This document shows positions 1-64,000 of a stretch of DNA of 64,000 bases, piece by piece. Source of the DNA: Nibricoccus aquaticus (GTDB taxonomy: Bacteria > Verrucomicrobiota > Verrucomicrobiia > Opitutales > Opitutaceae); the NCBI RefSeq assembly GCF_002310495.1, contig NZ_CP023344.1, positions 2,232,001-2,296,000 of the forward strand, written 5' to 3'. Position numbers and translations under genes: made by a program. The stretch's first letter is position 1. Every line of letters begins with the position of its first letter. The notes beneath the pieces are model-generated. The model made no database searches, had not been told where the DNA came from, and worked only from the letters and a program-made list of their open reading frames with translations.

Positions 1-1394
1 GGAGCGGCGGGGGCGACTGGGAAAGAAGGCGGCGTGGCGGTCGGCACCATCGGGGGCGTCGAAAAGTTGAGCGGAGGCGTGGTGCCGTGCGACGGGGTGG
101 GGAAAGGCGGGACCGTCGGTGCGGCGGTGGGCGCGGGGGCGTTGAAAATCGGGAGTGGCTCGGGCATCGGCGGGCTCGAGGAGGCCGAGGCGGAAACGGG
201 GATGGCGGCTCCGACCATGCTGCGGCCAGCGAGCGATGGGAGGCCAAGGGCGGCGGTGGAGATGGGGCGGCCGGTTTCGGAGAGGATCACCGCGCGCTCG
301 ATGGTGTTCTGGAGTTCGCGGACGTTACCGGGCCATGGATACGTGGTGAGAGCGGTGACGGCGGTTTCGGAGAAGCCGGGAATTTTCAGGCCGTGCTTGC
401 GGGCGCAGCGGCGGAGGAATGCTTCGGCGAGGATGACGATGTCTTCGGCTCGTTCGCGGAGTGGCGGTACTTGGACGGGGAATACGTTGAGGCGGTAGTA
501 GAGGTCGGAGCGGAAGTGGCCCTTTTCCACGAAGTGCATGAGGTCGCGGTTGGAGGTGGCGAGGAGGCGGACGTTGACCTTGATGGTCTTGGTGCCGCCG
601 ACGCGCTCGAACTCGCGTTCCTGGAGGACGCGGAGGAGTTTGGCCTGGAGGTTGGGCGGGATCTCGGAGACTTCGTCGAGGAGGAGGGTGCCGCGGTTGG
701 CGAGTTCGAAGCGGCCTTCGCGGCGGTCGGTAGCGCCGGTGAAGGAGCCTTTCTCGTGGCCGAAGAGTTCGCTCTCGATGAGGTTTTCCGAGAGGGCGGC
801 GCAGTTGATTTTGATGTAGGGCTCGTTGCGGCGCGGGGAGTGGCGGTAGAGCTCGCGGGCGATCATCTCTTTGCCGGTGCCGTTTTCGCCGGTGATGAGG
901 ACGGTGGCATCGGTCGGGGCAACGCGGTCCACGAGCTGGCGGAGGCGCTGCATGGCGGGGCCTTTGCCGAGGAGATCGCCTTCGCCGCCGTCCTGCTCGC
1001 TAAAGTAGCGGTTCACTTTGACGAGCTGGCGGTAGGAGTCGGCTTTCTTGAGGATGATCTCAATCTGGCCGGGAGAGAAGGGCTTGATGAGGTAGTCGAA
1101 GGCACCGGCTCTCATGCAGGAGACGGCGCTTTCGATGGTGCCGTGGCCGGTCATCATGACGACAAGCGGGCGGTCTGGGAGGGTGCTGACGCGTTCGAGG
1201 AATTGCTGGCCGTCGCCGTCGGGGAGGCGGACGTCGAGCATGATGAGGTCGAAGGTTTCCTTCGCGAGGACCGCCTCGGCCTGGGCGATGGAGCTGGCGA
1301 TGGTGACCGTGAATTTTTTGCGCTTAAAGAGCTCGTCGAGGACTTTCTGGATGAGGGGTTCGTCGTCGAGAACGAGGATTCTTTCGAGTGACAT
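1..1394 (-). CDS. Sigma-54-dependent response regulator (NtrC family), 3' end outside the window
   Basis: This is a DNA-binding activator of sigma-54 RNA polymerase, controlled by phosphorylation. From ATG at 1394 the minus strand reads an N-terminal receiver (ILVLDDEP, acceptor Asp in LIMLDVRLPDGDG, conserved Lys in DYLIKPF). A AAA+ central domain follows with Walker A GENGTGKE, the sigma-54 contact loop as GSFTGA (Ser replacing the usual Ala of GAFTGA), Walker B-like GTLLLDEV and the R-finger region. The frame stays open to base 1. The last ~80 visible residues are a Pro/Ala/Thr-rich linker, longer than usual, and the Fis-type helix-turn-helix expected after it lies outside the window. The target is unknown. 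Flagellar genes downstream (FlrC/FlgR role) or the divergent PEP-CTERM gene (PrsR-like role) are both possible; this is inference. Confidence 0.93.
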   Translation of the reverse strand, partial: MSLERILVLDDEPLIQKVLDELFKRKKFTVTIASSIAQAEAVLAKETFDLIMLDVRLPDGDGQQFLERVSTLPDRPLVVMMTGHGTIESAVSCMRAGAFDYLIKPFSPGQIEIILKKADSYRQLVKVNRYFSEQDGGEGDLLGKGPAMQRLRQLVDRVAPTDATVLITGENGTGKEMIARELYRHSPRRNEPYIKINCAALSENLIESELFGHEKGSFTGATDRREGRFELANRGTLLLDEVSEIPPNLQAKLLRVLQEREFERVGGTKTIKVNVRLLATSNRDLMHFVEKGHFRSDLYYRLNVFPVQVPPLRERAEDIVILAEAFLRRCARKHGLKIPGFSETAVTALTTYPWPGNVRELQNTIERAVILSETGRPISTAALGLPSLAGRSMVGAAIPVSASASSSPPMPEPLPIFNAPAPTAAPTVPPFPTPSHGTTPPLNFSTPPMVPTATPPSFPVAPAA

Positions 1395-1752
1395 GGGTCG
1401 TGAGGCGCGGGGGCTGCGGCGAACGAGGAGATGGGCGGGCGTTTGTCGGCCTGTCGCGAGACGGGCGATGAAGGCGCCGAGGCCCCGGCCTCCTCTGTCG
1501 CAGCCGGGAAAGGGTGGTGGCGGTGCGAACAATTGGCGGCGAGACGGGTTTGGCAATCGCGCAAAATGGTTCAGCGGAAGAAGTCGGGTGCGGAGCGTTC
1601 GTGTGAGCGCGATTCATGCGAGGAGGCATCGAACGGTAAGACGGCAAATTGGGGTGAATCAGGGAAACCCCTATGGTTTGGGCTGCAAGGCTCCTGCAAT
1701 ATGACGGCTCTACTTCTTGCACTAGTTTTATCCCACCCACACCAAACATCCC
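1395..1752. other. Divergent intergenic region, no gene seen
   Basis: This 358-bp spacer separates the sigma-54 regulator (minus) from the PEP-CTERM gene (plus). Short frames here are not convincing. I see no clear sigma-54 -24/-12 pair and no strong Shine-Dalgarno before 1753. A GGGAAACCCC palindrome sits around 1662-1671. Confidence 0.5.
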
Positions 1753-2502
1753 ATGACCACGATCTCTTCCCTCAAGTGCGGCCTGTTCGCATTGGCAGCC
1801 GGCCTGATGGCTACTTCGGCCTCGGCGCAACTCATCACGACCCTCACGAGCACCTCACAGGGCTGGTACAACAGCGATGGCGATACCAGCCTACCTACGG
1901 GTAATTATTTGGTAGGTTCGGTCGAGGGCGTTTCCTTCAATAACTTTTTCGTTTTCGACCGTTCAGCCGATCCGTTGCTGGCGTCGGTAGAGATTCGCAA
2001 AGCGACCTTGGAACTGTTCATCCCGCAGAACCTGCTGGATTTTGGGGGCAGCTATTTTTCGACGGATGCGAATGATACGGGTGCGCTTTTTTCGCTCTAT
2101 AAATTTGAGGGCGACAAGGCGGCGTTGAAAGACGGTACCGGTGGTTTCTCGGCGTTCGCCGATCTGGGTGCGGATGCGGGTGGTATCTTTGGTTCCCGTG
2201 CGGTCTCTTCGGCGGACAATGTCCCTGGGGCGCTGATCACGGTCGATCTGACGGCTTACTTCCTGGACTACATCAACACGCTGGGTGGCGAGTTTGTGCT
2301 GGGTGGCGCGCTTTCTAATCCGAATGACGCGGCGACGGATGCCGAGTTTATGTTTGGTTACTCGGAGAATTCTCCGATGGCCTCCCTCCGTCTGGAGTTC
2401 GTCGCGGTGCCGGAGCCTTCGACTTATGGCCTGATCGGCGCGGGTGTGCTCGGTCTGCTGGTCTGGCGTCGGCGTTCGGTCAAAGCTGCGAACAAGCGCT
2501 GA
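1753..2502 (+). CDS. Secreted PEP-CTERM sorting-domain protein
   Basis: A 249-residue exported protein. Residues 1-25 are a signal peptide (hydrophobic core FALAAGLMATSASA, cleavage likely before Gln). The body is rich in Gly, Asp and aromatic residues and looks like an all-beta extracellular domain (a DNRLRE-like stretch is possible). The C-terminus has the full PEP-CTERM signal: VPEPSTYGL, a hydrophobic helix and the basic tail VWRRR. In the known system an exosortase cleaves near PEP and links or releases the protein at the surface, so the genome should encode an exosortase; none is in this window. The gene stands alone, followed by a good Rho-independent terminator. Function of the body is unknown. 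Confidence 0.88.
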   Translation: MTTISSLKCGLFALAAGLMATSASAQLITTLTSTSQGWYNSDGDTSLPTGNYLVGSVEGVSFNNFFVFDRSADPLLASVEIRKATLELFIPQNLLDFGGSYFSTDANDTGALFSLYKFEGDKAALKDGTGGFSAFADLGADAGGIFGSRAVSSADNVPGALITVDLTAYFLDYINTLGGEFVLGGALSNPNDAATDAEFMFGYSENSPMASLRLEFVAVPEPSTYGLIGAGVLGLLVWRRRSVKAANKR

Positions 2503-2536
2503 GACTCGGATCGAAGCCGAAAACTGATTTTATCAG

Positions 2537-2568
2537 GCGGACCTGCGAAATGCGGGTCCGCTTTTTTT
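2537..2568 (+). terminator. Rho-independent terminator of the PEP-CTERM gene
   Basis: A 10-bp stem, 2537-2546 pairing with 2552-2561 (GCGGACCTGC / GCGGGTCCGC, one G-T pair), with a GAAAT loop, is followed by seven T residues (2562-2568). Confidence 0.88.
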
Positions 2569-2604
2569 GTGCCCGGGTGCGAGGAGAGTGATGCTTCTTG
2601 GCGG

Positions 2605-2643
2605 ATGGAGGTTTAGCGGACGACACGGAGGTCGTCCCTCCAT
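2605..2643. repeat. Short intergenic palindrome (REP-like)
   Basis: Outer arms ATGGAGG (2605-2611) and CCTCCAT (2637-2643) enclose an inner hairpin GGACGAC-ACGGAG-GTCGTCC (2618-2637). It lies between two convergent genes and shares the ATGGAGG/CCTCCAT bracket with the element at 45795-45871. Confidence 0.6.
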
Positions 2644-2695
2644 GAGGAGGCGGAGGCGTTGCGGCCAGGGGGCGAGCGCGTCGGCTGAGCGCTGA

Positions 2696-5032
2696 TCAGG
2701 AGGGGATGAGGGCGCGGATTTGTTTGAGCACCTTCGAGGGAACGTAAGGTTTGGGCAGATACGCGACGGGTTCGGCGAGGCCGCGGTGGCGGTCGCCGGA
2801 GCGGAAGGCACCGGAGGCGATGAGGAGGGGTAGGCCGGGGGATTCGGCGCGGAGGGCTTCGGCGACCTGCCAGCCGTCGAGGGAGGGGAGGCCGATGTCG
2901 GTGAAGAGGAGGGCGATTTCGTCGCGGTGCGCGCGGAAGAGGCGGACGGCTTCGGCGCCGTCGCGGGCCCAGAGGACGCGCCAGCCTTCGGAGGGGAGGA
3001 GTTCGAGCCAGAGGGCGCCGATGTCTTGCTCGTCTTCGACGAGGAGGATGGTGCGGCGGTCGCTTGTGGGGGTGTCGGAAGGTTCGTCCGGTGCGGGCGG
3101 GAGGACGGGCTCGGCGACCGTGGGGGCGCGTGGAAGGAGGAGGTGGACACTGGTGCCTTGGCCGGGGGCGGAATCGACTTCGATGAGGCCTCGGTGGGCG
3201 CGCATGATGCCGTAAACGACGGCGAGGCCGAGGCCGCGGACTTCGGGGCCTTTGTTGCGCGCGAAGAAGGGTTCGAACATGCGGGCGCGGGTGGCGGCGT
3301 CCATGCCGCGGCCGGTGTCTTGGACGGAGACGCGGAGGAAGTTTTTGGATTCGGCGGTGGTGGCGCCGGGGGCGAAGATAGACTGGCGGACCTCGGTGGT
3401 GTTGACGGTGAGGTTGCCGCCTTCGGGCATGGCGTCGCGGGCGTTTTCCAGGAGTTTCTGGATGGCCTGGCCAAACTGGATGGGGTCGATGGTGAGTCTG
3501 GCGTCGGCGGCACCGTAGTTGCGGATGATGTGGATCGAGGGCGACCAGTCGGCGCAGGTGCGGGCGATAACGTCGTCGAGGAGCGCGTGGACGTCGGTGG
3601 GGGAGAGTTCGGCGTCTTGGGTGTTGGCGAAGAGCTGGAGCTGGCGGACGACATCGGCGCCGCGGCGGCCGGCGTCGATGATGGTGTCGGCGTAGTGGCC
3701 GAGGCGGGCGGGGTCGTCGGCGGATTCGCGCAGGAGGGATGCGTAGCCGAGGACGATGGCCAGCATGTTATTAAAGTCGTGGGCGATGCCGCCGGCGAGG
3801 GTGCCGAGGCTTTCGAGCTGGGAGGCTTCGTGGAGGCGGCTCTCCATTTTTTTGCGTTCGCGGAGGTCGGCGACGATGACTAGCTGGCCGGCACCGGTTT
3901 CGAGGGGGACGACGGTGATTTCGGCGGGGAAGTGTTCGCCGCGGGCGCTGGAGCACTCGGCTTCGCAGGGGGTGCCTTGGGAGACGCGGGCGCGGGCGAG
4001 TTCGCGGGCGGGGAGTAGGGTGTCGGCGTCGCGGCCGGAGACTTCAGCGGCGCTGATACCGAAGAGGCGGGTGAAGGCGTGGTTGCACTGGGTGACGCGG
4101 CCGGCGGGGTCGATCAGGCAGAGGCCGAGGGGGACGGCTTCGTAAACCGAATCGAGCAAGGCATGCATGGCTTTGAGGCTGTCCTCGGCCATGCGGCGGC
4201 GGGTGATGTCGCGAGTGGTGGAGACGATGTCGGCGGGGAGGCCGGTGGCGGGGTCGCGTCGGGTTTTGCTGGTGGTCTCGGTCCAGAGGTGGGTGCCGTC
4301 TTTTTTAAGGAGGCGGTGGACGAGGACACTTTCGGCGCGGGTGGTGAAGTGGTCTTCGAAAGTGCGCTGGAGTTGGGGGAAGTCGTCGGGGTGGACGAGG
4401 TCGGAGAGGGGGCGGCTGATGATTTCGTCGGGGGACCAGCCGAGCATGGCCTCACTGGAGGTGGAGGCGTAGGTGCAGATGCCGTCGGCGTTGCTGATGG
4501 TGATGAGGTCGCGGATGTAGTCGGAGAGGAGGCGTTGCTGGGCCTCGCTTTGGCGGAGGGCGTCGCGGAGTTCGAGGTGGTCGGTGACGTCGGTGAGGAC
4601 GCCGACCCAGTGGGCGGAGGTTTTGCCCTGATTCGAGAGGGGATAGAGGTGGAGATCGGCCCAGAAGACGGTGCCGTCTTTGCGGGAGGCGGGGAGGGAT
4701 TTGCGCCAGGACTGGGTGCCGCGCATGACGGCGTCGACGCGTTCCCATTCGAACTGGCCGCCAGGTGGGCGAAGGAGTTCGGCGAGGGAGCGGCCGACGC
4801 TATCGGCGCGGGAGTGGCCAGTGAGTTGAGTGAAGGCGGCGTTGGCGTGGGTGATGACGCGGGCAGCACCGTGGGAGGCCTCGCAGATGACGAGGGCCTG
4901 GGTGGACTCGGAGGCGACGCGCGACATGAGCGCGTCGAGACGAGCCGTGTCGCTGGGGGCGGGCGGGAATTTTTCGGGTGAAGCTGGCACTGAGGACGAT
5001 GGAGATGAAGGTGATGCTGGAGCGCCCTTCAA
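2696..5032 (-). CDS. Hybrid sensor histidine kinase with three PAS domains and a receiver
   Basis: A 778-residue signalling kinase without an obvious membrane segment, so probably cytoplasmic. Order: Pro/Ser-rich start (1-25); PAS 1 (~35-155, with the PAC-like stretch RKDGTVFWADLHL); PAS 2 (~165-285, LVHPDDF, KKDGTHLW); PAS 3 (~290-395); dimerisation and phosphoacceptor helix LAGGIAHDFNNML; HATPase domain (N box LLENARDAMP, G1 DTGRGM, G2 RGLGLAVVYG); C-terminal receiver (LLVEDEQD, acceptor Asp in LLFTDIGLP, Lys in LPKPY). The HDFNN-type H box is common in hybrid kinases with PAS arrays. Its partner is not evident; the sigma-54 regulator at 1-1394 lies on the same strand but is separated from it by the PEP-CTERM gene. 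Confidence 0.95.
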   Translation of the reverse strand: MKGAPASPSSPSSSVPASPEKFPPAPSDTARLDALMSRVASESTQALVICEASHGAARVITHANAAFTQLTGHSRADSVGRSLAELLRPPGGQFEWERVDAVMRGTQSWRKSLPASRKDGTVFWADLHLYPLSNQGKTSAHWVGVLTDVTDHLELRDALRQSEAQQRLLSDYIRDLITISNADGICTYASTSSEAMLGWSPDEIISRPLSDLVHPDDFPQLQRTFEDHFTTRAESVLVHRLLKKDGTHLWTETTSKTRRDPATGLPADIVSTTRDITRRRMAEDSLKAMHALLDSVYEAVPLGLCLIDPAGRVTQCNHAFTRLFGISAAEVSGRDADTLLPARELARARVSQGTPCEAECSSARGEHFPAEITVVPLETGAGQLVIVADLRERKKMESRLHEASQLESLGTLAGGIAHDFNNMLAIVLGYASLLRESADDPARLGHYADTIIDAGRRGADVVRQLQLFANTQDAELSPTDVHALLDDVIARTCADWSPSIHIIRNYGAADARLTIDPIQFGQAIQKLLENARDAMPEGGNLTVNTTEVRQSIFAPGATTAESKNFLRVSVQDTGRGMDAATRARMFEPFFARNKGPEVRGLGLAVVYGIMRAHRGLIEVDSAPGQGTSVHLLLPRAPTVAEPVLPPAPDEPSDTPTSDRRTILLVEDEQDIGALWLELLPSEGWRVLWARDGAEAVRLFRAHRDEIALLFTDIGLPSLDGWQVAEALRAESPGLPLLIASGAFRSGDRHRGLAEPVAYLPKPYVPSKVLKQIRALIPS

Positions 5033-5157
5033 TCGTTAAAGCCTAATGAAAATGTTAAACCGGGGTATCGGGCGGTTGGAGAAAATCTTAAATAGAACTT
5101 CAGGCTTTTTGTGATGAGCCGATTTTCAGGGAGCACTGTTACTGCATCTTTCACACC

Positions 5158-5547
5158 ATGGCCCCTCGTTTGTTATCCCTCCTGACTTTGATCGAATCGG
5201 CGCTTTCGCAGAATGAGTCGCCGTCGGTGGCGAAGGGGAGGCCGAGGAGGACGGTGAATTTTCACAAGGGGCTGGCACGGCTTTCGTTTAACGATGGGTC
5301 GGGGGCGATTTTGTTACAGGGTTTCACGCTGGCGGACGGGCAGATTTGCGTGAAGGCGATGCTGGAGTGGGCGGGTGCGTTGAAGCCGGGGGTGCAGTCG
5401 GTCTATCCGAAGGAAGATTTTAACTGGTCGGGTGCGGCGCACCGGATCGCTGAGGCGTGGATGGATGGGCCGCCGCCGGAAGAGGCAGTGATGGCGACCT
5501 CATCGTCTAGAGAGAGTGGCGAGGGCGATCTGGCAGCGGCTGGGTGA
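5158..5547 (+). CDS. Hypothetical protein, 129 residues
   Basis: I do not recognise this protein. It has an amphipathic N-terminus, a central beta-rich stretch (ARLSFNDGSGAILLQGFTL) and a conserved-looking motif YPKEDFNWSGAAHRIAEAW; the Ala/Glu-rich tail looks disordered. There is no signal peptide. ATG at 5158 is the first start in the frame. Upstream, GCCGATTT at 5118-5125 resembles a sigma-28 -10 element, but I see no TAAA at the right distance, so I do not call a promoter. It is transcribed divergently from the kinase and converges on the flagellar chaperone genes. Codon bias matches neighbouring genes, which supports a real gene. Confidence 0.6.
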   Translation: MAPRLLSLLTLIESALSQNESPSVAKGRPRRTVNFHKGLARLSFNDGSGAILLQGFTLADGQICVKAMLEWAGALKPGVQSVYPKEDFNWSGAAHRIAEAWMDGPPPEEAVMATSSSRESGEGDLAAAG

Positions 5548-5739
5548 GGTGTTTGCGCGCGGCTGGGGGATGGGAAATTTCTTTTGAGGCTCGGGAGCGG
5601 CGTGCGGTTCTTCGTGCAGTAAGCCGTGGGGCAGCGGGACGCGTTTGGGCGTTTTGCACGTGACGGACTGCGAGTTGCGGGCGTCGTCGGAGGCCACGCT
5701 TTAACACGCGCGGCTACTCGGATCGGCGGCGGTGTCGGC

Positions 5740-6123
5740 TCAGGCTTCGCGGGCGAAGGAGAGGGTGGGCGCTGAGGCGTAGGCGGCGCCGTAAGAGGGG
5801 CGCAGTTTTTGGGCGCGGGTCTGGGCGGTGCGGACTTGGTCGAGGTGGCCGCGGGTTTCGCTGATGGCGGTGTCGAGGCGATCGGCTTGGGCGCGTTGGG
5901 CGCTGATAAGGCGTTGGGCGCGGAGTTGCACGGAGTCGTCGAGACCTGAGGCTACGCCTGGTTGGAAGAGGAGTTCGACGATGCGGGCGACGAGGGGTTG
6001 CTCGCGGGCTTGGACGGCGATCGCTTCAGGGAAAAAGCCGTGGTCGAGGAGCAAGTGCTCTTCGGCGGTCAGGGTCTCGAGCGCGCCGAGGAGGCGGCTG
6101 ATGGTTTGCTGGGCGGTTTCCAT
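5740..6123 (-). CDS. Small helical flagellar protein after fliS (FliT-like chaperone candidate)
   Basis: A 127-residue, almost wholly alpha-helical protein with no signal peptide. The N-terminal helix (QQTISRLLGALETLTAEEHLL) and a long second coiled-coil stretch are followed by a short unstructured tail. It is the last gene of the minus-strand group fliD-lipoprotein-FlgM-like-fliS and starts 68 bp after fliS. In other bacteria FliT, the chaperone for the cap protein FliD, occupies this position and has the same size and helical content. I assign the role from position and general fold only; sequence identity to FliT is not clear by eye. It could instead be another FlgN-type chaperone. Confidence 0.6.
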   Translation of the reverse strand: METAQQTISRLLGALETLTAEEHLLLDHGFFPEAIAVQAREQPLVARIVELLFQPGVASGLDDSVQLRAQRLISAQRAQADRLDTAISETRGHLDQVRTAQTRAQKLRPSYGAAYASAPTLSFAREA

Positions 6124-6191
6124 GAAAGGCCGTGAGCAGTGTGAAAGCGGGAGGCGACGAAGCCGATGGGGAGTTCGTCGCGAGGGTGCGT

Positions 6192-6626
6192 TCAGGCGAC
6201 GCCGCGGGCTTGGTGCATGCCGCCGGCGTCCTGGGTGCGGAGCATTTCGGCCCAGCCGTCGCGGAGGTCGCGGACGAGTTTTTCGACTTCGATGACGGGT
6301 TCTACTTTTTTGCGCATGTTGGCCTCCATGAGGCGGCGCAGGTAGTAGTCGTAGAGGCGGTCGAGATTGGCGGCGTGGTCTCCACCGGCCTCGTGGTTGA
6401 GGCTGGATTGGAGTTCGGCGATGATGTTCTGCGCCTTGAGGAGGTTCGTGTTGATGATCTCGATGCGGCGCGCGTTTTCGTCGGTGGACTGAAGGGCGTC
6501 GCGGGCGTGGCCGAGGAAGCGGAGAGCCCCGTCGTAAAGCATCAGGATGAGTTGTCCGGGGCTGGCGGTGAGGACGGCCTGGGCCTGATAGGCCCGGGCG
6601 TAACCGGGGGCGACCATGGAAGACAT
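6192..6626 (-). CDS. fliS: Flagellin export chaperone FliS
   Basis: A 144-residue cytoplasmic chaperone that binds the C-terminus of unfolded flagellin before export. It shows the FliS signature near the N-terminus: a Tyr-rich start (GYARAYQAQ), then ASPGQLILMLYDGALRFL, then helices with INTNLLKAQNIIAELQSSLNHEAGGDHAANLDRLYDYYLRRLMEAN, all family hallmarks. Length is close to the usual 125-140 residues. It lies 9 bp downstream of the FlgM-like gene, so the two are very likely co-transcribed from the sigma-28-type promoter at 7002-7029. Its clients would be the three flagellins at 9961-13160 and probably the fourth at 37700. Confidence 0.96.
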   Translation of the reverse strand: MSSMVAPGYARAYQAQAVLTASPGQLILMLYDGALRFLGHARDALQSTDENARRIEIINTNLLKAQNIIAELQSSLNHEAGGDHAANLDRLYDYYLRRLMEANMRKKVEPVIEVEKLVRDLRDGWAEMLRTQDAGGMHQARGVA

Positions 6627-6635
6627 GGGTGGAGA

Positions 6636-6926
6636 TTATTCGGAGTCTGCGGCGTCGCGGGTTTCCGTCATCAGCTTGGCGAGACCTTCGATGATCTCGC
6701 GGGGCGGATAGTTGGCATCGACGGCGAGGGCTTTACCGCGGGCGACGACTTCGGGACGGATTTCGGGAGAGTTGTTCAAGGCTTCGCGCAGGGCTTGGGA
6801 GCTGGAGCTGGAGAGGCGTTCGCCGGAATCGGCTTCGGCCTTGGGGGTGGATGCCTGCTTGGCGGTTGAGAGCGCAGCGGCGTCCGTCCGGTTATAACCG
6901 TGAAGGTGGGACGTGGAGTGTATCAT
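6636..6926 (-). CDS. FlgM-like anti-sigma-28 candidate
   Basis: A 96-residue protein whose first half is Ser/Ala-rich and probably disordered. The second half has the layout of FlgM: a helix ending in a stretch like PEIRPEVVARGKALAVDANYP, then a helix with IIEGLAKLMTE. FlgM proteins inhibit FliA (sigma-28) and are exported through the flagellum once the hook is complete. Supporting context: an excellent sigma-28-type promoter ends about 75 bp upstream (7002-7029), as for flgM in many bacteria, and fliS follows directly. Similarity is low, so this stays a candidate. The ATG at 6926 gives the longest protein; a second ATG is not obvious. Confidence 0.5.
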   Translation of the reverse strand: MIHSTSHLHGYNRTDAAALSTAKQASTPKAEADSGERLSSSSSQALREALNNSPEIRPEVVARGKALAVDANYPPREIIEGLAKLMTETRDAADSE

Positions 6927-7001
6927 GATGGGTTGTTCTGGGAGGAACGGTCAGCCCGGGAAGGGAAGCGATACAAGGGAACGCCGTTGGTTGATGAGAG
7001 A

Positions 7002-7029
7002 GTATCGGCGCAGCAAGGCGCTGGCTTTA
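7002..7029 (-). promoter_or_regulatory. Sigma-28 (FliA)-type promoter for the FlgM-like/fliS genes
   Basis: Read on the minus strand: TAAA (7029-7026), 16-bp spacer, GCCGATAC (7009-7002). The -10 matches the FliA consensus GCCGATAA in 7 of 8 positions. It sits in the 115-bp gap before the FlgM-like gene. Confidence 0.75.
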
Positions 7030-7041
7030 GCAAAAATTTGT

Positions 7042-7743
7042 TCATTTGGCGGGAGTCGTTTCGGGGGCGAAGCGCGGGGGCAGAGTCTCGAAGGTGGCGG
7101 CGGCGGCGTAAGCGGCGAAGCGGGTGGGGTTTTGGAGAATGGTGTGGCTGAGATCGGCGGGGCCGGAGGACTTGGCGAGGTTGAGGGCGTGGCGGCGGGC
7201 GGAGTTGGCGACGGTGGGGTCGGCGGCGGAAAAATTCACGTCGGCGGCCCAGAGGATTTGGGTTTCGCGGATGGGGGCGAGGCGGGCGCGGACGCCAAGG
7301 GAGAGGGGCGGGTAGGGGGAGTAGGCGGTGAGATCGACGAAGAGGACGGCGTCGGCGGCGTACTGGTTGTAGATGTTAAAGAGGCGGTCGATGAAGCCGG
7401 GGGGCAGGGGGGAGGTGGAGTTGAGCTGGCGGGCGCCGGTGACGCGGGCGAGTTCGTCGCGGGTTAGGGTGACGACTTCGAAGCGGGCGGCCTGGTTGAG
7501 CTCGGTGAGGAAGGCGGCGTCGAGGCGGTTGAGGTTATCCTCGGGGATGGCGAGGCCGTCGGCGGAGACGGGGAGGAGCAGGACGCGGCGGATGTTGGCG
7601 GGGAGCCGTGGGGCGGAGACCGTGACGTTGGCGGGGGTGAAGAAGGGGCCGGATTTGGCGCCGTCGCGTTTGATGGGGAGCTGGGCGCAGCCGGACTGGC
7701 CGAGCGCGAGCGCGGCGAGCAGGAGGAGGCGGAGCGATGTCAT
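7042..7743 (-). CDS. Lipoprotein of unknown role in the fliD gene group
   Basis: A 233-residue protein. The start is set at ATG 7743; the frame extends further upstream but overlaps fliD, and only this start gives a signal sequence (TSLRLLLLAALALGQSGC, with Cys 17 as probable lipidation site; the lipobox is imperfect). The mature part has alternating strands and helices: RRVLLLPV, then a helix with LNRLDAAFLTEL, then FEVVTLTRDELA, then ADAVLFVDLTAY. This resembles the CsgG/TolB-N/LpoB type of alpha/beta lipoprotein fold, which includes the flagellar proteins FlgP and FlgT. It follows fliD by 40 bp. A role in anchoring or outer-membrane assembly of the flagellum is an inference from position. 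Confidence 0.8.
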   Translation of the reverse strand: MTSLRLLLLAALALGQSGCAQLPIKRDGAKSGPFFTPANVTVSAPRLPANIRRVLLLPVSADGLAIPEDNLNRLDAAFLTELNQAARFEVVTLTRDELARVTGARQLNSTSPLPPGFIDRLFNIYNQYAADAVLFVDLTAYSPYPPLSLGVRARLAPIRETQILWAADVNFSAADPTVANSARRHALNLAKSSGPADLSHTILQNPTRFAAYAAAATFETLPPRFAPETTPAK

Positions 7744-7783
7744 GGGAAAACGGATGCGCGTGAGGCGCGGGGCTGGCCAGCCA

Positions 7784-9535
7784 TTAAGAGTTGCTGGTGC
7801 TGCTGAAGGCGCTGGTGAGCTGGGCCGACATGTTCTTGATGGTGGCCTGGGCGTTTTCCATGGCGAGGAAGCCGGCTTCCATGCGGGCTTTTTCGGAGGC
7901 GAGCTGGCGTTCGATGTTGGCGATCTGCTGGTCGATGCTGGTGTTGCCCTTGGTGAGGGTTTCTTTTTGCGAGCCCAACATGCCGCCCGAGCCGGTGCCG
8001 GAGGTGCCGATGAGGCTGGTGTTAAAGGTTTCGAATTTGGCGGCGAAGCCGGTGCTGGCGGTCTTGAAGAAGGCTTCGACCTCGGAGGGTTTATCACGGA
8101 GGGCGGCCTCTAATTTGGAGGGATCCTTGATGGCGAGTTCGGAGGTGCCGGCGGTGAAATCGATGCCGAGATTTTCGAGGCGGGAGATGGTTCCGGAAAG
8201 GCCGCTGACGGCGGAGAAGGCGGTGGAGCGAAGGGTGGATTGCCAGGACTGGATCTCGCGGTTGTTGGCGAGGACGGCGGAGGTGACCTTGCCGTTGGCG
8301 GAGGTGATCTTGGTGGCGGTGTCGATGTAGGACTGGACCGCGTTGAACTTCTTAATGAATTCGTCGATCGCGCCCTTCATGCCGGTGGTGTTGGCATCGA
8401 CGGTGATGGTCTGGCTGGCCTCGGTGTTGGCGGTGAGGCTGAGGCCGGTGATGCCGTGGGAGGCGGCGGTAAATGTGTTGCTCGTGCTGGTGAGCGTGGG
8501 GCCGCCGTTGACGGTGAACTGGGCGTCGTCGCCGCGCGCGAGCGTGGAGGAGCCGGAGAGGCCGACGGCGTCGAGGAAGCCGCCGGCAGCTTCGCTGACG
8601 CTGAGGCCTAGGTCGCCCGTGCTCTTGTTGGTGAGAACGACGCGGTCGGCGGCGGCGTCGTACGTGGCGTTGACACCGGCCGAGGAGCTGCTGATGCGGC
8701 CGAGTACGGCGGAGAGGGAGTCGGTGTTGACGTTATAGGCGATGCTGACGCCGTTGACCGTGAAGGTGCCGTTGCCGGAGCCGTCAACCGCGGTAATGGA
8801 ATTGCGGAGACGGGAGCTGGCGAGCGGGGCGCTCTGGCTGGTGGCGCCGAGGGCGGTGCCGCTTTCGATGACGCCGGTGTTGTTGCCATTGGCGAGGCGG
8901 GCGACGGCGAGGAAGTTGGAGGTGTCGTTGGACGCGCCGAGGGTGATCGGGTTGCTGGCCGGGACGGAGGTGAGCGAAATTTTATCAGTGGTGGAGTCGT
9001 AGCTGCCGACGACTGCACCGCTGGTGGCGGTGGAGATTTTATCGAAGACGTCTTGAAGGGAGTCGGTGAGGGCGACGGTGATCTTGGCGCCGTTGACGGT
9101 GAAATCGCCGGCCGTGACAGCCGTGGCGGTGGGCATCGAGGCGATGGTGACGCCGGTGACGTTGTTGGTCGCGCTGAGGCCGAGGCCGATGTCGCCCGCG
9201 CCGGAGCGCTTGGTGGTCGTGGCGAGCTGGGTGACGTTAAAATTGTAGGCGCCGGTGGCGGTGCCGCTGGTGGCGCTGGTGGACCAGGAGGAGCCAGTCG
9301 TAGTGGAGGTGGCGCTACGACCGGTGAAGAGGCCTTCGGACTTGAGCGCGCGGGAGGCGGTCTGGAGCTCGTTGAGGCGGGTACCGAGGTTATCGAGGGC
9401 GGAGACCTTGTTGTTATTAGTGGTCTTCTCGGCCTGGAGACGGGTGATGGGCGCGCGGTTGAGCTCCATGACTTCATCCATGAAGGATTTCCAGTCGAAG
9501 CCTGAGATGAGTCCGGAGAGTTGTATGGAGGCCAT
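7784..9535 (-). CDS. fliD: Flagellar cap protein FliD (hook-associated protein 2)
   Basis: A 583-residue protein that forms the cap at the filament tip and helps flagellin polymerise. The N-terminus (QLSGLISGFDWKSFMDEVM, then RLQAEKTTNNNKVSALDNL) is the conserved FliD_N domain. The middle is a Thr/Ser/Gly-rich surface domain with several repeats of the type TVNG...I. The C-terminus carries the FliD_C coiled coil (FIKKFNAVQSYIDTATK, then SIDQQIANIERQLASEKARMEAGFLAMENAQATIKNMSAQL). The length is slightly above average. It heads the minus-strand flagellar group, is divergent from flagellin 1, and has a sigma-28-type promoter just upstream (9583-9609). Confidence 0.97.
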   Translation of the reverse strand: MASIQLSGLISGFDWKSFMDEVMELNRAPITRLQAEKTTNNNKVSALDNLGTRLNELQTASRALKSEGLFTGRSATSTTTGSSWSTSATSGTATGAYNFNVTQLATTTKRSGAGDIGLGLSATNNVTGVTIASMPTATAVTAGDFTVNGAKITVALTDSLQDVFDKISTATSGAVVGSYDSTTDKISLTSVPASNPITLGASNDTSNFLAVARLANGNNTGVIESGTALGATSQSAPLASSRLRNSITAVDGSGNGTFTVNGVSIAYNVNTDSLSAVLGRISSSSAGVNATYDAAADRVVLTNKSTGDLGLSVSEAAGGFLDAVGLSGSSTLARGDDAQFTVNGGPTLTSTSNTFTAASHGITGLSLTANTEASQTITVDANTTGMKGAIDEFIKKFNAVQSYIDTATKITSANGKVTSAVLANNREIQSWQSTLRSTAFSAVSGLSGTISRLENLGIDFTAGTSELAIKDPSKLEAALRDKPSEVEAFFKTASTGFAAKFETFNTSLIGTSGTGSGGMLGSQKETLTKGNTSIDQQIANIERQLASEKARMEAGFLAMENAQATIKNMSAQLTSAFSSTSNS

Positions 9536-9582
9536 GGCGAAAAGGGCTAGATGTGGAGAGACACTAAGGGCGCTATCGGGGG

Positions 9583-9609
9583 CATCGGTACAAAGAGGGC
9601 GTACTTAAG
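9583..9609 (-). promoter_or_regulatory. Candidate sigma-28-type promoter for fliD
   Basis: On the minus strand: TTAAGTAC (9609-9602), 11-bp spacer, ACCGATGC (9590-9583), compared with TAAAGTTT-N11-GCCGATAA. It lies 48 bp upstream of the fliD start. Confidence 0.6.
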
Positions 9610-9835
9610 CAGTGGTAAGAAAATCGTCACAGACTGCCGGGAGTCGGATCTCGAGTTGGGCGCTTTCTATTAGTGAAGCACGTGCGCGGACTGGAGACCG
9701 CTGGGAGCGGAAAGGGGGGATGTTTTCCGGTTTCTTTCGGGCGGAAAATGGCCGCGCCGGTCTTCCTCTGGAAGAAATTTTCAAACGGTTTTCAGAGGAG
9801 AAACCGGGGGCGCGGAGATTTTTTCTGTTTTCGCT

Positions 9836-9863
9836 TAAAGTTTGTTCAGCCCCGGTCCGTTTA
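9836..9863 (+). promoter_or_regulatory. Candidate sigma-28-type promoter for flagellin gene 1
   Basis: TAAAGTTT (9836-9843) is a perfect match to the extended FliA -35. It is followed after 12 bp by TCCGTTTA (9856-9863), a weaker -10 keeping CCG. A transcript from here would carry a leader of about 90 nt before ATG 9961. Together with the fliD promoter it explains the 425-bp divergent gap 9536-9960; nothing else is seen there. Confidence 0.6.
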
Positions 9864-9922
9864 ATTCCGCATCTGAGAGACTTCTCTTAGACGAGCGATC
9901 CGGCTCTCCCTCGGATCCGTCG

Positions 9923-9954
9923 CCACACGGACGTGGTAGTTAAAATCAAGGAAG
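9923..9954 (+). promoter_or_regulatory. Probable CsrA-binding leader of flagellin 1
   Basis: A hairpin with stem CCAC/GTGG (9923-9926, 9933-9936) shows ACGGAC in its loop. A second GGA lies in the Shine-Dalgarno AAGGAAG (9948-9954), 6 nt before the start codon. This two-site layout is the known CsrA repression pattern. Confidence 0.55.
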
Positions 9955-9960
9955 ATTCCC

Positions 9961-10794
9961 ATGTCAGTCGTAATCAACACCAACTATTCCGCCACGGTTG
10001 CCTCGAACAACTTGGCTATGTCCAATCAGAACCTGCAGAAGAGCCTCAATCGTCTCTCTAGCGGTTCCAAAATTGTTTCCCCGGCCGATGATGCCGGTGG
10101 TCTCGCCGTTTCCATGAAGTTGTCCGCCGCAGCCAAGCGCTCCGGTGCGGCCGCGATCAACATCGGCAACTCCGCCTCGTACCTGCAAACGCAGGACGGC
10201 GTGCTCAAAGTCACCGGCAAGGTGCTCGAGCGCATGAGCGAGCTGAAGACCCTCTATAACGATCCGACGAAGAATAGCACCGACCTCTCGAACTATGATT
10301 CGGAGTTCACGTCGCTCCAAGCACAGCTCACGTCACTGGTCGCTGAAAAATTTAACGGCGTCACTCTGTTCGGTTCCACCGGTTCGGCCGGTCTCACCGT
10401 CTCGGTCACTGAAGACGGCAGCACCACTTCCGCTGTTACCCTCGCTAACCGGGATCTTTCCAGCACCGCGACCGGTATCGGTGCCCTCACGGTCAGCTCG
10501 ATCACGAGCCTCGGTTCTTCCGGCCTCACCCTCACCGCGATCACGTCCGCGATCCAGAACGTCGCCACTTTCCGCGCCCAGAACGGCGCCGAGCAAAGCC
10601 GCCTCTCGTTCGCCGCCGAACTGCTCACGGTCAACAAGGCCAACCTCGAAGCCGCCAACAGCCGCATCATCGATGTGGACGTGGCCTCGGAGTCCACACA
10701 GCTCGCCCGCTGGAATACTCTCGTGCAGGCCGGTACTGCGATGCTCTCACAGGCCAATCAGAGCGCCCAGACCGCGCTCCGTCTCCTGCAGTAA
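9961..10794 (+). CDS. Flagellin 1
   Basis: A 277-residue filament subunit. The N-terminal D0/D1 helices (MSVVINTNYSATVASNNL, SLNRLSSGSKIVSPADDAGG) and the C-terminal D1/D0 helices (EAANSRIIDVDVASESTQ, ending QSAQTALRLLQ) are fully conserved. The central variable region is short (about residues 135-190) and very rich in Ser and Thr (GSTTSAVTLANRDLSSTATG), a plausible target for O-glycosylation by the GT41-type enzymes downstream. It is the first of three tandem flagellins and differs most from the other two. It is preceded by a sigma-28-type promoter and a CsrA-type leader. The filament is assembled outside the cell after export with FliS. Confidence 0.97.
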   Translation: MSVVINTNYSATVASNNLAMSNQNLQKSLNRLSSGSKIVSPADDAGGLAVSMKLSAAAKRSGAAAINIGNSASYLQTQDGVLKVTGKVLERMSELKTLYNDPTKNSTDLSNYDSEFTSLQAQLTSLVAEKFNGVTLFGSTGSAGLTVSVTEDGSTTSAVTLANRDLSSTATGIGALTVSSITSLGSSGLTLTAITSAIQNVATFRAQNGAEQSRLSFAAELLTVNKANLEAANSRIIDVDVASESTQLARWNTLVQAGTAMLSQANQSAQTALRLLQ

Positions 10795-10846
10795 TAAAAA
10801 GTCTTTAGTCCGCCACCGGTTCTCCCACGCCATCTCCGACAGGTCC

Positions 10847-10875
10847 GCTGCTTCTCGCGCCAAACGAGATCCAGC
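10847..10875 (+). promoter_or_regulatory. Hairpin H1 with CGCCAAA loop (spacer of flagellins 1 and 2)
   Basis: The stem TCTCG (10853-10857) / CGAGA (10865-10869) encloses the 7-nt loop CGCCAAA. It is extended by GCTG/CAGC (10847-10850, 10872-10875) across a 2x2 internal loop. No T-tract follows, so it is not a terminator. The loop is identical to those of H2, H3 and H4. Confidence 0.55.
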
Positions 10876-10921
10876 CATACGCCGGAGAGGGGGAACGCCA
10901 GGTGTTGAATTTGAAAAAGCG

Positions 10922-10949
10922 GGAGCGTCTCGCGCCAAACGAACGCTCC
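10922..10949 (+). promoter_or_regulatory. Hairpin H2 with CGCCAAA loop (spacer of flagellins 1 and 2)
   Basis: The stem GGAGCGT (10922-10928) / ACGCTCC (10943-10949), then one bulged C and TCG/CGA, closes the loop CGCCAAA (10933-10939). It lies 46 nt after H1. It is followed by a TCCGGAT-AC-ATCCGGA palindrome and then GTTCCTTACTACCACT, which recurs after H4. The rest of the 402-bp spacer 10795-11196 has another long hairpin (about 11019-11082) and no gene. Confidence 0.55.
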
Positions 10950-11156
10950 GTCCGCAAGTCAGAGATTCCGGATACATCCGGATCGTTCCTTACTACCACT
11001 TAGCAAGCTAGCAAATCAAAGCCCGGCTCCCTTCCGCGCGCGCATCTCTCTCGATGCGCGGCCACCGAAGGAGAGTCCGGGCTATCCCTTCGCAGGGTGA
11101 CACTTTTGGGGCATTCGCCTCGAACGGCTGGTCCTGTCCGGTTCTCTGGACCCGTG

Positions 11157-11188
11157 GCGACTACGGAAGTCGCACTCATCAAGGAAAG
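11157..11188 (+). promoter_or_regulatory. Probable CsrA-binding leader of flagellin 2
   Basis: A perfect 6-bp stem GCGACT/AGTCGC (11157-11162, 11168-11173) presents the loop ACGGA. The Shine-Dalgarno AAGGAAAG (11181-11188) supplies a second GGA 8 nt before ATG 11197. Confidence 0.6.
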
Positions 11189-11196
11189 ATAATCCC

Positions 11197-12030
11197 ATGT
11201 CAGTTGTTATTAACACTAACTATTCGGCGACCGTTGCCTCCAACAACCTCGCCTCGTCCAATGCCATGCTGCAACGCAGCCTTAACCGGTTGTCCAGCGG
11301 CTCGAAGATCGTCACCCCGTCCGATGACGCCGGCGGTCTCGCTGTTTCGATGAAGCTCTCCGCCGCGGCTAAACGCCAGGGCGCAGTCGCCTCGAACATC
11401 GGCAACTCTGTCTCGTATCTGCAAACGCAGGACGGCGCTCTGAAGGTCACCGCCAAGGTGCTCGACCGCATGAGCGAGCTGAAGACCCTCTACGCTGATC
11501 CGACCAAGAACAGCTCCGACCTGGCCAACTACGACTCCGAGTTCACCGCTCTCCAGAGCCAGCTCACGTCTCTCGTGGCCGAGAAATTCAACGGCGTCAC
11601 GCTGTTCGGCTCCTCCGGTGCCGCCGGCCTCACGGTCGCGGTCACGGAAGACGGCAGCACGACCTCCGCTGTCACCCTCGCCAACCGCGAGCTGTCGAGC
11701 ACCTCGTCCGGCATCGGCGCCCTCACGGCAACGACTGTCACGAGCCTCGGTTCGTCCGGTCTGACGCTGAGCGCCATCACCAGCGCGATTCAGAACGTTG
11801 CCACGATGCGCGCCCAGAACGGCGCTGAGCAAAGCCGCCTCGGTTTCGCGGGCGAGCTCCTCACGACCAACAAGGCCAACTTGGAAGCCGCCAACAGCCG
11901 CATCGTCGATGTGGATGTCGCGCAGGAATCCACCCAGCTCGCACGCTGGAACACCCTCGTGCAGGCCGGCACTGCGATGCTCTCGCAGGCCAATCAAAGC
12001 GCTCAGACGGCCCTCCGTCTGATCTCGTAA
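11197..12030 (+). CDS. Flagellin 2
   Basis: A 277-residue flagellin, nearly identical to flagellin 3 and close to flagellin 1. It has the same conserved N-terminal (VINTNYSATVASNNLASSN, LNRLSSGSKIVTPSDDAGG) and C-terminal blocks (SRIVDVDVAQESTQLARWN, ending TALRLIS). The central region keeps the TEDGSTTSAVTLANREL segment with many Ser/Thr. No sigma-28 promoter is obvious immediately upstream. It may be read through from flagellin 1 or use a promoter I cannot recognise near the conserved GTTCCTTACTACCACT block (around 10986). Tandem flagellins with different expression are common in bacteria with composite filaments. Confidence 0.97.
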   Translation: MSVVINTNYSATVASNNLASSNAMLQRSLNRLSSGSKIVTPSDDAGGLAVSMKLSAAAKRQGAVASNIGNSVSYLQTQDGALKVTAKVLDRMSELKTLYADPTKNSSDLANYDSEFTALQSQLTSLVAEKFNGVTLFGSSGAAGLTVAVTEDGSTTSAVTLANRELSSTSSGIGALTATTVTSLGSSGLTLSAITSAIQNVATMRAQNGAEQSRLGFAGELLTTNKANLEAANSRIVDVDVAQESTQLARWNTLVQAGTAMLSQANQSAQTALRLIS

Positions 12031-12047
12031 TCATCACCACTTTCCCG

Positions 12048-12084
12048 GTCGGCAGGTGGCTGCGCCAAACGGCCGCCAGCCGGC
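12048..12084 (+). promoter_or_regulatory. Hairpin H3 with CGCCAAA loop (spacer of flagellins 2 and 3)
   Basis: A long stem, GTCGGC (12048-12053) with GCCGGC (12079-12084) and GGTGGCTG (12055-12062) with CGGCCGCC (12070-12077), includes G-T pairs and an A-A mismatch. It closes the loop CGCCAAA (12063-12069). It starts 18 nt after the flagellin 2 stop codon. No T-tract follows. Confidence 0.55.
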
Positions 12085-12133
12085 AGGGTTATAGAAAGGT
12101 TTAGCAGAACACGCGGTTCATCGCTTCCGCGCC

Positions 12134-12150
12134 GCCTTCGCCAAAAAGGC
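12134..12150 (+). promoter_or_regulatory. Hairpin H4 with CGCCAAA loop (spacer of flagellins 2 and 3)
   Basis: GCCTT (12134-12138) / AAGGC (12146-12150) closes the loop CGCCAAA exactly. It lies 49 nt after H3, nearly the same as the H1-H2 distance. After it come a GTCCG/CGGAC palindrome and again GTTCCTTACTACCACT (around 12196). The rest of the spacer 12031-12335 has no gene. Confidence 0.55.
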
Positions 12151-12294
12151 ATCGCGCCCCGCGTCCACTCTGCTCGTCCGGCCCGTGTGCGGACAGTTCC
12201 TTACTACCACTCGTCAGTCAGCCCTAGCGGGCGAAAAAATCGGAGCATGATGTTCCGTCAGGTCTGGCCTTCACCGGTTCTAAGGAGGCTCGTG

Positions 12295-12327
12295 GCGACA
12301 ACGGAAGGTCGCACTCATCAAGGAAAG
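12295..12327 (+). promoter_or_regulatory. Probable CsrA-binding leader of flagellin 3
   Basis: The stem GCGAC/GTCGC (12295-12299, 12308-12312) has the loop AACGGAAG. The Shine-Dalgarno AAGGAAAG (12320-12327) gives a second GGA 8 nt before ATG 12336. The stem differs from leader 2 by an inserted base but the ACGGA loop is kept. Confidence 0.6.
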
Positions 12328-12335
12328 ATACCACT

Positions 12336-13160
12336 ATGTCAGTTGTCATTAATACAAACTACTCGGCCACGGTTGCTTCAAACAATCTGGCCTCCTCGAA
12401 CGCGATGTTGCAACGCAGCCTTAACCGGCTGTCGAGCGGCTCGAAGATCGTCACCCCGTCTGACGACGCCGGCGGTCTTGCTGTGTCCATGAAACTTTCT
12501 GCCGCGGCTAAACGCCAGGGCGCGGTTTCTTCGAACATCGGCAATTCCGTCTCGTACCTGCAGACGCAGGACGGCGCGCTCAAAGTCACTGGCAAGGTCC
12601 TCGATCGCATGAGCGAGCTGAAGACCCTCTACGCAGACCCGACCAAGAACAGCTCCGACCTGGCCAACTACGACTCCGAGTTCACCGCTCTCCAGAGCCA
12701 GCTCACGTCCCTCGTGGCCGAGAAGTTCAACGGCGTCACCCTGTTCGGTTCCGCCTCGCTCACAGTCGCAGTCACCGAAGACGGCAGCACGACTTCCGCT
12801 GTCAGCCTCGCCGGTCGCGACCTCGCTGGCACCAGCGCCGGTATCGGTGCTCTCACGTCATCGTCTGTCACGAGCCTCGGTTCGTCCGGTCTGACGCTGA
12901 GCGCCATCACCAGCGCGATTCAGAACGTCGCCACGATGCGCGCCCAGAACGGCGCTGAGCAGAGCCGCCTCGGTTTCGCGGGCGAGTTGCTCACGACCAA
13001 CAAAGCCAACCTCGAAGCCGCTAACAGCCGCATCATCGATGTGGACGTGGCGCAGGAATCCACCCAGCTCGCACGTTGGAACACCCTCGTGCAGGCCGGT
13101 ACCGCGATGCTTGCCCAGGCCAACGGCTCGGCGCAGACGGCTCTCCGTCTGATCTCGTAA
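12336..13160 (+). CDS. Flagellin 3
   Basis: A 274-residue flagellin. It is almost identical to flagellin 2 in the N- and C-terminal helices (same LNRLSSGSKIVTPSDDAGG and DVDVAQESTQLARW blocks) but three residues shorter at the start of the variable region (FGSASLTVAV against FGSSGAAGLTVAV). The C-terminus ends QTALRLIS. The changes in codon-third positions relative to flagellin 2 show an old duplication rather than a recent one. It closes the tandem array and is followed by a strong terminator. It is presumably chaperoned by FliS and a candidate substrate for the GT41-type enzymes immediately downstream. Confidence 0.97.
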   Translation: MSVVINTNYSATVASNNLASSNAMLQRSLNRLSSGSKIVTPSDDAGGLAVSMKLSAAAKRQGAVSSNIGNSVSYLQTQDGALKVTGKVLDRMSELKTLYADPTKNSSDLANYDSEFTALQSQLTSLVAEKFNGVTLFGSASLTVAVTEDGSTTSAVSLAGRDLAGTSAGIGALTSSSVTSLGSSGLTLSAITSAIQNVATMRAQNGAEQSRLGFAGELLTTNKANLEAANSRIIDVDVAQESTQLARWNTLVQAGTAMLAQANGSAQTALRLIS

Positions 13161-13208
13161 CGTTAGCGTCAGTGTTGATAAGCGTCTGATACGGATTCTT
13201 CCGTTAAG

Positions 13209-13245
13209 CCCCGTGCGCATTCGAGTGCGCACGGGGTTCTTTTTT
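13209..13245 (+). terminator. Strong Rho-independent terminator of the flagellin array
   Basis: A perfect 11-bp stem CCCCGTGCGCA/TGCGCACGGGG (13209-13219, 13226-13236) with loop TTCGAG is followed by TTCTTTTTT. The convergent glycosyltransferase gene ends just beyond. Confidence 0.92.
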
Positions 13246-13272
13246 ATGAGGCATGGAGCAACGCTCCACGAG

Positions 13273-14421
13273 CTACGCCACCCGCTCGTACAACGCCGCC
13301 AGCTCCGCCGGTCCGAACGCCTTGCCCTCTTGCTTGAGCGCGAGCGCCGCCCGCAACAACTGCACGCCCCGCGCAGGCTTCCCCCGGTCCTTCCAATACG
13401 CGCCGAGAAAAAGCAGCGCGTCGCATTTCAACTCCGTCACATCGTAAGGCGGAATCTGCGGCGCCGCCACGCAGCCCAGCACGCGTTCGTACCAGCCGCG
13501 CGCCTCGTCGGCCCGCCCGAGCTTCGCCTCGGCTTCCGCGCGCAACGCCATCAGCTCCGGGTGCCAGCCCGCATCAAATTCCACCGGCATTTCCGCCAAT
13601 GCTTCGTCGGCCCGCCCGAGCGCGAGTAGACAGGTGATCACGCGCACGTGGGCGCCGCGCGCGACCTCGTCTCCATCCGGCGCGCGGCGCGCGGCCTGAA
13701 GAGCGAACCGATAAATGGTGAGCGCCTCCTCATGCTCGCCGAGATCGAGATGACAGCCGCCGAGCAGGAAATAAGTCATCGGCGCGAGATCACCGCCACC
13801 GGCGATCTGCGTCTGAAAAATCTCCCGGTTGCGAAGCTGCTTCGCCCGGTTGCGCTCCCGGTTCGCGTAGCCGGTGTGAAGGAATTTCACCGTCAAGGTA
13901 AGCACGGGAACGCCTGCACGGCTGAGACTGGTCATAACCTGCTCGTGGATCGGCCACTCGTAGCGCACGTCAGCCCGGTTGGGGAAAACGCGCGTGATGT
14001 GCGCGAGCATTCCGGGCCGGCCGTCGGCCGACAGGTTTTGCAGCACCAGCTGAAACGCCACCGTGGCTCGGCCGTCTGCGTCCGTGTGCTGCGCGATGAG
14101 CTGACGCAGCGCAGCGCCGTCCTCGGGAAGCAAATACTCGTCCGCGTCCAGCACCAGAATCCACGCGCCCGTTGCCGCGGCGAGCGACTGGTTGCGCGCC
14201 CGGCTGAAATCATTTTCCCAACTGGATTGAATGAGCTGCGCACCGTGCTCACGCGCGATCGCCTGCGTGCCGTCGGTCGATCCCGTGTCCACGACGACGA
14301 TCTCGTTGACGACGTCCTTCACCGACGCGAGGCAGCGGGCGAGCGTCTCGCGCTCGTTCTTCACGATCATGCACAAACTCAGGAGCGGGCGGGCGGCGAA
14401 CGTGGGGGCGGGCGACGGCAT
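13273..14421 (-). CDS. Family 2 glycosyltransferase with C-terminal TPR-like helices
   Basis: A 382-residue protein; the start is set at ATG 14421 because the GT2 domain begins right after it, although the frame is open further upstream. Residues ~13-130 are a GT-A domain: LSLCMIVKNERETLARCL, VVDTGSTDGTQAIA and the metal-binding DADEY, with ENDFSRARNQSL between. The second half (~210-370) is helical with TPR-like repeats (LGEHEEALTIYRFAL, LGRADEALAEMPVEF, LGRADEARGWYERVL). This SunS-like architecture is seen in protein and peptide glycosyltransferases. It is divergent from the GT41-type gene (102-bp gap) and converges on the flagellin array, so transfer or elongation of sugar on flagellin is a reasonable inference. 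Confidence 0.9.
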   Translation of the reverse strand: MPSPAPTFAARPLLSLCMIVKNERETLARCLASVKDVVNEIVVVDTGSTDGTQAIAREHGAQLIQSSWENDFSRARNQSLAAATGAWILVLDADEYLLPEDGAALRQLIAQHTDADGRATVAFQLVLQNLSADGRPGMLAHITRVFPNRADVRYEWPIHEQVMTSLSRAGVPVLTLTVKFLHTGYANRERNRAKQLRNREIFQTQIAGGGDLAPMTYFLLGGCHLDLGEHEEALTIYRFALQAARRAPDGDEVARGAHVRVITCLLALGRADEALAEMPVEFDAGWHPELMALRAEAEAKLGRADEARGWYERVLGCVAAPQIPPYDVTELKCDALLFLGAYWKDRGKPARGVQLLRAALALKQEGKAFGPAELAALYERVA

Positions 14422-14523
14422 GAAAAACGCCGCCACTGTGCGCGTGTGTCTGACGCTGTCGAGCCGTGTACTCGCCGGACTTGCGGTGCGCACGTTTTTC
14501 GACGGACTTGGGCGCGCCGCTTC

Positions 14524-16275
14524 ATGCCGACCCCTCAAGAGACTTTCGACCGCGCTGTCCGTCTCCACCGCTCTGGCAAGCCCGCCGAGGCCATCCCGCT
14601 TTACCGCGAGGTTCTCCACGCGCTGCCCGCTGTGGCCGAGGTGCATCACCAATTCGGCAACGCGCTGAAAAGCCTGCTGCGCTTCACCGAGGCGCTCGTA
14701 CCGCTCGGTGAAGCCGTCCGCCTCTCGCCGGCCGACGCCGCCATCCGGCTCAACCTCGGCGTCACCTTTCTCGAACTCCGCCAGTACGCCGACGCCGAAG
14801 CGCAGTTCCGGCGCGCCTTGGAACTCGAACCCGCGCGCCCCGAGGCGCACAACATCCTGGGCAACGCGCTCTTCTCACGTGGACGGCTGGCGGAGGCTGG
14901 AAACTGTTTCCTTGAGGCGCTGCGTCTGCGCCCCGATTACGCGCCCGCGCACGATAACCTCGGCCGCCTCGCTCGCGCGCAAGGTCGTATCGCAGATGCC
15001 GTGACGAGCTATCGCGCCGCGCTCGCGCTCCAGCCGCGCCCCGGCACCCACAGCAATCTCCTGATGGCGCTCAATTACCTGCACGGCATCACGCCACAGG
15101 AGATTTTCGCCGAGCATCAGCGCTGGGCCGCGCGCTACGCGGAGCCACTGACCACCGCCACGATGGCGCCGGAGCGTGATCGATCCGGCGGCCGCCGTCT
15201 TCGCGTGGGCTATCTCTCGCCAGATTTCTCGAATCACGCTGTCGCTTACTTTTTCGAGCCTGTGCTCAAGGCTCATGATCGCGCCACGTTCGAGGTGTTT
15301 TGCTACGCCAACGTGCTCGCCCCCGATGCGGTCACGGCGCGTCTGCGCGCGACGGCCGAACACTGGTGCGATCTCGCGCCGCTCTCCGACGATCAGGCGT
15401 TGGAGCTCATTCGTCGCGACCGGCTCGACGTGCTGGTGGATCTCGCGGGTCACACGGCGCGCAACCGCTTGCTCGTCTTCGCCCGCCGCGCCGCGCCGGT
15501 GCAGATCACGTGGATCGGTTATCCGAACACGACCGGACTCTCGGCGATGGATTTCCGGCTCACCGATGCCGTCAGCGATCCCGTTGGGGCAACCGAAACG
15601 CTGCACACGGAAAAACTCGTGCGGCTGCCCGGGCCGTTCTCTGTCTATCAACCGCCCGCCGAAGCGCCCGCAGTCGGGCCATTGCCAGCGCTCGTGGCGA
15701 AAGCGGGGATCGTCTTTGGCTGCTTCAACAACTTCGCCAAAGTCACGCCCGAGACCATCGCGCTCTGGTGCCGTCTGCTCACGGCAGTGCCGGGTTCACG
15801 GCTTTTCCTGAAGTCGCGCGGTCTCGACGATCCCGATACTGCCAGCCGCATTCGCGACGCCTTTATGCAGGCGGGAGTGATGCCAGAGCGCATCGAACTC
15901 GATGGACGCGAACTCTCGGTGCCCGCGCACCTCGCGCTCTACCACCGCGTCGATGTGGCGCTCGACACGTTTCCGTACAACGGAACGACCACGACGTGCG
16001 AAGCTCTCTGGATGGGCGTGCCGGTCATCACGCTCGCAGGTGAGACGCATGTCGCCCGGGTCGGCTCGAGCCTGCTCACGCATCTAGGCTCGGCTGACTG
16101 GATCGCGAAGACGCCCGGCGAGTATTGCGCGAAGGCGCGAGCGCTCGTCGCCGATCTAACTCGGCTCTCGGTGATTCGTGCCGGGCTGCGTGAGCGGATG
16201 AGTGCGAGCCCGCTTTGCGATGCGGTTGGATTTACGCGGGGACTTGAGGCGAAGTATCGCGCGCTGGTTTCGTAG
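14524..16275 (+). CDS. TPR plus O-GlcNAc transferase-like (GT41/SPINDLY type) glycosyltransferase
   Basis: A 583-residue protein. The frame opens earlier (13648), but ATG 14524 starts directly before the first TPR, so I use it. Residues ~5-190 hold about five TPR repeats (AEAIPLYREVLHALP, YADAEAQFRRALELEP, LAEAGNCFLEALRLRP). The C-terminal catalytic half matches the OGT family: RVGYLSPDFSNHAVAYF, VLVDLAGHTARNRL, QITWIGYPNTTGL, FGCFNNFAKVTPETI and VALDTFPYNGTTTTCEALWM. Family members transfer GlcNAc or another sugar to Ser/Thr of intracellular proteins. Being next to three Ser/Thr-rich flagellins, flagellin is the obvious candidate acceptor. All key motifs look intact. Confidence 0.94.
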   Translation: MPTPQETFDRAVRLHRSGKPAEAIPLYREVLHALPAVAEVHHQFGNALKSLLRFTEALVPLGEAVRLSPADAAIRLNLGVTFLELRQYADAEAQFRRALELEPARPEAHNILGNALFSRGRLAEAGNCFLEALRLRPDYAPAHDNLGRLARAQGRIADAVTSYRAALALQPRPGTHSNLLMALNYLHGITPQEIFAEHQRWAARYAEPLTTATMAPERDRSGGRRLRVGYLSPDFSNHAVAYFFEPVLKAHDRATFEVFCYANVLAPDAVTARLRATAEHWCDLAPLSDDQALELIRRDRLDVLVDLAGHTARNRLLVFARRAAPVQITWIGYPNTTGLSAMDFRLTDAVSDPVGATETLHTEKLVRLPGPFSVYQPPAEAPAVGPLPALVAKAGIVFGCFNNFAKVTPETIALWCRLLTAVPGSRLFLKSRGLDDPDTASRIRDAFMQAGVMPERIELDGRELSVPAHLALYHRVDVALDTFPYNGTTTTCEALWMGVPVITLAGETHVARVGSSLLTHLGSADWIAKTPGEYCAKARALVADLTRLSVIRAGLRERMSASPLCDAVGFTRGLEAKYRALVS

Positions 16276-16284
16276 CCGCGCCAC

Positions 16285-17388
16285 TTAAGGCGCGGGGGAT
16301 AAACATCCGGCGATCGCTTCCGCCACGACCGTCCCGACCGTTTCGTGTCGGTTGAAGTGTTCGTAGATTTTCCGGCGCTCGTCGCGCGACATCGCCAGTG
16401 CGCGCTCACACGCAGTGCCCAGCGACTCGAGATCGCCCTGCTCGTAGCGCAGGATCAATCCCGCTCGATGTAGCGCTTCGAGCCGGTCGCCCGCTTTTGA
16501 ATTTTCCGAGACTGGCACCATGCCGAGGGAGCCGGACCAGAAGGGCCGGTCGGTGTGCGTGGCGCTCATCGTCGGCACGGCGAATTTCCGGCCCTCCGGG
16601 CAGAGACTGACTTTGTAGCGGTTCACTTGATGCCGGTCGGCGACCGAGACAGAGTGGTCGTGGCTGTCCACGACGCGGCCGGGGAATTTTTTTTCGAGAA
16701 ACTGGATTTGCCGGAGCCGGTTGTCGGTCAGGCCGAGCTTGGAACCGAGGAAGAAAATTTTCTCCTCGGGCTGCTCCACGAATGGCGCGGCGAAGGGCAC
16801 CAGGTTGGCGACCCAGCTGCGATGGATCGTGCGACAGCTCGCGGGCAGGAGCGCACGCCCGCGTTCATCGAGCGGCGATTCGTCGTGGATGAGCACGTCG
16901 AGATGCGGCGCGAGTTCGCCGAAGCACGGCATCACGCGGCTCACTTCGTCGAAGCCGTAAAGCAGCACGCGCCAGCCGTTGCGTTTGAGAAACGCGAGCA
17001 GCTTGCCGAGTGCGCCGGCGAGTTTTTGCGGATTCTGCCCGTCGAAGATGAGCCAGCGCTCTTCGCCGGTGGCGGATGCGGGCGGGAGCTTGAGCAAGTC
17101 GAGCAAGCCGGGAGCACCGCTCACATACGCGGGCAGGAACTCCAGCGACGGATGTGTCATCGCGGCGAAGGCCCGGGTGTTTTCGCCGTGCCAGTCGCAA
17201 TCGAGACGAGCCATGCGTAGGAGCGCGGGATCGGCGGCATTGGTCACGCGTTTACTGAGATCGAGCGCGGGAAGCCGTGCGAGAAAAGCGGGGGCATCTT
17301 CGAGTCCATCCGCCCAATGGCAGAAGTGGGCGGTGCGGATGCGGCGGGGCGCGGACATGCGAGCGAGCAAACCCTGCGGACTCTTCAT
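16285..17388 (-). CDS. Uncharacterised glycosyltransferase-like protein (exostosin-like C-terminus)
   Basis: A 367-residue protein starting at ATG 17388; an upstream start would add 28 residues that overlap the region needed by the divergent gene. The N-terminal half has alternating strands and helices (RRIRTAHFCHWADGL, NGWRVLLYGFDEV). The C-terminal half resembles nucleotide-sugar binding domains of exostosin-like and GT1-type enzymes: YKVSLCPEGRKFAVPTMSATHTDRPFWSGSLGMVPV, then a helix pair ending HFNRHETVGTVVAEAI. There is no signal peptide. It is tail-to-tail (9 bp) with the GT41-type gene and head-to-head with the LhgO-type gene. I infer a role in the same glycan locus; the exact donor and acceptor cannot be read. 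Confidence 0.65.
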   Translation of the reverse strand: MKSPQGLLARMSAPRRIRTAHFCHWADGLEDAPAFLARLPALDLSKRVTNAADPALLRMARLDCDWHGENTRAFAAMTHPSLEFLPAYVSGAPGLLDLLKLPPASATGEERWLIFDGQNPQKLAGALGKLLAFLKRNGWRVLLYGFDEVSRVMPCFGELAPHLDVLIHDESPLDERGRALLPASCRTIHRSWVANLVPFAAPFVEQPEEKIFFLGSKLGLTDNRLRQIQFLEKKFPGRVVDSHDHSVSVADRHQVNRYKVSLCPEGRKFAVPTMSATHTDRPFWSGSLGMVPVSENSKAGDRLEALHRAGLILRYEQGDLESLGTACERALAMSRDERRKIYEHFNRHETVGTVVAEAIAGCLSPAP

Positions 17389-17477
17389 GGCAATCTCGCG
17401 AGAGATTCTCCGCGGCTGTTGGGAAATGATTTCCCTCCCATGTGCCGCGCCGCTCAACTCGCGGCATAGCAAACCCC

Positions 17478-18692
17478 ATGAACTATATCCTCGTCGGTGG
17501 CGGTCTGGTCGGGATGGGCACGGCGCTCGCGCTGAAGCGGCTCCAGCCCGATGCGCGCATCCAGATTTTGGAGAAGGAGCCGCGCGTCGGCCAGCACCAG
17601 AGCACGCACAACAGCGGCGTGCTTCACGCGGGGCTCTACTACAAGCCGGGCTCGCTCAAGGCGCGGCTCGCGGTGGATGGCATCCGGCGGATGGTGGCGT
17701 TTTGCGAGGAGCATGGCGTGAAGCACGAAATCTGCGGGAAGCTCGTCGTCGCCACGACGCCGGAGGAAGTCGCGCGGCTGCACACGCTCATCGAGCGCGG
17801 CACGCAAAACGGGTTGCGCGGACTGCGCTGGCTGGAGCGCGAAGCGTTTCGCGAGATCGAGCCGCACGCGGCCGGGCTCGCCGCCGTGCAGGTGCCGGAG
17901 GAAGGCATTGTCGATTATCACGGCGTGTGCGCGGCGATGGAGAAAACGTTGCGCGCGCAAGGCGTGCTGATCGCTACCGGCGCGCGCGTGAAAAAATCCG
18001 TGCGCGGCGGAACGAGCGGTGCTGGTCAGTCCTGGCGCGTGGAGACGACGGCGGGCGATTTCACCGGAGATTTTTTAATTAACTGCGCCGGCCTGCACTG
18101 CGACCGCGTGGCGGAGAGCGCGGGAGAAAAACGCGAGGCGCGCATCGTGCCGTTTCGCGGGGAATACTATAAGTTGAAGCCGTCGGCGCAGTCGCTCGTG
18201 CGTCATCTGATCTATCCGGTGCCCGATCCGGCGTTCCCGTTTCTGGGGGTGCATTTCACGCGGATGATCGAAGGCGGAGTCGAGGCCGGGCCGAACGCCG
18301 TGCTGGCCTATGCGCGCGAGGGCTACACGAAATGGCAGATCCGGCCGGGCGATCTTTTCGACGCGCTCAGCTACGGCGGGCTCTGGGCTTTCATGAAGAA
18401 GCACCGCGCGATGGCCTGGGAGGAAGTGCGCCGCTCGTTCAGCAAGAAACTGTTTTGCCAGTCGCTCCAGACGCTCGTGCCGGAGCTGACCGAGGCCGAT
18501 CTGGAGCCGGGTGGGGCGGGTGTGCGCGCGCAGGCGATGCTGCCGGACGGCACGTTGATTCAGGATTTTCATTTGGTGGAGCGGGCGGGCGCGTTGCACG
18601 TGCTCAATGCGCCGAGCCCGGCCGCTACGGCGTCGCTCGCCATCGGCGAATACGTGGCGGCTCGGGTGGTTGGCGGGGCTGCGAGCGTCTAG
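17478..18692 (+). CDS. lhgO: FAD-dependent L-2-hydroxyglutarate oxidase-like protein (LhgO)
   Basis: A 404-residue oxidoreductase of the DAO fold. The N-terminus YILVGGGLVGMGTALAL is the FAD-binding Rossmann motif, followed by EKEPRVGQHQSTHNSGVLHAGLYY, which is the hallmark of the LhgO (YgaF) family; TGAR at ~180 and DFLINCAGLHCDRVAE fit the FAD domain. Known members oxidise L-2-hydroxyglutarate to 2-oxoglutarate and pass electrons to the quinone pool. The length is typical (400-420). It lies in the middle of sugar genes, so this could be a neighbour without functional link, or it may act on another 2-hydroxyacid. ATG 17478 starts the FAD motif exactly. Confidence 0.9.
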   Translation: MNYILVGGGLVGMGTALALKRLQPDARIQILEKEPRVGQHQSTHNSGVLHAGLYYKPGSLKARLAVDGIRRMVAFCEEHGVKHEICGKLVVATTPEEVARLHTLIERGTQNGLRGLRWLEREAFREIEPHAAGLAAVQVPEEGIVDYHGVCAAMEKTLRAQGVLIATGARVKKSVRGGTSGAGQSWRVETTAGDFTGDFLINCAGLHCDRVAESAGEKREARIVPFRGEYYKLKPSAQSLVRHLIYPVPDPAFPFLGVHFTRMIEGGVEAGPNAVLAYAREGYTKWQIRPGDLFDALSYGGLWAFMKKHRAMAWEEVRRSFSKKLFCQSLQTLVPELTEADLEPGGAGVRAQAMLPDGTLIQDFHLVERAGALHVLNAPSPAATASLAIGEYVAARVVGGAASV

Positions 18693-18790
18693 TGGTTTTC
18701 CCCTAAAGACTCCCGGTCCATGAGCCGATGCTCACCGTAACCGCAGTGTTGCCGCGCGGCTGTCCGCTCGGCGCGCCTGTGGCCAGTATC

Positions 18791-21118
18791 ATGACCATCG
18801 CACCCGCCCCAATCACCACTGCTCTCCCCTTGCCTGCGTCGTTAGTCGACGAGGCGAAACGCGTCTTTGCTCTTTATACCGAAAACCCGGGCGACGCCGT
18901 CGTGTGGCAGCAAGTGCAGGCTTTCCGGCGCACGGCTGCGGCGGCCATCTCGAATCTGCCGGTCGCGGTGAAGACGGGTGATCAAGTCGAGGCGGCCGAT
19001 CAGTTGCTCAATCTCTTTTATCAGGCGGGCGTGGCGGAGCAGGTTCCGGAGGCTGAAGACCTCGAACTCGCCCGCAACTATGCCGGCAAAAACTGGCCCG
19101 GCCTCCTGGCGGCGATGTTGCTCGTGCCGTCATGGGAATGGCCGCAGGCACCGCGCTACGACGATGTGCCGTCATGGATGTGGCCCGCGTTTACCGTTTA
19201 TGTTTTTCATACGCCGCAGGCGTTCAGCGCCGTGGGGCAGGCGGAGAAATATGCGGCGCATCATTTGAAGCGGCTCGAAGAACTGGCGCGCTGGGGCGCG
19301 GCCAATCGCGGATCGGCGGCGGTCAAGGCGTCGCTCGACGTTTACACGCGCCGCAACAACTGCATCCCGCTCTATTTCTCGACGGGGTCGTTGAAACGCC
19401 ACTACGAGCTGCGCGCGAAGATCTTCGCACTCGCGTTCAACGTGCCGCGACAGGACGACCTTTATCCGGTGCCGCGCGAGGGACGGAAACTGCGCGTGGG
19501 CATTCTCAGCCGGCATTTCGGCCAGCAGACGGAGACGTACTGCACGCTGCCGATGTTCGAGCAGATGGACCCTGAGCGCTTCGAAATCGTTTTATTCGCG
19601 AATCATCTCACGGAGAGCGTGGTGGAGAATCACTGCCGCCAGCGCGCGGCGGAGTTCCATGTGCTGCCTGCGGAGCTGGAGGGACAGCTGACGGTCATCC
19701 GGGGCGCAGCGCTCGATGTGCTCGTGCTCGGCACGAACGTCACCGCAGTGCCGAACGAAGTCATGCGCCTGGCCTTGTTCCGTCTGGCTCCGCTCCAAGT
19801 GGTGAACAACTCCTCGTGTACCACCAGCGGGATGCCAGAGAGCGATCTGTATATCTCGGGCGCGCTCACGGAGGCGGCCGGAGCGGAAGCTAATTTCACG
19901 GAAAGGCTCGGGCTCATCCCGGGACCGACGCACGCCTTTCAGTACGAGGCCGATCGTGTGGAACCGACGACGGCGTTCACGCGCGAGTCGCTCGGCCTGC
20001 CGGCAGACGCAGTCGTGTTCGTGTCGGCGGCAAACTATTTCAAGATCACGCCGGAGATGCAGCATGCCTGGGCAAAGCTGCTCGCGGCGACTCCCGGCTC
20101 CCGGTTGCTGGTGCATCCGTTTAATCCGAACTGGTCCTCAAGCTATCCCATCAAACGCTTCTGCGCCGAGTTCGACCGCGTGCTGGCCGGGCACGGTGTT
20201 TCGACGGATCGCTTGTTGATTTCTACCGAGAAGTTCGCGTCGCGAAACGACGTGAAAGAGCTCCTGCGCGTGGGCGACATTTACCTGGATTCGTTTCCCT
20301 TCGGCGGCGTGAACTCGCTAGTCGATCCGCTCGAGCTGGGCATTCCGACGATTGCCTGGGAGGGCACGACTTTCCGCGCGCGCATGGGCGGCTCTTTGCT
20401 CCGCACTATCGGCCTCGATGAATTGGTCGCAGACGATGAGTCATCGTATTTGCGTCTCGGTGCAGAACTGGCGGTCCAGCGGGAGCGTCGCTCGGCGCTC
20501 TCAGAGCGCATCCGTGCAGCGATGGAGCGCTCGCCCCTGTTTCTTGATACGCTCGCTTATGGAGATGCGATTGGCGGATTGCTGGAGACTGCCTTCGACG
20601 AATTGCTTGCCGTGGGGCGTCCCGCTTTTCGAAAAGAGAAAGCACCGCTGAAGGCGGTTGTGAGCGATGTGAAGGCGGAGTTAGCGGAAGGTGAAAACCT
20701 GTTGTCGCTCGGCATGTGCGGGCAGGCGATGGCGCACGCGCAACGCGTGCTTGCGGTCGATTCGGCTCAGCCCGAAGCGCGGCATTTGCTGGGGCGCGCG
20801 CTGCTGGGCCTCGGCCGGCCTGCGCGGGCGGTTTCTTATTTGTTGGAAGCGATTCAGCGGACCGAAAACAACACCGCTCTCTGGTGCGATCTGGCGCACG
20901 CGCTGCGTCAGAATGGGCAGATCAAGGAAGCACTGGAGGCTGTGCAGGCGTGTCTGGGCATGGATGGCCGGCACCTCGAAGCGATTCTCCTCTTGGGCGA
21001 TCTCGCCGAGTCGGTGGGACAGCTAGGTGAAATCGGCGAAGCGGTGCAGATCGCGCGCGAAGTCGCGCCCAACGATCCGCGCGTGCAGGCGCTGGTCGCG
21101 AAGACTCTGGTGGCCTGA
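18791..21118 (+). CDS. Second O-GlcNAc transferase-like protein with TPRs at the C-terminus
   Basis: A 775-residue protein from ATG 18791; ATG 18728 is also possible. Residues ~1-220 are a helical N-terminal domain without clear TPRs. The OGT-like catalytic region follows (~225-620): LRVGILSRHFGQQTETYCTLP, VVNNSSCTTSGMPESDLYISG, VFVSAANYFKITPEM, IYLDSFPFGGVNSLVDPLELGIPTI. The usual GHT motif is replaced by GTN and the TTTCEALW motif by VNSLVDPLELG, so the donor or acceptor pocket differs from the canonical enzyme at 14524. Three TPR-like repeats come after the catalytic domain (~635-770), the reverse of the usual order. Probable role: protein or flagellin glycosylation; it could be specific for another sugar. 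Confidence 0.85.
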   Translation: MTIAPAPITTALPLPASLVDEAKRVFALYTENPGDAVVWQQVQAFRRTAAAAISNLPVAVKTGDQVEAADQLLNLFYQAGVAEQVPEAEDLELARNYAGKNWPGLLAAMLLVPSWEWPQAPRYDDVPSWMWPAFTVYVFHTPQAFSAVGQAEKYAAHHLKRLEELARWGAANRGSAAVKASLDVYTRRNNCIPLYFSTGSLKRHYELRAKIFALAFNVPRQDDLYPVPREGRKLRVGILSRHFGQQTETYCTLPMFEQMDPERFEIVLFANHLTESVVENHCRQRAAEFHVLPAELEGQLTVIRGAALDVLVLGTNVTAVPNEVMRLALFRLAPLQVVNNSSCTTSGMPESDLYISGALTEAAGAEANFTERLGLIPGPTHAFQYEADRVEPTTAFTRESLGLPADAVVFVSAANYFKITPEMQHAWAKLLAATPGSRLLVHPFNPNWSSSYPIKRFCAEFDRVLAGHGVSTDRLLISTEKFASRNDVKELLRVGDIYLDSFPFGGVNSLVDPLELGIPTIAWEGTTFRARMGGSLLRTIGLDELVADDESSYLRLGAELAVQRERRSALSERIRAAMERSPLFLDTLAYGDAIGGLLETAFDELLAVGRPAFRKEKAPLKAVVSDVKAELAEGENLLSLGMCGQAMAHAQRVLAVDSAQPEARHLLGRALLGLGRPARAVSYLLEAIQRTENNTALWCDLAHALRQNGQIKEALEAVQACLGMDGRHLEAILLLGDLAESVGQLGEIGEAVQIAREVAPNDPRVQALVAKTLVA

Positions 21119-21208
21119 GTTGCTGGCGGGTTCTCTATCAAGCGCGGTGATTACGCGGCGCTTGCTGGGCGTTCGTCAGGATTCTCCGTTGTCGGAGAGG
21201 CCGCGCGC

Positions 21209-22447
21209 TTAGCCGGCGATGACCGGGGCGGGCAGAGTGGCTGCGGCGGCGAGCAGGCGTTCCCAGAAAGCGCGCGCGCAGTTTTCTTCACGGAAGCGAG
21301 GTGCGCCGGCTTCGGCTTGAGCGCGGAGTGCGGGGAGAGTTTTCAACGCTTGAGAAACGGCGGCCGCCATCGACTGGGGCGTCCACTTGTCCGCGGAGAC
21401 AACGCCGAGTTGATACTCTTTGCCCTGGCGGGCGGGTACGGTGCCTTCGCAGGCGACGACGACTTTGCCCAGGGAAGCGGCTTCGGTGAAGACGCCCGAT
21501 GAGCCGGCGCCGTAGAAAGTCGGTGTGTAGGGCAGCAGCACGATGTCGGCGCGCGCCATGAGCGCGAGGTAGTCGGCGGAGGAGAGCGAGCCCTCGACCA
21601 GTTCGACGATGCCGCGATTCATGCGATCGAGGCGTTGCAAGGTGGGCGTTAATCCGGTGCTGGCGGCGGCGGCGCGGTTTTGAACCTGAACGACGAACAG
21701 CGGGCGCGGGTTGAGCGAGACGCAGCGTTCGACGATGTCGGGCAGAAAATGAAAACCACGCAGCGGGCTCGTGTGGCCTTGGTAAACGATGACGGGGCGC
21801 CCGGCGGGTTCTTTCGCTGCGGGGGCGGCGAGCAGCGCGGAGACGTCCATCGGGTTGGGCAGCTCGGTGACGGGAGCGCCGGTCATCTGGCGGTACGCGT
21901 TGGCGAGTTCGGTGGTGTCGGCGCAGATGAGCGTGCGCGGGTGCGACGCGATGAGCTGACGAACGGCGAAGCGGTAGTAGAGGGTGATCATGTCCTTGTT
22001 CTGCCGCTGCTGGATGTAATCCATCGCGTGGTTCAGATACCGGAACATGAGGGCGACGGCCGGGCGGTTGGCGGCGGGGAGTTGCGCGAGCCAGCGGGAG
22101 ACGGCGTGGACCTGATTTTGGAGAATGTTGGGGAAGTAAACGAAGTCGTCGGATGAGAAGCGCGCGGGGGCGATCGCGGCGAGCTCGGCGAAGAAGGCGT
22201 CGTTAATCGCGTGGAAGTTTTCCATCGGCCACGTGGTGGCGTCGGTCGCGGCTTCCTGGAAAATATCGAGGGTGAACGCGGGCGTGATCGGCACGCCGGC
22301 GCAATCGGTGACCTGGGATTTTTTTTTCCCGTAGAGCGAGGCGGAGATGCCGCGACGTTGCAGCTCGGTGAGGAGCTGCGCGTCATGATTATGGTAATGC
22401 CCGCCGAGCCCGGAGAGCTGCGGATCCATGAGGTGGACGTGACGCAT
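21209..22447 (-). CDS. Family 1-type (GT-B) glycosyltransferase
   Basis: A 412-residue protein. The N-terminus has the typical opening of GT-B enzymes acting on membrane or surface glycans (MDPQLSGLGGHYHNHDAQLL, with the Gly-rich turn). The second half has VIVYQGHTSPLRGFHFLPDIV (donor domain start), DIVLLPYTPTFYGAGSSGVFTEAASLGKVVVA (the E-x7-E-like region) and a C-terminal returning helix. There is no membrane segment, so it is cytoplasmic or membrane-peripheral. It is followed on the same strand only by itself and preceded 21 bp upstream by the GHMP kinase gene, so the two form a minus-strand operon. Donor and acceptor are unknown. Confidence 0.88.
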   Translation of the reverse strand: MRHVHLMDPQLSGLGGHYHNHDAQLLTELQRRGISASLYGKKKSQVTDCAGVPITPAFTLDIFQEAATDATTWPMENFHAINDAFFAELAAIAPARFSSDDFVYFPNILQNQVHAVSRWLAQLPAANRPAVALMFRYLNHAMDYIQQRQNKDMITLYYRFAVRQLIASHPRTLICADTTELANAYRQMTGAPVTELPNPMDVSALLAAPAAKEPAGRPVIVYQGHTSPLRGFHFLPDIVERCVSLNPRPLFVVQVQNRAAAASTGLTPTLQRLDRMNRGIVELVEGSLSSADYLALMARADIVLLPYTPTFYGAGSSGVFTEAASLGKVVVACEGTVPARQGKEYQLGVVSADKWTPQSMAAAVSQALKTLPALRAQAEAGAPRFREENCARAFWERLLAAAATLPAPVIAG

Positions 22448-22468
22448 GAGAGGCGGCGGTGAGCCGGA

Positions 22469-23452
22469 TTAACGCTGAGAGAAGATCACTTGCGAGCCGG
22501 GCGCGTTGACGCGCACGCGGACGACCGGCTGGTTGCCGCAGGCCTGGCGGATGGCTTCGTGGAAGCGAGGCTCGGCGATGAAAAGGAGGAAACCTCCCTG
22601 GCCCGCGCCGAGAACTTTCCCGCCGGTGGCACCTGCGCGGAGACCGGCCTCGTACCATTCGTCGATTTGCGGGAGCGAGACGGAGCCCGCCTGCTTTTTG
22701 AGTTCCCAGCCTTCGTGAAGGAGCTCGCCGAAGCGGGCGATGGGCTTGTCAGAGGAGAGGTATTCGACGCCGAGCTCGGCGAGTTCGGACATGCGGCAGA
22801 GGCATTTTTCTTTGAGCGCCTGGTTGCCGTTTTTTTTGCCCAGCACCGAAAAGCTGTCGCGCTGAATCTGGGTGTACACGAGCAGCATGTGATCCTCGAG
22901 TTGCTGCACGCGCTCGAGCGGAAGGGGAATCTGGGTGACGTCGTAGGAGCCGGCGCGGTTGAAGCGCACGAGGCTGAAACCGCCCGAAGCGGCGATGACC
23001 TGATCCTGCCAGCCACCGGCTTCGCCGAGGATGTTGCGCTCGATGTCGATGGCTTCATTCGCGAGATCGCGAGCGGTGCGGAAGCGACCGTGGAAGGCGT
23101 GGAGCGCCTGGAGCATGGCGACGACGAAGCTCGAAGATGATCCGAGGCCGGTGCGCGCGGGCATGTCGGCCATGATGTGCATCTCAACGCCGCCCTCGAT
23201 GCCGAGCTTTTTGTAGGCGGCGCGGATGGCGGGATGCTCTATCTCGTCGGGCGTATTCACCGATTCGTTGCGGCGGTAGGCGAGACGGATCTTGTGATCG
23301 AAATATTCCTGCAAGAAGGGCTGGACGGTGACGTAGGCGAAGCGGTTGACGGCTGTGGCGAGGACGGCGCCGCCGTGCTGGCGAAAATGGTCGGGGAAGT
23401 CGCTGCCACCTCCAAGAAAGCTCACGCGGACAGGGGCTCGTGCGATGATCAT
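22469..23452 (-). CDS. GHMP-family sugar kinase (heptose-7-phosphate kinase-like)
   Basis: A 327-residue kinase; the start at ATG 23452 (MIIARAPVRVSFLGGGSD) is chosen because family members begin with this block, and 38 extra upstream residues look unstructured. Motif 1: APVRVSFLGGGSDFPDHF; motif 2, the phosphate loop: ARTGLGSSSSFVVAML; motif 3: ATGGKVLGAGQGGFLLF. The FLGGGSD form is typical of D-glycero-D-manno-heptose 7-phosphate kinases (HddA) and of related fucose/heptose kinases. With the nucleotidyltransferase at 24642, it would give a GDP-activated heptose or similar sugar. It is divergent from the epimerase gene; the 226-bp gap 23453-23678 must hold promoters in both directions, but I recognise none. 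Confidence 0.9.
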   Translation of the reverse strand: MIIARAPVRVSFLGGGSDFPDHFRQHGGAVLATAVNRFAYVTVQPFLQEYFDHKIRLAYRRNESVNTPDEIEHPAIRAAYKKLGIEGGVEMHIMADMPARTGLGSSSSFVVAMLQALHAFHGRFRTARDLANEAIDIERNILGEAGGWQDQVIAASGGFSLVRFNRAGSYDVTQIPLPLERVQQLEDHMLLVYTQIQRDSFSVLGKKNGNQALKEKCLCRMSELAELGVEYLSSDKPIARFGELLHEGWELKKQAGSVSLPQIDEWYEAGLRAGATGGKVLGAGQGGFLLFIAEPRFHEAIRQACGNQPVVRVRVNAPGSQVIFSQR

Positions 23453-23678
23453 GGCGTCAGTGGCGGTGGAGGGCTGAAGGGACGGGGTTTTGTGGTCGGC
23501 GGCTGAAAGGAGGTGGAGTGGTGATGCTGGGGTCTCCTCCCCACGTGGAAGCAAAGCAGGCTGCATATGGTCCGGGAGATCGGCACATGCCTAGATAGCC
23601 TTGAGAGAAAACTTTAGTTGCGGTCTGTTCGTGCCGTTAGGCTGGGCTCACAGGGTAAACACCCCACGACACACGCTT

Positions 23679-24611
23679 ATGAAAATCCTCATCACTGGCG
23701 GGGCCGGTTATATCGGTTCCGTGCTCGTTCCCCATCTCTTGAACGCCGGCCATGAAGTCACGGTCGTCGATAATTTTCTGTTCGGGCAGGCGACGCTGAC
23801 CGACTGCTGCAAACACGATCTCTTCCATGTCGTCCGCGGCGATTGCCGGGATGAGGTCTTGATGAAGAAGCTGATCGCGAAGGCCGATGCGATCATTCCG
23901 CTCGCGGCGATTGTGGGCGCTCCGATGTGCAAACTCGATCCGCTCGCAGCCCGCACGATCAACCAGGAGGCGGTCGAGCTCATCTGCCGTCTGGCATCGC
24001 CCGCGCAATGGGTGCTGATGCCGGTCACCAACAGCGGCTATGGCATCGGCGAGAAGGATAAGGCGTGCGACGAGAACAGCCCGCTGAAGCCGCTCTCTGT
24101 CTACGGCGTGACCAAGGTCGAGGCCGAGAAAGCGGTGCTCGCGCGCGAGAACGGCCTCACTTTCCGCCTCGCCACGGTGTTCGGCATGTCGCCGCGTATG
24201 CGCGTGGATCTGCTCGTGAATGATTTTGTGTATCGCGCCGTGAACGATCGCGCGGTCGTGATTTTTGAAGGTCACTTCAAACGAAACTATATCCACATCC
24301 AGGACGTGGCCCGCGTGTTCGCGTTCGGCCTCGATAACTTCGCGAAGATGAAAGGCCGCGCGTACAACGTCGGTCTCGACGATGCCAATCTCTCCAAGCT
24401 CGAGCTGGCGGCGGCTATCAAGAAGCACCTGCCGGAGTTCACTTTCCTTGAAGCGCCCATCGGCGAAGATCCCGACAAGCGCGACTACATCGTCTCCAAT
24501 CAGCGCCTGCTCTCCACTGGCTTTGCGCCCGAGTGGTCGTTGGATCGCGGCATCCGCGAGCTGATGAAGGGCTACTCGATTTTGAAGAACAGCAAGTACA
24601 GCAACGTCTGA
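23679..24611 (+). CDS. NAD-dependent sugar epimerase/dehydratase
   Basis: A 310-residue extended short-chain dehydrogenase. Start at ATG 23679, directly before the NAD motif (KILITGGAGYIGS). The active site has the Tyr-x3-Lys pair SVYGVTKVEAEK and the upstream Ser/Thr in MPVTNSGYGIGEKD. Substrate domain: FKRNYIHIQDVARVF, common to nucleotide-sugar epimerases. It starts a plus-strand operon of four genes: epimerase, nucleotidyltransferase, C-methyltransferase, epimerase/reductase. Together these would build a modified nucleotide-activated hexose or heptose. The exact carbon and sugar cannot be read from the sequence. Confidence 0.9.
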   Translation: MKILITGGAGYIGSVLVPHLLNAGHEVTVVDNFLFGQATLTDCCKHDLFHVVRGDCRDEVLMKKLIAKADAIIPLAAIVGAPMCKLDPLAARTINQEAVELICRLASPAQWVLMPVTNSGYGIGEKDKACDENSPLKPLSVYGVTKVEAEKAVLARENGLTFRLATVFGMSPRMRVDLLVNDFVYRAVNDRAVVIFEGHFKRNYIHIQDVARVFAFGLDNFAKMKGRAYNVGLDDANLSKLELAAAIKKHLPEFTFLEAPIGEDPDKRDYIVSNQRLLSTGFAPEWSLDRGIRELMKGYSILKNSKYSNV

Positions 24612-24641
24612 TCGCTGTCCGCTGCTGCCTCACCTGCACGC

Positions 24642-25373
24642 ATGATCCGCGTCGTCATTCTCGCCGGAGGATTCGGCACCCGCATCAAACACCTGTTGCG
24701 GGATATTCCGAAGCCGATGGCTCCGGTCGCCGGCCGGCCGTTTATCGAATGGGTCGTGCGATTCTTTGCGCGTCATGGTTGCAGCGATTTCGTGCTATCG
24801 ACCGGACATCTCTCGGAAGTGATCGAGGCACATTTCGCGCGACAGCCCGTTCCTGGCGTTCGCGTGGAGTGCTGTCGTGAAACGACTCCGCTCGGCACCG
24901 CGGGCGGTTTTCTCAACTGCGTGCGCAAAGATGCCGACGCGCAGACTCGCTGGCTGGTCACGAACGGCGACTCGCTGGTCGTGGCCGATCCGACGCCGTT
25001 GATCACTGCGCTATCTGGCAGCGACACGAAGGCCGCGCTCATGGGGCTCGAACTCGCCGACGCATCGCGTTTCGGTTCACTCGATCTTGCGGCTGACGGT
25101 CGTCGTCTCGCGGGATTTCGCGAGAAGCGTCCCGGTCAAGGCGTGATCAACGCCGGCGTTTACGCCTTCAACCACGCGACGGTTTTAGCGATGCCAGAAA
25201 AGCGGCCGCTGAGTTTCGAGTACAATGTGTTTCCCGGACTGGCCCAGGAAGGGTGTGTCGCGGTGCATAGCGTTTCGGCTCCCTTTATCGACATCGGCAC
25301 GCCCGAAACGCTCGTGGATGCCGAGCGATTCATCCTTTCCCAGTCTCATCATTTCGCCCCCTCCTCCTCATGA
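24642..25373 (+). CDS. Sugar-1-phosphate nucleotidyltransferase (HddC/RmlA-like)
   Basis: A 243-residue enzyme that activates a sugar-1-phosphate with an NTP. N-terminus VVILAGGFGTRIKHLLRDIPKPMAPVAGRPFI: the G-G-x-G-T-R and K-P loops of the NTP_transferase family; also FVLSTGHLSEVIEAHF, VTNGDSLV (metal-binding Asp) and SFEYNVFPGL with PFIDIGTPET at the end. The short length and lack of a C-terminal domain fit the GDP-heptose type (HddC) rather than RmlA or ManC. It overlaps the following methyltransferase by 4 bp (ATGA at 25370-25373), so they are translationally coupled. With the GHMP kinase it suggests GDP-heptose-like synthesis; the sugar identity is inferred. Confidence 0.92.
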   Translation: MIRVVILAGGFGTRIKHLLRDIPKPMAPVAGRPFIEWVVRFFARHGCSDFVLSTGHLSEVIEAHFARQPVPGVRVECCRETTPLGTAGGFLNCVRKDADAQTRWLVTNGDSLVVADPTPLITALSGSDTKAALMGLELADASRFGSLDLAADGRRLAGFREKRPGQGVINAGVYAFNHATVLAMPEKRPLSFEYNVFPGLAQEGCVAVHSVSAPFIDIGTPETLVDAERFILSQSHHFAPSSS

Positions 25374-26575
25374 TCTGCCGCGTTTGCGATTCCACCCAAC
25401 TTGTCTCGGCCGTCGATCTCGGCATCCAGCCGTGGGCCAATCATTTTCTGACGCCCGACCAAGTCGGCAAAGAACCGACCTACCCGTTGCACGTCGTCTA
25501 TTGCGAACACTGCGCGACGGTGCAGCTCGATTACACGGTGCCCAAGGAAACGATGTTCGCCGATCACACCTATCTGTCGGGCATGACCAAGACGTTGAGC
25601 GACCATTTCGAAGGAGTAGCCCGCAACGTCGATCAACGTTTCTTCTCGGGGCACGCGCAAAAATCGATGCTCGATATCGGCTCCAACGACGGCACGCAGC
25701 TGAAGCATTACAAGGCGCTCGGTTACGACATCCTCGGCGTCGAGGCGGCCAAGTTGCCTGCTGAAATCGCCAACACGGCGGGCCTCACCACGCTGCGCGC
25801 TTTCTTCAACGAAGAGACGGCGAAGGGCATCGGGAAAAAATTCCAGGTGATCAACGCGTCGGGCGTGTTTTTCCACCTGGAGGAGCTTCACTCGGTGACG
25901 CGCGGCATCCGCGAGTGTCTCGCGAGCGACGGCGTTTTCGTGATCCAGTTCCTCTACATGAAGCGCATCGTGGAAAACGACGCCTTCGACCAGATTTATC
26001 ACGAGCATCTGCTCTACTATAACGTCCGCACGCTGCAAAAATTGCTGCAACGCCACGGACTCGCGCTCTTCGACGCGGAGTTTTCGCCGATCCACGGCGG
26101 CTCGATCATCGCGTACGCGACGCATGCCGCGAAAGCGAAGCCGAGCGCGCGTCTCCAAGAGTTGGAGTCGGCCGAAGACCGCGACGGTGCGAACACGCTG
26201 GGCTGGTACCACGCCTTCGGTAAACGCATCGCGCAGCGCAAAGAGGAGAACCTCGCGTTCCTGCGTGCGTGCAAAGCGGCGGGCAAACGCGTGTTCGGGC
26301 TGGGCGCTCCGGTGAAAGGAAACACCTTGCTCAACTACTACGGCATCAAAACGGACCTCATCGAATGCCTCACGGAGAAGAACACGCATCGGCGCGGGTT
26401 AATCGCTCCGGGCAGTCACATCCCGCTCCGAATCGAGGAGGAGCTGACGGAGCAGCCGGACGTTTACTACGTGCTCGCATGGAATTTTAAGAAGGAAATT
26501 CTCGCCCGGAATCAGGCGCTGATCGCACGCGGCGTGGAGTTTTATTTCCCCGTGAATCCGAAGGAGACGCTGTGA
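25370..26575 (+). CDS. Class I SAM C-methyltransferase for nucleotide sugars
   Basis: A 401-residue protein with the three-part layout of TylC3/NovU/EvaC-type sugar C-methyltransferases. The N-terminal zinc-binding domain has CRVCDS and YCEHCA. The SAM domain has MLDIGSNDGTQLKHYKALGYDILGVE. The C-terminal domain has KRVFGLGAPVKGNTLLNYY, the catalytic loop YHEHLLYYN and YVLAWNFKKEI. Family members add a methyl group at C-3 of 4-keto sugars such as those made by the epimerase/dehydratase upstream. The 4-bp overlap with the nucleotidyltransferase and the 1-base overlap with the next gene (TGATG) show tight translational coupling. Confidence 0.92.
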   Translation: MICRVCDSTQLVSAVDLGIQPWANHFLTPDQVGKEPTYPLHVVYCEHCATVQLDYTVPKETMFADHTYLSGMTKTLSDHFEGVARNVDQRFFSGHAQKSMLDIGSNDGTQLKHYKALGYDILGVEAAKLPAEIANTAGLTTLRAFFNEETAKGIGKKFQVINASGVFFHLEELHSVTRGIRECLASDGVFVIQFLYMKRIVENDAFDQIYHEHLLYYNVRTLQKLLQRHGLALFDAEFSPIHGGSIIAYATHAAKAKPSARLQELESAEDRDGANTLGWYHAFGKRIAQRKEENLAFLRACKAAGKRVFGLGAPVKGNTLLNYYGIKTDLIECLTEKNTHRRGLIAPGSHIPLRIEEELTEQPDVYYVLAWNFKKEILARNQALIARGVEFYFPVNPKETL

Positions 26576-27492
26576 TGCGTATTTTTATCACGGGAGGAAA
26601 CGGGTTTCTCGGCCGGCACCTCAGTGAGGCGCTGCGGGCGGCCGGTCATGCGGTGACGGCGCCATCTTCCAGCGAGTGCGACCTGACGCGCGAAGGCTGT
26701 TTCGCGCCTTGGCGCGGAGTGGCGTTTGACCGCATCTGGCATCTCGCCGCGTGGACGCAGGCGGGGGATTTTTGCCTCAAGCATCCCGGCGAGCAGTGGA
26801 TCAAGAACCAGCAAATGAATACGCAGGTGCTGGCGTGGTGGTCGATGGAGCAGCCGCAGGCCAAGTTGATCAGCATCGGCACCAGCTGCGCCTATGCGCC
26901 TGAGCTGCCTCTGCGAGAAGAGCACTATCTCGACGGACAGCCGATCCAGAGTCTGTTCACCTACGCGATGACGAAGCGCATGATGCGGGTGGGGCTGAGT
27001 TCGCTGGAGAAGCAATTCGGGGTGCGGCATCTCACACTGGTGCCTTCGACGCTTTATGGTCCGGGCTATCACACGGACGGACGGCAGCTGCATTTTATCT
27101 TCGATCTGATCCGGAAGATTCTTCGCGGAAAAACCTATGGCGAACCTGTCGTGCTATGGGGCGATGGTTACCAGCGGCGTGAACTGATCCATGTGGATGA
27201 CTTCGTCCGCACAGCCGTCTGGCTGGCTGATCGTGTAGATAACGACCTGGTCAACATCGGCTGCGGCTACGAGCACACCATCCGCGAGTTCGCGGGGCTG
27301 ATCTGCGCGCATGTGGGTTTTGCTCCGGAGAACGTCGCCTACGACACCAGCAAGTACGTGGGCGCGAAATCGAAGTGCCTGGAGATCACGAAACTGAAAA
27401 CGCTTTGTCCGGATTTCTCGCCCACACCTCTGGAGCGAGGATTGCCTGCGGTCATTGATTGGATGCGTGAGCATCATCTCGGCAAAGCGTGA
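26575..27492 (+). CDS. NAD-dependent epimerase/reductase (GDP-sugar reductase-like)
   Basis: A 305-residue extended SDR. MRIFITGGNGFLGRHLSEAL is the NAD(P) motif; the Tyr-x3-Lys pair is YAMTKRMM; the preceding Ser/Thr-rich strand ISIGTSCAYAPELPLREE and the VPSTLYGPGYHTDGRQLH segment are typical of GDP-L-fucose synthase/GDP-4-keto sugar reductases. A GTG at 26572 is possible, but ATG 26575 is better placed and overlaps the previous stop as TGATG. It ends the sugar operon and is followed by a strong terminator. The likely job is the last epimerisation/reduction step of the methylated sugar nucleotide. Confidence 0.9.
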   Translation: MRIFITGGNGFLGRHLSEALRAAGHAVTAPSSSECDLTREGCFAPWRGVAFDRIWHLAAWTQAGDFCLKHPGEQWIKNQQMNTQVLAWWSMEQPQAKLISIGTSCAYAPELPLREEHYLDGQPIQSLFTYAMTKRMMRVGLSSLEKQFGVRHLTLVPSTLYGPGYHTDGRQLHFIFDLIRKILRGKTYGEPVVLWGDGYQRRELIHVDDFVRTAVWLADRVDNDLVNIGCGYEHTIREFAGLICAHVGFAPENVAYDTSKYVGAKSKCLEITKLKTLCPDFSPTPLERGLPAVIDWMREHHLGKA

Positions 27493-27496
27493 GCAT

Positions 27497-27527
27497 AAAA
27501 AAGCCGCCTTCGAGAAGGCGGCTTTTT
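27497..27527 (+). terminator. Bidirectional terminator between the sugar operon and the GH28 gene
   Basis: A perfect stem GCCGCCTT (27503-27510) / AAGGCGGC (27515-27522) with loop CGAG is flanked by AAAAAA and TTTTTT. It can stop transcription from both strands. Confidence 0.92.
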
Positions 27528-27545
27528 TACGGCGTTAGCGCCGGC

Positions 27546-29036
27546 TCACTTCAGCGGGTTGCCCCACTCGTCGGTCTTCGCGCCGGTGTTCTCGAAGCAG
27601 TTGATCATCTCGATCGAGGCCACGTGGCTGATGACCGAGGGCTTGGTCACGCCCTCAAAGCGACAGTTGATGAGCTTGATGCTGCCGATCGGTGTGCGGG
27701 CGTAGCCGCGCAGGAAGAGCGCGTGCGGGGCTTTGCCTGCGGTGAGATTTTCGACGACGACGTTGCGGAGAATCGGGTCAAATTTGCCGGTGTCGCCTTC
27801 CTCGTAGAAAAAGTCGGCAAGGATCACGGCCTGCTTCACTTGGCCGACCTTCACGTTGCGCACGTACACGTTTTCGATGGTGCCGCCGCGGTGGGAGTTG
27901 GTCTTGAAGCGGAGCGCGCGGTCGAGCTCGGGGCTGCTCATTTCGCAGTTTTCGACGAAGACGTTGCGGGCGCCGCCGGAGATCTCGCTGCCGATGACGA
28001 CGCCGCCGTGGCCTTCGACCATCTTGCAGTTACGAATGATGATGTTTTCCGAGGGAATGTTGAGGCGGCGTCCGTCGGTGTTGCGACCGGACTTGATGGC
28101 GATGCAGTCGTCGCCCGTGTCGAAAATCGTGTCCTCGATGAGCACGTCTTTGGACGACTCAGGATTGCAGCCGTCGTTGTTGGGGCCGTGGGTTTTGATC
28201 TTCACGCCGCGCACGGTGACGTTGGTGCAGAGCACGGGATGGATTTCCCACATGGGCGAGTTGAGGATGGTGACGCCTTCGATGAGCACGTTTTTCGAGC
28301 GGTACGGCTGGATGAACATCGGGCGCAGGTAGGAGCCCTCGGCGAAGAGGCGTTTCTCAACCGGCACGCCGGCGTCGCACATCTCTTCGAGTTTTTTGCG
28401 GGCTTCCGCCTGGTGAGGCATACCCTTTTTCCAGCCACCTTCGGCGTTACCCTTCCAAGGCCACCAATTCTGAGTCGTAGCGCGGCCGTCGAGTATGCCT
28501 TTGCCGGTGACGGCGATGTTCTCCTGCTCGAAAGCGTAGATGAGCGGCGAATACCCCATGCACTCCATGCCTTCCCAGCGCGTGAAAACGGCGGGGAGGT
28601 AGTCCTTCGGGTCGGTCGAGAAGGCGAGCGTGGCACCCTCGGAGACGTGCAGGTTGACGTTGCTCTTAAGGTGAATCGCGCCGGTGGCGAACACGCCCGC
28701 CGGGATCACCACGCGTCCACCGCCGGCGGCGTGCGCGGCCTCGATGGCTTTGCGAATGGCGGCGGTCGCGAGCGTTTTGCCGTCGGCCACGGCACCAAAC
28801 TCAGCCGCTGTGATAACAAAATCGCGGGCGGGAAACGCCGGCGCTTGGATGCGCGCGAGGATCACATCGGCCTCGGCCCAGTAAGCGGCGGTGAGGCTGG
28901 AGTCGGCTGCGCTAGCGGCGGGAGAGACTGCGGGCGCAGAGTTTTGCGCGCTGGTGACCGCAACGGCGGAAAACGCCACGAGTGTCGCGCAGCAAAGAGA
29001 GATCAATCGGTTGCGGGCAGGGGAGGGTGTTCGCAT
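27546..29036 (-). CDS. Secreted polygalacturonase-type glycoside hydrolase (GH28)
   Basis: A 496-residue enzyme. ATG 29036 is chosen because a signal peptide follows (NRLISLCCATLVAFSAVAVTSA). The pectate-lyase-like parallel beta-helix begins with FGAVADGKTLATAAIRKAIEAA and RVVIPAGVFATGAI. Catalytic blocks: GPNNDGCNPE (first Asp), FDTGDDCIAIKSG (second Asp pair), EGHGGVVIGSE (His) and ALRFKTN (Arg-Lys for substrate binding). All GH28 active-site motifs are present. Members hydrolyse polygalacturonan or related galacturonides in pectin; exo- or endo-mode cannot be told. It is alone on its strand and shares the 343-bp gap upstream with flgF. Confidence 0.95.
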   Translation of the reverse strand: MRTPSPARNRLISLCCATLVAFSAVAVTSAQNSAPAVSPAASAADSSLTAAYWAEADVILARIQAPAFPARDFVITAAEFGAVADGKTLATAAIRKAIEAAHAAGGGRVVIPAGVFATGAIHLKSNVNLHVSEGATLAFSTDPKDYLPAVFTRWEGMECMGYSPLIYAFEQENIAVTGKGILDGRATTQNWWPWKGNAEGGWKKGMPHQAEARKKLEEMCDAGVPVEKRLFAEGSYLRPMFIQPYRSKNVLIEGVTILNSPMWEIHPVLCTNVTVRGVKIKTHGPNNDGCNPESSKDVLIEDTIFDTGDDCIAIKSGRNTDGRRLNIPSENIIIRNCKMVEGHGGVVIGSEISGGARNVFVENCEMSSPELDRALRFKTNSHRGGTIENVYVRNVKVGQVKQAVILADFFYEEGDTGKFDPILRNVVVENLTAGKAPHALFLRGYARTPIGSIKLINCRFEGVTKPSVISHVASIEMINCFENTGAKTDEWGNPLK

Positions 29037-29379
29037 GTGGAAGCAGGTTTTAGGATTACGGCCGAGTAGGGACGTGTGAGTGCGAGGATTGCGGAATCCT
29101 CGCGACACGCACTGGAGACAACTGAGTCCAAGTCCGTACAGTACACGCCGCCGGTTCTTCAACGCGTATTTCCACGCACCGTCCGCGTTGCCGCGCGTAC
29201 TCCGCAGCGCGATGCCAATGACGCGTTTGCATCGCGAAACCCCCACGCGGCAATTGCTGCCACCTAGGGGTTGTCACCCGGTCGGCAAATGTTGCCCGCA
29301 TTTTTTAGTGAAACGTAAGATCCTTGTACAGTAACGACTAATGAAGCTGGCATCGGCATTGCTAGGGAAGAGTCCCTAC
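29037..29379. other. Divergent intergenic region between GH28 and flgF
   Basis: A 343-bp gap with no supported gene. Its plus-strand end carries the sigma-54-like element at 29348-29363. A second feature is a TAGGGA-AGAG-TCCCTA palindrome (29364-29379) just before ATG 29380. The remainder has no clear repeats. Confidence 0.5.
29348..29363 (+). promoter_or_regulatory. Sigma-54-like -24/-12 element before flgF
   Basis: TGGCATCGGCATTGCT matches the sigma-54 consensus TGGCACG-N4-TTGCW at GG, CA, TTGC and the final T, with exact spacing. The predicted start of transcription (~29374) is only ~6 nt before ATG 29380, so the transcript would be almost leaderless. Confidence 0.45.
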
Positions 29380-30132
29380 ATGAACATCGGCGTCTACCAA
29401 AGTGCAGCTTCCCTCACCGCCCTCGAGCGCTGGCAGGATGTTACCGCGCAAAACGTCACCGCCAGCCAGGTCACCGGCTACCGCAAACGCACGGTCGAGT
29501 TCTCGGGTGTCGAAATGGGTGCGATCCAGGCCAATCCCGGCAAAAACAAAATCGGCAGCAGCGACTCACCGCAGCCCCTTTTCCCCAAAGCCACCCACGG
29601 CATCAGCTTTCAGCACGGCGAAAATTTCCCTACGCAGCGGCCTCTCGACTTCGCCATCGAGGGCGAAGGCTTTTTCGAGCTAAAGCGCCCCGACGGCAGT
29701 CTCACCTACACCCGCGAAGGCACGTTTCATATCAGCCCCGAGCGCAAACTAGTCTCTCGCGATGGCTTCGAACTTCTCAATGCCGACGGCAATGCCGTTC
29801 AACTGATTCCCGGTGCCGGTGATCTCACCATCGTCGAGGACGGACTCCTCGTACAGGGCTCGACCCAGATAGGCCGGCTAGGGCTGAAAAATTTCGAAAA
29901 ACCTGAAGACTTCACTCCCGTCGCCGCGGGCGCCTTCGAGCTCGTGGAAGGTGCCAAAGTGAAAGAGGTCGATAACTTCCTCATCATCCAGGGTCACCTC
30001 GAAGGCAGCAACGTCACCCCGATGCAGGAAATGATCGCCCTTGTGCAGATCGCTCGTGCTTACGAGGCCAACCAAAAAAGCATGACCACCCAGGACCAGA
30101 TCCTTGGCCGCGCCATCGAATCTCTCGGCTGA
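29380..30132 (+). CDS. flgF: Flagellar basal-body rod protein FlgF
   Basis: A 250-residue rod protein. ATG 29380 (MNIGVYQSAASLTALERW) is preferred over ATG 29341 because rod proteins begin at this helix and GGGAAGAG lies just upstream. The N-terminal bbr motif is present (QDVTAQNVTASQVTGYRKR), as is the central beta domain with FAIEGEGFFELKRPDGSLTYTREGTF (the FlgF/FlgG core). The C-terminal bbr helix reads NVTPMQEMIALVQIARAYEANQKSM. It is exported by the flagellar type III system and builds the proximal rod. It starts the 12-gene flagellar operon, followed by flgG 66 bp later. The order flgF-flgG supports FlgF over FlgE. Confidence 0.93.
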   Translation: MNIGVYQSAASLTALERWQDVTAQNVTASQVTGYRKRTVEFSGVEMGAIQANPGKNKIGSSDSPQPLFPKATHGISFQHGENFPTQRPLDFAIEGEGFFELKRPDGSLTYTREGTFHISPERKLVSRDGFELLNADGNAVQLIPGAGDLTIVEDGLLVQGSTQIGRLGLKNFEKPEDFTPVAAGAFELVEGAKVKEVDNFLIIQGHLEGSNVTPMQEMIALVQIARAYEANQKSMTTQDQILGRAIESLG

Positions 30133-30198
30133 CCCTGCGCCACCGCCGCTACGCGTACCTGACCCGCTCCACTTTCAGCAACTCCACCGCCCGCCGCC

Positions 30199-30981
30199 AT
30201 GAATCTTTCTCTCTACTCCGCCGCCACCGGCATGGAAGCCCAGCAGCAAAACTTGAATACGATCGCGAACAACCTCGCGAACGTGAACACCGCCGGCTTC
30301 AAGCGCAGCAAGATCGAGTTTCAAGATCTCCTCTACCAAAAGCCCCGCGCTGCTGGCGCCGAGTCGGGCGGCGGTAACATGGTCCCCACGGGCATTGAAA
30401 TCGGTAACGGCTCCCGCGTCGCTGCCACCTCGAAGGTTTTCACCCAGGGCCAGCTCACACAAAGCGGCGAAAAATTCGACATCGCCATTCAAGGCGAAGG
30501 CTTCTTCGAGGTTCAGAAAGCCGACGGTACACTCGCCTATACCCGCGACGGCGGACTCAAACTTTCCCCCACCGGCCAGATCACGACCAGCGACGGCCTC
30601 CCCGTCCTCAGCGGTTTTCAGCCCGTTCCCGCCGGAACCACCGATGTCACCGTGACCGACAACGGCGACGTCACTTACAACGGTCCTTCCGGCGCGCAGA
30701 CTTTCCGCCTCTCGCTCACCCGCTTCGCCAACCCCGCCGGCCTTCGCAGCCTCGGCGGCAACCTCTACGAAGAAACTCCCGCCAGCGGCACCCCAGAATC
30801 CGGCGCTCCCGGCGAACAAGGTTTCGGCACCACCCGCCAGGGCTACATCGAGACCTCCAACGTGAACATCGTGGAGGAAATGGTGAACCTCATCGTCGCC
30901 CAGCGCGCCTACGAAATTAACAGCAAGTCCATCCAGACCTCGGACGAGATGCTCCAGAACCTCGCCCAGCTCAAACGCTGA
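30199..30981 (+). CDS. flgG: Flagellar distal rod protein FlgG
   Basis: A 260-residue protein, typical FlgG length. The N-terminus NLSLYSAATGMEAQQQNLNTIANNLANVNTAGFKR is the classic FlgG sequence. The core FDIAIQGEGFFEVQKADGTLAYTRDGGLKL and the C-terminus TSNVNIVEEMVNLIVAQRAYEINSKSIQTSDEMLQ complete the match. It forms the distal rod through the periplasm and both rings. It is followed after 15 bp by flgA, the P-ring chaperone. Confidence 0.97.
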   Translation: MNLSLYSAATGMEAQQQNLNTIANNLANVNTAGFKRSKIEFQDLLYQKPRAAGAESGGGNMVPTGIEIGNGSRVAATSKVFTQGQLTQSGEKFDIAIQGEGFFEVQKADGTLAYTRDGGLKLSPTGQITTSDGLPVLSGFQPVPAGTTDVTVTDNGDVTYNGPSGAQTFRLSLTRFANPAGLRSLGGNLYEETPASGTPESGAPGEQGFGTTRQGYIETSNVNIVEEMVNLIVAQRAYEINSKSIQTSDEMLQNLAQLKR

Positions 30982-30996
30982 TAAAACGCCGCCGCC

Positions 30997-31731
30997 ATGA
31001 ACTCCCGCCCTCTCGCCCCTTTCCTCGTCTCCCTGTTGCTCACCTTCTCGCTCTTCTCGGCCGCTGTCCCCGCCGCGCGTGCCCAGAACTCTGCTACAGC
31101 CGATCTTCCCGCCGCCACGCTCCGTACCGCCTTGCTCGCCGACGTCGCCGCCCAGCTCTCCGCTCACTTCCGCGCCGATGGTGATCTCCAGCTCGAATCC
31201 GTCCGCCCGCTCTCGCTGCCCGCTTCGACCACTCCGCTGCCTGTCGAGGCCATCGAATATCCCGCCGTGCTTGCCTCTTCCATGATCGTCCGCATCCGCG
31301 TCGGCACGGCCGACCCCGTCGAGCACACGCTCGTCCTTCGCGCCCAGCTTTCCCGCGAGGTCTGGGCCACCCGCGCTCCTTCAGTGCGTGATGCCTCTTT
31401 CGACCCCGTCCAGCTCGATACCCGCCGCGCCGATGTCCTGCGCGAGCGCGATGCCATCGCCGTCACCGAGTCCTGCGCCGACTACACCTTTAACCGCGCC
31501 GTGCCCGCCAATCGGATACTCACCTGGCGCGACATCTCCCGCCGTTCCCTCGTCCGCAAGGGCCAGGTCATCGAGGTCGCCGCCATCGACGGCACCCTCT
31601 CCATCACCATGAAGGCCCTCGCCATGGAAAACGGCGCCGCCGGCGAAACCGTGAAGGTTCGCAACATCGATTCGAAAAAAGAATTCAACGCCCTGGTGGT
31701 CGCCGACTCCCGCGCCCAGATCCGCTTCTAA
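30997..31731 (+). CDS. flgA: P-ring assembly chaperone FlgA
   Basis: A 244-residue periplasmic protein with an N-terminal signal peptide (FLVSLLLTFSLFSAAVPAARA). The C-terminal SAF domain is recognisable: VPANRILTWRDISRRSLVRKGQVIEVAA, then LSITMKALAMENGAAGETVKVRNIDSKKEFNALVV. FlgA escorts FlgI in the periplasm to build the P ring. Its place between flgG and flgH/flgI fits this role. The N-terminal third is divergent and Ala-rich. Confidence 0.93.
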   Translation: MNSRPLAPFLVSLLLTFSLFSAAVPAARAQNSATADLPAATLRTALLADVAAQLSAHFRADGDLQLESVRPLSLPASTTPLPVEAIEYPAVLASSMIVRIRVGTADPVEHTLVLRAQLSREVWATRAPSVRDASFDPVQLDTRRADVLRERDAIAVTESCADYTFNRAVPANRILTWRDISRRSLVRKGQVIEVAAIDGTLSITMKALAMENGAAGETVKVRNIDSKKEFNALVVADSRAQIRF

Positions 31732-31748
31732 GCCCCGCCGCGTTTACC

Positions 31749-32360
31749 ATGAAATTTCCCCGCTCACTTTCCCTCCTCTGCGCGCTCACTCCGGCGCTCG
31801 CCTCGGCCGACTCCCTCTGGACCGCCCCTGCCACCAACGAGCGCTCCATGTTCGCTGACCGCAAGGCCAGCCGCGTGGGAGACATCGTCACCATCATCGT
31901 CGCCGAGACCAACGCCACCCAGTCTTCGCAAAGCAAGCAGACCAACAAAGACGGCAGCCTCGACGCCAGCGTCTCCTCTTTCCTCTTCCCCGGCAGCCGC
32001 CTCGGCACGCATAACGGCGCGCTCCCGTCCACCAGCCTGTCTGCTGGCAGCTCCTTCTCCGGTGGCGGCCAGGTCGCCAACTCTCAGAGCCTCTCCGCTC
32101 GCGCCGCCGTCCTCGTCTCCGACGTCCTTCCCAACGGCAATCTCGTGATCGAGGGCGTGCGCGTCGTCACCTTCTCCGGCGAAACCCAGTACATCGTCCT
32201 CCATGGCATCATCCGCCCCGACGATATCACGAATGCGAATACCATCGCATCCACGAACATCGCCGGTTCCCGCATCGAGTTCATCAGCGAGGGCAGCCTC
32301 ACCGACGCCCAGAAAAAGAGCTGGCTCCTCAAACTCGCCGACAAGCTCCGCCCCTTTTAA
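31749..32360 (+). CDS. flgH: Flagellar L-ring protein FlgH
   Basis: A 203-residue outer-membrane ring protein. It has a signal peptide (SLSLLCALTPALASADS) and the FlgH core: SMFADRKASRVGDIVTIIVAE, SQSLSARAAVLVSDVLPNGNLVIEGVR and YIVLHGIIRPDDI. Most FlgH proteins are lipoproteins with a Cys right after the signal peptide. Here the only early Cys (residue 11) lies inside the hydrophobic core without a consensus lipobox, so it is probably cleaved by signal peptidase I and not lipidated. It is 18 bp downstream of flgA and 20 bp upstream of flgI. Confidence 0.94.
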   Translation: MKFPRSLSLLCALTPALASADSLWTAPATNERSMFADRKASRVGDIVTIIVAETNATQSSQSKQTNKDGSLDASVSSFLFPGSRLGTHNGALPSTSLSAGSSFSGGGQVANSQSLSARAAVLVSDVLPNGNLVIEGVRVVTFSGETQYIVLHGIIRPDDITNANTIASTNIAGSRIEFISEGSLTDAQKKSWLLKLADKLRPF

Positions 32361-32380
32361 CCGCTCGCGCTTCACCCGCC

Positions 32381-33511
32381 ATGTCCCGCTTTTCTTCATT
32401 GGTCACTGGTCATTGGTCACTGGTCATTGCCCTGATCGCCATCGCCCTTGCCGCCGCGCCCGCCGCCCACGCCTCCCGCGTCAAAGACCTCACCCAGGTC
32501 GAGGGCAGCCGCGATAATCAACTCGTCGGCTACGGCCTCGTTGTCGGTCTCGCTGGCGACGGCGACAGTAACGCCGTCACCACTCTCCGCTCCGTCGCCA
32601 ACGCCCTTCAGCGTTACGGCATCACCGTCGCCCCCGATCAGGTGAAAGCCAAGAACGTCGCCGCCGTCATGATCACGGCCGACATCGCCGCCTTCATGAA
32701 GAACGGCAGCCGCATCGACGTCACCGTCGCCTCCCTCGGCGATGCTAAATCTCTTCAAGGCGGTGTGCTGCTCCAGACCCCTCTCGTAGGTGCCGACGGT
32801 CGTGTGTACGCTGTCGCTCAGGGCCCCATCGCCGTGGGCGGTTTCATCGGCGGCTCCGGCGGTCCCGGCGGCGCCACCGTCCAGAAAAATCATCCCACCG
32901 TCGGCCAGATCAGCAACGGCGCCATCGTCGAGCGCGAGATCCCCGCCACCTTCGTGCGCGACGGCATCCTCTCCCTCCAGCTGCGTAACCCCGACTTTAC
33001 CTCGGCCTCCCGCATGGCGAAAGCCATCAATGCTCTCTTCCCGGCTGCCGCCTCCGCTTCCGACGCCGCCAGCATCTCCGTGAAGTTGCCCGAAAGATAC
33101 GCCGGCCACGAGGTCGCCTTCCTCGCCGACGTGGGCGCGATCGAAGTCACACCCGATTCCAACGCCCGCGTCGTCATTAACGAGCGCACCGGCACCATCG
33201 TCGCCACCTCGACGGTCCACATTTCCAAAGTCGCGATCAGTCACGGCTCCCTCGTCATCAACGTCACCTCCAATCTCGACGTCTCCCAGCCCAACGCTCT
33301 CAGCAAGGGCGGCCAGACCGCCGTCACCGAAAGCACGCAAACCACCGTCGTCGAAAAGAAGGGCCGGCTGGTCGTCGTCGAGGACTTGCCGACGGTCGAT
33401 CGCCTCGCCGCCGGCCTCAACGCCCTCGGTGTCTCCACCCGCGAGATGATGTCCATCTTCCAAACGCTCAAACGCGCCGGCGCCCTCCAGGCCGAGCTCG
33501 TCATCAACTGA
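32381..33511 (+). CDS. flgI: Flagellar P-ring protein FlgI
   Basis: A 376-residue periplasmic ring protein. The signal peptide (SLVIALIAIALAAAPAAHA) is followed by SRVKDLTQVEGSRDNQLVGYGLVVGLAGDGDSN, the FlgI hallmark. Further conserved blocks: RIDVTVASLGDAKSLQGGVLLQTPL, LRNPDFTSASRMAKAIN, RVVINERTGTIVA and TVDRLAAGLNALGVSTREMMSIFQ. The signal peptide contains a 14-bp tandem duplication (32399-32426), so its sequence LVTGHWSLV is unusual. The length is normal. The protein assembles into the P ring around FlgG with help from FlgA. Confidence 0.96.
   Translation: MSRFSSLVTGHWSLVIALIAIALAAAPAAHASRVKDLTQVEGSRDNQLVGYGLVVGLAGDGDSNAVTTLRSVANALQRYGITVAPDQVKAKNVAAVMITADIAAFMKNGSRIDVTVASLGDAKSLQGGVLLQTPLVGADGRVYAVAQGPIAVGGFIGGSGGPGGATVQKNHPTVGQISNGAIVEREIPATFVRDGILSLQLRNPDFTSASRMAKAINALFPAAASASDAASISVKLPERYAGHEVAFLADVGAIEVTPDSNARVVINERTGTIVATSTVHISKVAISHGSLVINVTSNLDVSQPNALSKGGQTAVTESTQTTVVEKKGRLVVVEDLPTVDRLAAGLNALGVSTREMMSIFQTLKRAGALQAELVIN
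32399..32426 (+). repeat. 14-bp tandem duplication inside the FlgI signal-peptide coding region
   Basis: TTGGTCACTGGTCA occurs twice in a row (32399-32412 and 32413-32426), preceded by a partial copy (TCA). Because 14 is not a multiple of three, the copies are read in different frames; losing or gaining one unit would frameshift flgI near its start. Confidence 0.85.
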
Positions 33512-33514
33512 TCC

Positions 33515-33964
33515 ATGAGCGTCGCCGCCATCAGCAATCACACGGCCGCCAGCGCCGCCGCCGCCATCGAGTATGCCGCTCCGGGCGAACTCGCCGCGCT
33601 CGGCGCGAATAACAAATCCCGCGCCACCACTCCGGCCGACGTCAAAAAAGCCGCCGAGCAATTCGAAGCTATCATCATGCGCCAGCTCCTCGCCCCCAGC
33701 ATCGAGCCGATCATGTCCGGCGGCATGGGCGGCGGCGAAGGTGCCGGCGGCAGCAGCGGCGCTGGCGTTTACGCGCAGATGCTCACCGAAGTCCTCGCCG
33801 ACAGCCTCTCCAAAGCCGGCGGCCTCGGACTCGGCAAAATGCTCCAGAGAGAATTCACCGCCCGCAATGAAGGCTCTTCCTCGCAAGCGCAGGCCATCAC
33901 CGCCGCCCCCCTTTCCTCCAAGTCCCTTTTCAAACCTTTAACCTCATCCACTGAATCACCGTGA
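33515..33964 (+). CDS. flgJ: Rod-binding protein, FlgJ N-terminal domain only
   Basis: A 149-residue protein. The core VKKAAEQFEAIIMRQLLAPSIEPI and VYAQMLTEVLADSLSKAGGLGLGKMLQREF matches the rod-capping N-terminal domain of FlgJ. The muramidase domain found in enterobacterial FlgJ is missing, as in many non-enteric bacteria, so another enzyme must open the peptidoglycan. The central Gly/Ser linker (GGMGGGEGAGGSSGAG) is odd. It overlaps the GTG start of the next gene by 4 bp (33961-33964), implying coupled translation. Confidence 0.9.
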   Translation: MSVAAISNHTAASAAAAIEYAAPGELAALGANNKSRATTPADVKKAAEQFEAIIMRQLLAPSIEPIMSGGMGGGEGAGGSSGAGVYAQMLTEVLADSLSKAGGLGLGKMLQREFTARNEGSSSQAQAITAAPLSSKSLFKPLTSSTESP

Positions 33965-34449
33965 GTACATCCTGGGAATTTATCACTGAATGCCTGCGCA
34001 ACGAGCTGCAGGAATACGGAGCCCTCCTCGGTCTCTTCGAAGACCAGCAGGCCAACCTCCTCCGCCGCGACGCCGACGCCGTCCTCGCCCTCGCTAATTC
34101 GCTCGAGGAACAGGTCCGCCGCGCGCACGACGTCCGCGAACACCGCGAACAGGCCGTCCGCCGCTTCGCCTCTTCCATTGCCGAGCCCAAAGACTCCACG
34201 CTCCGCCAGCTCATCCACCACTTCCCCGCCGAGGTCCATCCGCTCATCATCGCCCTCATCGACGAGATCAACCACCTCATCCACCGCGTGCGCCGCGGCG
34301 CGCGCCAGAACCAGGTCATGCTCGCCCGCACCGTCGAGGCCCACGAAGAAGTCCTGCGCATGTTGCGCCCCGACAGCTTCACCAAGACGTATTCGCCCTC
34401 TGGAGCCGTGGCCCACGCCTCCTCGCCCGCCTGGCAGGCCGCCGGCTGA
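33961..34449 (+). CDS. flgN: Flagellar export chaperone FlgN-like
   Basis: A 162-residue, all-helical protein starting with GTG at 33961 inside the end of flgJ. The N-terminal helix pair (LRNELQEYGALLGLFEDQQANLLRRDADAVLALANSLEEQ) followed by a long coiled coil is the FlgN layout. FlgN escorts FlgK and FlgL to the export gate, and here it lies directly before flgK and flgL, its usual place. The C-terminal 25 residues are unstructured. Sequence identity to characterised FlgN is low, so the call rests partly on context. Confidence 0.85.
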   Translation: MSTSWEFITECLRNELQEYGALLGLFEDQQANLLRRDADAVLALANSLEEQVRRAHDVREHREQAVRRFASSIAEPKDSTLRQLIHHFPAEVHPLIIALIDEINHLIHRVRRGARQNQVMLARTVEAHEEVLRMLRPDSFTKTYSPSGAVAHASSPAWQAAG

Positions 34450-34494
34450 TCGGTCCGGTTTCAATTTTCACTCCTCACCCTTCGTTCTTCTTTT

Positions 34495-35916
34495 ATGTCC
34501 GGCCTTTTCGGAGCACTTTCCAATGGCATCAAAGCCCTCAATGCGCAGTCCCGCGCCATTGAGACCGCCGGGCGCAACCTCGCGAACGTCAACAACCCCA
34601 ACTACGCCCGCCAGCGCATCGTCTATGGCGACCGCGGCACGGTGCAGACTCCTCTCGGCGCTCAATCGCTCGGCCTCGAAGCCAAGCAGATCGAGCAGAT
34701 GCGCGACTTCCTCCTCGACCGCCAGGTCGTGCGCGAAAACTCCCTGAAGTCTTCCTACGAAACCCAGCAGGCCGCCTACCAAAAAGCCCAGGCCGGTCTC
34801 GGCCAGTCCATCGACCGCGCCGGCGAGACTGACACCACCGGCGCCGCCGGCTCCGGCAGCGGCATCTCCGAATCCCTCAGCGATTTTTTCAACTCCTTCC
34901 AGAGCTTCGCCGCCCGCCCCACCGATCCCGGCGAGAAACAGACGCTCATCCAGAAGGCTGGCGTCCTCACCGACCGTATCCAGATCACCGATAACCGCCT
35001 CGCCGAGGTCCAGTCTGACCTCACCTTCCAGGCTTCCGCTGACGTGGATGATGCCAACCGCATCCTTTCCTCCATCGCCGAGCTTAACGCCCAGATCGGC
35101 CGCTTCGAGATCAACGCCCCCGGCACCGCCGTCGATCTTCGCGACCAGCGCCAGGCCCAGCTCGAAGAACTCTCCAAAAAAATCTCCTTCGAAACCCAGC
35201 CCGATCCCGCCGGCTCCGGTCAGATCAACGTTCTCGCCCGCGATGGCAGCGGCAATCCCGTCGTCCTCGTTAATCTCGCCACCGTTGCCGGCCCGCTTTC
35301 CCTCAGCGGCGCCACCATTTCTGGCGGCACTCCTTCCACCGCACTCAATGTCACCGGCGGCTCGATCAAGGGTGCCATCATCGCCCGCGATACCGGCGTG
35401 CAGGATCTCCGCGATAATCTGGATGCCCTCGCCAGTCAGCTCGTCACGTCCGTCAACGCCGCCTACGCCCCTTCAGGCGGCACCTTTTTCAACGCTGCGG
35501 GTGTCACCGCCGGCACCATCTCGCTCGCAACCGGCCTCAATGCCACGACGCTCAAAGCCACGACGCCCACGGGCGCCGCAGGCGACAACAACATCGCCAA
35601 GGCCGTCGCCAATCTCGCCAACACGTCCTTCTCCACCTCTGGCGGCGACGCCATCGACGGCACTTTCAGCCAGTTCTACTCCACGACCGTCGCCAACTTC
35701 GGCCAGACGCTCTCCACCACCAATTCCCGCGTCACCGAGCAGACCAACATCGAGAACCTCGTCCGCACCCAGCGCGACGGCGTCAGCGGCGTCTCCCTCG
35801 ACGAGGAAATGACCGACCTCATGAAATATCAGCGCTCCTTCCAGGCCTCCTCGCGCGTGATCCAGGTCATCGACGAACTCCTCGACACCATCGTCAACCG
35901 CCTCGGCGTCGGCTGA
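34495..35916 (+). CDS. flgK: Hook-associated protein 1, FlgK
   Basis: A 473-residue junction protein between hook and filament. The N-terminus LFGALSNGIKALNAQSRAIETAGRNLANVNNPNYARQRI and the C-terminus GVSLDEEMTDLMKYQRSFQASSRVIQVIDELLDTIVNRLG are both diagnostic of FlgK. The middle has the long helical domain followed by a beta-rich region with Ala/Thr-rich strands. The length is near the lower end for FlgK. It is exported by the type III apparatus with FlgN. It is followed by flgL after 42 bp. Confidence 0.97.
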   Translation: MSGLFGALSNGIKALNAQSRAIETAGRNLANVNNPNYARQRIVYGDRGTVQTPLGAQSLGLEAKQIEQMRDFLLDRQVVRENSLKSSYETQQAAYQKAQAGLGQSIDRAGETDTTGAAGSGSGISESLSDFFNSFQSFAARPTDPGEKQTLIQKAGVLTDRIQITDNRLAEVQSDLTFQASADVDDANRILSSIAELNAQIGRFEINAPGTAVDLRDQRQAQLEELSKKISFETQPDPAGSGQINVLARDGSGNPVVLVNLATVAGPLSLSGATISGGTPSTALNVTGGSIKGAIIARDTGVQDLRDNLDALASQLVTSVNAAYAPSGGTFFNAAGVTAGTISLATGLNATTLKATTPTGAAGDNNIAKAVANLANTSFSTSGGDAIDGTFSQFYSTTVANFGQTLSTTNSRVTEQTNIENLVRTQRDGVSGVSLDEEMTDLMKYQRSFQASSRVIQVIDELLDTIVNRLGVG

Positions 35917-35958
35917 GTGCCCCTCCTTTTTCTTTAAGCCTTCAACCTTCATCCGGTC

Positions 35959-36855
35959 ATGCGCATCGCCACCAACACCGCCTCCGAGGCTGTCCTCGCC
36001 CAGCTCACCAAGCTCAGCCAGCGCCAGTCCATGCTCCAGACCCAGGCCGCCACCGGCCAGCGCATCTTCCAGCCCGAGGACGACCCCGCCGCCGTCGGCC
36101 GTATCCTCGGCCTTGAGACGGAGCGCCGCCAGATCACGCAGTTCCAGAGCAACGCCACCCGCGCCCTCGAAGTCTCCCAGTCCTCCTACGCCGGCATCAA
36201 CGAGATGAAAAAAATCTCCGACCGCGCCGGCGAGCTCGTCACCCTCGGTGCTGGCGCCTCCAGCCCCGACGCCTTCAAAGCCTACGCCAAGGAGGTCAAC
36301 CAGCTCATCGAGCAGGCCGTGCAGCTCGGAAACACCAAGTTCCGCAACGACTACCTCTTCGCCGGTACCGCCGTCACCACCCAGCCCTACGACGACACCA
36401 ACCGCGACGCCAACGGCAACCTCCTCGCCGTCACCTATGCCGGCAACACCTCCCAAGGCACCGTCCAGCTCTCCGAATACTCCAGCATCGCCCCCGGCAC
36501 CACCAGCGCCACCAACACCGGCATGGGCGGCTTCATCAATAACCTCATCGCCCTGCGCGACGCCCTCAATACCGGCAGCAGCGCCACCGTCTCCGCCGCA
36601 CAACCCGCTCTCGAAACCTCCGAAAACCTCCTCGTCAACGCCCTCAGCGAACACGGCGCCATCGAGCTTCGCATCGAGGTGAACAAAAAACAGCAGGAAA
36701 CCCGCGCGCAAAATATCGAGACCCTCGTCTCTCAAGACGCCGACTCCGACCTGGCCACCACCGTTGTCCGCCTCAGCCAGACCGCCACCGCGTACGAAGC
36801 CGCGCTTTCCTCCGCCACGAAAATCCTCCAAATGTCGCTCCTCGACTACATCTGA
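35959..36855 (+). CDS. flgL: Hook-associated protein 3, FlgL
   Basis: A 298-residue flagellin-like junction protein. N-terminus: RIATNTASEAVLAQLTKLSQRQSMLQTQAATGQRI, then EDDPAAVGRILGLETERRQ; this differs from the flagellins in having the QxxxATGQRI block. The C-terminus ATTVVRLSQTATAYEAALSSATKILQMSLLDYI is the FlgL D0 helix. The central beta domain includes FRNDYLFAGTAVTTQPYD (FlgL motif NGxYLFxG). It caps the hook before the first flagellin. The next gene is fliW, 68 bp later. Confidence 0.96.
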   Translation: MRIATNTASEAVLAQLTKLSQRQSMLQTQAATGQRIFQPEDDPAAVGRILGLETERRQITQFQSNATRALEVSQSSYAGINEMKKISDRAGELVTLGAGASSPDAFKAYAKEVNQLIEQAVQLGNTKFRNDYLFAGTAVTTQPYDDTNRDANGNLLAVTYAGNTSQGTVQLSEYSSIAPGTTSATNTGMGGFINNLIALRDALNTGSSATVSAAQPALETSENLLVNALSEHGAIELRIEVNKKQQETRAQNIETLVSQDADSDLATTVVRLSQTATAYEAALSSATKILQMSLLDYI

Positions 36856-36923
36856 CGTTTTTTCGCGCCGAATACTCCAGTCACCCCGACGTACTCACCA
36901 CGCCCCTCCCGCACTCCCTTTTC

Positions 36924-37379
36924 ATGAAAGTCAGTCCAGACATCTACCCGAGCGACCTCGACGCCTCCACCACGCTCAACCTCAGCCTCCCCGAAGGCCT
37001 CGTCGGCTTCGAAGACTATAAAACCTTCGAACTGCTCAGCGACCCCGACCAGTTCCCCTTCGTCTGGATGCGCCTGAAAGGCCCCGACACTCTCGACTTC
37101 GTCGTCATCGAACCCGGCGGCATCATCCCCGATTACGAACTGGAGCTCTTCGATGAAGACGCCACCCAGCTCGGCCTCGCCACTCCGGCCGATGCGCTTG
37201 TGCTCAACATCGTCACCGTCCGCCACGGCGCCAACGCCACCGCCACGGTCAACCTCGCCGGCCCCGTCGTCGTCAACCGCCGCACCGGGCTCGCCCGCCA
37301 GTGCATCCTTGCCAACTACGCCCGCTACAGCGCTCATCACCCGCTCGTCGCGAACCAGACCGCCGAAACTCAAAACTAA
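36924..37379 (+). CDS. fliW: Flagellar assembly factor FliW
   Basis: A 151-residue protein. Conserved blocks: [43 protein letters not shown] and [39 protein letters not shown], all typical of FliW. In Bacillus and Campylobacter, FliW binds free flagellin or CsrA; when flagellin is exported FliW is released and sequesters CsrA, allowing flagellin translation. The neighbours csrA and a flagellin gene, and the CsrA-type leaders at 9923, 11157 and 12295, support the same feedback loop here. It is 5 bp from csrA. Confidence 0.97.
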
Positions 37380-37384
37380 CCGCC

Positions 37385-37687
37385 ATGCTCGTCCTCACAC
37401 GCAGAGTTAACGAGTCGATCGTCATCGGCGGGAACATTGAAATCAAAATCACCCGCATCGACGGCGACCTCGTCAAAATCGGCATCGACGCCCCGCGCGA
37501 AGTGCAGATTTTCCGCAAAGAAGTCATGACCGAGATCGCCGCGACCAATCAGGCCGCCGCTCTCAAATCCGGCTCCGCACTCCCTGCCGGCCTCCCCAAA
37601 TTCGCCCGCCAGCAAAGACCCGCCGCGCAGGCTCCTGCCGCCCCCGTACCCGCGCCGGTCGTACAGACCCCGCCTCCCTCCGTCTGA
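37385..37687 (+). CDS. csrA: Carbon storage/translation regulator CsrA
   Basis: A 100-residue RNA-binding protein. The start at ATG 37385 gives the canonical first residues [21 protein letters not shown]. The first ~60 residues contain the whole CsrA fold, including the RNA-contact region [12 protein letters not shown] with its essential Arg. The extra ~40-residue Ala/Pro tail is longer than in most CsrA proteins (about 61-70 residues) and probably disordered. It represses translation by binding ANGGA motifs, often in hairpin loops near the ribosome-binding site. The likely targets in this window are the three flagellin leaders. Confidence 0.96.
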
Positions 37688-37699
37688 TTTCTCCGCACG

Positions 37700-38578
37700 A
37701 TGAGCGCCACACCGATCAACACCCAGACGCTTCAAGACGCGCGCAACATCAGCCGCATGAACACGCTGCTGGACCGCTCCATCGCGCGCCTCAGCTCCGG
37801 CTCCCGCATGGTCGCCGCCTCCGACGATCCCGCCGGCTCCGCGCTCGCTGAAAAACTCTCCGCGCAAAACCTCCGCGTCGGCGCCGCCTCCACCAACGTC
37901 CAGAACGCCGTCTCCTTCACCCAGTCCGTCGACGGCTTCCTCGACGGCATGGGCGACCTCCTCGGCCGCATGTCCGAGCTCGCGATTCTTGCGCGCGATC
38001 CGCTGAAAAACGCGGGCGACCTCGCGCTCTACCAGCAAGAGTTCGAGCAGCTACAGACTCAGATCCGCAACACCATCGGCGGTAACACGACCGACATCGG
38101 CGGCACCTACAATATCACCAAACCCTTCGGCACGTTTAACGGCCGCACCCTCTTCGGCGCCAATCCCGCCGGCACCGTCATCGCCACCGGCCAGGCCTCC
38201 ACGCAGCGTCTCACCATTCCGGAGACAAATCTCCGCGACGGCGCCATGCTCTCGATGTTTCAGCAAGACGCCGCCGGTGTCTTCACGATGAGCGTCACCG
38301 ACGCCGCCGCGATCGGTAACATCAATTCAGCCATCGGCGAAATCGCCGACGAACGCTCCACCCTCGGCGCAGTCGGCGGCCGCCTGGAACTGGTCGCCAG
38401 CGCGCTCGCCTCCGAAGGTGAAAGCCTCACCTCGACCATCTCCAAGATCAGCGACATCGATGTCGCCACCGAGTCCACCCGCATGGCGAAGTATGATCTG
38501 CTCACCAAGAGCGGCACCGCCATGCTCACGCAGGCTAACCAGTCCACGCGCTCCGTCCTCCGCCTTCTCCAAGGCTGA
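37700..38578 (+). CDS. Fourth, divergent flagellin in the csrA operon
   Basis: A 292-residue flagellin family member. The N-terminal D0/D1 block (INTQTLQDARNISRMNTLLDRSIARLSSGSRMVAASDDPAGS) and the C-terminal block (ISDIDVATESTRMAKYDLLTKSGTAMLTQANQSTRSVLRLLQ) are conserved, but residues between differ strongly from flagellins 1-3. The middle (NTTDIGGTYNITKPFGTFNGRTLFG) is typical of flagellins with an FGxxNGRTLF segment. Because it sits 12 bp downstream of csrA in the hook and junction operon, it may be made early, for instance as the filament base, while flagellins 1-3 are made late. It has no CsrA-type hairpin before its start. Confidence 0.95.
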   Translation: MSATPINTQTLQDARNISRMNTLLDRSIARLSSGSRMVAASDDPAGSALAEKLSAQNLRVGAASTNVQNAVSFTQSVDGFLDGMGDLLGRMSELAILARDPLKNAGDLALYQQEFEQLQTQIRNTIGGNTTDIGGTYNITKPFGTFNGRTLFGANPAGTVIATGQASTQRLTIPETNLRDGAMLSMFQQDAAGVFTMSVTDAAAIGNINSAIGEIADERSTLGAVGGRLELVASALASEGESLTSTISKISDIDVATESTRMAKYDLLTKSGTAMLTQANQSTRSVLRLLQG

Positions 38579-38616
38579 GAGCCCGGGGAGCGCCGACATT
38601 CTCGTCGGCTGCCTTG
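38570..38616 (+). repeat. Nested palindrome at the end of the flagellar operon (possible terminator)
   Basis: Outer arms CAAGGC (38570-38575) and GCCTTG (38611-38616) enclose GCCGAC-ATTCTC-GTCGGC (38592-38609). It overlaps the stop codon of the fourth flagellin. Only a poor T-run follows (CTTCTTTT), so terminator function is uncertain. It resembles the other intergenic palindromes in this window. Confidence 0.5.
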
Positions 38617-38752
38617 AGACTTCTTTTGCGCGGCCACGCCCGCATGAGAAAAACTTCCGCCGGGTTTTCAGCACCCCTGCGTCAAGTTATAGTCCTTCCG
38701 TGTCGATAACTCGGTTGCGAGAAAACCATTTTCTCCTTCGCTGATTACCATC

Positions 38753-39619
38753 GTGAAAACGGACCGGCTCAACTCTGAGATGGAAAATGCCTTCCTCAGT
38801 TTGCTCGACGACACCCAGCCCGCCGTCCGCCGCGCGCTCCTCGGCCACTTCCAGAAAAACGGCACCGCCGCCGCCCACTTCCTCAAAGAAGTCCTCGCCG
38901 GCAAAAACCGCGTCCTCGCCTGGCACGCCCGCTGGTACCTCGAAGAGCTCAAATTTTCCGATCCCTCGATTGAGTTCAAAGGCTTCATCCGCTCGCTCAA
39001 TTACGAGCTCGAAACCGGCGCGCTCCTGCTCGCGCGCACCGTCAACCCCGACCTCGATATCGGCGATTGCTGCTCACAACTCGACGAGATCGCCGATCGC
39101 TGCCGCGAGCTTATCGTCGAGCCCATGTCGCTCCGCGAAAAATGCCGCGTCATTAACCGCGTGCTCTTTCACGACTACGGTTTCCACGGCAACCACGACA
39201 ACTACACCGACCCGCTCAACAGCTTCCTCGATCAGGTCATCGCCCGCAAAAAGGGCCTACCGATCACTCTGAGCATCGTCTATCTCCTGATCGCTCACCG
39301 CCTCGGCCTCAGCCTCGAACCCGTCGGCCTGCCCGACCACTTCGTGATCGGCTGCTACACCGAGGAAACGCCGTTCTTCATCGACCCGTTTGAACAAGGC
39401 GCGTTTCGCAGCGCGCAGGATCTCTTCATGATTCTTCGCGCCAACCACATCGAGCCCAAGGTCGCCGATCTCGCGCCGATCCCCGTCCGGGAAGTCCTCT
39501 GCCGCTGCTGCCGCAACCTCGTCCACCACTACCGCACGGCGGGTGACGAAGAACACGCGAAGCAGTTCTCCGAGTTCGTGGACGAGTTCGACTCCACCTA
39601 CGCCCGCCACACGAGCTGA
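38753..39619 (+). CDS. SirB1-family transglutaminase-like protein
   Basis: A 288-residue protein with a GTG start at 38753; ATG 38780 is an alternative. The first 80 residues are HEAT-like helices (RRALLGHFQKNGTAAAHFLKE). The transglutaminase-like (SirB1_N) region reads NYTDPLNSFLDQVIARKKGLPITLSIVYLLIAHRLGL, then PVGLPDHFVIGCYTEETPFFIDPFEQG, which is the family signature (in classical transglutaminases Cys-His-Asp; here the Cys is Ser or Thr in TLSIVY). There is no signal peptide. Function is unknown for most members; it is probably not an active transglutaminase. It is separated from the flagellar operon by 174 bp. Confidence 0.85.
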   Translation: MKTDRLNSEMENAFLSLLDDTQPAVRRALLGHFQKNGTAAAHFLKEVLAGKNRVLAWHARWYLEELKFSDPSIEFKGFIRSLNYELETGALLLARTVNPDLDIGDCCSQLDEIADRCRELIVEPMSLREKCRVINRVLFHDYGFHGNHDNYTDPLNSFLDQVIARKKGLPITLSIVYLLIAHRLGLSLEPVGLPDHFVIGCYTEETPFFIDPFEQGAFRSAQDLFMILRANHIEPKVADLAPIPVREVLCRCCRNLVHHYRTAGDEEHAKQFSEFVDEFDSTYARHTS

Positions 39620-39628
39620 AACTACCGC

Positions 39629-41638
39629 TTACGGGAGCGCCTCCGCCCACGTGCGCAGCACCCGGTCCAGTGACTCGATGTTCACTGGCTTGATCAAATG
39701 CTCGGTGAATCCCGCCGCGCGTCCGCGGGCGATGTCCTGCTCCATGCCGTATCCGGAAAGCGCGATACCGATGAGTCCGTGTTTCTCGCGGAGCTGTTTC
39801 ATCAGCGAATAACCGTCGCCATCCGGCAGGCCGATGTCGGAGACCACGAGATCGAACCGGGCCTCAGCCGCGCGCTCCAAGGCTTCGGCGACCGTGCCTG
39901 CCTCGACAATCGTGTAGCCGCGCCGCAAAAGCAGCCGGGTGAGCGAAAGCCGGGTGGCCACGTGATCTTCCACCACGAGGATGCGCCGGTTCTTGCCTGA
40001 GGAAAAGGGCGGGGCGCTCGCGCGCATCTTGTCGGTCCGATGTGTGGGAGGATGCAGGCCGGAATCCTCATCCACGGATGCCCGGGGAAACTCGATCGTG
40101 AAGACGGAGCCCTGGTCCCTCCCTTTGCTCGCAGCGGAGATTTTCCCTGCGTGCAGCTCGATGAGCATCCGCGAAATGGCCAGCCCGAGTCCCAGTCCGC
40201 CGAAGCGATGCGAACTGCCGTTGTGTGCATGATTGCCCTGCGAAAACGCGTCGAAGACGCGGCTCAGTTCGTCGTTCGTCATCCCGATGCCGGAGTCGGT
40301 GATTCTGACCACGCACCACGATGTGTTTTGCTCGCCGTGTGTTTCCACCGTGATCGCGCCGCCCTCGGGCGTGAACTTAACGGCATTCTTGAGCACGTTC
40401 CAAAAGATCTGCTGCACACGCGCCGGATCGCCGAGGATAGGACAATCGACCGATGCGAGTCTCACATTCAGCGTCTGCTTTTTCTCCCGCAGTTCGGGTG
40501 AGACGGTTTCCAGCGCATCCGCCAGCACCGTGTGCAGATCGATGGTGCGCTTATCGAGTGACATCTTGCCGTGCGTGATACGCGTCAGATCGAGCAGATC
40601 GTCGATGAGCCGCGCCTCCAGGGTAGCGTTGCGCGCGATGGTCTCGAAGTCTTCGCGGACTTCCCCGGGCAGCTCGGGATCGTTGGCGGCTTCGCTCGCG
40701 ATCAAGAGGATCGGATTGAGCGGCGTGCGCAGCTCGTGGGAGAGCGCGGCGAGAAAATCGTCTTTCGCACGCGCGGCTTCCAGCGCCTCGTCGCGTGCGC
40801 GCGCCACCTCCAGCTCGCTCTGTTTGCGGTCGGTGATGTCGCGCACATAAATCGAGAGCGCGTCGGGCGCGGGGTACACCCGCACCTCGATCCAAGTGGA
40901 GATCGGTTCGTAGAGGAGTTCGAAACTGACCGGCTTCTGGTTGGCCATCGCCTTCCGGTAGTTGTCCTCCACCGAGGTGCCGCGCAGATCGGGAAATTTT
41001 TCCCACAGATTTTCGCCCAACAGCAACGAGGCCGACGAGTAGAGCGGCGCGATCAACTTGAGGTACGCGGCATTCAGATACGTGAAGCGCCATTCTTTGT
41101 CCACGGCGACAAAGCCATCGGCGATACTGGCGAGCACCGATTGCACCTGGCGTTCGCTGGACTGCACTTCCTTCAGCAGATCGCGCACTTCATACTGCTT
41201 CCTGCGCGCACGCAGGGCGGTCTCGATCGCGCTGAGCAACGTGACGGGCCGGAAGGGACGTTCGAGCATCGTGACATTCCCCACCGGCCCCAGCGTGGTC
41301 ATGCGTCGCAGCCGGGTCTGACTGGTTTCTCCGCCGCTGGTGATCAGTACGAGCGGGATGTCGGACCAGGAGGGCTGCTCCGAAATCGTTTTCAGCAGCG
41401 GAGCCACTGTATCTGCGGCGAGCGTCTCTTCCGCGATCAAGAGTGTGCCGCAGCCCTCGTCGATGCCGGCGCAAAGCTCCGCAATGCCGCGCACCACTTC
41501 CGAGTGGATGCCGGCATCGCTAAGAAAACGCTGCGTCAGCCGCGCGTCGTTTCCTGTCGGCGCGAGGATCAACACGCGTTGTTCGACCGGCTCTGCGGCG
41601 GCCGGGCTCACGGGCACACTGTGATCGCGTGCGGTCAT
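39629..41638 (-). CDS. Hybrid sensor histidine kinase coupled to KaiC-like ATPase
   Basis: A 669-residue cytoplasmic kinase. Residues ~18-145 look like a receiver fold (VLILAPTGNDARLTQRFL) with the acceptor Asp replaced (LLIAEETLA) and no Lys, so it is a pseudo-receiver. A PAS domain follows (~165-280, DGFVAVDKEWRFTYLNAAYLKLI). The HisKA box is ALSHELRTPLNPILL. The HATPase domain has NVLKNAVKFTPEGG, DSGIGM and GGLGLGLAISR. A C-terminal canonical receiver has LVVEDHVATR and the acceptor Asp in LVVSDIGLPDGDG. It overlaps the upstream KaiC-like gene by 4 bp (41635-41638), so both are made together. In other bacteria KaiC-like and kinase pairs form two-component-like energy or light sensors; the signal here is unknown. 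Confidence 0.94.
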   Translation of the reverse strand: MTARDHSVPVSPAAAEPVEQRVLILAPTGNDARLTQRFLSDAGIHSEVVRGIAELCAGIDEGCGTLLIAEETLAADTVAPLLKTISEQPSWSDIPLVLITSGGETSQTRLRRMTTLGPVGNVTMLERPFRPVTLLSAIETALRARRKQYEVRDLLKEVQSSERQVQSVLASIADGFVAVDKEWRFTYLNAAYLKLIAPLYSSASLLLGENLWEKFPDLRGTSVEDNYRKAMANQKPVSFELLYEPISTWIEVRVYPAPDALSIYVRDITDRKQSELEVARARDEALEAARAKDDFLAALSHELRTPLNPILLIASEAANDPELPGEVREDFETIARNATLEARLIDDLLDLTRITHGKMSLDKRTIDLHTVLADALETVSPELREKKQTLNVRLASVDCPILGDPARVQQIFWNVLKNAVKFTPEGGAITVETHGEQNTSWCVVRITDSGIGMTNDELSRVFDAFSQGNHAHNGSSHRFGGLGLGLAISRMLIELHAGKISAASKGRDQGSVFTIEFPRASVDEDSGLHPPTHRTDKMRASAPPFSSGKNRRILVVEDHVATRLSLTRLLLRRGYTIVEAGTVAEALERAAEARFDLVVSDIGLPDGDGYSLMKQLREKHGLIGIALSGYGMEQDIARGRAAGFTEHLIKPVNIESLDRVLRTWAEALP

Positions 41639-43134
41639 GCCTCCTCTGGCTTTCTCTCCGGTTGAGCGGATTTGCTGATAATGGGGATGCCCGTGAGTAT
41701 GCCGTGCATGTTGGTCAGCGGCTCGCCCACCTCCACACCGCCCGGACCGACCGAGAACTCGCGGATGGTGCGTTCGTGATTTCCGCTGCGCTTTTTCATC
41801 ACGGAGATAGCCTGATGGATCGCGCCTTGCGCCTCGAAATAGCGCAGCAACACCACGGTGTCCGCCAGGTAGGTAAGATCGACGCTTGAGTGCATCTGGC
41901 CCACCACGCCCTGCTGCGCGAGCACCATGAGCGTGATCACACCCTGCTGGTTCAGGAAGGCCAGCAACTCGTGGAGCTGGAGCACCAGATGCCGCTCCTC
42001 GGGCATCGCGTTGAGGTAGCCGTTGATGCTGTCGATCACGACCACATGGGCCTTCTTTTCGAGCGTCGCCCGCCGGATGCGGTCGGCTAGTTCGCCCGGC
42101 GAAACTTCCGCCGGGTCGATCTGTTCGAGGCGCACATGGCCGCTCTCGACATGCTTTGTCAGATCCATCCCGAGCTGGGCGGCCCGGCTGAGCAAAGTCG
42201 TGCTGATTTCGTCAAAACTGAAGAACAAGACCGTCTGTCCCCGTTCCGCGGCTACAAACGAGACCATGGTGGCCAGCGTGGATTTCCCGCAACCGGGCGG
42301 CCCCATCAGCATCGTGCTGGTGCCGAAGTCGATCCCGCCGCCGAGCAGTTTATCGAGGGCGATGTTGCCCGTTTTCAACTGCCCCTGTTCGAAATCGGTG
42401 CGGTGCGTGTTGGCGACCAGGCGCGGGAACACGACCATGCCGCCGGTCTCCACGTTGTAGTCATGGTTGCCTTCCACGAACTTCACTCCGCGGATTTTCT
42501 GGATGTTGACCTGGCGTCGCGCCGCCCCGAATTCCGGCGAACGGCGGGTCAGGTTGACCACGCCGTGGACGATACTCTGGACGTCGTGATCGTTGGAGCC
42601 GCAGTCGTCCAAAAACAAAACCGTGCATTTTCGGCCCGCGAGAAACTGCTTCAAGCGCAGGATCTGGCGGCGATAGCGCAGCGGCGATTCGGCGAGCATG
42701 CGCATCTCTGAAAGCGAATCGAAGACCAGCCGCGAGGGATTCACCCGCTCGATCTCACCAAGAATGACTTCGGTGGTGCGGTTCAGCTCCACTTCGGACG
42801 GGTGGAAAAACGTGCTCTCCGTTTCGCCCTTCAGCTTGTCCTCCATCGCGGACAATTCGAAGAGCGTGAGGGCGCCATCGAGATTCCAGCCATGCGAGCG
42901 GGCGACGCCGTCGAGCTCATCCTTGGTTTCAGAGAGAGTGATGTACAAACTGGCTTCGCCGATCCGCGCGCCCTCGAGCAAAAACTGCAAAGCGAGCGTG
43001 GTCTTGCCCACTCCCGGCGAGCCCTGGACCAGATAGATGCGATCACGGGGAAATCCCCCGCCTAAAATAGTGTCCAAGCCATCCACGCCGGTGGAGCAGC
43101 GGGGTTGTGTGGGGTCATTAGTTGTAGCGGCCAT
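41635..43134 (-). CDS. KaiC-like double-domain ATPase
   Basis: A 499-residue protein with two RecA-like KaiC domains. Domain 1 (~10-240): GVDGLDTILGGGFPRDRIYLVQGSPGVGKTTLALQFL (Walker A at 38-45), a Walker B-like LVFDSLSEMRML, and SETKDELDG in place of the catalytic Glu pair. Domain 2 (~250-475): Walker A GPPGCGKSTL (~285), VVVIDSINGYLN and SFDEISTTLLSRA. The Ser/Thr autophosphorylation site of cyanobacterial KaiC cannot be identified by eye. KaiA/KaiB are not in the window. It overlaps the kinase gene downstream, giving a KaiC-HK operon of the type thought to regulate stress or energy responses rather than a clock. Confidence 0.94.
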   Translation of the reverse strand: MAATTNDPTQPRCSTGVDGLDTILGGGFPRDRIYLVQGSPGVGKTTLALQFLLEGARIGEASLYITLSETKDELDGVARSHGWNLDGALTLFELSAMEDKLKGETESTFFHPSEVELNRTTEVILGEIERVNPSRLVFDSLSEMRMLAESPLRYRRQILRLKQFLAGRKCTVLFLDDCGSNDHDVQSIVHGVVNLTRRSPEFGAARRQVNIQKIRGVKFVEGNHDYNVETGGMVVFPRLVANTHRTDFEQGQLKTGNIALDKLLGGGIDFGTSTMLMGPPGCGKSTLATMVSFVAAERGQTVLFFSFDEISTTLLSRAAQLGMDLTKHVESGHVRLEQIDPAEVSPGELADRIRRATLEKKAHVVVIDSINGYLNAMPEERHLVLQLHELLAFLNQQGVITLMVLAQQGVVGQMHSSVDLTYLADTVVLLRYFEAQGAIHQAISVMKKRSGNHERTIREFSVGPGGVEVGEPLTNMHGILTGIPIISKSAQPERKPEEA

Positions 43135-43623
43135 ACCGAACTCTTTGCAGAGGCTGTGCCCGGAAAGGCAGTGATTTGGCTGGGCCCGTTGATCCGCTGG
43201 TGTTTATGCCGGGAAAATGAAAAAAACGCCAGCTGCGGATAATTGCATATTGCCACTGCGCTTTTTGCACGGATTGCAAAATGCTTTCCTGCGGGACGGA
43301 TTAGGTCAGCTGATGATCTCCGTTTTATCTGAAAGCATTCAGAGAATCGCTACGCGTCAGCCTCCGGCTCTCTGTGCGGCCCGTGCCTGGCTATGAGTAA
43401 TTGCCGGCACAGCGAGCGTTTAACCGGAGGATGCGGGAAAAAGGTAGCTGCGCAGGGCATCGGGTGGATTTCATTAAAATTGACGAGGGAACATGCGCAG
43501 GGCTTGGGTGTTCCGATGAATAGGTCTTTTCTGCGGTCTTACTTATCCTCCAGCCCTTTGCTGGAAACCGCGCGAAGGCCGTTTCCCTCCCCGTCGCTCG
43601 CCGCCGGATTCACCCTAAGTCCC
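43135..43623. other. Divergent intergenic region with direct repeat near the pectate lyase gene
   Basis: This 489-bp gap separates the KaiC-like gene (minus) from the pectate lyase (plus). It contains AT-rich stretches near 43230-43290 with several TTGCA words. A direct repeat TGCGCAGGGC-N3-GGGTG occurs at 43449-43466 and 43494-43510 (45-bp period), which could be operator sites. I considered a GEMM-type riboswitch here, but the conserved core is absent. The coding frame that covers 43393-43623 is open but lacks a plausible signal peptide until ATG 43624. Confidence 0.5.
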
Positions 43624-45771
43624 ATGACCATGCTTCGTCCGCTAGCGGCATTCCTGGCCGCGTTTGTTTTCTTTATAAACTCCGCTTCGGCCGCACCAGC
43701 GATCACCACGCAGCCTGTGAGCCAGACCGTCTTGGCAGGGACGGGGGTTTCATTCAGCGTGGCCGCGACCGGCACGGGAACATTGACCTACCAGTGGCAA
43801 AAAGACGGCTTTGCCCTCACGGGTGCTACCACCACGACCTATTCGATCACCGCCACGACGCTCAGCCAGTCCGGTAACTACGCGGTTGTCGTGACCGACA
43901 CCAGTGGCAGCACGACCAGCAGTGCCGCCATCCTCACTGTAAACCCAGATCCAACGATCACGACCCAGCCAGCCAGCCGCGTGGTCATTGGCGGTGCGAC
44001 CGTCCATTTCAGCGTCGTCGCCAGCGGCACCGGGACACTCACCTATCAATGGAAGAAAAACGGCGCCGAAATCGCAGGTGCCACTGCCGTGAATTACTCG
44101 GTCTTCAACGCCTCCGCGAGCGATGCGGCTGATTATACCGTGGTCGTGACGAACACCGTCGGCAGCGACACAAGCGCCGTCGTCACCACCGCCACCAGCA
44201 ACATCGCCACGCTCGTGGTGAATCCGTTGCCCGTGATCGCGACGCAGCCGGCCAGCGTCTTTGTCGATGCCGGTGGCAGCGCGACCTTCTCCGTCGGGGC
44301 TACGGGCACCGGTTCTCTGAGTTATCAGTGGCAGAAGGAGTCCGCCAATATCGCGGGCGCCACCGCCGCCAGCCTCACGATCGGTTCTGCACAGGCGGGC
44401 AACGCGGGCTCCTACCGCGTTATCGTCACCGACTCGATAGGCAGCACCACGAGCTCCACCGTATCGCTCATGGTGGGCTCCGCCTCCGCGTTGCCCGTTG
44501 CCGACGGCTTCGCGGTCGCCGCCACCGGCGGCGGATCCGCAACGCCGATCACGGTAACAACGGCCGCCGACTTCCGCACCCAGGCCGAGTCCACCGCCCC
44601 CGCCGTCATCAGAGTCAGCGGCACCCTCAACCTCGGGGCCACCAAGGTCGCCGTTAAATCCAACAAGACGATTCAGGGCGTCGACGCCAACGCCACCCTC
44701 ATCGGCAACCTCGAAATGGCCAGCGGCGTGAACAGCGTCATCATCTGCGGCCTGAATATCACCAATCCGAATGCGGGCGGCGACGGCATCTCCGTCGTCG
44801 GAGCGACCAACGTGTACATCACGCATTGCACCTTCTTCGACTGTGCGGACGGCCTCATCGATATCACTGCGGGCGCGGACAACGTCACCGTGTCGTGGTG
44901 CGAATTCTACTACACCGCCGCCCAGACCACGCATCGTTACGCCATGACGGTGGGCGCGGCCACCGGTGAGACGAAAGCGCTCCGCGTGACGCTCCATCAC
45001 AACCGCTGGTTCGACGGAGTGGATCAGAGCATGCCGGTCACGACTTGGGGTCGCGTTCACATGTATAACAACTCGCTCGAGCTCACCACCACAACCGCCA
45101 ACACCGCCGCGACCAAGGTCCAGACCAGCGCCCAGCTCCTGAGCGAACGCAACCAGTACATCGGCCTCCGTGATCCTCTGGTGAAATCCGACACCGGCCT
45201 GATCCGGGCTATCAATAATCTCTACACCAACACCACCCTCTCGACAGGGGCCACCGCCGAAGCGGGGACCGACACGGTGTTCACGCCGACCTACTCGTAC
45301 GAGATGCATTCCACGGACGCCATGACCGTCCTGCAGTCGGCTGCGGGCAATACCGCCGGCGCCGCCTCGACCTCGCCAACGACCGCCAGCGTCACAGCCG
45401 CGTCCACCGCGACGACGCTCACCGCCGGTAACGCCTTCACGCTCTCGGCCACGCCTACCGGATTCACCGCCAGCGAAGCCACCGCGTACCAGTGGCGCCT
45501 CAACAACGTGGCCATCCCAGGCGGCGACAAGAGCACGTTTGTCGTCAACAGCGCGGTGACGGGCCACTCAGGCATCTACACGGTATTGGTCCTCAAGCCT
45601 TCCGGTGGCGTCGTCAGCACGCCAGTCACCATCACGGTGAATGCCGCCGAAACGCCCACGGCACCCGCCGTGACGACTGACGACGGCGGCGGCTCTCCCT
45701 CCGCCTGGTTCCTCGGCGCGCTCGCTTTTGTGTGCGGCGCACGCGCGATCACGCGCCGCCGGACGAGCTGA
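43624..45771 (+). CDS. Secreted pectate lyase-like enzyme with three Ig-like domains and a GlyGly-CTERM-like tail
   Basis: A 715-residue exported protein; ATG 43624 gives a signal peptide (LRPLAAFLAAFVFFINSASA), while the frame opens at 43393. Three tandem Ig-like domains (~25-110, 115-210, 215-295), each with ITTQPxS, then a SYQWQK-type core. The catalytic PL1 region (~300-560) has GVDANATLIGNLEMASGVNSV, VTVSWCEFYYT and LHHNRWFDGVDQSMPVTTWGRVHMYNN, the pectate lyase parallel beta-helix. A further Ig-like domain follows. The tail has DDGGGSPSAWFLGALAFVCGARAITRRR: Gly-rich, hydrophobic, then basic, as in GlyGly-CTERM. The rhombosortase-like gene is 120 bp downstream on the other strand. It probably cleaves pectin at the cell surface. 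Confidence 0.9.
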   Translation: MTMLRPLAAFLAAFVFFINSASAAPAITTQPVSQTVLAGTGVSFSVAATGTGTLTYQWQKDGFALTGATTTTYSITATTLSQSGNYAVVVTDTSGSTTSSAAILTVNPDPTITTQPASRVVIGGATVHFSVVASGTGTLTYQWKKNGAEIAGATAVNYSVFNASASDAADYTVVVTNTVGSDTSAVVTTATSNIATLVVNPLPVIATQPASVFVDAGGSATFSVGATGTGSLSYQWQKESANIAGATAASLTIGSAQAGNAGSYRVIVTDSIGSTTSSTVSLMVGSASALPVADGFAVAATGGGSATPITVTTAADFRTQAESTAPAVIRVSGTLNLGATKVAVKSNKTIQGVDANATLIGNLEMASGVNSVIICGLNITNPNAGGDGISVVGATNVYITHCTFFDCADGLIDITAGADNVTVSWCEFYYTAAQTTHRYAMTVGAATGETKALRVTLHHNRWFDGVDQSMPVTTWGRVHMYNNSLELTTTTANTAATKVQTSAQLLSERNQYIGLRDPLVKSDTGLIRAINNLYTNTTLSTGATAEAGTDTVFTPTYSYEMHSTDAMTVLQSAAGNTAGAASTSPTTASVTAASTATTLTAGNAFTLSATPTGFTASEATAYQWRLNNVAIPGGDKSTFVVNSAVTGHSGIYTVLVLKPSGGVVSTPVTITVNAAETPTAPAVTTDDGGGSPSAWFLGALAFVCGARAITRRRTS

Positions 45772-45794
45772 GCGCTCCTGGCGGATCGTTTTTG

Positions 45795-45871
45795 ATGGAG
45801 GCGCGGTGCCCTCACCGCGCTTCGCATCGAAAGCGGAATCATCATCCGGGGTGAATGCACCCCGCCTCCAT
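45795..45871. repeat. Nested intergenic palindrome (REP-like), two hairpins
   Basis: Bracketing arms ATGGAGGC (45795-45802) and GCCTCCAT (45864-45871) enclose GCGCGGTG/CACCGCGC (45801-45820) and GGGGTG/CACCCC (45849-45863). A 26-bp stretch (45795-45820) is identical, in reverse complement, to 54964-54989. Confidence 0.75.
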
Positions 45872-45891
45872 TGCTCCTCGCTACTGGAGCG

Positions 45892-46518
45892 TCACGCCTT
45901 CGCTGATGTTATCTGCGCGCGTTTCCGCAGTGCGTTGATCCAGATCCACAACGCGACTCCGAAGACGATGCCTCCGATGTGCGCGATGGTCGCCACGCGG
46001 ATGCCCGGCGTGTCGAACTCGATCGCGCCGTGTCCCCAAGTCGATTCGAGGATCAGCTCCAGGACGTGGATACCCAAGATCGCGGGCCAGAACCAGTCCT
46101 TCCACGATTTCTGCCAGCCGGTGAGCGCGAGGAAGACGAGGAATCCGACGTTCATGCCCGAGAGCCCGGCGTAGCGGATCATCTCCGGGTCGAAAAAATA
46201 AACCGCGCCGGTCACCGCCAATGCGCAGAGCGGGATGCTCACGCGCGCGGCGGTCGGGTGCGCGCGCTCCACGAACCAGCCGATGATCAGCCACAAGCCG
46301 GTGTCGGCGACGAAGTGCAGCCAGCCGAAGTGAACGAAGTTTCCGGTCCACAACCGCCAGGCCTCGCCGGCCTCGATGCCGGTGCGGTTGTAGAGCAGCG
46401 CCTCGCGCCACGCGGGCATCGCGATTGAAATTGTCGAGGCAACCGCGACCGCGAGAAAGCCCCACGGCAGCGAGCGCAGCGTGATATTTTCGCGGGCGAT
46501 GCGTTCTCTCAGCGTCAT
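45892..46518 (-). CDS. rrtA: Rhombosortase-like rhomboid protease
   Basis: A 208-residue intramembrane serine protease with about five to six hydrophobic helices. The motifs fit the rhombosortase group of rhomboids: WRLWTGNFVHFGWLHFVADTGLWLIIG (helix 2 with the family-specific Trp and His), YAGLSGMNVGFLVFL (catalytic Ser in GLSG) and TIAHIGGIVFG (catalytic His). Classical rhombosortases cleave GlyGly-CTERM tails of exported proteins. The convergent neighbour (pectate lyase) carries such a tail, so I infer it is the substrate. General rhomboids also have GxSG and H, but the short length and the WTGNFVH signature favour rhombosortase. Confidence 0.85.
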   Translation of the reverse strand: MTLRERIARENITLRSLPWGFLAVAVASTISIAMPAWREALLYNRTGIEAGEAWRLWTGNFVHFGWLHFVADTGLWLIIGWFVERAHPTAARVSIPLCALAVTGAVYFFDPEMIRYAGLSGMNVGFLVFLALTGWQKSWKDWFWPAILGIHVLELILESTWGHGAIEFDTPGIRVATIAHIGGIVFGVALWIWINALRKRAQITSAKA

Positions 46519-46528
46519 GCGCGATCGA

Positions 46529-47011
46529 TCACGAGTGCCGGTCGGTGCCGAAAAGCACGAGGAGGTTGTCGATGCCGCTCTTTTGAAACTCGGCCCAGTA
46601 TTTTTCCTCCAGCTCGCCGACGCGTTTGGCGAGATGCTCGTGGCGGGCGTCGTCGCTCATGTTGAGCGGCAGAGGTGTCTTCAGGATTTCGCGTGAGTAG
46701 TCGCGCTCGGCCAGGCGCTCGGCGAGCCCGTCCCAGAAAGCGGCGTCTTCAAAAGCGTCGATGGCCTTGGTCGCGGGCGAATCGAGCTCTTCCAATTTTG
46801 CCGAAGGAGAGAGCGGGTCGCCGGATTCGGCGTCGCCCTCGACGTAGTCCGCGCAGCCCATCGGTGTGGCGGCGGCGAGGAGCTTTTGCTCGAGCTCGGC
46901 GTAGCGGCGCACGGCGGGGCTGTTCTCGTCGTGAGAACCGGCGACCCACATCGCGAGGTAACTCATCTCGAGCAGGCGGGCGTACTCTTTTTGCGTGAAG
47001 GCGATTTTCAT
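46529..47011 (-). CDS. Hypothetical protein, 160 residues
   Basis: I do not recognise a family. It is an acidic, mainly helical soluble protein without a signal peptide. The start (MKIAFTQKEYARLLEMSYLAMWVAG) forms a helix; an Asp/Glu-rich loop follows (~55-75), then AFEDAAFWDGLAERLAERDYSREIL and the C-terminal VGELEEKYWAEFQKSG. The gene lies 10 bp upstream of the rhombosortase-like gene and 4 bp downstream of the pseudouridine synthase, all on the minus strand, so it is co-transcribed. Coding bias is normal for this genome. Confidence 0.8.
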   Translation of the reverse strand: MKIAFTQKEYARLLEMSYLAMWVAGSHDENSPAVRRYAELEQKLLAAATPMGCADYVEGDAESGDPLSPSAKLEELDSPATKAIDAFEDAAFWDGLAERLAERDYSREILKTPLPLNMSDDARHEHLAKRVGELEEKYWAEFQKSGIDNLLVLFGTDRHS

Positions 47012-47015
47012 AAGC

Positions 47016-47840
47016 TTAAGCGCGGGCGGAGAATTTGCGCAGGTACTTGAGCGCGACTTCGAACTCGTGCGGGTTCTCCGCGCGGATCGTGACGGGCTCG
47101 CGAGTCACCGGATGTTTCACGGTGAGCTCGCTGGCATGCAGGGCGAGGCGGTCGAGCAGGGGCTTTTCGTCGCCGCGGCCTTTGTAGCCGCGTTTTAAAT
47201 TCGAGAGGAGCAGCAGCTCATCGGGATCGCCGTAGAAGCGGTCGTTGAGGATGGGCGCGCCGACGGCGGCGAGGTGGACGCGGATCTGGTGCGTGCGACC
47301 CGTGAGCGGGCGGCACTCGTGGAGGATGTATTTTCCGAAACGTTCGCGGGCGTGAAACTCCGTGAGGCTGGCCTTGCCTCCGCGTTTGCGGAAGACGCGC
47401 ATGTGGCCCGGGTGGTGTTCGTCTTCGCCGAGACCGAGATCGACCGTGAACGACTCGGGCAGGCTGCCATCGGGCAGGCGCGGGAGTACTGGCGTGGGCA
47501 GCTTCATCGCGCGGTCTTCGGGCAGCACGACGCTGATCGCGAGATAGAGTTTGCCGACGGTTTTGCTCTGGAACTGGCCGCTCAGGTAATCGAGCGCGGG
47601 CTTGGTCTTCGCGCAGAGCACAATGCCGCTGGTGTCGGCGTCGAGGCGATGGACGTTGGCGACGCCGTGGCCCATCTTGTCGTGAACAAGGCCCATGAGG
47701 TTCTCCTTCTTCTTATCCCAGCGGTCGGGCGCGATCAGCAGGCCGCTCGGCTTGTCGAACGCGATCATGGTTTCGTCTTCGTAGATAACAGGAGGCAGGG
47801 CCACGCGCGCAGCTTGGTGGCGGCGCGTGCGTGCGTGCAA
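47016..47840 (-). CDS. RluA-family pseudouridine synthase
   Basis: A 274-residue enzyme that isomerises uridine to pseudouridine in rRNA or tRNA. The conserved blocks are present: YEDETMIAFDKPSGLLIAPD, the catalytic VHRLDADTSGIVLCAKT (Asp in HRLDxxTSG), KLYLAI, and CRPLTGRTHQIRVHLAAVGAPILNDRFYG. There is no S4 domain at the N-terminus, as in RluA and TruC-like members. Which uridines it modifies cannot be read. The first ~15 residues (HARTRRHQAARV) are basic; a later start at an internal ATG is possible. Confidence 0.95.
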   Translation of the reverse strand: MHARTRRHQAARVALPPVIYEDETMIAFDKPSGLLIAPDRWDKKKENLMGLVHDKMGHGVANVHRLDADTSGIVLCAKTKPALDYLSGQFQSKTVGKLYLAISVVLPEDRAMKLPTPVLPRLPDGSLPESFTVDLGLGEDEHHPGHMRVFRKRGGKASLTEFHARERFGKYILHECRPLTGRTHQIRVHLAAVGAPILNDRFYGDPDELLLLSNLKRGYKGRGDEKPLLDRLALHASELTVKHPVTREPVTIRAENPHEFEVALKYLRKFSARA

Positions 47841-47995
47841 ACGGTTTATTGGAGAGCGCCTTTATGCGGGCTGGTGACGTCTTTTTTGCATTCATGTGAC
47901 GGCTGCGTGCCGCGACGGTGAAACCGAGGTGACGCAGCGGCTTTGCCTTTGCCCGCGTGTGCAAACGAGCCGCATACCGAGAGCAACCCGCATCC

Positions 47996-49111
47996 ATGCA
48001 CGCGAATACCTTCGCCCCCGCTTTCTCGTTTTTCAGCGCGTTCAGCCGCATGTCGCCGACGCAGCCGTTGCGCACATTGATCCGCACAACCGGTTATAAG
48101 CTGCGTCCACCGAGGCCGCTGCTGTTCACGCCGGGCGTGCATCGCGCCCAGCAAGTCGTCCTCGCGAGCGGGCGCGCGGGCCCGCATCAGGGCGCGGAAA
48201 TTCTGCACGAAGTCCGCAGCGGGCTGACGCCGACCATCGTGCTCGGCGGCTTTGTGCCTGATGCGACGGAGCAGGTTTTTTTGATGCGCGGGTTTCTGCT
48301 CAAGCACGGGAGTGTGTTTTATTTCAACTATCCGCGGCTGGGGTTCTCGATGGAGTTGGTGTTCGCGCAGCTCGACGATCTGGTGGCGGAGCTGACGGAG
48401 AAACACGGCAAGCCGCCGGTGATTTTTGCAGTGAGCTTTGGCGCGGGTCTCGTGCTGGAGTGGTTGAAGCGCGCGCGCCGCGCGGGCCGTCGTGTCGATG
48501 TCGGCGGGCTCGTGCTGATCAGCCCCGTCGCGTGCGTGGAGGATTTGCTCACGAACGGAGAGGCGAAGCCTTCGACGTTGCTCGGGCGCGCGGTGAAGCC
48601 GTATGTCGAACACGAGGCGCGCATCCAGCCGGGGCACATCGAGAAGTCGCGCGCGATCTTCACGAAGATGTTCGAGGCGGGCGCGCAGAATAAAGAATCG
48701 CTGCGCGCGCTCATGACGCGCGGCGAACTCCGGCAGCTGCGCGATTCGGTGATCGGCACGATCCAGGCGATCGACGCGAACGGCGCGTGCGAGCGGATGA
48801 CGGCGTTGCGGCAAATGGAGGCGCCGTGTTCGTATTTTTCGCAGGTGCTGCTGCCGCTGTGCACGGCGCCGGTGCTGATCCTCTACGCGGAAAAGGAAAG
48901 CGCGGTGCTCACGGAAACGTCGCCCACGCGTTTCGCGATGACGTCGGCGCATCAGGCGTATTTCCCGCAGAGCCAGTGCAAGACGATCGTGAACCGGCGC
49001 GGCAGTCCGGTGCAGCACGCGTCGTTGATTTTTCACTGCTTTAATTTTCTCCCGCCGATCTCGGCTTTCTACAAGCGGCTGAAGTCGAAGAAAGTTCAGA
49101 GGGCGGCGTGA
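47996..49111 (+). CDS. Alpha/beta-hydrolase-like protein
   Basis: A 371-residue protein from ATG 47996; ATG 48050 is equally possible (353 residues), as no clear Shine-Dalgarno distinguishes them. The hydrolase core: TPTIVLGGFVPDATEQVFL (oxyanion strand), PPVIFAVSFGAGLVLEWL (nucleophile Ser in AVSFGAG), GLVLISPVACVEDLL, and PVLILYAEKESAVLT (acid strand), with a C-terminal His in RRGSPVQHASL. Function is unknown, but the fold is consistent with a lipase, thioesterase or acyl hydrolase. The stop codon overlaps the GTG start of the GH3 gene, so the two are coupled. Confidence 0.8.
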   Translation: MHANTFAPAFSFFSAFSRMSPTQPLRTLIRTTGYKLRPPRPLLFTPGVHRAQQVVLASGRAGPHQGAEILHEVRSGLTPTIVLGGFVPDATEQVFLMRGFLLKHGSVFYFNYPRLGFSMELVFAQLDDLVAELTEKHGKPPVIFAVSFGAGLVLEWLKRARRAGRRVDVGGLVLISPVACVEDLLTNGEAKPSTLLGRAVKPYVEHEARIQPGHIEKSRAIFTKMFEAGAQNKESLRALMTRGELRQLRDSVIGTIQAIDANGACERMTALRQMEAPCSYFSQVLLPLCTAPVLILYAEKESAVLTETSPTRFAMTSAHQAYFPQSQCKTIVNRRGSPVQHASLIFHCFNFLPPISAFYKRLKSKKVQRAA

Positions 49112-50739
49112 AAAGTTTCTCCATGATTGCACCACCGAAACCGTTGATCCGCGCGGGTGCGCGGTTTTTGAGTTCGCGTACGGCGCGCAAGTTGAGCGTT
49201 GGCGGCGCGGGTCTGGGCGCGCAGCAGAAGACGTTTTCGACGCTCGTCGCGGCGATGAGCCGTTGCGAAGCGGGCCGGGCGGATGGGATCGAAGCGCATG
49301 GAGGAGCGAGCGCGTATGCGCGGTTTCAGGCTCGGGTGCCGCTGCGCACGTATGAGGCGTTCATCCCGTGGATCGAGCGGATGAAACGGGGCGAGGCGGA
49401 TGTGCTGTGGCCGGGGCGCTGCGCGCACTACGCGGTTTCTTCGGGTACGACGGCGGGGCGCACGAAGTTTCTCCCGATCACGGGTGCGATGCTGGAGCAT
49501 TTTAAGAAGGCGGGGCTCGACTCGTTGCTCTATTACACGGCGCGGACGGGGAGTTCATCGGTGTTTCGGGGGCGGCATTTATTTCTCGGCGGGGCGACCA
49601 CGCTGACGCCGATTGCGGAGGCGAAACCGTTTCTCGCGTACGGCGGCGATCTGAGCGGAATCACGGCGCTGAATCTGCCGGGCTGGGTGGATAAACATCT
49701 TTACGAGCCGGGCGCGGAAATCGCGCAGATGGACAACTGGCCAGCGAAGCTGGAGGCGATCGCAGCGCGCACGCTGGATCGCGACATCACGCTGCTGGCG
49801 GGCATTCCGAGCTGGGTGTTGATCTTGGCGGAAACGCTACGCGCGAAAGCGCACGCGAAAAATCCGACGGGGGCGAAGGCGCAGAATCTCCGCGCGCTCT
49901 GGCCGAATCTGGAGTGCCTGATCCATGGCGGGGTGCCGATCGCGCCGTATGTGGATGAACTGCGCGCGGCGCTCGGAGCCGAGGTGAATTTTCACGAAGT
50001 TTATCCGGCATCGGAAGGTTTCATCGCGACGCAGGATGCGGACGCATCGCTTGGTCTGCGGCTCATGACGGACGTGGGGATTTTCTACGAATTTCTGCCG
50101 ATGTCGGAGTTCGACGAGAGCCGTCTCGAGGAACTCGGCGCGAAGACGGTGCCGCTCGAAGGTGTGCGCGCGGGCGTGGATTACGCGCTGGTGATGACGA
50201 CGCCGGCCGGGCTTTGCCGCTATGTGATCGGCGATGTGGTGCGGTTTGTTTCCACGGATATTCCGCGGCTGGTTTATGTGGGGCGGACGAAGTTGCAGCT
50301 CAGCGCATTTGGCGAGCATGTGATTGAGAAGGAAGTCACCGACGCGCTCAGCACGGTGTGTCGCGCGCGGGGATTGAGCGTGGGGAATTTTCATGTGGCA
50401 CCGGTGTTTGCGGATGCGGCGGCTGGGCGTGCGCGCGGACGGCACGAGTGGTGGATCGAGTTGAAGAACGCGGGGGACGCGCAGGCCAGCACGGTGATCA
50501 TCGCGCTGGCGGCGAATCTCGCGGTGGCGCTCGATGCGGAGCTGATGCGGCTCAACGACGATTACGAAGCGAAGCGCAAAGGCGGCGGGCTCGCGTTGCC
50601 CGAGGTGCGGTTGGTCGCGCCGGGGACGTTTGAGCACTGGCTGCGCGCGAAAGGGAAATGGGGCGGGCAGAATAAAATGCCGCGCTGCCGGAGCGATCGG
50701 GAGATCGCGGATGAGCTCCGTGTGGTTGCGTCGGTTTAG
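49108..50739 (+). CDS. GH3 auxin-responsive-promoter family protein (acyl-adenylate/amide synthetase type)
   Basis: A 543-residue ANL-type enzyme. It starts with GTG at 49108, overlapping the hydrolase stop by 4 bp. It matches the GH3 family: HYAVSSGTTAGRTKFLPIT (ATP-binding motif 1, SSGTTxG), HEVYPASEGFIATQ (motif 2), YALVMTTPAGLCRYVIGDVVRFV (motif 3) and the C-terminal LVYVGRTKLQLSAFGEHVIEKEV. Plant relatives conjugate amino acids to acyl hormones; bacterial members join carboxylates to amines in unknown pathways. The overlap with the hydrolase suggests one makes and the other cleaves or modifies the same acyl compound (inference). Confidence 0.92.
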   Translation: MKSFSMIAPPKPLIRAGARFLSSRTARKLSVGGAGLGAQQKTFSTLVAAMSRCEAGRADGIEAHGGASAYARFQARVPLRTYEAFIPWIERMKRGEADVLWPGRCAHYAVSSGTTAGRTKFLPITGAMLEHFKKAGLDSLLYYTARTGSSSVFRGRHLFLGGATTLTPIAEAKPFLAYGGDLSGITALNLPGWVDKHLYEPGAEIAQMDNWPAKLEAIAARTLDRDITLLAGIPSWVLILAETLRAKAHAKNPTGAKAQNLRALWPNLECLIHGGVPIAPYVDELRAALGAEVNFHEVYPASEGFIATQDADASLGLRLMTDVGIFYEFLPMSEFDESRLEELGAKTVPLEGVRAGVDYALVMTTPAGLCRYVIGDVVRFVSTDIPRLVYVGRTKLQLSAFGEHVIEKEVTDALSTVCRARGLSVGNFHVAPVFADAAAGRARGRHEWWIELKNAGDAQASTVIIALAANLAVALDAELMRLNDDYEAKRKGGGLALPEVRLVAPGTFEHWLRAKGKWGGQNKMPRCRSDREIADELRVVASV

Positions 50740-51138
50740 ACGCTGCGAGCTGCGGCATCACTGGTGTGCGGCAGTGTTGTTGAAGCGCGAAGACGCTAAG
50801 ACGCAAAGCTCGAACACAAAGTTGAGCCGTGGTGCTCAACTTCTGAGACTGGTCAAAAATGGCCACTTCCGGCGCCGCCTTAGCGCTGGCACGGACGATG
50901 CTAAACGAGGAAACAGCTATTAAGTAGCGCCCCTGCCGAGAGGCAGGGTTTGGGGTAACATGGATCGTCTCAGCTAAAGGCTGGACGAAGAAAAATAGTG
51001 GGCCCGCCGTTAGGGGTTATCGGCGGGCCCTTTTTTTATTTTCTGAAAAGGGCCCGCGTTGACGGAAAACGGAAGGCGTGGACCAGAGGTTGGCCCTTGT
51101 GCATCTGCGGATGCCGGCCAGCGGCCGGCGCTCCCAGC
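50740..51138. other. Intergenic region with hairpins, possible small RNA
   Basis: A 399-bp gap between convergent genes. It has a REP-like stretch (GAAGCGCGAAGACGC around 50780), a GTTGAGC/GCTCAAC palindrome near 50820, a CCCTGCC-GAGA-GGCAGGG hairpin (50931-50948), and the strong terminator at 51000-51037. A palindrome GCCGGCC-AGC-GGCCGGC lies at 51113-51129. No convincing CDS is seen. A plus-strand transcript from ~50900 would end at the terminator. Confidence 0.5.
51000..51037 (+). terminator. Rho-independent terminator
   Basis: A perfect 10-bp stem GGGCCCGCCG/CGGCGGGCCC (51000-51009, 51021-51030) with loop TTAGGGGTTAT is followed by seven T. It closes transcription from the GH3 gene or from a small RNA upstream. 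Confidence 0.9.
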
Positions 51139-52032
51139 TCACGTCATCACGAGGACGATGGCGGCGAGCATCGCGGTCGCGCCGGCGAGGCGCCAGCGGA
51201 GGATGCCTGCGCCGAGGTGTTGCTCGCGGTTGCTGAACCAGTGGCCGACGAGCCAGACGGCAATGACGCTCCAGAGGCCGCGCGAGCTGTACACGATGTT
51301 GGCGGCGGTGGCGTCGCCCCAGATCGCCATGGTGAGGCCGAGTCCGGCGGCCTGGAGCGCCATGAGGATGGTGCCGGGGATGAGCCAGCGCCAGGCGTCG
51401 CGTGGGACGGCGCGGAGCGGTTCGCGGAAGAACGGGATGAGCGCGAAGGAGGCGAGCGCGACGCCGCCGAACATGATGGGGAGGAAACGTCCGCCGCCCC
51501 AGGCGCGGCCCCATTTCTGGATGAGGACATCGGCGGTCGCGAAAGCGGTCGAAGCAGCGGCGGCGCAGAGCATCGTCATGAGCACGCGTTGATGTTTTTG
51601 CGCGCCGCTTGCACCACTCGCGCGGCCGAGCAGAGCGACACCGAGCGTGCTGAGCGCGGCGGCGAACCACCATTTGAGCGGAATGCTGTCGGTGAGCAGG
51701 AGCGTGCTCGCGAGTGCGACCATGAGGACTTTCACACCCATCATCGGCGTGGCGACGGACACATCGCCTTTGGTCTGAGCGATGAAGGTGAAAAATTGTC
51801 CGACGAAAAACAGCGCGCCCGCGGCGAGTGGTTGCCAGATGAGTGACCAGGGCTGGCCGGGGCCGCCTAGGAGCCAGAGCGGGGCGAAGCAGACGCCCAT
51901 GGCGATGTTGGAGACGAAGGTGGTGCGGAAGATCCCGACGCCGTAGTCGGCCGAGCGCTTCACGAGCAGCACGGCGAGGACATAGCCCATGGCGCTGCCA
52001 AGCGGGATGAGCAGGTGAAGCGGGAAGTGCAT
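51139..52032 (-). CDS. EamA/DMT-family transporter
   Basis: A 297-residue inner-membrane protein with ten predicted hydrophobic helices in two EamA repeats. Start at ATG 52032 (HFPLHLLIPLGSAMGYVLAVLLVKR) is preferred; a start at 52059 adds 9 residues. Repeat 1 includes FVGQFFTFIAQTKGDVSVATPMMGVKVL; repeat 2 includes TAFATADVLIQKWG and DATAANIVYSSRGLWSVIAVWLVGHWF. This is typical of drug/metabolite transporters that export amino acids or other small compounds. The substrate cannot be inferred. It stands alone with a 73-bp gap to the TonB-domain gene. Confidence 0.9.
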   Translation of the reverse strand: MHFPLHLLIPLGSAMGYVLAVLLVKRSADYGVGIFRTTFVSNIAMGVCFAPLWLLGGPGQPWSLIWQPLAAGALFFVGQFFTFIAQTKGDVSVATPMMGVKVLMVALASTLLLTDSIPLKWWFAAALSTLGVALLGRASGASGAQKHQRVLMTMLCAAAASTAFATADVLIQKWGRAWGGGRFLPIMFGGVALASFALIPFFREPLRAVPRDAWRWLIPGTILMALQAAGLGLTMAIWGDATAANIVYSSRGLWSVIAVWLVGHWFSNREQHLGAGILRWRLAGATAMLAAIVLVMT

Positions 52033-52105
52033 CGGGGCGCACGTTGCCGCGCGTGTCATGGGCTTTCAATGACGCAGATAGGCGCGTTGCGGCGCTGAAC
52101 TCAGG

Positions 52106-52507
52106 TCAGGTTTCTTCGGTTTGGAAAATGATCGGGATTTCGAGGACGCAGTTCACGGGACGGCCGTCTTTTTGCGCGGGCTTGTAGCGCCAGGAAGAGA
52201 CTGACCGCACGGCCGCATCGCTGAAGGCTTTATAGGTGCTCTTAACAACCGTGATGTTCACGGCCCGGCCTTCGGTGTTCACCACGAAACGGAGCACACA
52301 CTCCTCGAACTTGCTCTCGCGTCGCAGCTCCTCGGGGTAGTGGGGAGGCGATTGGGTGATGGTCAGCGGGACTTTGGTGACTTCGGATAACTCGAAGATC
52401 TCGGATGGGGCGAGCGCGACAACAGCCGGCGGCGGCGTCTGGCACGCAGCGGTGAAAAGGAGTCCGATGAGGAGCATGTAGCCGATGCATTTTGGGGTGG
52501 AAAGCAT
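52106..52507 (-). CDS. TonB C-terminal domain lipoprotein
   Basis: A 133-residue protein starting at ATG 52507; a longer frame is open upstream but lacks a signal. Residues 1-22 are a lipoprotein signal (IGYMLLIGLLFTAACQ, Cys 22). The mature part is the TonB_C fold: SPPHYPEELRRESKFEECVLRFVVNTEGRAVNITVVKSTYKAFSDAAVRSVSSWRYKPAQKDGRPVNC. Canonical TonB has an inner-membrane helix and a Pro-rich span; this one lacks both and would be lipid-anchored, so it is probably not an energy transducer but an isolated TonB_C-type protein. It is divergent from the GH44 gene. Confidence 0.85.
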   Translation of the reverse strand: MLSTPKCIGYMLLIGLLFTAACQTPPPAVVALAPSEIFELSEVTKVPLTITQSPPHYPEELRRESKFEECVLRFVVNTEGRAVNITVVKSTYKAFSDAAVRSVSSWRYKPAQKDGRPVNCVLEIPIIFQTEET

Positions 52508-52821
52508 CTGACGATTCGTGTGGGTGAGGCATCTGAAGGCAAGGGCGCGCGCGGGGATTGGACGGTGGAACGGGCGCTCCACGCACGTTGAGCGACGTTG
52601 AAGGCGGTGTAGGCGGAATGGGCGGGAAGCGCGGGCGGACTCGAACAACGCGCACGGAGTGCGCGTTCCACCTCTCAAATCGGGGACGCGGGATCTCAAA
52701 TGCGGTGGCTTGCGGGAGGTCGGGGGGTGGGGCGGGATGGTGTTTACCCTCCGTAAATTCCCCGGCGGCTCCGGTCCGCGCCGGAACCGTTTTTTCAACC
52801 AGCACACCATCGCGGCTCCCC
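52508..52821. other. Divergent intergenic region with palindromic element
   Basis: A 314-bp gap between the TonB-domain gene and the GH44 gene. It holds the palindrome at 52564-52672 (separate entry). I see no clear promoter; the GH44 frame is open upstream from 52558 but its signal peptide begins at 52822. Confidence 0.5.
52564..52672. repeat. Intergenic palindromic element
   Basis: Bracketing arms GGTGGAAC (52564-52571) and GTTCCACC (52665-52672) enclose AACGCGCA-CGGAG-TGCGCGTT (52647-52667). The layout, short outer arms around an inner hairpin, is shared with elements at 2605 and 45795. Confidence 0.6.
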
Positions 52822-54840
52822 ATGGTTTTCGATCACTGCATCCGTTTGGTTTTGATTGGCGTCTGCGTGGCGACCGCGCGCGCGGATATTGCGGTGACGG
52901 TGAGCGTAGATCCCGCGTCGGGGCGCACGGCGATCAGTCCGCTGGTGTATGGTGTGAATCAAGATCTGCCGGGCTACGCGGCGACGGCGCGGCGGCAGGG
53001 TGGAAATCGCATGACGGGCTACAACTGGGAGAACAATGCATCGAACGCCGGCAGCGACTGGATGCATAGCAGCGATAATTTCGCGACGTGGGTCATGGGG
53101 ATTCCGGATGCGCAGGCGAATGTGCCCGGTATCGCGGTGACGACGTTTCACGATCAGTCGGTCGCGGCGGGTGGCGCGTACAGCATCGTGACGCTGCCGA
53201 TGGCGGGCTACGTGGCGGCGGATAAAAGCGGGACGGTCATGACCGGGCAGGTGGCGCCGTCGTCGCGGTGGAAAGCGGTGAGCAACACGAAGCCGGGGGC
53301 GTTTTCGCTCACGCCGAACACGGGCGACGGCACGGTGTACTCGGACGAGTTCGTGAATTTTCTGGTGAACCGGTATGGGAGCGCGGCGATGCCGAATGGG
53401 GTGCGCGCTTACAGTCTGGATAATGAGCCGGATCTTTGGTCGCACACGCATGCGCGTTTGCACGCGGCGCAGCCGACGTGTGTGGAATTGATCGCGCGTT
53501 CGACCGATCTGGCGAAGGCGGTGAAGCGGGTGGATCCGGCGGCGGAGACGATCGGGTTCGTGAGCTACGGGTTTAACGGGTATTACAGTTTCCAGGACGC
53601 GCCGGACTGGACGGCGGAGAAGGCGACGGGGTCGTACCGCTGGTTCGTGGATTACTTTCTGGCGAAGATGAAGTCGGCGTCGGACACGGCGGGCGTGCGG
53701 TTGCTCGATGTGCTGGATGTGCATCACTACACGGAGCACAACGCGGGCGGGGTGCGGGTGAGTGACGGCGTGGATTTTTCGAATCTCGATGCGAACAAGG
53801 GGCGCATCCAGGCGCCGCGGGCGTTGTGGGATGCGAGCTTCAACGAGAACAGCTGGATCAAGCAGTGGTTCTCGGAGTTTTATCCGTACCTGCCGAATCT
53901 GAAGGCGGCGATCGCGACGCATTATCCGGGGACGAAGCTGGCGATCACGGAGTACAACTATGGCGGCGAGTCGCACATCTCGGGCGGACTCGCGCAGGCG
54001 GACACGCTGGGGATCTTGGGGCGCGACGGCGTGTATCTCGCGAATCTGTGGCTGCTACACGATTCGCCTGCGCCGCTGTATGCGGCGACGGCGTTTAAGC
54101 TTTATCGGGACTATGATGGCGCGGGTGGGGAATTTGGAGACACGAGCGTGGGTGCGACGGTCAGCAGTCAGGAGAATGCGTCGGCGTATGCGGCGCTACA
54201 CGGAAGCAGCGGTGCGAAGCTGCATGTGGTGGTGTTGAATAAGCACTACGATGAGGCGTCGGCGGTGACGGTGCAGATCGCGGGGGCGACGCGATACACG
54301 CGGGCGCGGGTGTTTGCGTTTGATGCGGCGAGTGCGGCGATCACGGAGCGGGCGGTGATCAGCGGGATCGCGGGGAATCAGTTCACGACGACGCTGTCGG
54401 CGCTAACGGCGGCGCATGTGGTGTTGGAGGCGGAGGGGAGTTCATTTGCGGCGTGGCAAGCGGGCAATTTCTCGGCGGGCGAGATCGCGTCGGCGGCGGT
54501 GAGCGGGGCGGACGCCGATCCGGATGGCGCGGGGGTTTCGAATTTTGCGCGCTACGCGTTTGGGCTGGCGGCGCGCGGGGCGTTGAGTGCGCCGGTGGCG
54601 AGTGTGTCGCGTGTCGAGGTGAGCGGGCAGAAGCGGCTGGCGGTGACGTTCACGCGGCAGGCGGATGCGCCGGGGCTGAGTTATGTGGTCGAGGGGAGCG
54701 ATGCGCTCTCGGGCGGATGGAGCACGGTGGCGACGATTGCGCCGGGCACGCCGACGGTGGTCACGGTGAACGATGTCGTGGATATTTCGGCGGCGGCGCC
54801 GAGGCGGTTTTTGCGGGTGCGCGCGGTGAACGCGGAGTGA
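52822..54840 (+). CDS. Secreted GH44-type endoglucanase/xyloglucanase with C-terminal module
   Basis: A 672-residue exported enzyme. ATG 52822 starts a signal peptide (IRLVLIGVCVATARADI). The catalytic domain (~25-500) is of the GH44 type: LVYGVNQDLP at the start, RAYSLDNEPDLWSHTH with acid/base Glu 202, DVLDVHHYTEHN, and KLAITEYNYGGESHI with nucleophile Glu 377. GH44 enzymes cut beta-1,4-glucans (cellulose, xyloglucan). The C-terminal ~120 residues have an Asp-rich calcium-loop-like segment (DADPDGAGVSNFARYAFGLA) and a beta-sandwich (LAVTFTRQADAPGLSYVVEGSDALSGGW), also found in the pectate lyase at 55003. There is no exosortase or GlyGly tail. Confidence 0.9.
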   Translation: MVFDHCIRLVLIGVCVATARADIAVTVSVDPASGRTAISPLVYGVNQDLPGYAATARRQGGNRMTGYNWENNASNAGSDWMHSSDNFATWVMGIPDAQANVPGIAVTTFHDQSVAAGGAYSIVTLPMAGYVAADKSGTVMTGQVAPSSRWKAVSNTKPGAFSLTPNTGDGTVYSDEFVNFLVNRYGSAAMPNGVRAYSLDNEPDLWSHTHARLHAAQPTCVELIARSTDLAKAVKRVDPAAETIGFVSYGFNGYYSFQDAPDWTAEKATGSYRWFVDYFLAKMKSASDTAGVRLLDVLDVHHYTEHNAGGVRVSDGVDFSNLDANKGRIQAPRALWDASFNENSWIKQWFSEFYPYLPNLKAAIATHYPGTKLAITEYNYGGESHISGGLAQADTLGILGRDGVYLANLWLLHDSPAPLYAATAFKLYRDYDGAGGEFGDTSVGATVSSQENASAYAALHGSSGAKLHVVVLNKHYDEASAVTVQIAGATRYTRARVFAFDAASAAITERAVISGIAGNQFTTTLSALTAAHVVLEAEGSSFAAWQAGNFSAGEIASAAVSGADADPDGAGVSNFARYAFGLAARGALSAPVASVSRVEVSGQKRLAVTFTRQADAPGLSYVVEGSDALSGGWSTVATIAPGTPTVVTVNDVVDISAAAPRRFLRVRAVNAE

Positions 54841-54852
54841 GAGCGCACAGCC

Positions 54853-54949
54853 TTCCGAGGTAGGGACAATGCTCCGCATTGTCCGCGTTTGACGTGAAGA
54901 GGTATTCGACGCTGGGCGGGCAATGCGGAGCATTGCCCCTACCTCGGAA
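54853..54949. repeat. 34-bp nested inverted repeat between convergent genes
   Basis: Arms 54853-54886 and 54916-54949 are complementary with two mismatches. Each arm also contains a palindrome core CAATGCTCCGCATTG or its equivalent. The pair could fold into one long hairpin or two small ones. The end CCCTACCTCGGA recurs at 58868-58879. Confidence 0.8.
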
Positions 54950-54963
54950 GCGATCACTCCGAA

Positions 54964-54989
54964 GCGCGGTGAGGGCACCGCGCCTCCAT
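54964..54989. repeat. 26-bp palindromic repeat, copy of 45795-45820
   Basis: It is an exact reverse-complement copy of 45795-45820. It contains the stem GCGCGGTG/CACCGCGC and the CTCCAT end. Confidence 0.85.
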
Positions 54990-55002
54990 CGGAGAAGAGG
55001 CC

Positions 55003-58000
55003 TTAGTCGAGCGTGACGCTGAGGCGGGCGAAGGTTTTGGGGGCGCCGGCGGGCAGGGTGATGAGGAGCGATTGGAGAGACTCGGTCGTGGACTCGACGG
55101 TGGGCGCTATTGGGTGCGTGGTCCAGGTTTGCAGATCGGTCGAGGTTTGGACGGCGAAGGTGGCGCCGGTGACGTAGAGGGGACGCGTGAAGCGGAAGAC
55201 GAGGGAGCCGTTTGCGGTCGTGAAACTTGCGGAGGCGGAGGGATCGGCGTGTTTGGCGTCGGAGCCGGTGGCGTACTCGAAACCGTTGCTCAGGCCGTCG
55301 CCGTCGGTGTCGGCTTCGGGGGCGGCGTCGTTGCCGGTGAGGCCTTGGGTGGCGGCCCAGCTGGCGAAGGTGATCAGGGGTGGAGCGGGGTAGTTGGTCT
55401 TGAGCCAGTTTTGTTTGGGCCAGCTGAGTTTACCCGCACCGGCTCCGGAGGTGACGATGTTTTCGAGGCCGGCGGGGTCGTCCATGGGCGCTGAATACGG
55501 GAGGACGCCGCCGGGGAGATTCCAGGAGAAGGGAATGATCGCGGCCTGGAAGGGGCCCATCGGATTGCCGGCGTCGGTGCTGTTGCCGCGCACGGTAGTC
55601 GAGACGCCAGCGTTGGTGGTCATGCGGCTGATCGTGTCGAGGGCGAGGATCTTGCCGGTGTAGACGGGGTTGTTGACGTCGGTCTGGTTGTTGCGGAGCG
55701 GGGTGATGATGTCGAGGTACACGGACTTCTCGACGAGGATGGCGGCGCCTTCGGTGGAGATGGAGCCGTTGAGGAAGGGGTTGAAGTTGTAGGTGTTGTT
55801 GAGCGTGTTGCGCAGCGCGGTGGTGAGGACGTTGGCTTTGGTGTCGCGAAGGAGTTTCGCGGCGCGACCGGCACCGGCGTCCACGAAGAGATTATAGTTG
55901 TGAACATTGCCGCCGCGCAGGCGGGGCAGGCGGTCCCACGGGTTCAGGTGCCACTGGTGGTGGAACGTGACGGAGTGGTTGTTGTTTTCCACATCGAGGG
56001 AATTGGCGCCGATGAGGTGGGTCTTGTCGTGGCCTTGGATGATCGTGGCGATGTCATCGATGCTGAATCCGTTTGTGCGGAGAAAATTGTACATCGGGCG
56101 CGAGGCGCGATCGATCTCGAGCTGGGCGAGCTGCTGGCGGACGAAGCTGTTGGGGTTCGTGGCGCCGTCGTCGCCGACGTATTTATTCCACGAGAAGGTG
56201 ATATTGTAGCTGCCCTTCTTGATGTCGGAGATACCGTCGTAGGCCTTGGTGAAGGTGCAGTGATCGATCCAGATGTTGTACACGGTGCCGGCGTTGCCGA
56301 GGTCGATGAAATCCCAGTCGTTGCTGTCGTAGTCGCCCTTGCTGGCTTCGTCCCATTCCCAGAGTTCGTCGAATTTCAGATTGCGGACGATGATGTTGTT
56401 CGCGCTTTTGATGTTCAGCGTGGCGTGGCGGAGGGTGGCGCCGTTGGCGGAGAAGATCGTGAGGCCGGACTTGTTTTGGATGTCGATGAGGGCGACGCCG
56501 GTCTGGATGAGGCGCGGGTGGAGCTTGGGCGTGGCGTGTTGGCGGAAGATGCTGAAGGCGCGGACGGCGTCGGAGACTTCGAGGTAGCCGAGGTCGAGGT
56601 CGTTGAGAATCTCGATGACTTTCACCGTGCCGGTGCGGTCGGCGAGGGCGGTGATGAATTCGAGCGGGGTGGAGACCTTGCGGTAGCCGGGGTGGGATTC
56701 CTCGATGACGCCGCCGCCGGTGGTGGCCTGGCCGAAGCCGTAGAGGTTGAACGCTGAATACGGTAGGCCGGCGGAGACGGTGAGCGAGGCGGCGGAGCTG
56801 GTGATGGAGCCGAAGGCGTTGGAGACGATCACGTCGTAGCTGGCGGCGTCGGAGGTCTGGAGATTGGTAAGTGTGAGCGACGCGCCGGTGGCGGAGGGAA
56901 TGGGGTTGGAGTTTTTGCGCCACTGGTAGGTGAACGGGGCGCTGCCGGAGGTGGAGACGTTGAAGTTGACGGTGCCGCCGATGAGCGCGGCCTGGGTGGC
57001 GGGTGGTGTGACGATCGTGGGCGGGGCGTTGACCGTGAGGGTGGCGGGGGCGCTGGGCGTGGTGCCGCCGGGGTTGGTGACGAGGACGTCGTAGGTGGCT
57101 TCGTCGGAGGATTGGACGTTGGTGAGCGAGAGCGTGGACGCGGTGGCGGAGGGAATCGGCGTGGCGTTTTTGCGCCACTGGTAGGAGAGCGGGGCGTCGC
57201 CGGTGGCGGAGACGGAGAAGGTCACGTTGGTGCCGAGGTTCACGGTCTGGGAGTCGGGCTCGTCGGTGATGACGGGGGCGTTTGGCGCGGCGGTGACGGT
57301 GAGGGTGGCGGCGTTGCTGGTGGCGCTGTTGGCGGAATTGGTGACGACGACGTCGTAGCTGCCGGTGTCGGAGAGCTGGGCGGCGGGGAACGCGATTGTG
57401 GCGGTGGTGGCGCCGGGGATGTCGACGGTGTCTTTGCGCCACTGATACGCGAGCGGGGCGGTGCCGGTGGCGTTGACGGAGAAGGAGGCGGGCTGGCCGA
57501 TGAAGACGGATTGGCTGGCGAGGGTGTTGGTGATCGCGGGGGCGACGACGACGGCGGAGTTGGTGACGGTGACGTCGACCTGGTTGAGCACGAAGGCGGC
57601 GGAGCCGGCGCCGGTGAGGGTGCCGCTCATCATGTAGAGGTTGACCGTGTCGAATGAGGTGTAGCTCGCGACGGCTTCGGAGACGCTGTGGGTGCTGAGG
57701 GTGGTCGCGCCTTCTTTGAGCGTGTAGGTGAGGTTCATGCCGCCGGTGGCGGTGTGGGTGAGCGAGAGGATGGCCTGGTACTGGGTGTTGGCGACGGGCG
57801 CGGTGCCGGTGCCGCCGGAGGAGCCGATCTGGGTCCAGGCGGCGGAGGCGTTGTTGAGGCCGGGGTTGGAGGCGCTGCGTTTGCGGAGGGTGGAGGCGGT
57901 GCCGTTGAGGTTGGTCCAGGCGGCGTAGCCGGTGTAGAGGCTGAAGACGTTGCTGGAGGGATTGCTGCTGGCGTAGTCGCCGGAGACGCGGGCGTTGGTG

Positions 58001-58461
58001 TTGGGCGCGGCGGTGGCGGTGAAGCCGGTGCCGGTGACGGCGGCGGGGTTGGCGACGCTTTGGAGGAGGCCGAGGGTGATGCCGTTGCTGCGGGTGAGCG
58101 GCACGCCGGTGACGGTGAAGGCGACGGTGAGCGTGAGGGTTTCGCCGGAGGGGATTTGCGCAGGTGTGGCGACGGGGGCGAAGTAGCCGACGAGGGTGCG
58201 GCTGGAGCCGTTGTCGAGCGCGAGCGAGCCGTTGGCGGGCGGGGTGCCGTTGGTGAGGACGGTGTTTCCGGCGGCGCTGGAGAACCAGGCGGCGGAGGTG
58301 GTGGGCGAGAGATCGGTGCGGCTGCCGTCGTTGAAGCGGTCGCTGAGGAGCGTGGTTTGGGCGAGTGCGGTGGTGTTGAGCGAGAGCGCGAGGAGGGCGA
58401 GAAGCGCGAGGAAGGGCGCGGTGAGCGTGGTGCGGACGCGGGAGAGCGGAGGCGTGGTCAT
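55003..58461 (-). CDS. Large secreted pectate lyase-like enzyme with Ig-like domains
   Basis: A 1152-residue exported protein starting at ATG 58461. Signal peptide LTAPFLALLALLALSLNTTALAQ; then a ~270-residue jelly-roll-like domain (TLLSDRFNDGSRTDLSPTTS); three Ig-like domains (~310-390, 395-475, 480-560) of the type found in the pectate lyase at 43624 (PLAYQWRKDT, PLSYQWRKNA, PFTYQWRKNS). The PL1 catalytic domain (~570-1040) has NIKSANNIIVRNLKFDELWEWD, NIWIDHCTFTKAYDG and VTFHHQWHLNPWDRLPRLRGGNVHNYNLF. An Asp-rich loop (DTDGDGLSNGFEYATGSD) and a final beta-sandwich follow. It is tail-to-tail with the GH44 gene. It lacks a PEP-CTERM or GlyGly-CTERM tail, so it is probably released or held by other means. 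Confidence 0.92.
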   Translation of the reverse strand: MTTPPLSRVRTTLTAPFLALLALLALSLNTTALAQTTLLSDRFNDGSRTDLSPTTSAAWFSSAAGNTVLTNGTPPANGSLALDNGSSRTLVGYFAPVATPAQIPSGETLTLTVAFTVTGVPLTRSNGITLGLLQSVANPAAVTGTGFTATAAPNTNARVSGDYASSNPSSNVFSLYTGYAAWTNLNGTASTLRKRSASNPGLNNASAAWTQIGSSGGTGTAPVANTQYQAILSLTHTATGGMNLTYTLKEGATTLSTHSVSEAVASYTSFDTVNLYMMSGTLTGAGSAAFVLNQVDVTVTNSAVVVAPAITNTLASQSVFIGQPASFSVNATGTAPLAYQWRKDTVDIPGATTATIAFPAAQLSDTGSYDVVVTNSANSATSNAATLTVTAAPNAPVITDEPDSQTVNLGTNVTFSVSATGDAPLSYQWRKNATPIPSATASTLSLTNVQSSDEATYDVLVTNPGGTTPSAPATLTVNAPPTIVTPPATQAALIGGTVNFNVSTSGSAPFTYQWRKNSNPIPSATGASLTLTNLQTSDAASYDVIVSNAFGSITSSAASLTVSAGLPYSAFNLYGFGQATTGGGVIEESHPGYRKVSTPLEFITALADRTGTVKVIEILNDLDLGYLEVSDAVRAFSIFRQHATPKLHPRLIQTGVALIDIQNKSGLTIFSANGATLRHATLNIKSANNIIVRNLKFDELWEWDEASKGDYDSNDWDFIDLGNAGTVYNIWIDHCTFTKAYDGISDIKKGSYNITFSWNKYVGDDGATNPNSFVRQQLAQLEIDRASRPMYNFLRTNGFSIDDIATIIQGHDKTHLIGANSLDVENNNHSVTFHHQWHLNPWDRLPRLRGGNVHNYNLFVDAGAGRAAKLLRDTKANVLTTALRNTLNNTYNFNPFLNGSISTEGAAILVEKSVYLDIITPLRNNQTDVNNPVYTGKILALDTISRMTTNAGVSTTVRGNSTDAGNPMGPFQAAIIPFSWNLPGGVLPYSAPMDDPAGLENIVTSGAGAGKLSWPKQNWLKTNYPAPPLITFASWAATQGLTGNDAAPEADTDGDGLSNGFEYATGSDAKHADPSASASFTTANGSLVFRFTRPLYVTGATFAVQTSTDLQTWTTHPIAPTVESTTESLQSLLITLPAGAPKTFARLSVTLD

Positions 58462-58910
58462 GGGGGTGAGAAGCGCGTGGTCGTGGGATGCCGCCGGAGG
58501 TGAGAGCCGGACGAACGATGGGCGCGCAGACGGGTGTTGAGGTCAGGGACTGGCGGAGTGGGGAGAAGCGGGCTCGCGGTGAGGCGGGCGGAAGCGGGGA
58601 CGGAGTCGGGGATGGCGTGAAAACGCAGGTGTCCGTTTTGGAGTCAAGGGTGCGGCGCGCGCGATTTTCGCGGATGGTGGCGGGCGCGGAATTTTTAACC
58701 GCGAATGGACCCCAACGGATGCGAATTTCAGAAGGATGAGGTCGGAATTTTCACCGCAGATGCGCAGAGGACGCGGAGAGGGATGGGAAGCGGCACTTGA
58801 TAAGTGCCGGTCCGTCGGAGACGGATGAGCGCGGATGACGGTGAACCGGCGCGTTAAGGATAACGCGCCCTACCTCGGAGCGGCGTCGCGCGAGGGAAGG
58901 CCCTACGGGA
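58462..58910. other. Intergenic region with palindromes
   Basis: A 449-bp gap between two minus-strand genes. It holds GGCACTT-GAT-AAGTGCC (58792-58808) and GGCGCGTTA-AGGA-TAACGCGCC (58848-58869), the latter followed by CCTACCTCGG. No CDS is convincing; upstream of the pectate lyase I see no clear promoter. Confidence 0.6.
58792..58869. repeat. Two adjacent short palindromes (REP-like)
   Basis: GGCACTT/AAGTGCC (58792-58798, 58802-58808) and GGCGCGTTA/TAACGCGCC (58848-58856, 58861-58869), loops GAT and AGGA. Right flank CCTACCTCGGA is the same as the end of the repeat at 54916-54949. Confidence 0.6.
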
Positions 58911-59156
58911 TCACGCTTTTTCGTCGAAGAGCCAGCCGATCATGTCGTCGGCGGTGCGGAGGACGGCGGCGTTGGCTTTCGCGAGCGCCTCCGATTCGAG
59001 CAGATCGACCATGTTGTCGGGAGTGACTTCGCCGTCGGCGATCCGGCTGGCGGCTTCACCGGCCTGGGCGAACGCGCGCTGCATGCCCTGCTTGGGTGCT
59101 TCAAACAATTCGAGCTGACCGTAGGCGTAGGGCGAAGAGGCGACGGACGAAATCAT
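58911..59156 (-). CDS. Small protein resembling the C-terminal helix of flagellar rod proteins
   Basis: An 81-residue protein. The second half, DNMVDLLESEALAKANAAVLRTADDMIGWLFD, has the spacing of the C-terminal bbr helix of FlgB/C/F/G (NMVxLIxAQRAYEANxKVIQTADEML), as in FlgG in this window. The N-terminal bbr helix and beta domain are missing. No signal peptide. It may be a degenerate or specialised rod/hook component, or a chance likeness of a helical protein. It lies far from the flagellar operons. Coding bias supports a real gene. Confidence 0.6.
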   Translation of the reverse strand: MISSVASSPYAYGQLELFEAPKQGMQRAFAQAGEAASRIADGEVTPDNMVDLLESEALAKANAAVLRTADDMIGWLFDEKA

Positions 59157-59251
59157 GCCCGGTATTATCGGCTTTTTGCGGCCGGGAATGAATAGGGGGA
59201 AATGACTGATTTTGGGCGGGTATGAAGGCGCGCCGAAGATCGTCGTGAGAG

Positions 59252-59650
59252 TTAGTTCTTAATCCAATCAACCGAGATCGTCTCTTTTCCGATAGTGAGA
59301 GATGGTTGATTTAGGTACAAATCCCTGAATTCGGCGCAACGTACGGTGAGTTGGGTATTGTTCGTCCAGGCAATATCCACGGCGGGATCTTTTCCTCGTG
59401 AGAAACTCCCCGTGATGTATTTGTCACGATTCGAGTCCCTGGCCGTGTCAAAGCCGACAGGTCCGACGAGGACGACGTATCCACTGCCAACCGTTGCGCC
59501 TCCGGAAACAAATTCCAGCACGGCATCAGTCTTTCCGCTGGGAGATGTGAGCCGTTTCACGGTTTCCACATGTGTGTCTCCGGCCAAGTTGGGAAAGCAT
59601 CCTGCCGAGAGCAGCAGAACCAGTCCGGCAGCGATGGCTCTCATGAGCAT
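59252..59650 (-). CDS. Hypothetical lipoprotein
   Basis: A 132-residue protein (start ATG 59650; ATG 59644 possible). Residues 1-18 are a lipoprotein signal with lipobox LSAGC. The mature part is beta-rich: VKRLTSPSGKTDAVLEFVSGGATVGSGYVVLVGPVGFD, then a basic/Asp stretch and ISVDWIKN at the end. The first part resembles small lipoproteins with an SPxGKxDAVL motif, whose function is unknown. It is followed by the YebC-type gene 22 bp upstream on the same strand. Confidence 0.8.
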   Translation of the reverse strand: MLMRAIAAGLVLLLSAGCFPNLAGDTHVETVKRLTSPSGKTDAVLEFVSGGATVGSGYVVLVGPVGFDTARDSNRDKYITGSFSRGKDPAVDIAWTNNTQLTVRCAEFRDLYLNQPSLTIGKETISVDWIKN

Positions 59651-59672
59651 GTGTTTGTGGCGGACTTGCCGA

Positions 59673-60404
59673 CTATTTCACTGCGGCCCAGACGCGTTGG
59701 ACGTCGTCGTTGTCTTCGATGGCTTGGAGGAATTCGCCGACTTCGGCGCGGGCGGTGTCGTCGAGCTCGGGATAACTTTTCGCGACGTAGCCGATTTCGG
59801 CGGTGATGACGGTCCAGCCGTTTTGCTTGAGCCACACGGAGGCGGCGTGGACGGCGGTGCGGTCGGTGAGGAAGCGGGCGCCGGCGACACCTTCGGGGAT
59901 GTCGTCGTTTTGGGCGTGGCTGAGCGGTTCGAATTCGTTGGCGCCGGCTTCGATGCCGGCGGCTTCGAGGTCGCTGGCGGTGTCGGGGTGGTGGGCTTCG
60001 ACGATGCCGACGTGTTCGAAGAGAAACTTGTTGGAGCCGGCGGCGCCGAGGATGCCTTTCTTGAAGAGCTGGCGCATCTCGGGGGCGGTGCGCTGGTGGT
60101 TGTCCGTCATGACCTCGACGATGAGCGGGACTTTGTGCGGGGCGTAGCCTTCGAAGACGATGTGTTCGAGGACGAGTTTGTCGTCGCCGATGCCGGCGCC
60201 TTTTTTGATGGCGCGCTCGATGACGTCGCGGGTGACGCTCTGCTTTTTCGCTTTTTCGACGGCGGCGTGGAGGCGCGCGTTGGCGGCTTGATCGGCGCCG
60301 CCGAGTTTGGCGGCGACGGTGATTTCTTTGACGATTTTGCCGACGGTCTGACCTTTTTTGAGGTTAACGATCGCGCGCTTTGCGTGGAGCCATTGACGTC
60401 CCAT
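59673..60404 (-). CDS. YebC/PmpR-family transcriptional regulator
   Basis: A 243-residue protein of the YebC family. N-terminus MGRQWLHAKRAIVNLKKGQTVGKIVKEITVAAKLGGADQAANARL is close to the conserved start; VTRDVIERAIKKGAG, KLVLEHIVFEGYAPHKVPLIVEVMTDN, FKKGILGAAGSNKFLFEHVG and the C-terminal acidic region all match. Members bind DNA or act in translation of polyproline stretches (the TACO1/YebC activity). Which applies here is not visible. Length is standard. Confidence 0.93.
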   Translation of the reverse strand: MGRQWLHAKRAIVNLKKGQTVGKIVKEITVAAKLGGADQAANARLHAAVEKAKKQSVTRDVIERAIKKGAGIGDDKLVLEHIVFEGYAPHKVPLIVEVMTDNHQRTAPEMRQLFKKGILGAAGSNKFLFEHVGIVEAHHPDTASDLEAAGIEAGANEFEPLSHAQNDDIPEGVAGARFLTDRTAVHAASVWLKQNGWTVITAEIGYVAKSYPELDDTARAEVGEFLQAIEDNDDVQRVWAAVK

Positions 60405-60526
60405 AGGTAAAAAGAAGAGGGGACGGAGTTAGCGGGCGGGGTGGGGGTGGGCAATCACGGAAGCTGGGGATGGTTTTGAATATGGAACCCAGGAAGGCTG
60501 GAACGGAAAGGCGGAGGACGGAGTGT

Positions 60527-60608
60527 TTTCACCGCGGAGGCGCGGAGCTCGCGGAGAGAAACCAATTCGAGGACGGAACTCTGCGTCCTCTGCGCCTCCG
60601 CGGTGAAA
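60527..60608. repeat. 17-bp inverted repeat between YebC and LigD-polymerase genes
   Basis: Arms TTTCACCGCGGAGGCGC (60527-60543) and its exact complement (60592-60608), 48-bp spacer. It is a further member of the palindromic repeats of this genome, just upstream of the polymerase stop codon. Confidence 0.8.
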
Positions 60609-60612
60609 TGGT

Positions 60613-61539
60613 TTATCCGAGAGCGCTGAGGGCGGGGAGTTTTTGCTTCAGCGTGAGGACGTCGGCGAAGAGGTCGCCGTGTTTTTTGACGCGTTTAAGG
60701 ACGTCGGTCGTTTCGAAGGTGAGGAGTTTCGCGTTTTTCTTTTTCAGCGCAGCGGAGACTTCGGCCCACGTGACGGGCGTGGAGACTGTCGGGTGGGGTT
60801 TGGCGCGGAGGGAGTAGACGTTGATCGTGGTCTTGTGGTCGTCGTTCTGGCTCCAATCGACGAGGACTTTGCCGCGGCGGAGTGTTTTCAGCATTTTGGA
60901 GACGACGAGTTTGGGGGCTTGTTGCTCGAGGAGGATGGCGAGTTGGTGCGCGAAGGTTTTGGTTTTCTCGTAGGTGGCGGAGGGCGTGTTGAGCGGGACG
61001 TAGATTTGAAGTCCTTTGGAGCCGGAGGTTTTGGCGAAGGATTTCAGGCCGAAGGAGTCGAAGATAGACTTGAGCAACAGGGCGACTTCACAGCATTGGA
61101 CGATGTTGGCGGGGGCGCCGGGATCGAGGTCGAAGGCGAGGGCGGTGGGGCGGTGGATCGCGGGGGCGCGGTGGAGAAAGGTGTGGAGTTCGAGGTCGGC
61201 GAGGTTGGCGGCCCAGACGAGCGCGGGGAGGTCGTTCATCACGCAGTAGTGGATGTCGGTGCCGTCGGATTTGGGGACGGTGGTCGTCTTGATCCACTTG
61301 GGGCGGTGGGGCGGGCATTGTTTCTCGTAGAAGAAAAAGCCGTTCACGCCGTCGGGGTAGCGCTTGAGCGTGATGGGGCGATTTTTGAGATGAGGGAGGA
61401 GGACTTTCGAGATGCGGATGTAGTAATCGATGACGTCGCCTTTGGTGAAACTGACATCCGGATACAGGACTTTTTTGAGATTGGAGACGGCGACTTTCGT
61501 GCCGCCGACATCGAGCGTGGTTTTGAGGGAAGTGCTCAT
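60613..61539 (-). CDS. LigD-type primase/polymerase domain protein (NHEJ)
   Basis: A 308-residue stand-alone polymerase domain of bacterial NHEJ. ATG 61539 overlaps the ligase stop as ATGA. Motifs: PITLKRYPDGVNGFFFYEKQCP, ALAFDLDPG (catalytic Asp-x-Asp), FAKTSGSKGLQIYVPL, KVLVDWSQNDDHKTTINVYSLRAKPHPTVSTPVTW, all typical of the LigD-Pol AEP domain. It fills gaps and adds nucleotides at broken ends. It is translated last in the operon Ku-(PE-LIG)-Pol. In many bacteria the three activities are one protein; here they are split. Confidence 0.95.
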   Translation of the reverse strand: MSTSLKTTLDVGGTKVAVSNLKKVLYPDVSFTKGDVIDYYIRISKVLLPHLKNRPITLKRYPDGVNGFFFYEKQCPPHRPKWIKTTTVPKSDGTDIHYCVMNDLPALVWAANLADLELHTFLHRAPAIHRPTALAFDLDPGAPANIVQCCEVALLLKSIFDSFGLKSFAKTSGSKGLQIYVPLNTPSATYEKTKTFAHQLAILLEQQAPKLVVSKMLKTLRRGKVLVDWSQNDDHKTTINVYSLRAKPHPTVSTPVTWAEVSAALKKKNAKLLTFETTDVLKRVKKHGDLFADVLTLKQKLPALSALG

Positions 61540-63170
61540 GTGCGGGCGGGTTTTTCGCGGACGACGTCGGTGGCTTTTTTGTCTTCGCGGAGGCCGAGGA
61601 AGACGGGGTGGCGGAGGCGACCGTCGTTGGTCCATTCGGTGAAGCGGAGTTGGGCGACGAGTTCGGGCTTCACCCAGTGGCATTTCTTCATGACGGACGC
61701 GGTGATGGCCTGGCCGAAGCGGCGCTCGCGTTTATCGGGGAGGTTGTCGAAGGGGCATTCTTTGCGGGCGATTTTGGCGAAGCGGGTGTGGAGCGATTTG
61801 AGCAGCGCGTGGTTGAAGCCGGTGCCGACCTTGCCGGTGCAGATGAGTTTTTTGTTCTCGTAGACGCCGACGATGAGCGCGCCGAGATGCTTGCGGCTAC
61901 CAGCGGGCGGCGTGTAGCCGCCGATGACGAATTCCTGTTCGTGCGAGATTTTTAATTTTATCCACGCACCCGAGCGCTTGCCGGGTTCGTAGAGCGAGCC
62001 GGGGCGTTTGCCGATGAGGCCTTCGAGGCCGAGGTGTTGGACGCGCTTCATGAGCGCGGGGAGTTTTCCTGTGAGCGATGCAGAGTAACGGATCGCGGCG
62101 GGCGGTTTGCGCAGGAGTTTTTCGAGGGCGGCTTTGCGCTCGGTGAGCGGCTGGTTGAGGAGGCTTTGGCCGTCGAGCTGGAGGAGATCGAACACGTAGA
62201 AGTAGAGAGGCGGGCGCTCGCCGTCTTCGAGGCCTTGGAGGAGCTGGAATGAGGATAGGCCTTTTTTGTTCAGGGCGACGATTTCGCCGTCGAGGATCGC
62301 GTCATCAATGGCGAGTTCAGCCATGGCGTCGGCGATCTCAGGGAATTTTTCGGCGAAGTCTTTTTCGTTTCGAGAGAGGAGGTGGACGGAGTCGCCGTGT
62401 TTGAAGGCGAGGGCGCGGAAGCCGTCGAATTTGATTTCGTAGAGCCATTCGCCGCTGCGTTCGGGCTCGTCGACGAGGAGCGCCTGCATGGGGGCGATGA
62501 ATTTCGGGGCGGGGCCGCTTTTGCGTTTCGGTTTCGTGGGCTCGGTCTTCCTGGCCTCCGGTTTTGCGGCGAGTTTTTGAAGACGAGTTTTTAGCGAGGA
62601 GTCGTTGATGGGCTTCGATTCCCAAACGCGATCGCTCTTCGCGAGTTGCGCCATGGATTTTTTCGAGCGGACGGACGTGTCGTCTAGTTTTTTGGAGATC
62701 GGTTTGTGATCGTCGCCACCGCGAATGATCAGCCACTCGTCGCTGTCGCGCAGGCGCACGAGGTACCAGGCGCCTTTGAGTTTTTTGCCTTTGAGGGTGA
62801 AGTGGAGTTTTCCTTTCTCGAGAGTCTTGAGCGGATGCGGGTCGTCGGTCTCGAAGATGCCTTCGTCCCAGAGCATGACGGTACCGCCGCCGTACTGGCC
62901 TTTGGGGATGGTGCCTTCGAAGGCGATGTAGGAAACGGGGTGATCCTCAACGTGAACGGCGAGGCGTTTGTCGCCGTGCGCGAGCGGAAGGCCTTTGGGG
63001 ACGGCCCAGGATTTGAGCGTGCCGCCGAGTTCGAGGCGGAAGTCGTAGTGGAGGCGGGTGGCGTCGTGTTTCTGGATGACGAAGCGGCGGCGATTCTGGC
63101 GGTCGACCTTAGGTGCGGGCTCGGCGGTTTTTTTGAAATTCCGCTTCCGGCGATATTCTTGGAGCGACAT
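61536..63170 (-). CDS. ligD: NHEJ DNA ligase with 3'-phosphoesterase domain (LigD PE-LIG)
   Basis: A 544-residue ATP-dependent ligase. N-terminal phosphoesterase domain (~15-160): FVIQKHDATRLHYDFRLEL, AVHVEDHPVSYIAFEGTIPKGQYGGGTVMLWDEG (conserved His, Asp and Glu). A charged linker follows (~195-225). The ligase domain (~225-420) has YEIKFDGFRALAF (adenylation Lys) and DGEIVAL, FYVFDLLQLDG, EGLIGKRPGS and KLKISHEQEFVIGGY. A C-terminal OB domain (~440-544) contains TGKVGTGFNH. The polymerase domain found in many LigD proteins is encoded separately, overlapping by 4 bp. It begins 12 bp after the Ku gene. Confidence 0.95.
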   Translation of the reverse strand: MSLQEYRRKRNFKKTAEPAPKVDRQNRRRFVIQKHDATRLHYDFRLELGGTLKSWAVPKGLPLAHGDKRLAVHVEDHPVSYIAFEGTIPKGQYGGGTVMLWDEGIFETDDPHPLKTLEKGKLHFTLKGKKLKGAWYLVRLRDSDEWLIIRGGDDHKPISKKLDDTSVRSKKSMAQLAKSDRVWESKPINDSSLKTRLQKLAAKPEARKTEPTKPKRKSGPAPKFIAPMQALLVDEPERSGEWLYEIKFDGFRALAFKHGDSVHLLSRNEKDFAEKFPEIADAMAELAIDDAILDGEIVALNKKGLSSFQLLQGLEDGERPPLYFYVFDLLQLDGQSLLNQPLTERKAALEKLLRKPPAAIRYSASLTGKLPALMKRVQHLGLEGLIGKRPGSLYEPGKRSGAWIKLKISHEQEFVIGGYTPPAGSRKHLGALIVGVYENKKLICTGKVGTGFNHALLKSLHTRFAKIARKECPFDNLPDKRERRFGQAITASVMKKCHWVKPELVAQLRFTEWTNDGRLRHPVFLGLREDKKATDVVREKPART

Positions 63171-63182
63171 GCGCAGGAAAAA

Positions 63183-64000
63183 TCAGGCGGCCTTTTTGCG
63201 AGGTTTGGCGGATTTCGTCGCCGCTTTGGGTTTGGATTTTTTCGCGCGCGCACTGGCTGACTTCGTCTTGGGCCTTGAATGGGTGGCGGCGATGCTTTCC
63301 TGGAGGACGGCGACGAGATCGATAACGTTGGAGGCGTGCTTCGGTTTCCGTGGGGCGGGTTTCTCGTCTTTGCCGCGGTGTTTGAGTTTTTCTTCGACGA
63401 GTTTTTCCAAAGCTTCGTGGTAGTCGTCGTGGTAGGTTTCGGGGCGCCATTTGCTGCTCATGCTCGTGATGAGATTTTGCGCCATGGTGAGTTCCTTAGC
63501 GCCGACCTTTTGGGCTTTGGGGGCTTTGAATTCATCGGCATCGAGCAGCTCGTCGGGGAAGTGCATGAGCTCGAGCATGAGGCCTTTTTCCTGGGGCTTC
63601 ACGGCGGCGAGGTGCTGGCGGGTTTTAATGACGACTTTGGCGATGCCGATTTTGCCTTCGGCAACGAGGGCTTCGCGGAGGAGCGCGTAGGCTTTGTCAC
63701 CGCCTTTCGCGACCTCCATGTAGTACGGTTTGTAGAAGAGGAGCGGGTTAACGTCTTTGATCGCGACGAAGTTGATGATGTCGACGGTCTGTGCGGCCTC
63801 GACGTCGACGCGGTTGAAGTCCTCATCTTTGAGGATGACGAATTTGCCTTTGTCGTACTCGTAGCCCTTCACGATCTGGTCCCACGGGACTTCCTTGCCG
63901 TCGGCTGCGGCGACGCGTTTGTAGTTAACGGGGCTGTGATCGGAGGAGCGGAGGAGGCGGAATTTCAGCTCTTCGCGGCGCATGGCGGGGAAGAGGGAAA
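63183..64000 (-). CDS. ku: Ku DNA end-binding protein (5' end outside the window)
   Basis: Bacterial Ku, the end-binding partner of LigD. The first ATG in the window is 63983, but the frame stays open upstream with SLFPA, which continues the usual FGLVxxPVxLxxA start of Ku, so the real start is outside the window. Visible core: VNYKRVAAADGKEVPWDQIVKGYEYDKGKFVILKDEDF, VDIINFVAIKDVNPLLFYKPYYM, and TMAQNLITSMSSKWRPETYHDDYHEAL. A Lys/Ala-rich C-terminal tail (~60 residues) probably binds DNA. Operon: ku, ligD, polymerase. Confidence 0.95.
   Translation of the reverse strand, partial: SLFPAMRREELKFRLLRSSDHSPVNYKRVAAADGKEVPWDQIVKGYEYDKGKFVILKDEDFNRVDVEAAQTVDIINFVAIKDVNPLLFYKPYYMEVAKGGDKAYALLREALVAEGKIGIAKVVIKTRQHLAAVKPQEKGLMLELMHFPDELLDADEFKAPKAQKVGAKELTMAQNLITSMSSKWRPETYHDDYHEALEKLVEEKLKHRGKDEKPAPRKPKHASNVIDLVAVLQESIAATHSRPKTKSASARAKKSKPKAATKSAKPRKKAA

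Follow-up and report, generated by a model that had tools for sequence, protein, structure and literature searches.

Paired hairpins with a constant CGCCAAA loop in the spacers between tandem flagellin genes of Nibricoccus aquaticus and a second genus of its family

Introduction

Three flagellin genes lie in tandem on the plus strand of the window, the 64,000-nucleotide stretch of the Nibricoccus aquaticus genome analyzed here (flagellin 1, 9961-10794; flagellin 2, 11197-12030; flagellin 3, 12336-13160; each with the Pfam domains Flagellin_N and Flagellin_C), and the spacers that separate them measure 402 and 305 nt. An earlier note on this DNA had described four hairpins in these spacers, each closing the same seven-nucleotide loop, CGCCAAA, with a different stem, and had read the combination of loop conservation and stem change as a selected RNA structure. 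The locus thereby raises the question of whether the shared loop exceeds what chance would produce, how far such hairpins extend among related flagellin operons, and what an element of this form might do between flagellin genes.

Results

All four hairpins were confirmed on the plus strand, two in each spacer. H1 (10847-10875) combines a TCTCG/CGAGA stem with an outer stem of GCTG/CAGC and has its loop from 10858, and H2 (10922-10949) forms ten pairs with one bulged C around a loop that starts at 10933. In the second spacer, H3 (12048-12084; loop from 12063) is built of 14 pairs interrupted by an A/A mismatch, and H4 (12129-12157; loop from 12139) consists of a GCCTT/AAGGC core at 12134-12150 extended by an outer GCGC stem. 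H1 and H2 have 15 nt in common around the loop. Folding of the whole spacers leaves each loop base of H1-H4 unpaired with a probability of at least 0.95. The remainder of the earlier description is likewise borne out, as the members of the two pairs are separated by 46 and 49 nt and each pair is followed by a palindrome (TCCGGATACATCCGGA at 10967-10982 in the first spacer, GTCCGGCCCGTGTGCGGAC at 12176-12194 in the second) and then by an identical 16-mer, GTTCCTTACTACCACT, at 10985-11000 and 12196-12211 (all on the plus strand). The first copy of this 16-mer starts with GTTCCTT, which corresponds to a boxA-like motif of relatives, GTTCYTT. The view that the hairpins carry no T-tract and are not terminators also held, with a plus-strand terminator scan of 9500-13300 returning sites only at 9708 and 13207.

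The CGCCAAA heptamer itself has an ordinary frequency in the window (20 sites against 15.6 expected), and four of its five plus-strand copies fall inside the two spacers, which total 707 nt. Chance was assessed with 1000 dinucleotide shuffles of these two spacers and of the corresponding spacer of a relative, Opitutaceae bacterium EW11, by counting hairpins that share one exact 7-nt loop. With stems of at least five pairs, six hairpins with one loop are observed, while the maximum in the shuffles was one (981 shuffles) or two (19 of 1000); with stems of at least six pairs, four are observed as opposed to one (994) or two (6). The six hairpins account for every CGCCAAA copy in the three spacers from the two genera. 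The sharing of a loop among these hairpins is far above chance expectation.

The flagellin spacer of EW11, which belongs to a second genus, likewise holds a CGCCAAA hairpin pair. Its two stems differ from those of the window, one having eight pairs with a G/A closing mismatch and the other ten pairs. The EW11 loops start 40 and 109 nt past the stop codon. The layout resembles that of the window: the two loops of a pair begin 75 and 76 nt apart in the window's spacers and 69 nt apart in EW11, a TCCTT motif and ACCACT follow, and all six loops lie on the sense strand. In the second EW11 hairpin the first loop base is unpaired at a probability of only 0.26, since the fold can pair that base. When the six hairpins are aligned, two-sided changes occur in 10 of 10 stem pairs, the covariation score reaches 0.83 (0.33 after shuffling, 0.04-0.21 after sliding) and 80% of the cells pair, as compared to 52.7% in shuffled and at most 45% in slid alignments. 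RNAalifold independently recovers eight pairs, all with two-sided changes. In two of the alignments of this analysis (A1, centred on the loop, and A3, chosen by the loop) the constancy of the loop is a matter of construction, but the pairing counts are not; whole-spacer alignments by MAFFT left the hairpins unaligned and were excluded from the counts. The second genus, the two-sided changes, the covariation and the strand together support the earlier proposal that selection has kept an RNA structure, preserving its loop while the stems changed.

We then measured the reach of the motif. A covariance model of the six hairpins, run on the window's 4.73-Mb single-contig genome, gives only the four flagellin-spacer sites above 25 bits among the best 150 of 1806 first-look candidates, the next match in that set scoring 21.1 bits and lying inside a long open frame. 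The expectation that the loop is not scattered elsewhere thus stood as far as hairpins are concerned, with no comparable CGCCAAA hairpin found elsewhere in the genome among those best 150 of 1806 candidates. The same genome encodes a separate, longer flagellin (G000:C1:437960-439048, locus L102, a 375-codon frame), which has no CGCCAAA hairpin above 25 bits.

Searches of relatives gave a mixed answer. A protein search returned 63 loci, among which CGCCAAA hairpins occupy a flagellin spacer only at that of EW11; four further loci of the 63 present CGCCAAA on a stem of four to five pairs away from the flagellin spacer. In 200 family genomes, with 36 candidates scored per genome, the covariance model matched 39 at E<=0.1, including the window's genome and EW11. 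Among 19 new loci from this search (L131-L149), a flagellin stands only at that of EW11 (L131), and the others were rejected as flagellin elements; a third match in EW11 lies inside a long open frame with no flagellin within 3.1 kb around it. A pattern of two loops plus TCCTT occurred in 51 of 252 family genomes, again including the window's and EW11, and a reversed control pattern in 28; at the 20 loci examined from this search, a flagellin was found only at EW11's (L166).

For a wider comparison we assembled 115 spacers between neighboring flagellin genes, together with the leaders of 101 first genes and the stretches behind 101 last genes. Seventeen spacers from more distant loci of the same family (among L033-L056; genera g8, g12, g13 and g19) were set aside after many had been seen to be long or to have their own promoter, leaving 98 internal spacers. 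These include several per genome (12 from G176, 7 from G118 and 5 from G261), and counts over them ignore kinship. A CGCCAAA hairpin is present in 3 of the 98 internal spacers and in none of 80 sequences behind last genes. The pair is thus known, among the family genomes examined, from three spacers in two genera, and the expectation that orthologous flagellin spacers would keep it is borne out in the second genus, EW11, but contradicted by its absence from 95 of the 98 related spacers. From the sequence comparisons, the CGCCAAA hairpins are a real but narrow RNA structure.

The earlier statement that no named RNA motif takes this form agrees with the Rfam results, in which no family reached its cut-off: Rfam 15 gave two matches at E<=5 for positions 9500-13300 of the window, one scoring 16 bits (cut-off 42) and the other 15.2 bits (cut-off 49), and no match at the gathering threshold in 16 related loci. 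No description of such hairpins was found in the literature on flagellin spacer hairpins or Opitutaceae flagellin, as far as this is represented in partial, mostly open-access coverage. We regard it as an undescribed intercistronic cis-acting RNA motif.

The arrangement of promoters indicates how the spacers are likely to be expressed. A sigma-28-like promoter precedes flagellin 1 (9836-9863, plus strand; TAAAGTTT-N12-TCCGTTTA, 13 of 16 consensus bases) and an intrinsic-terminator-like site follows flagellin 3 (13207-13245, plus strand), standing in the place of CGCCAAA hairpins behind the last gene. In the two spacers of the window, the best sigma-28 match is 9/16 and no sigma-70-like site was found. 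By a criterion of at least 11 of 16 consensus bases within the last 250 nt, 53 of the 76 leaders of first genes contain a sigma-28 match, where shuffles average 2.75; among the 98 internal spacers the number is 2 (shuffles average 1.45), and among the 17 excluded spacers it is 7. Raising the threshold to at least 12/16 still leaves two of the 98 internal spacers against a shuffle mean of 0.15, one each at L185 and L196, and these two spacers probably have a promoter of their own. Given so few internal sigma-28 matches, most spacers appear to be read through, and they are probably transcribed, untranslated stretches of one long mRNA.

A second class of hairpin lies at the downstream end of the spacers. 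Each of the three flagellins is preceded by a plus-strand hairpin with an ACGGA loop (9922-9937, 11157-11173 and 12295-12312), a probable CsrA site. Of the 98 internal spacers, 96 have a CGGA-loop hairpin within 75 nt upstream of the start codon, against 8 in a single shuffle, and so do 74 of the 76 leaders. These leader hairpins are conserved much more widely than the CGCCAAA hairpins. The window also encodes FliW (36924-37376) and, beside it, CsrA (37385-37684). This gene pair adjoins a FlgL-like Flagellin_N gene (35959-36852) and a fourth flagellin (37700-38575). Control of flagellin by CsrA and FliW, in which an RNA-binding protein reads GGA motifs post-transcriptionally, is a known mechanism, and on this analogy the leader hairpins are very probably CsrA sites. 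The likeness to the CsrA-FliW system, namely the two encoded proteins and a GGA-loop hairpin before each of the three flagellin starts, does not extend to the CGCCAAA loops, which contain no GGA and sit downstream of the preceding gene rather than at a ribosome-binding site; they were rejected as CsrA/RsmA sites because of the missing GGA. The CsrA leader hairpins are an element separate from the CGCCAAA hairpins.

Further elements populate the spacers. Upstream of flagellin 2 is a hairpin, TTTGGGGC-N4-GCCTCGAA, at 11105-11124, and the second spacer has a possible counterpart, CGGAGC/GTTCCG, at 12241-12257 (both plus strand). The hairpin at 11105-11124 is a palindrome starting with TTTG, a type seen in 54 of the 98 related spacers against 3 in a single shuffle; it has about eight pairs and a 4-6-nt loop, lies upstream of the CsrA hairpin and differs in its stem among genera. 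A mid-spacer stretch with ACCACT or a near form followed by CCCTTCGCAGGGTGACA was recognized by eye in L103, L107, L183, L203 and L010 and at 11086-11102 of the window. In the flagellin arrays L215, L216 and L221 (genomes G176 and G261), several spacers hold a repeated long REP-like hairpin, GTAGCGCAGGCTTCCAGCCTGC.

Constant loops other than CGCCAAA also appear after internal stop codons. Compared with their own shuffles, the regions from +11 to +75 past internal stops fold more stably (97 spacers, mean z -2.3, 50 below -2). In loop groups that were defined after the sequences had been viewed, CTAGTC is found in 16 of 98 internal spacers versus 1 of 80 sequences behind last genes, and AGTGATTG in 6 of 98 versus none of 80. 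The CTAGTCC group shows two-sided changes in 9 of 12 pairs and a covariation of 0.41, compared with 0.18 when shuffled. A looser loop, [CT]AGT[CT], occurs in 24 of 98 internal spacers and, being frequent behind last genes too, in 10 of 80 of those sequences. Counted by sequence and irrespective of stem, the named loops are absent from 54 of the 98 spacers. In genus g7, six genomes (L103, L178, L180, L182, L183 and L184) have a post-stop loop GTCGTT[CA] on differing stems, three of them with at least five pairs; L179 and L181, of the same genus and with short spacers, are without it. At a comparable position, the relative G019 carries a CTCCA(AA) hairpin, and the relative L107 has a CTCCAAA loop whose last two A are paired in the fold. 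A wider pattern of clade-specific constant loops at the post-stop place is partly supported by these observations.

Discussion

We are confident that the CGCCAAA hairpins are a selected RNA element whose loop is read. A loop-reading factor is indicated by the fixed loop on free stems, the restriction to the sense strand, the absence behind last genes and the presence of two sites per spacer. To our knowledge, a fixed loop on changing stems is the mark of a specific reader, and we know of none for CGCCAAA. In the explanation that we favor, the hairpins would act in cis on a single sigma-28-dependent, polycistronic flagellin mRNA, and a trans-acting factor, most likely a protein, would read the exposed loop and dock on both hairpins of a spacer. 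The mRNA would be cut within the spacer, the first hairpin would serve as marker and shield for the 3' end of the flagellin cistron that precedes it, and each cistron would end up as a stable message headed by a CsrA-controlled leader of its own. Taken as a whole (cis element, loop-reading factor and 3'-end protection of the upstream cistron), this statement is tentative and we place it somewhat below an even chance; the protection of the 3' end would be its weaker part. Protection is nonetheless ranked first, because in each of the three spacers the first hairpin follows soon after the stop codon, its loop starting 33-64 nt downstream, and because it is found behind none of the 80 last genes. 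Against it, a plain stabilizing hairpin needs no fixed loop, and the second hairpin, with 62-69 nt between the loops, would be superfluous.

Two known systems help to place this proposal. In alphaproteobacteria FlbT is the known flagellin-mRNA factor, which binds flagellin mRNA and acts on the 5' leader. The analogy lies in mRNA control that is specific for flagellin, but FlbT works on the 5' leader and its gene was found in none of the four genomes searched, which gave no match under conditions where a control match was obtained in Caulobacter. The REP sequence between malE and malF is an intercistronic stabilizing stem-loop of a polycistronic mRNA, and there, too, hairpins without a T-tract between cistrons shield the upstream message at its 3' end. 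REP elements, however, are multicopy and have conserved stems, while the present hairpins number four copies above 25 bits and keep the loop as their stems change.

The alternatives differ chiefly in what they make of the loop and of the spacer around it. Antitermination of the nut or rrn type, ranked second on account of the boxA-like motif, is possible but doubtful: boxB-like hairpins together with a boxA-like GTTCYTT would recruit Nus factors and let the polymerase cross a 300-400-nt untranslated spacer without Rho termination. As in rrn and lambda nut sites, where in rrn leaders boxB precedes boxA, a hairpin is here combined with a boxA-like GTTCYTT in a long untranslated stretch. GTTC[CT]TT is concentrated in internal spacers (31 of 98, shuffle mean 3.4 and maximum 8) as compared with leaders (1 of 76) and sequences behind last genes (4 of 80), with 27 of the 31 having a copy 135-190 nt upstream of the start codon, and GTTCTTTGA occurs in 13 of the 98 (shuffle mean 0.04) across eight genera; moreover, most spacers are long and have no promoter match. 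The consensus for boxA is GYTCTTTAANA in gammaproteobacteria according to PMC5725501, which also describes a boxA that works elsewhere than in rRNA, namely in the leader of suhB, and rrn leaders carry boxB, boxA and boxC according to PMC10250234. Measured against the ten fixed positions of this gammaproteobacterial consensus, which may not be the host's, the relatives' form GTTCTTTGACA differs at one and the window's copy at two, but the EW11 copy GATCCTTCGAT differs at five, and the copies of the window, EW11 and the relatives all fall short of a full match to it. GTTCYTT is also absent from 67 of the 98 spacers, and a boxA alone leaves the conserved hairpin loop unexplained. Judged by sequence, the locus further departs from rrn and lambda nut sites in having two hairpins with 7-nt loops and a boxA-like motif that matches imperfectly in the window and badly in EW11. 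A search of the window's genome for rRNA genes gave no match here. Two genomic GTTCTTTGANA sites were considered as rrn leaders and rejected, both lying inside long open frames, and a reading of GTTCTTTGA as a -35 box was dropped after inspection of a few copies by eye revealed no -10 at the right distance.

If a small RNA instead docks on the loop by pairing with CGCCAAA, an exposed, fixed and unpaired stretch of 7 nt, offered twice per spacer, would make a good seed. We consider this improbable. No second genomic place with the complementary loop TTTGGCG in a comparable hairpin was found among the best 150 of 1804 candidates, four other matches to the reverse-complement model are the antisense of weak CGCCAAA sites, and TTTGGC and TTGGCG are absent from the window's operon and from the EW11 stretch; TTTGG has a single occurrence in the window's operon. 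Pairing of the loops with each other, raised in the earlier note, is disfavored by the lack of TTTGGC and TTGGCG in the operon and of a complementary-loop hairpin among the best 150 of 1804 candidates in the genome. A kissing partner elsewhere was likewise rejected, since within that best 150 of 1804 the reverse-complement model recovers only the antisense of known sites. Still less probable is action of the hairpins as DNA (in recombination, as mobile-element ends or in a REP-like role) or an origin as remnants of a recent duplication. The 15 nt shared by H1 and H2 and the location between similar genes able to recombine would suit this, but the stems are different in H3, H4 and the two EW11 hairpins, the genome has only four copies above 25 bits (best 150 of 1806 candidates), the sense strand is always used and the same layout recurs in another genus. 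REP-type repeats in particular were discarded, as the four copies above 25 bits all lie in flagellin spacers (best 150 of 1806 candidates) and their stems differ. Least credible of all is a role as transcription terminators or attenuators; GC-rich stems past a stop codon would fit one, but the plus-strand scan finds no T-tract at H1-H4, the spacers offer no sigma-28-like match above 9/16 and no sigma-70-like site for a restart, and the terminator-like site at 13207 is behind the third gene.

Returning to the loop-reading explanation, the other constant loops permit a broader form of it that we regard as rather unlikely. A single hairpin position would be served by a dedicated RNA-binding reader that switches specificity among clades (CGCCAAA, CTAGTCC, AGTGATTG and GTCGTTM) and sets the ratio of the tandem flagellins. 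Even more speculatively, the hairpins could mimic a tRNA anticodon arm, with AAA at the end of a seven-nucleotide loop and at least five pairs in the stem, and be read by a tRNA-modifying enzyme; the CTCCAAA loop of L107 has the sequence of the tRNA-Trp anticodon loop, although its last two A are paired there. Such a code of loops, if true, would amount to a natural set of orthogonal hairpin-protein pairs.

In Verrucomicrobiota, where we found almost no work on the control of flagellar RNA, the hairpins provide a concrete route to an RNA-binding factor, and the boxA-like motif offers a way to test for a connection with the machinery of ribosomal antitermination. More generally, they point to the possibility that a bacterium with tandem flagellins may maintain transcription, or the stability of its messages, across long untranslated spacers.
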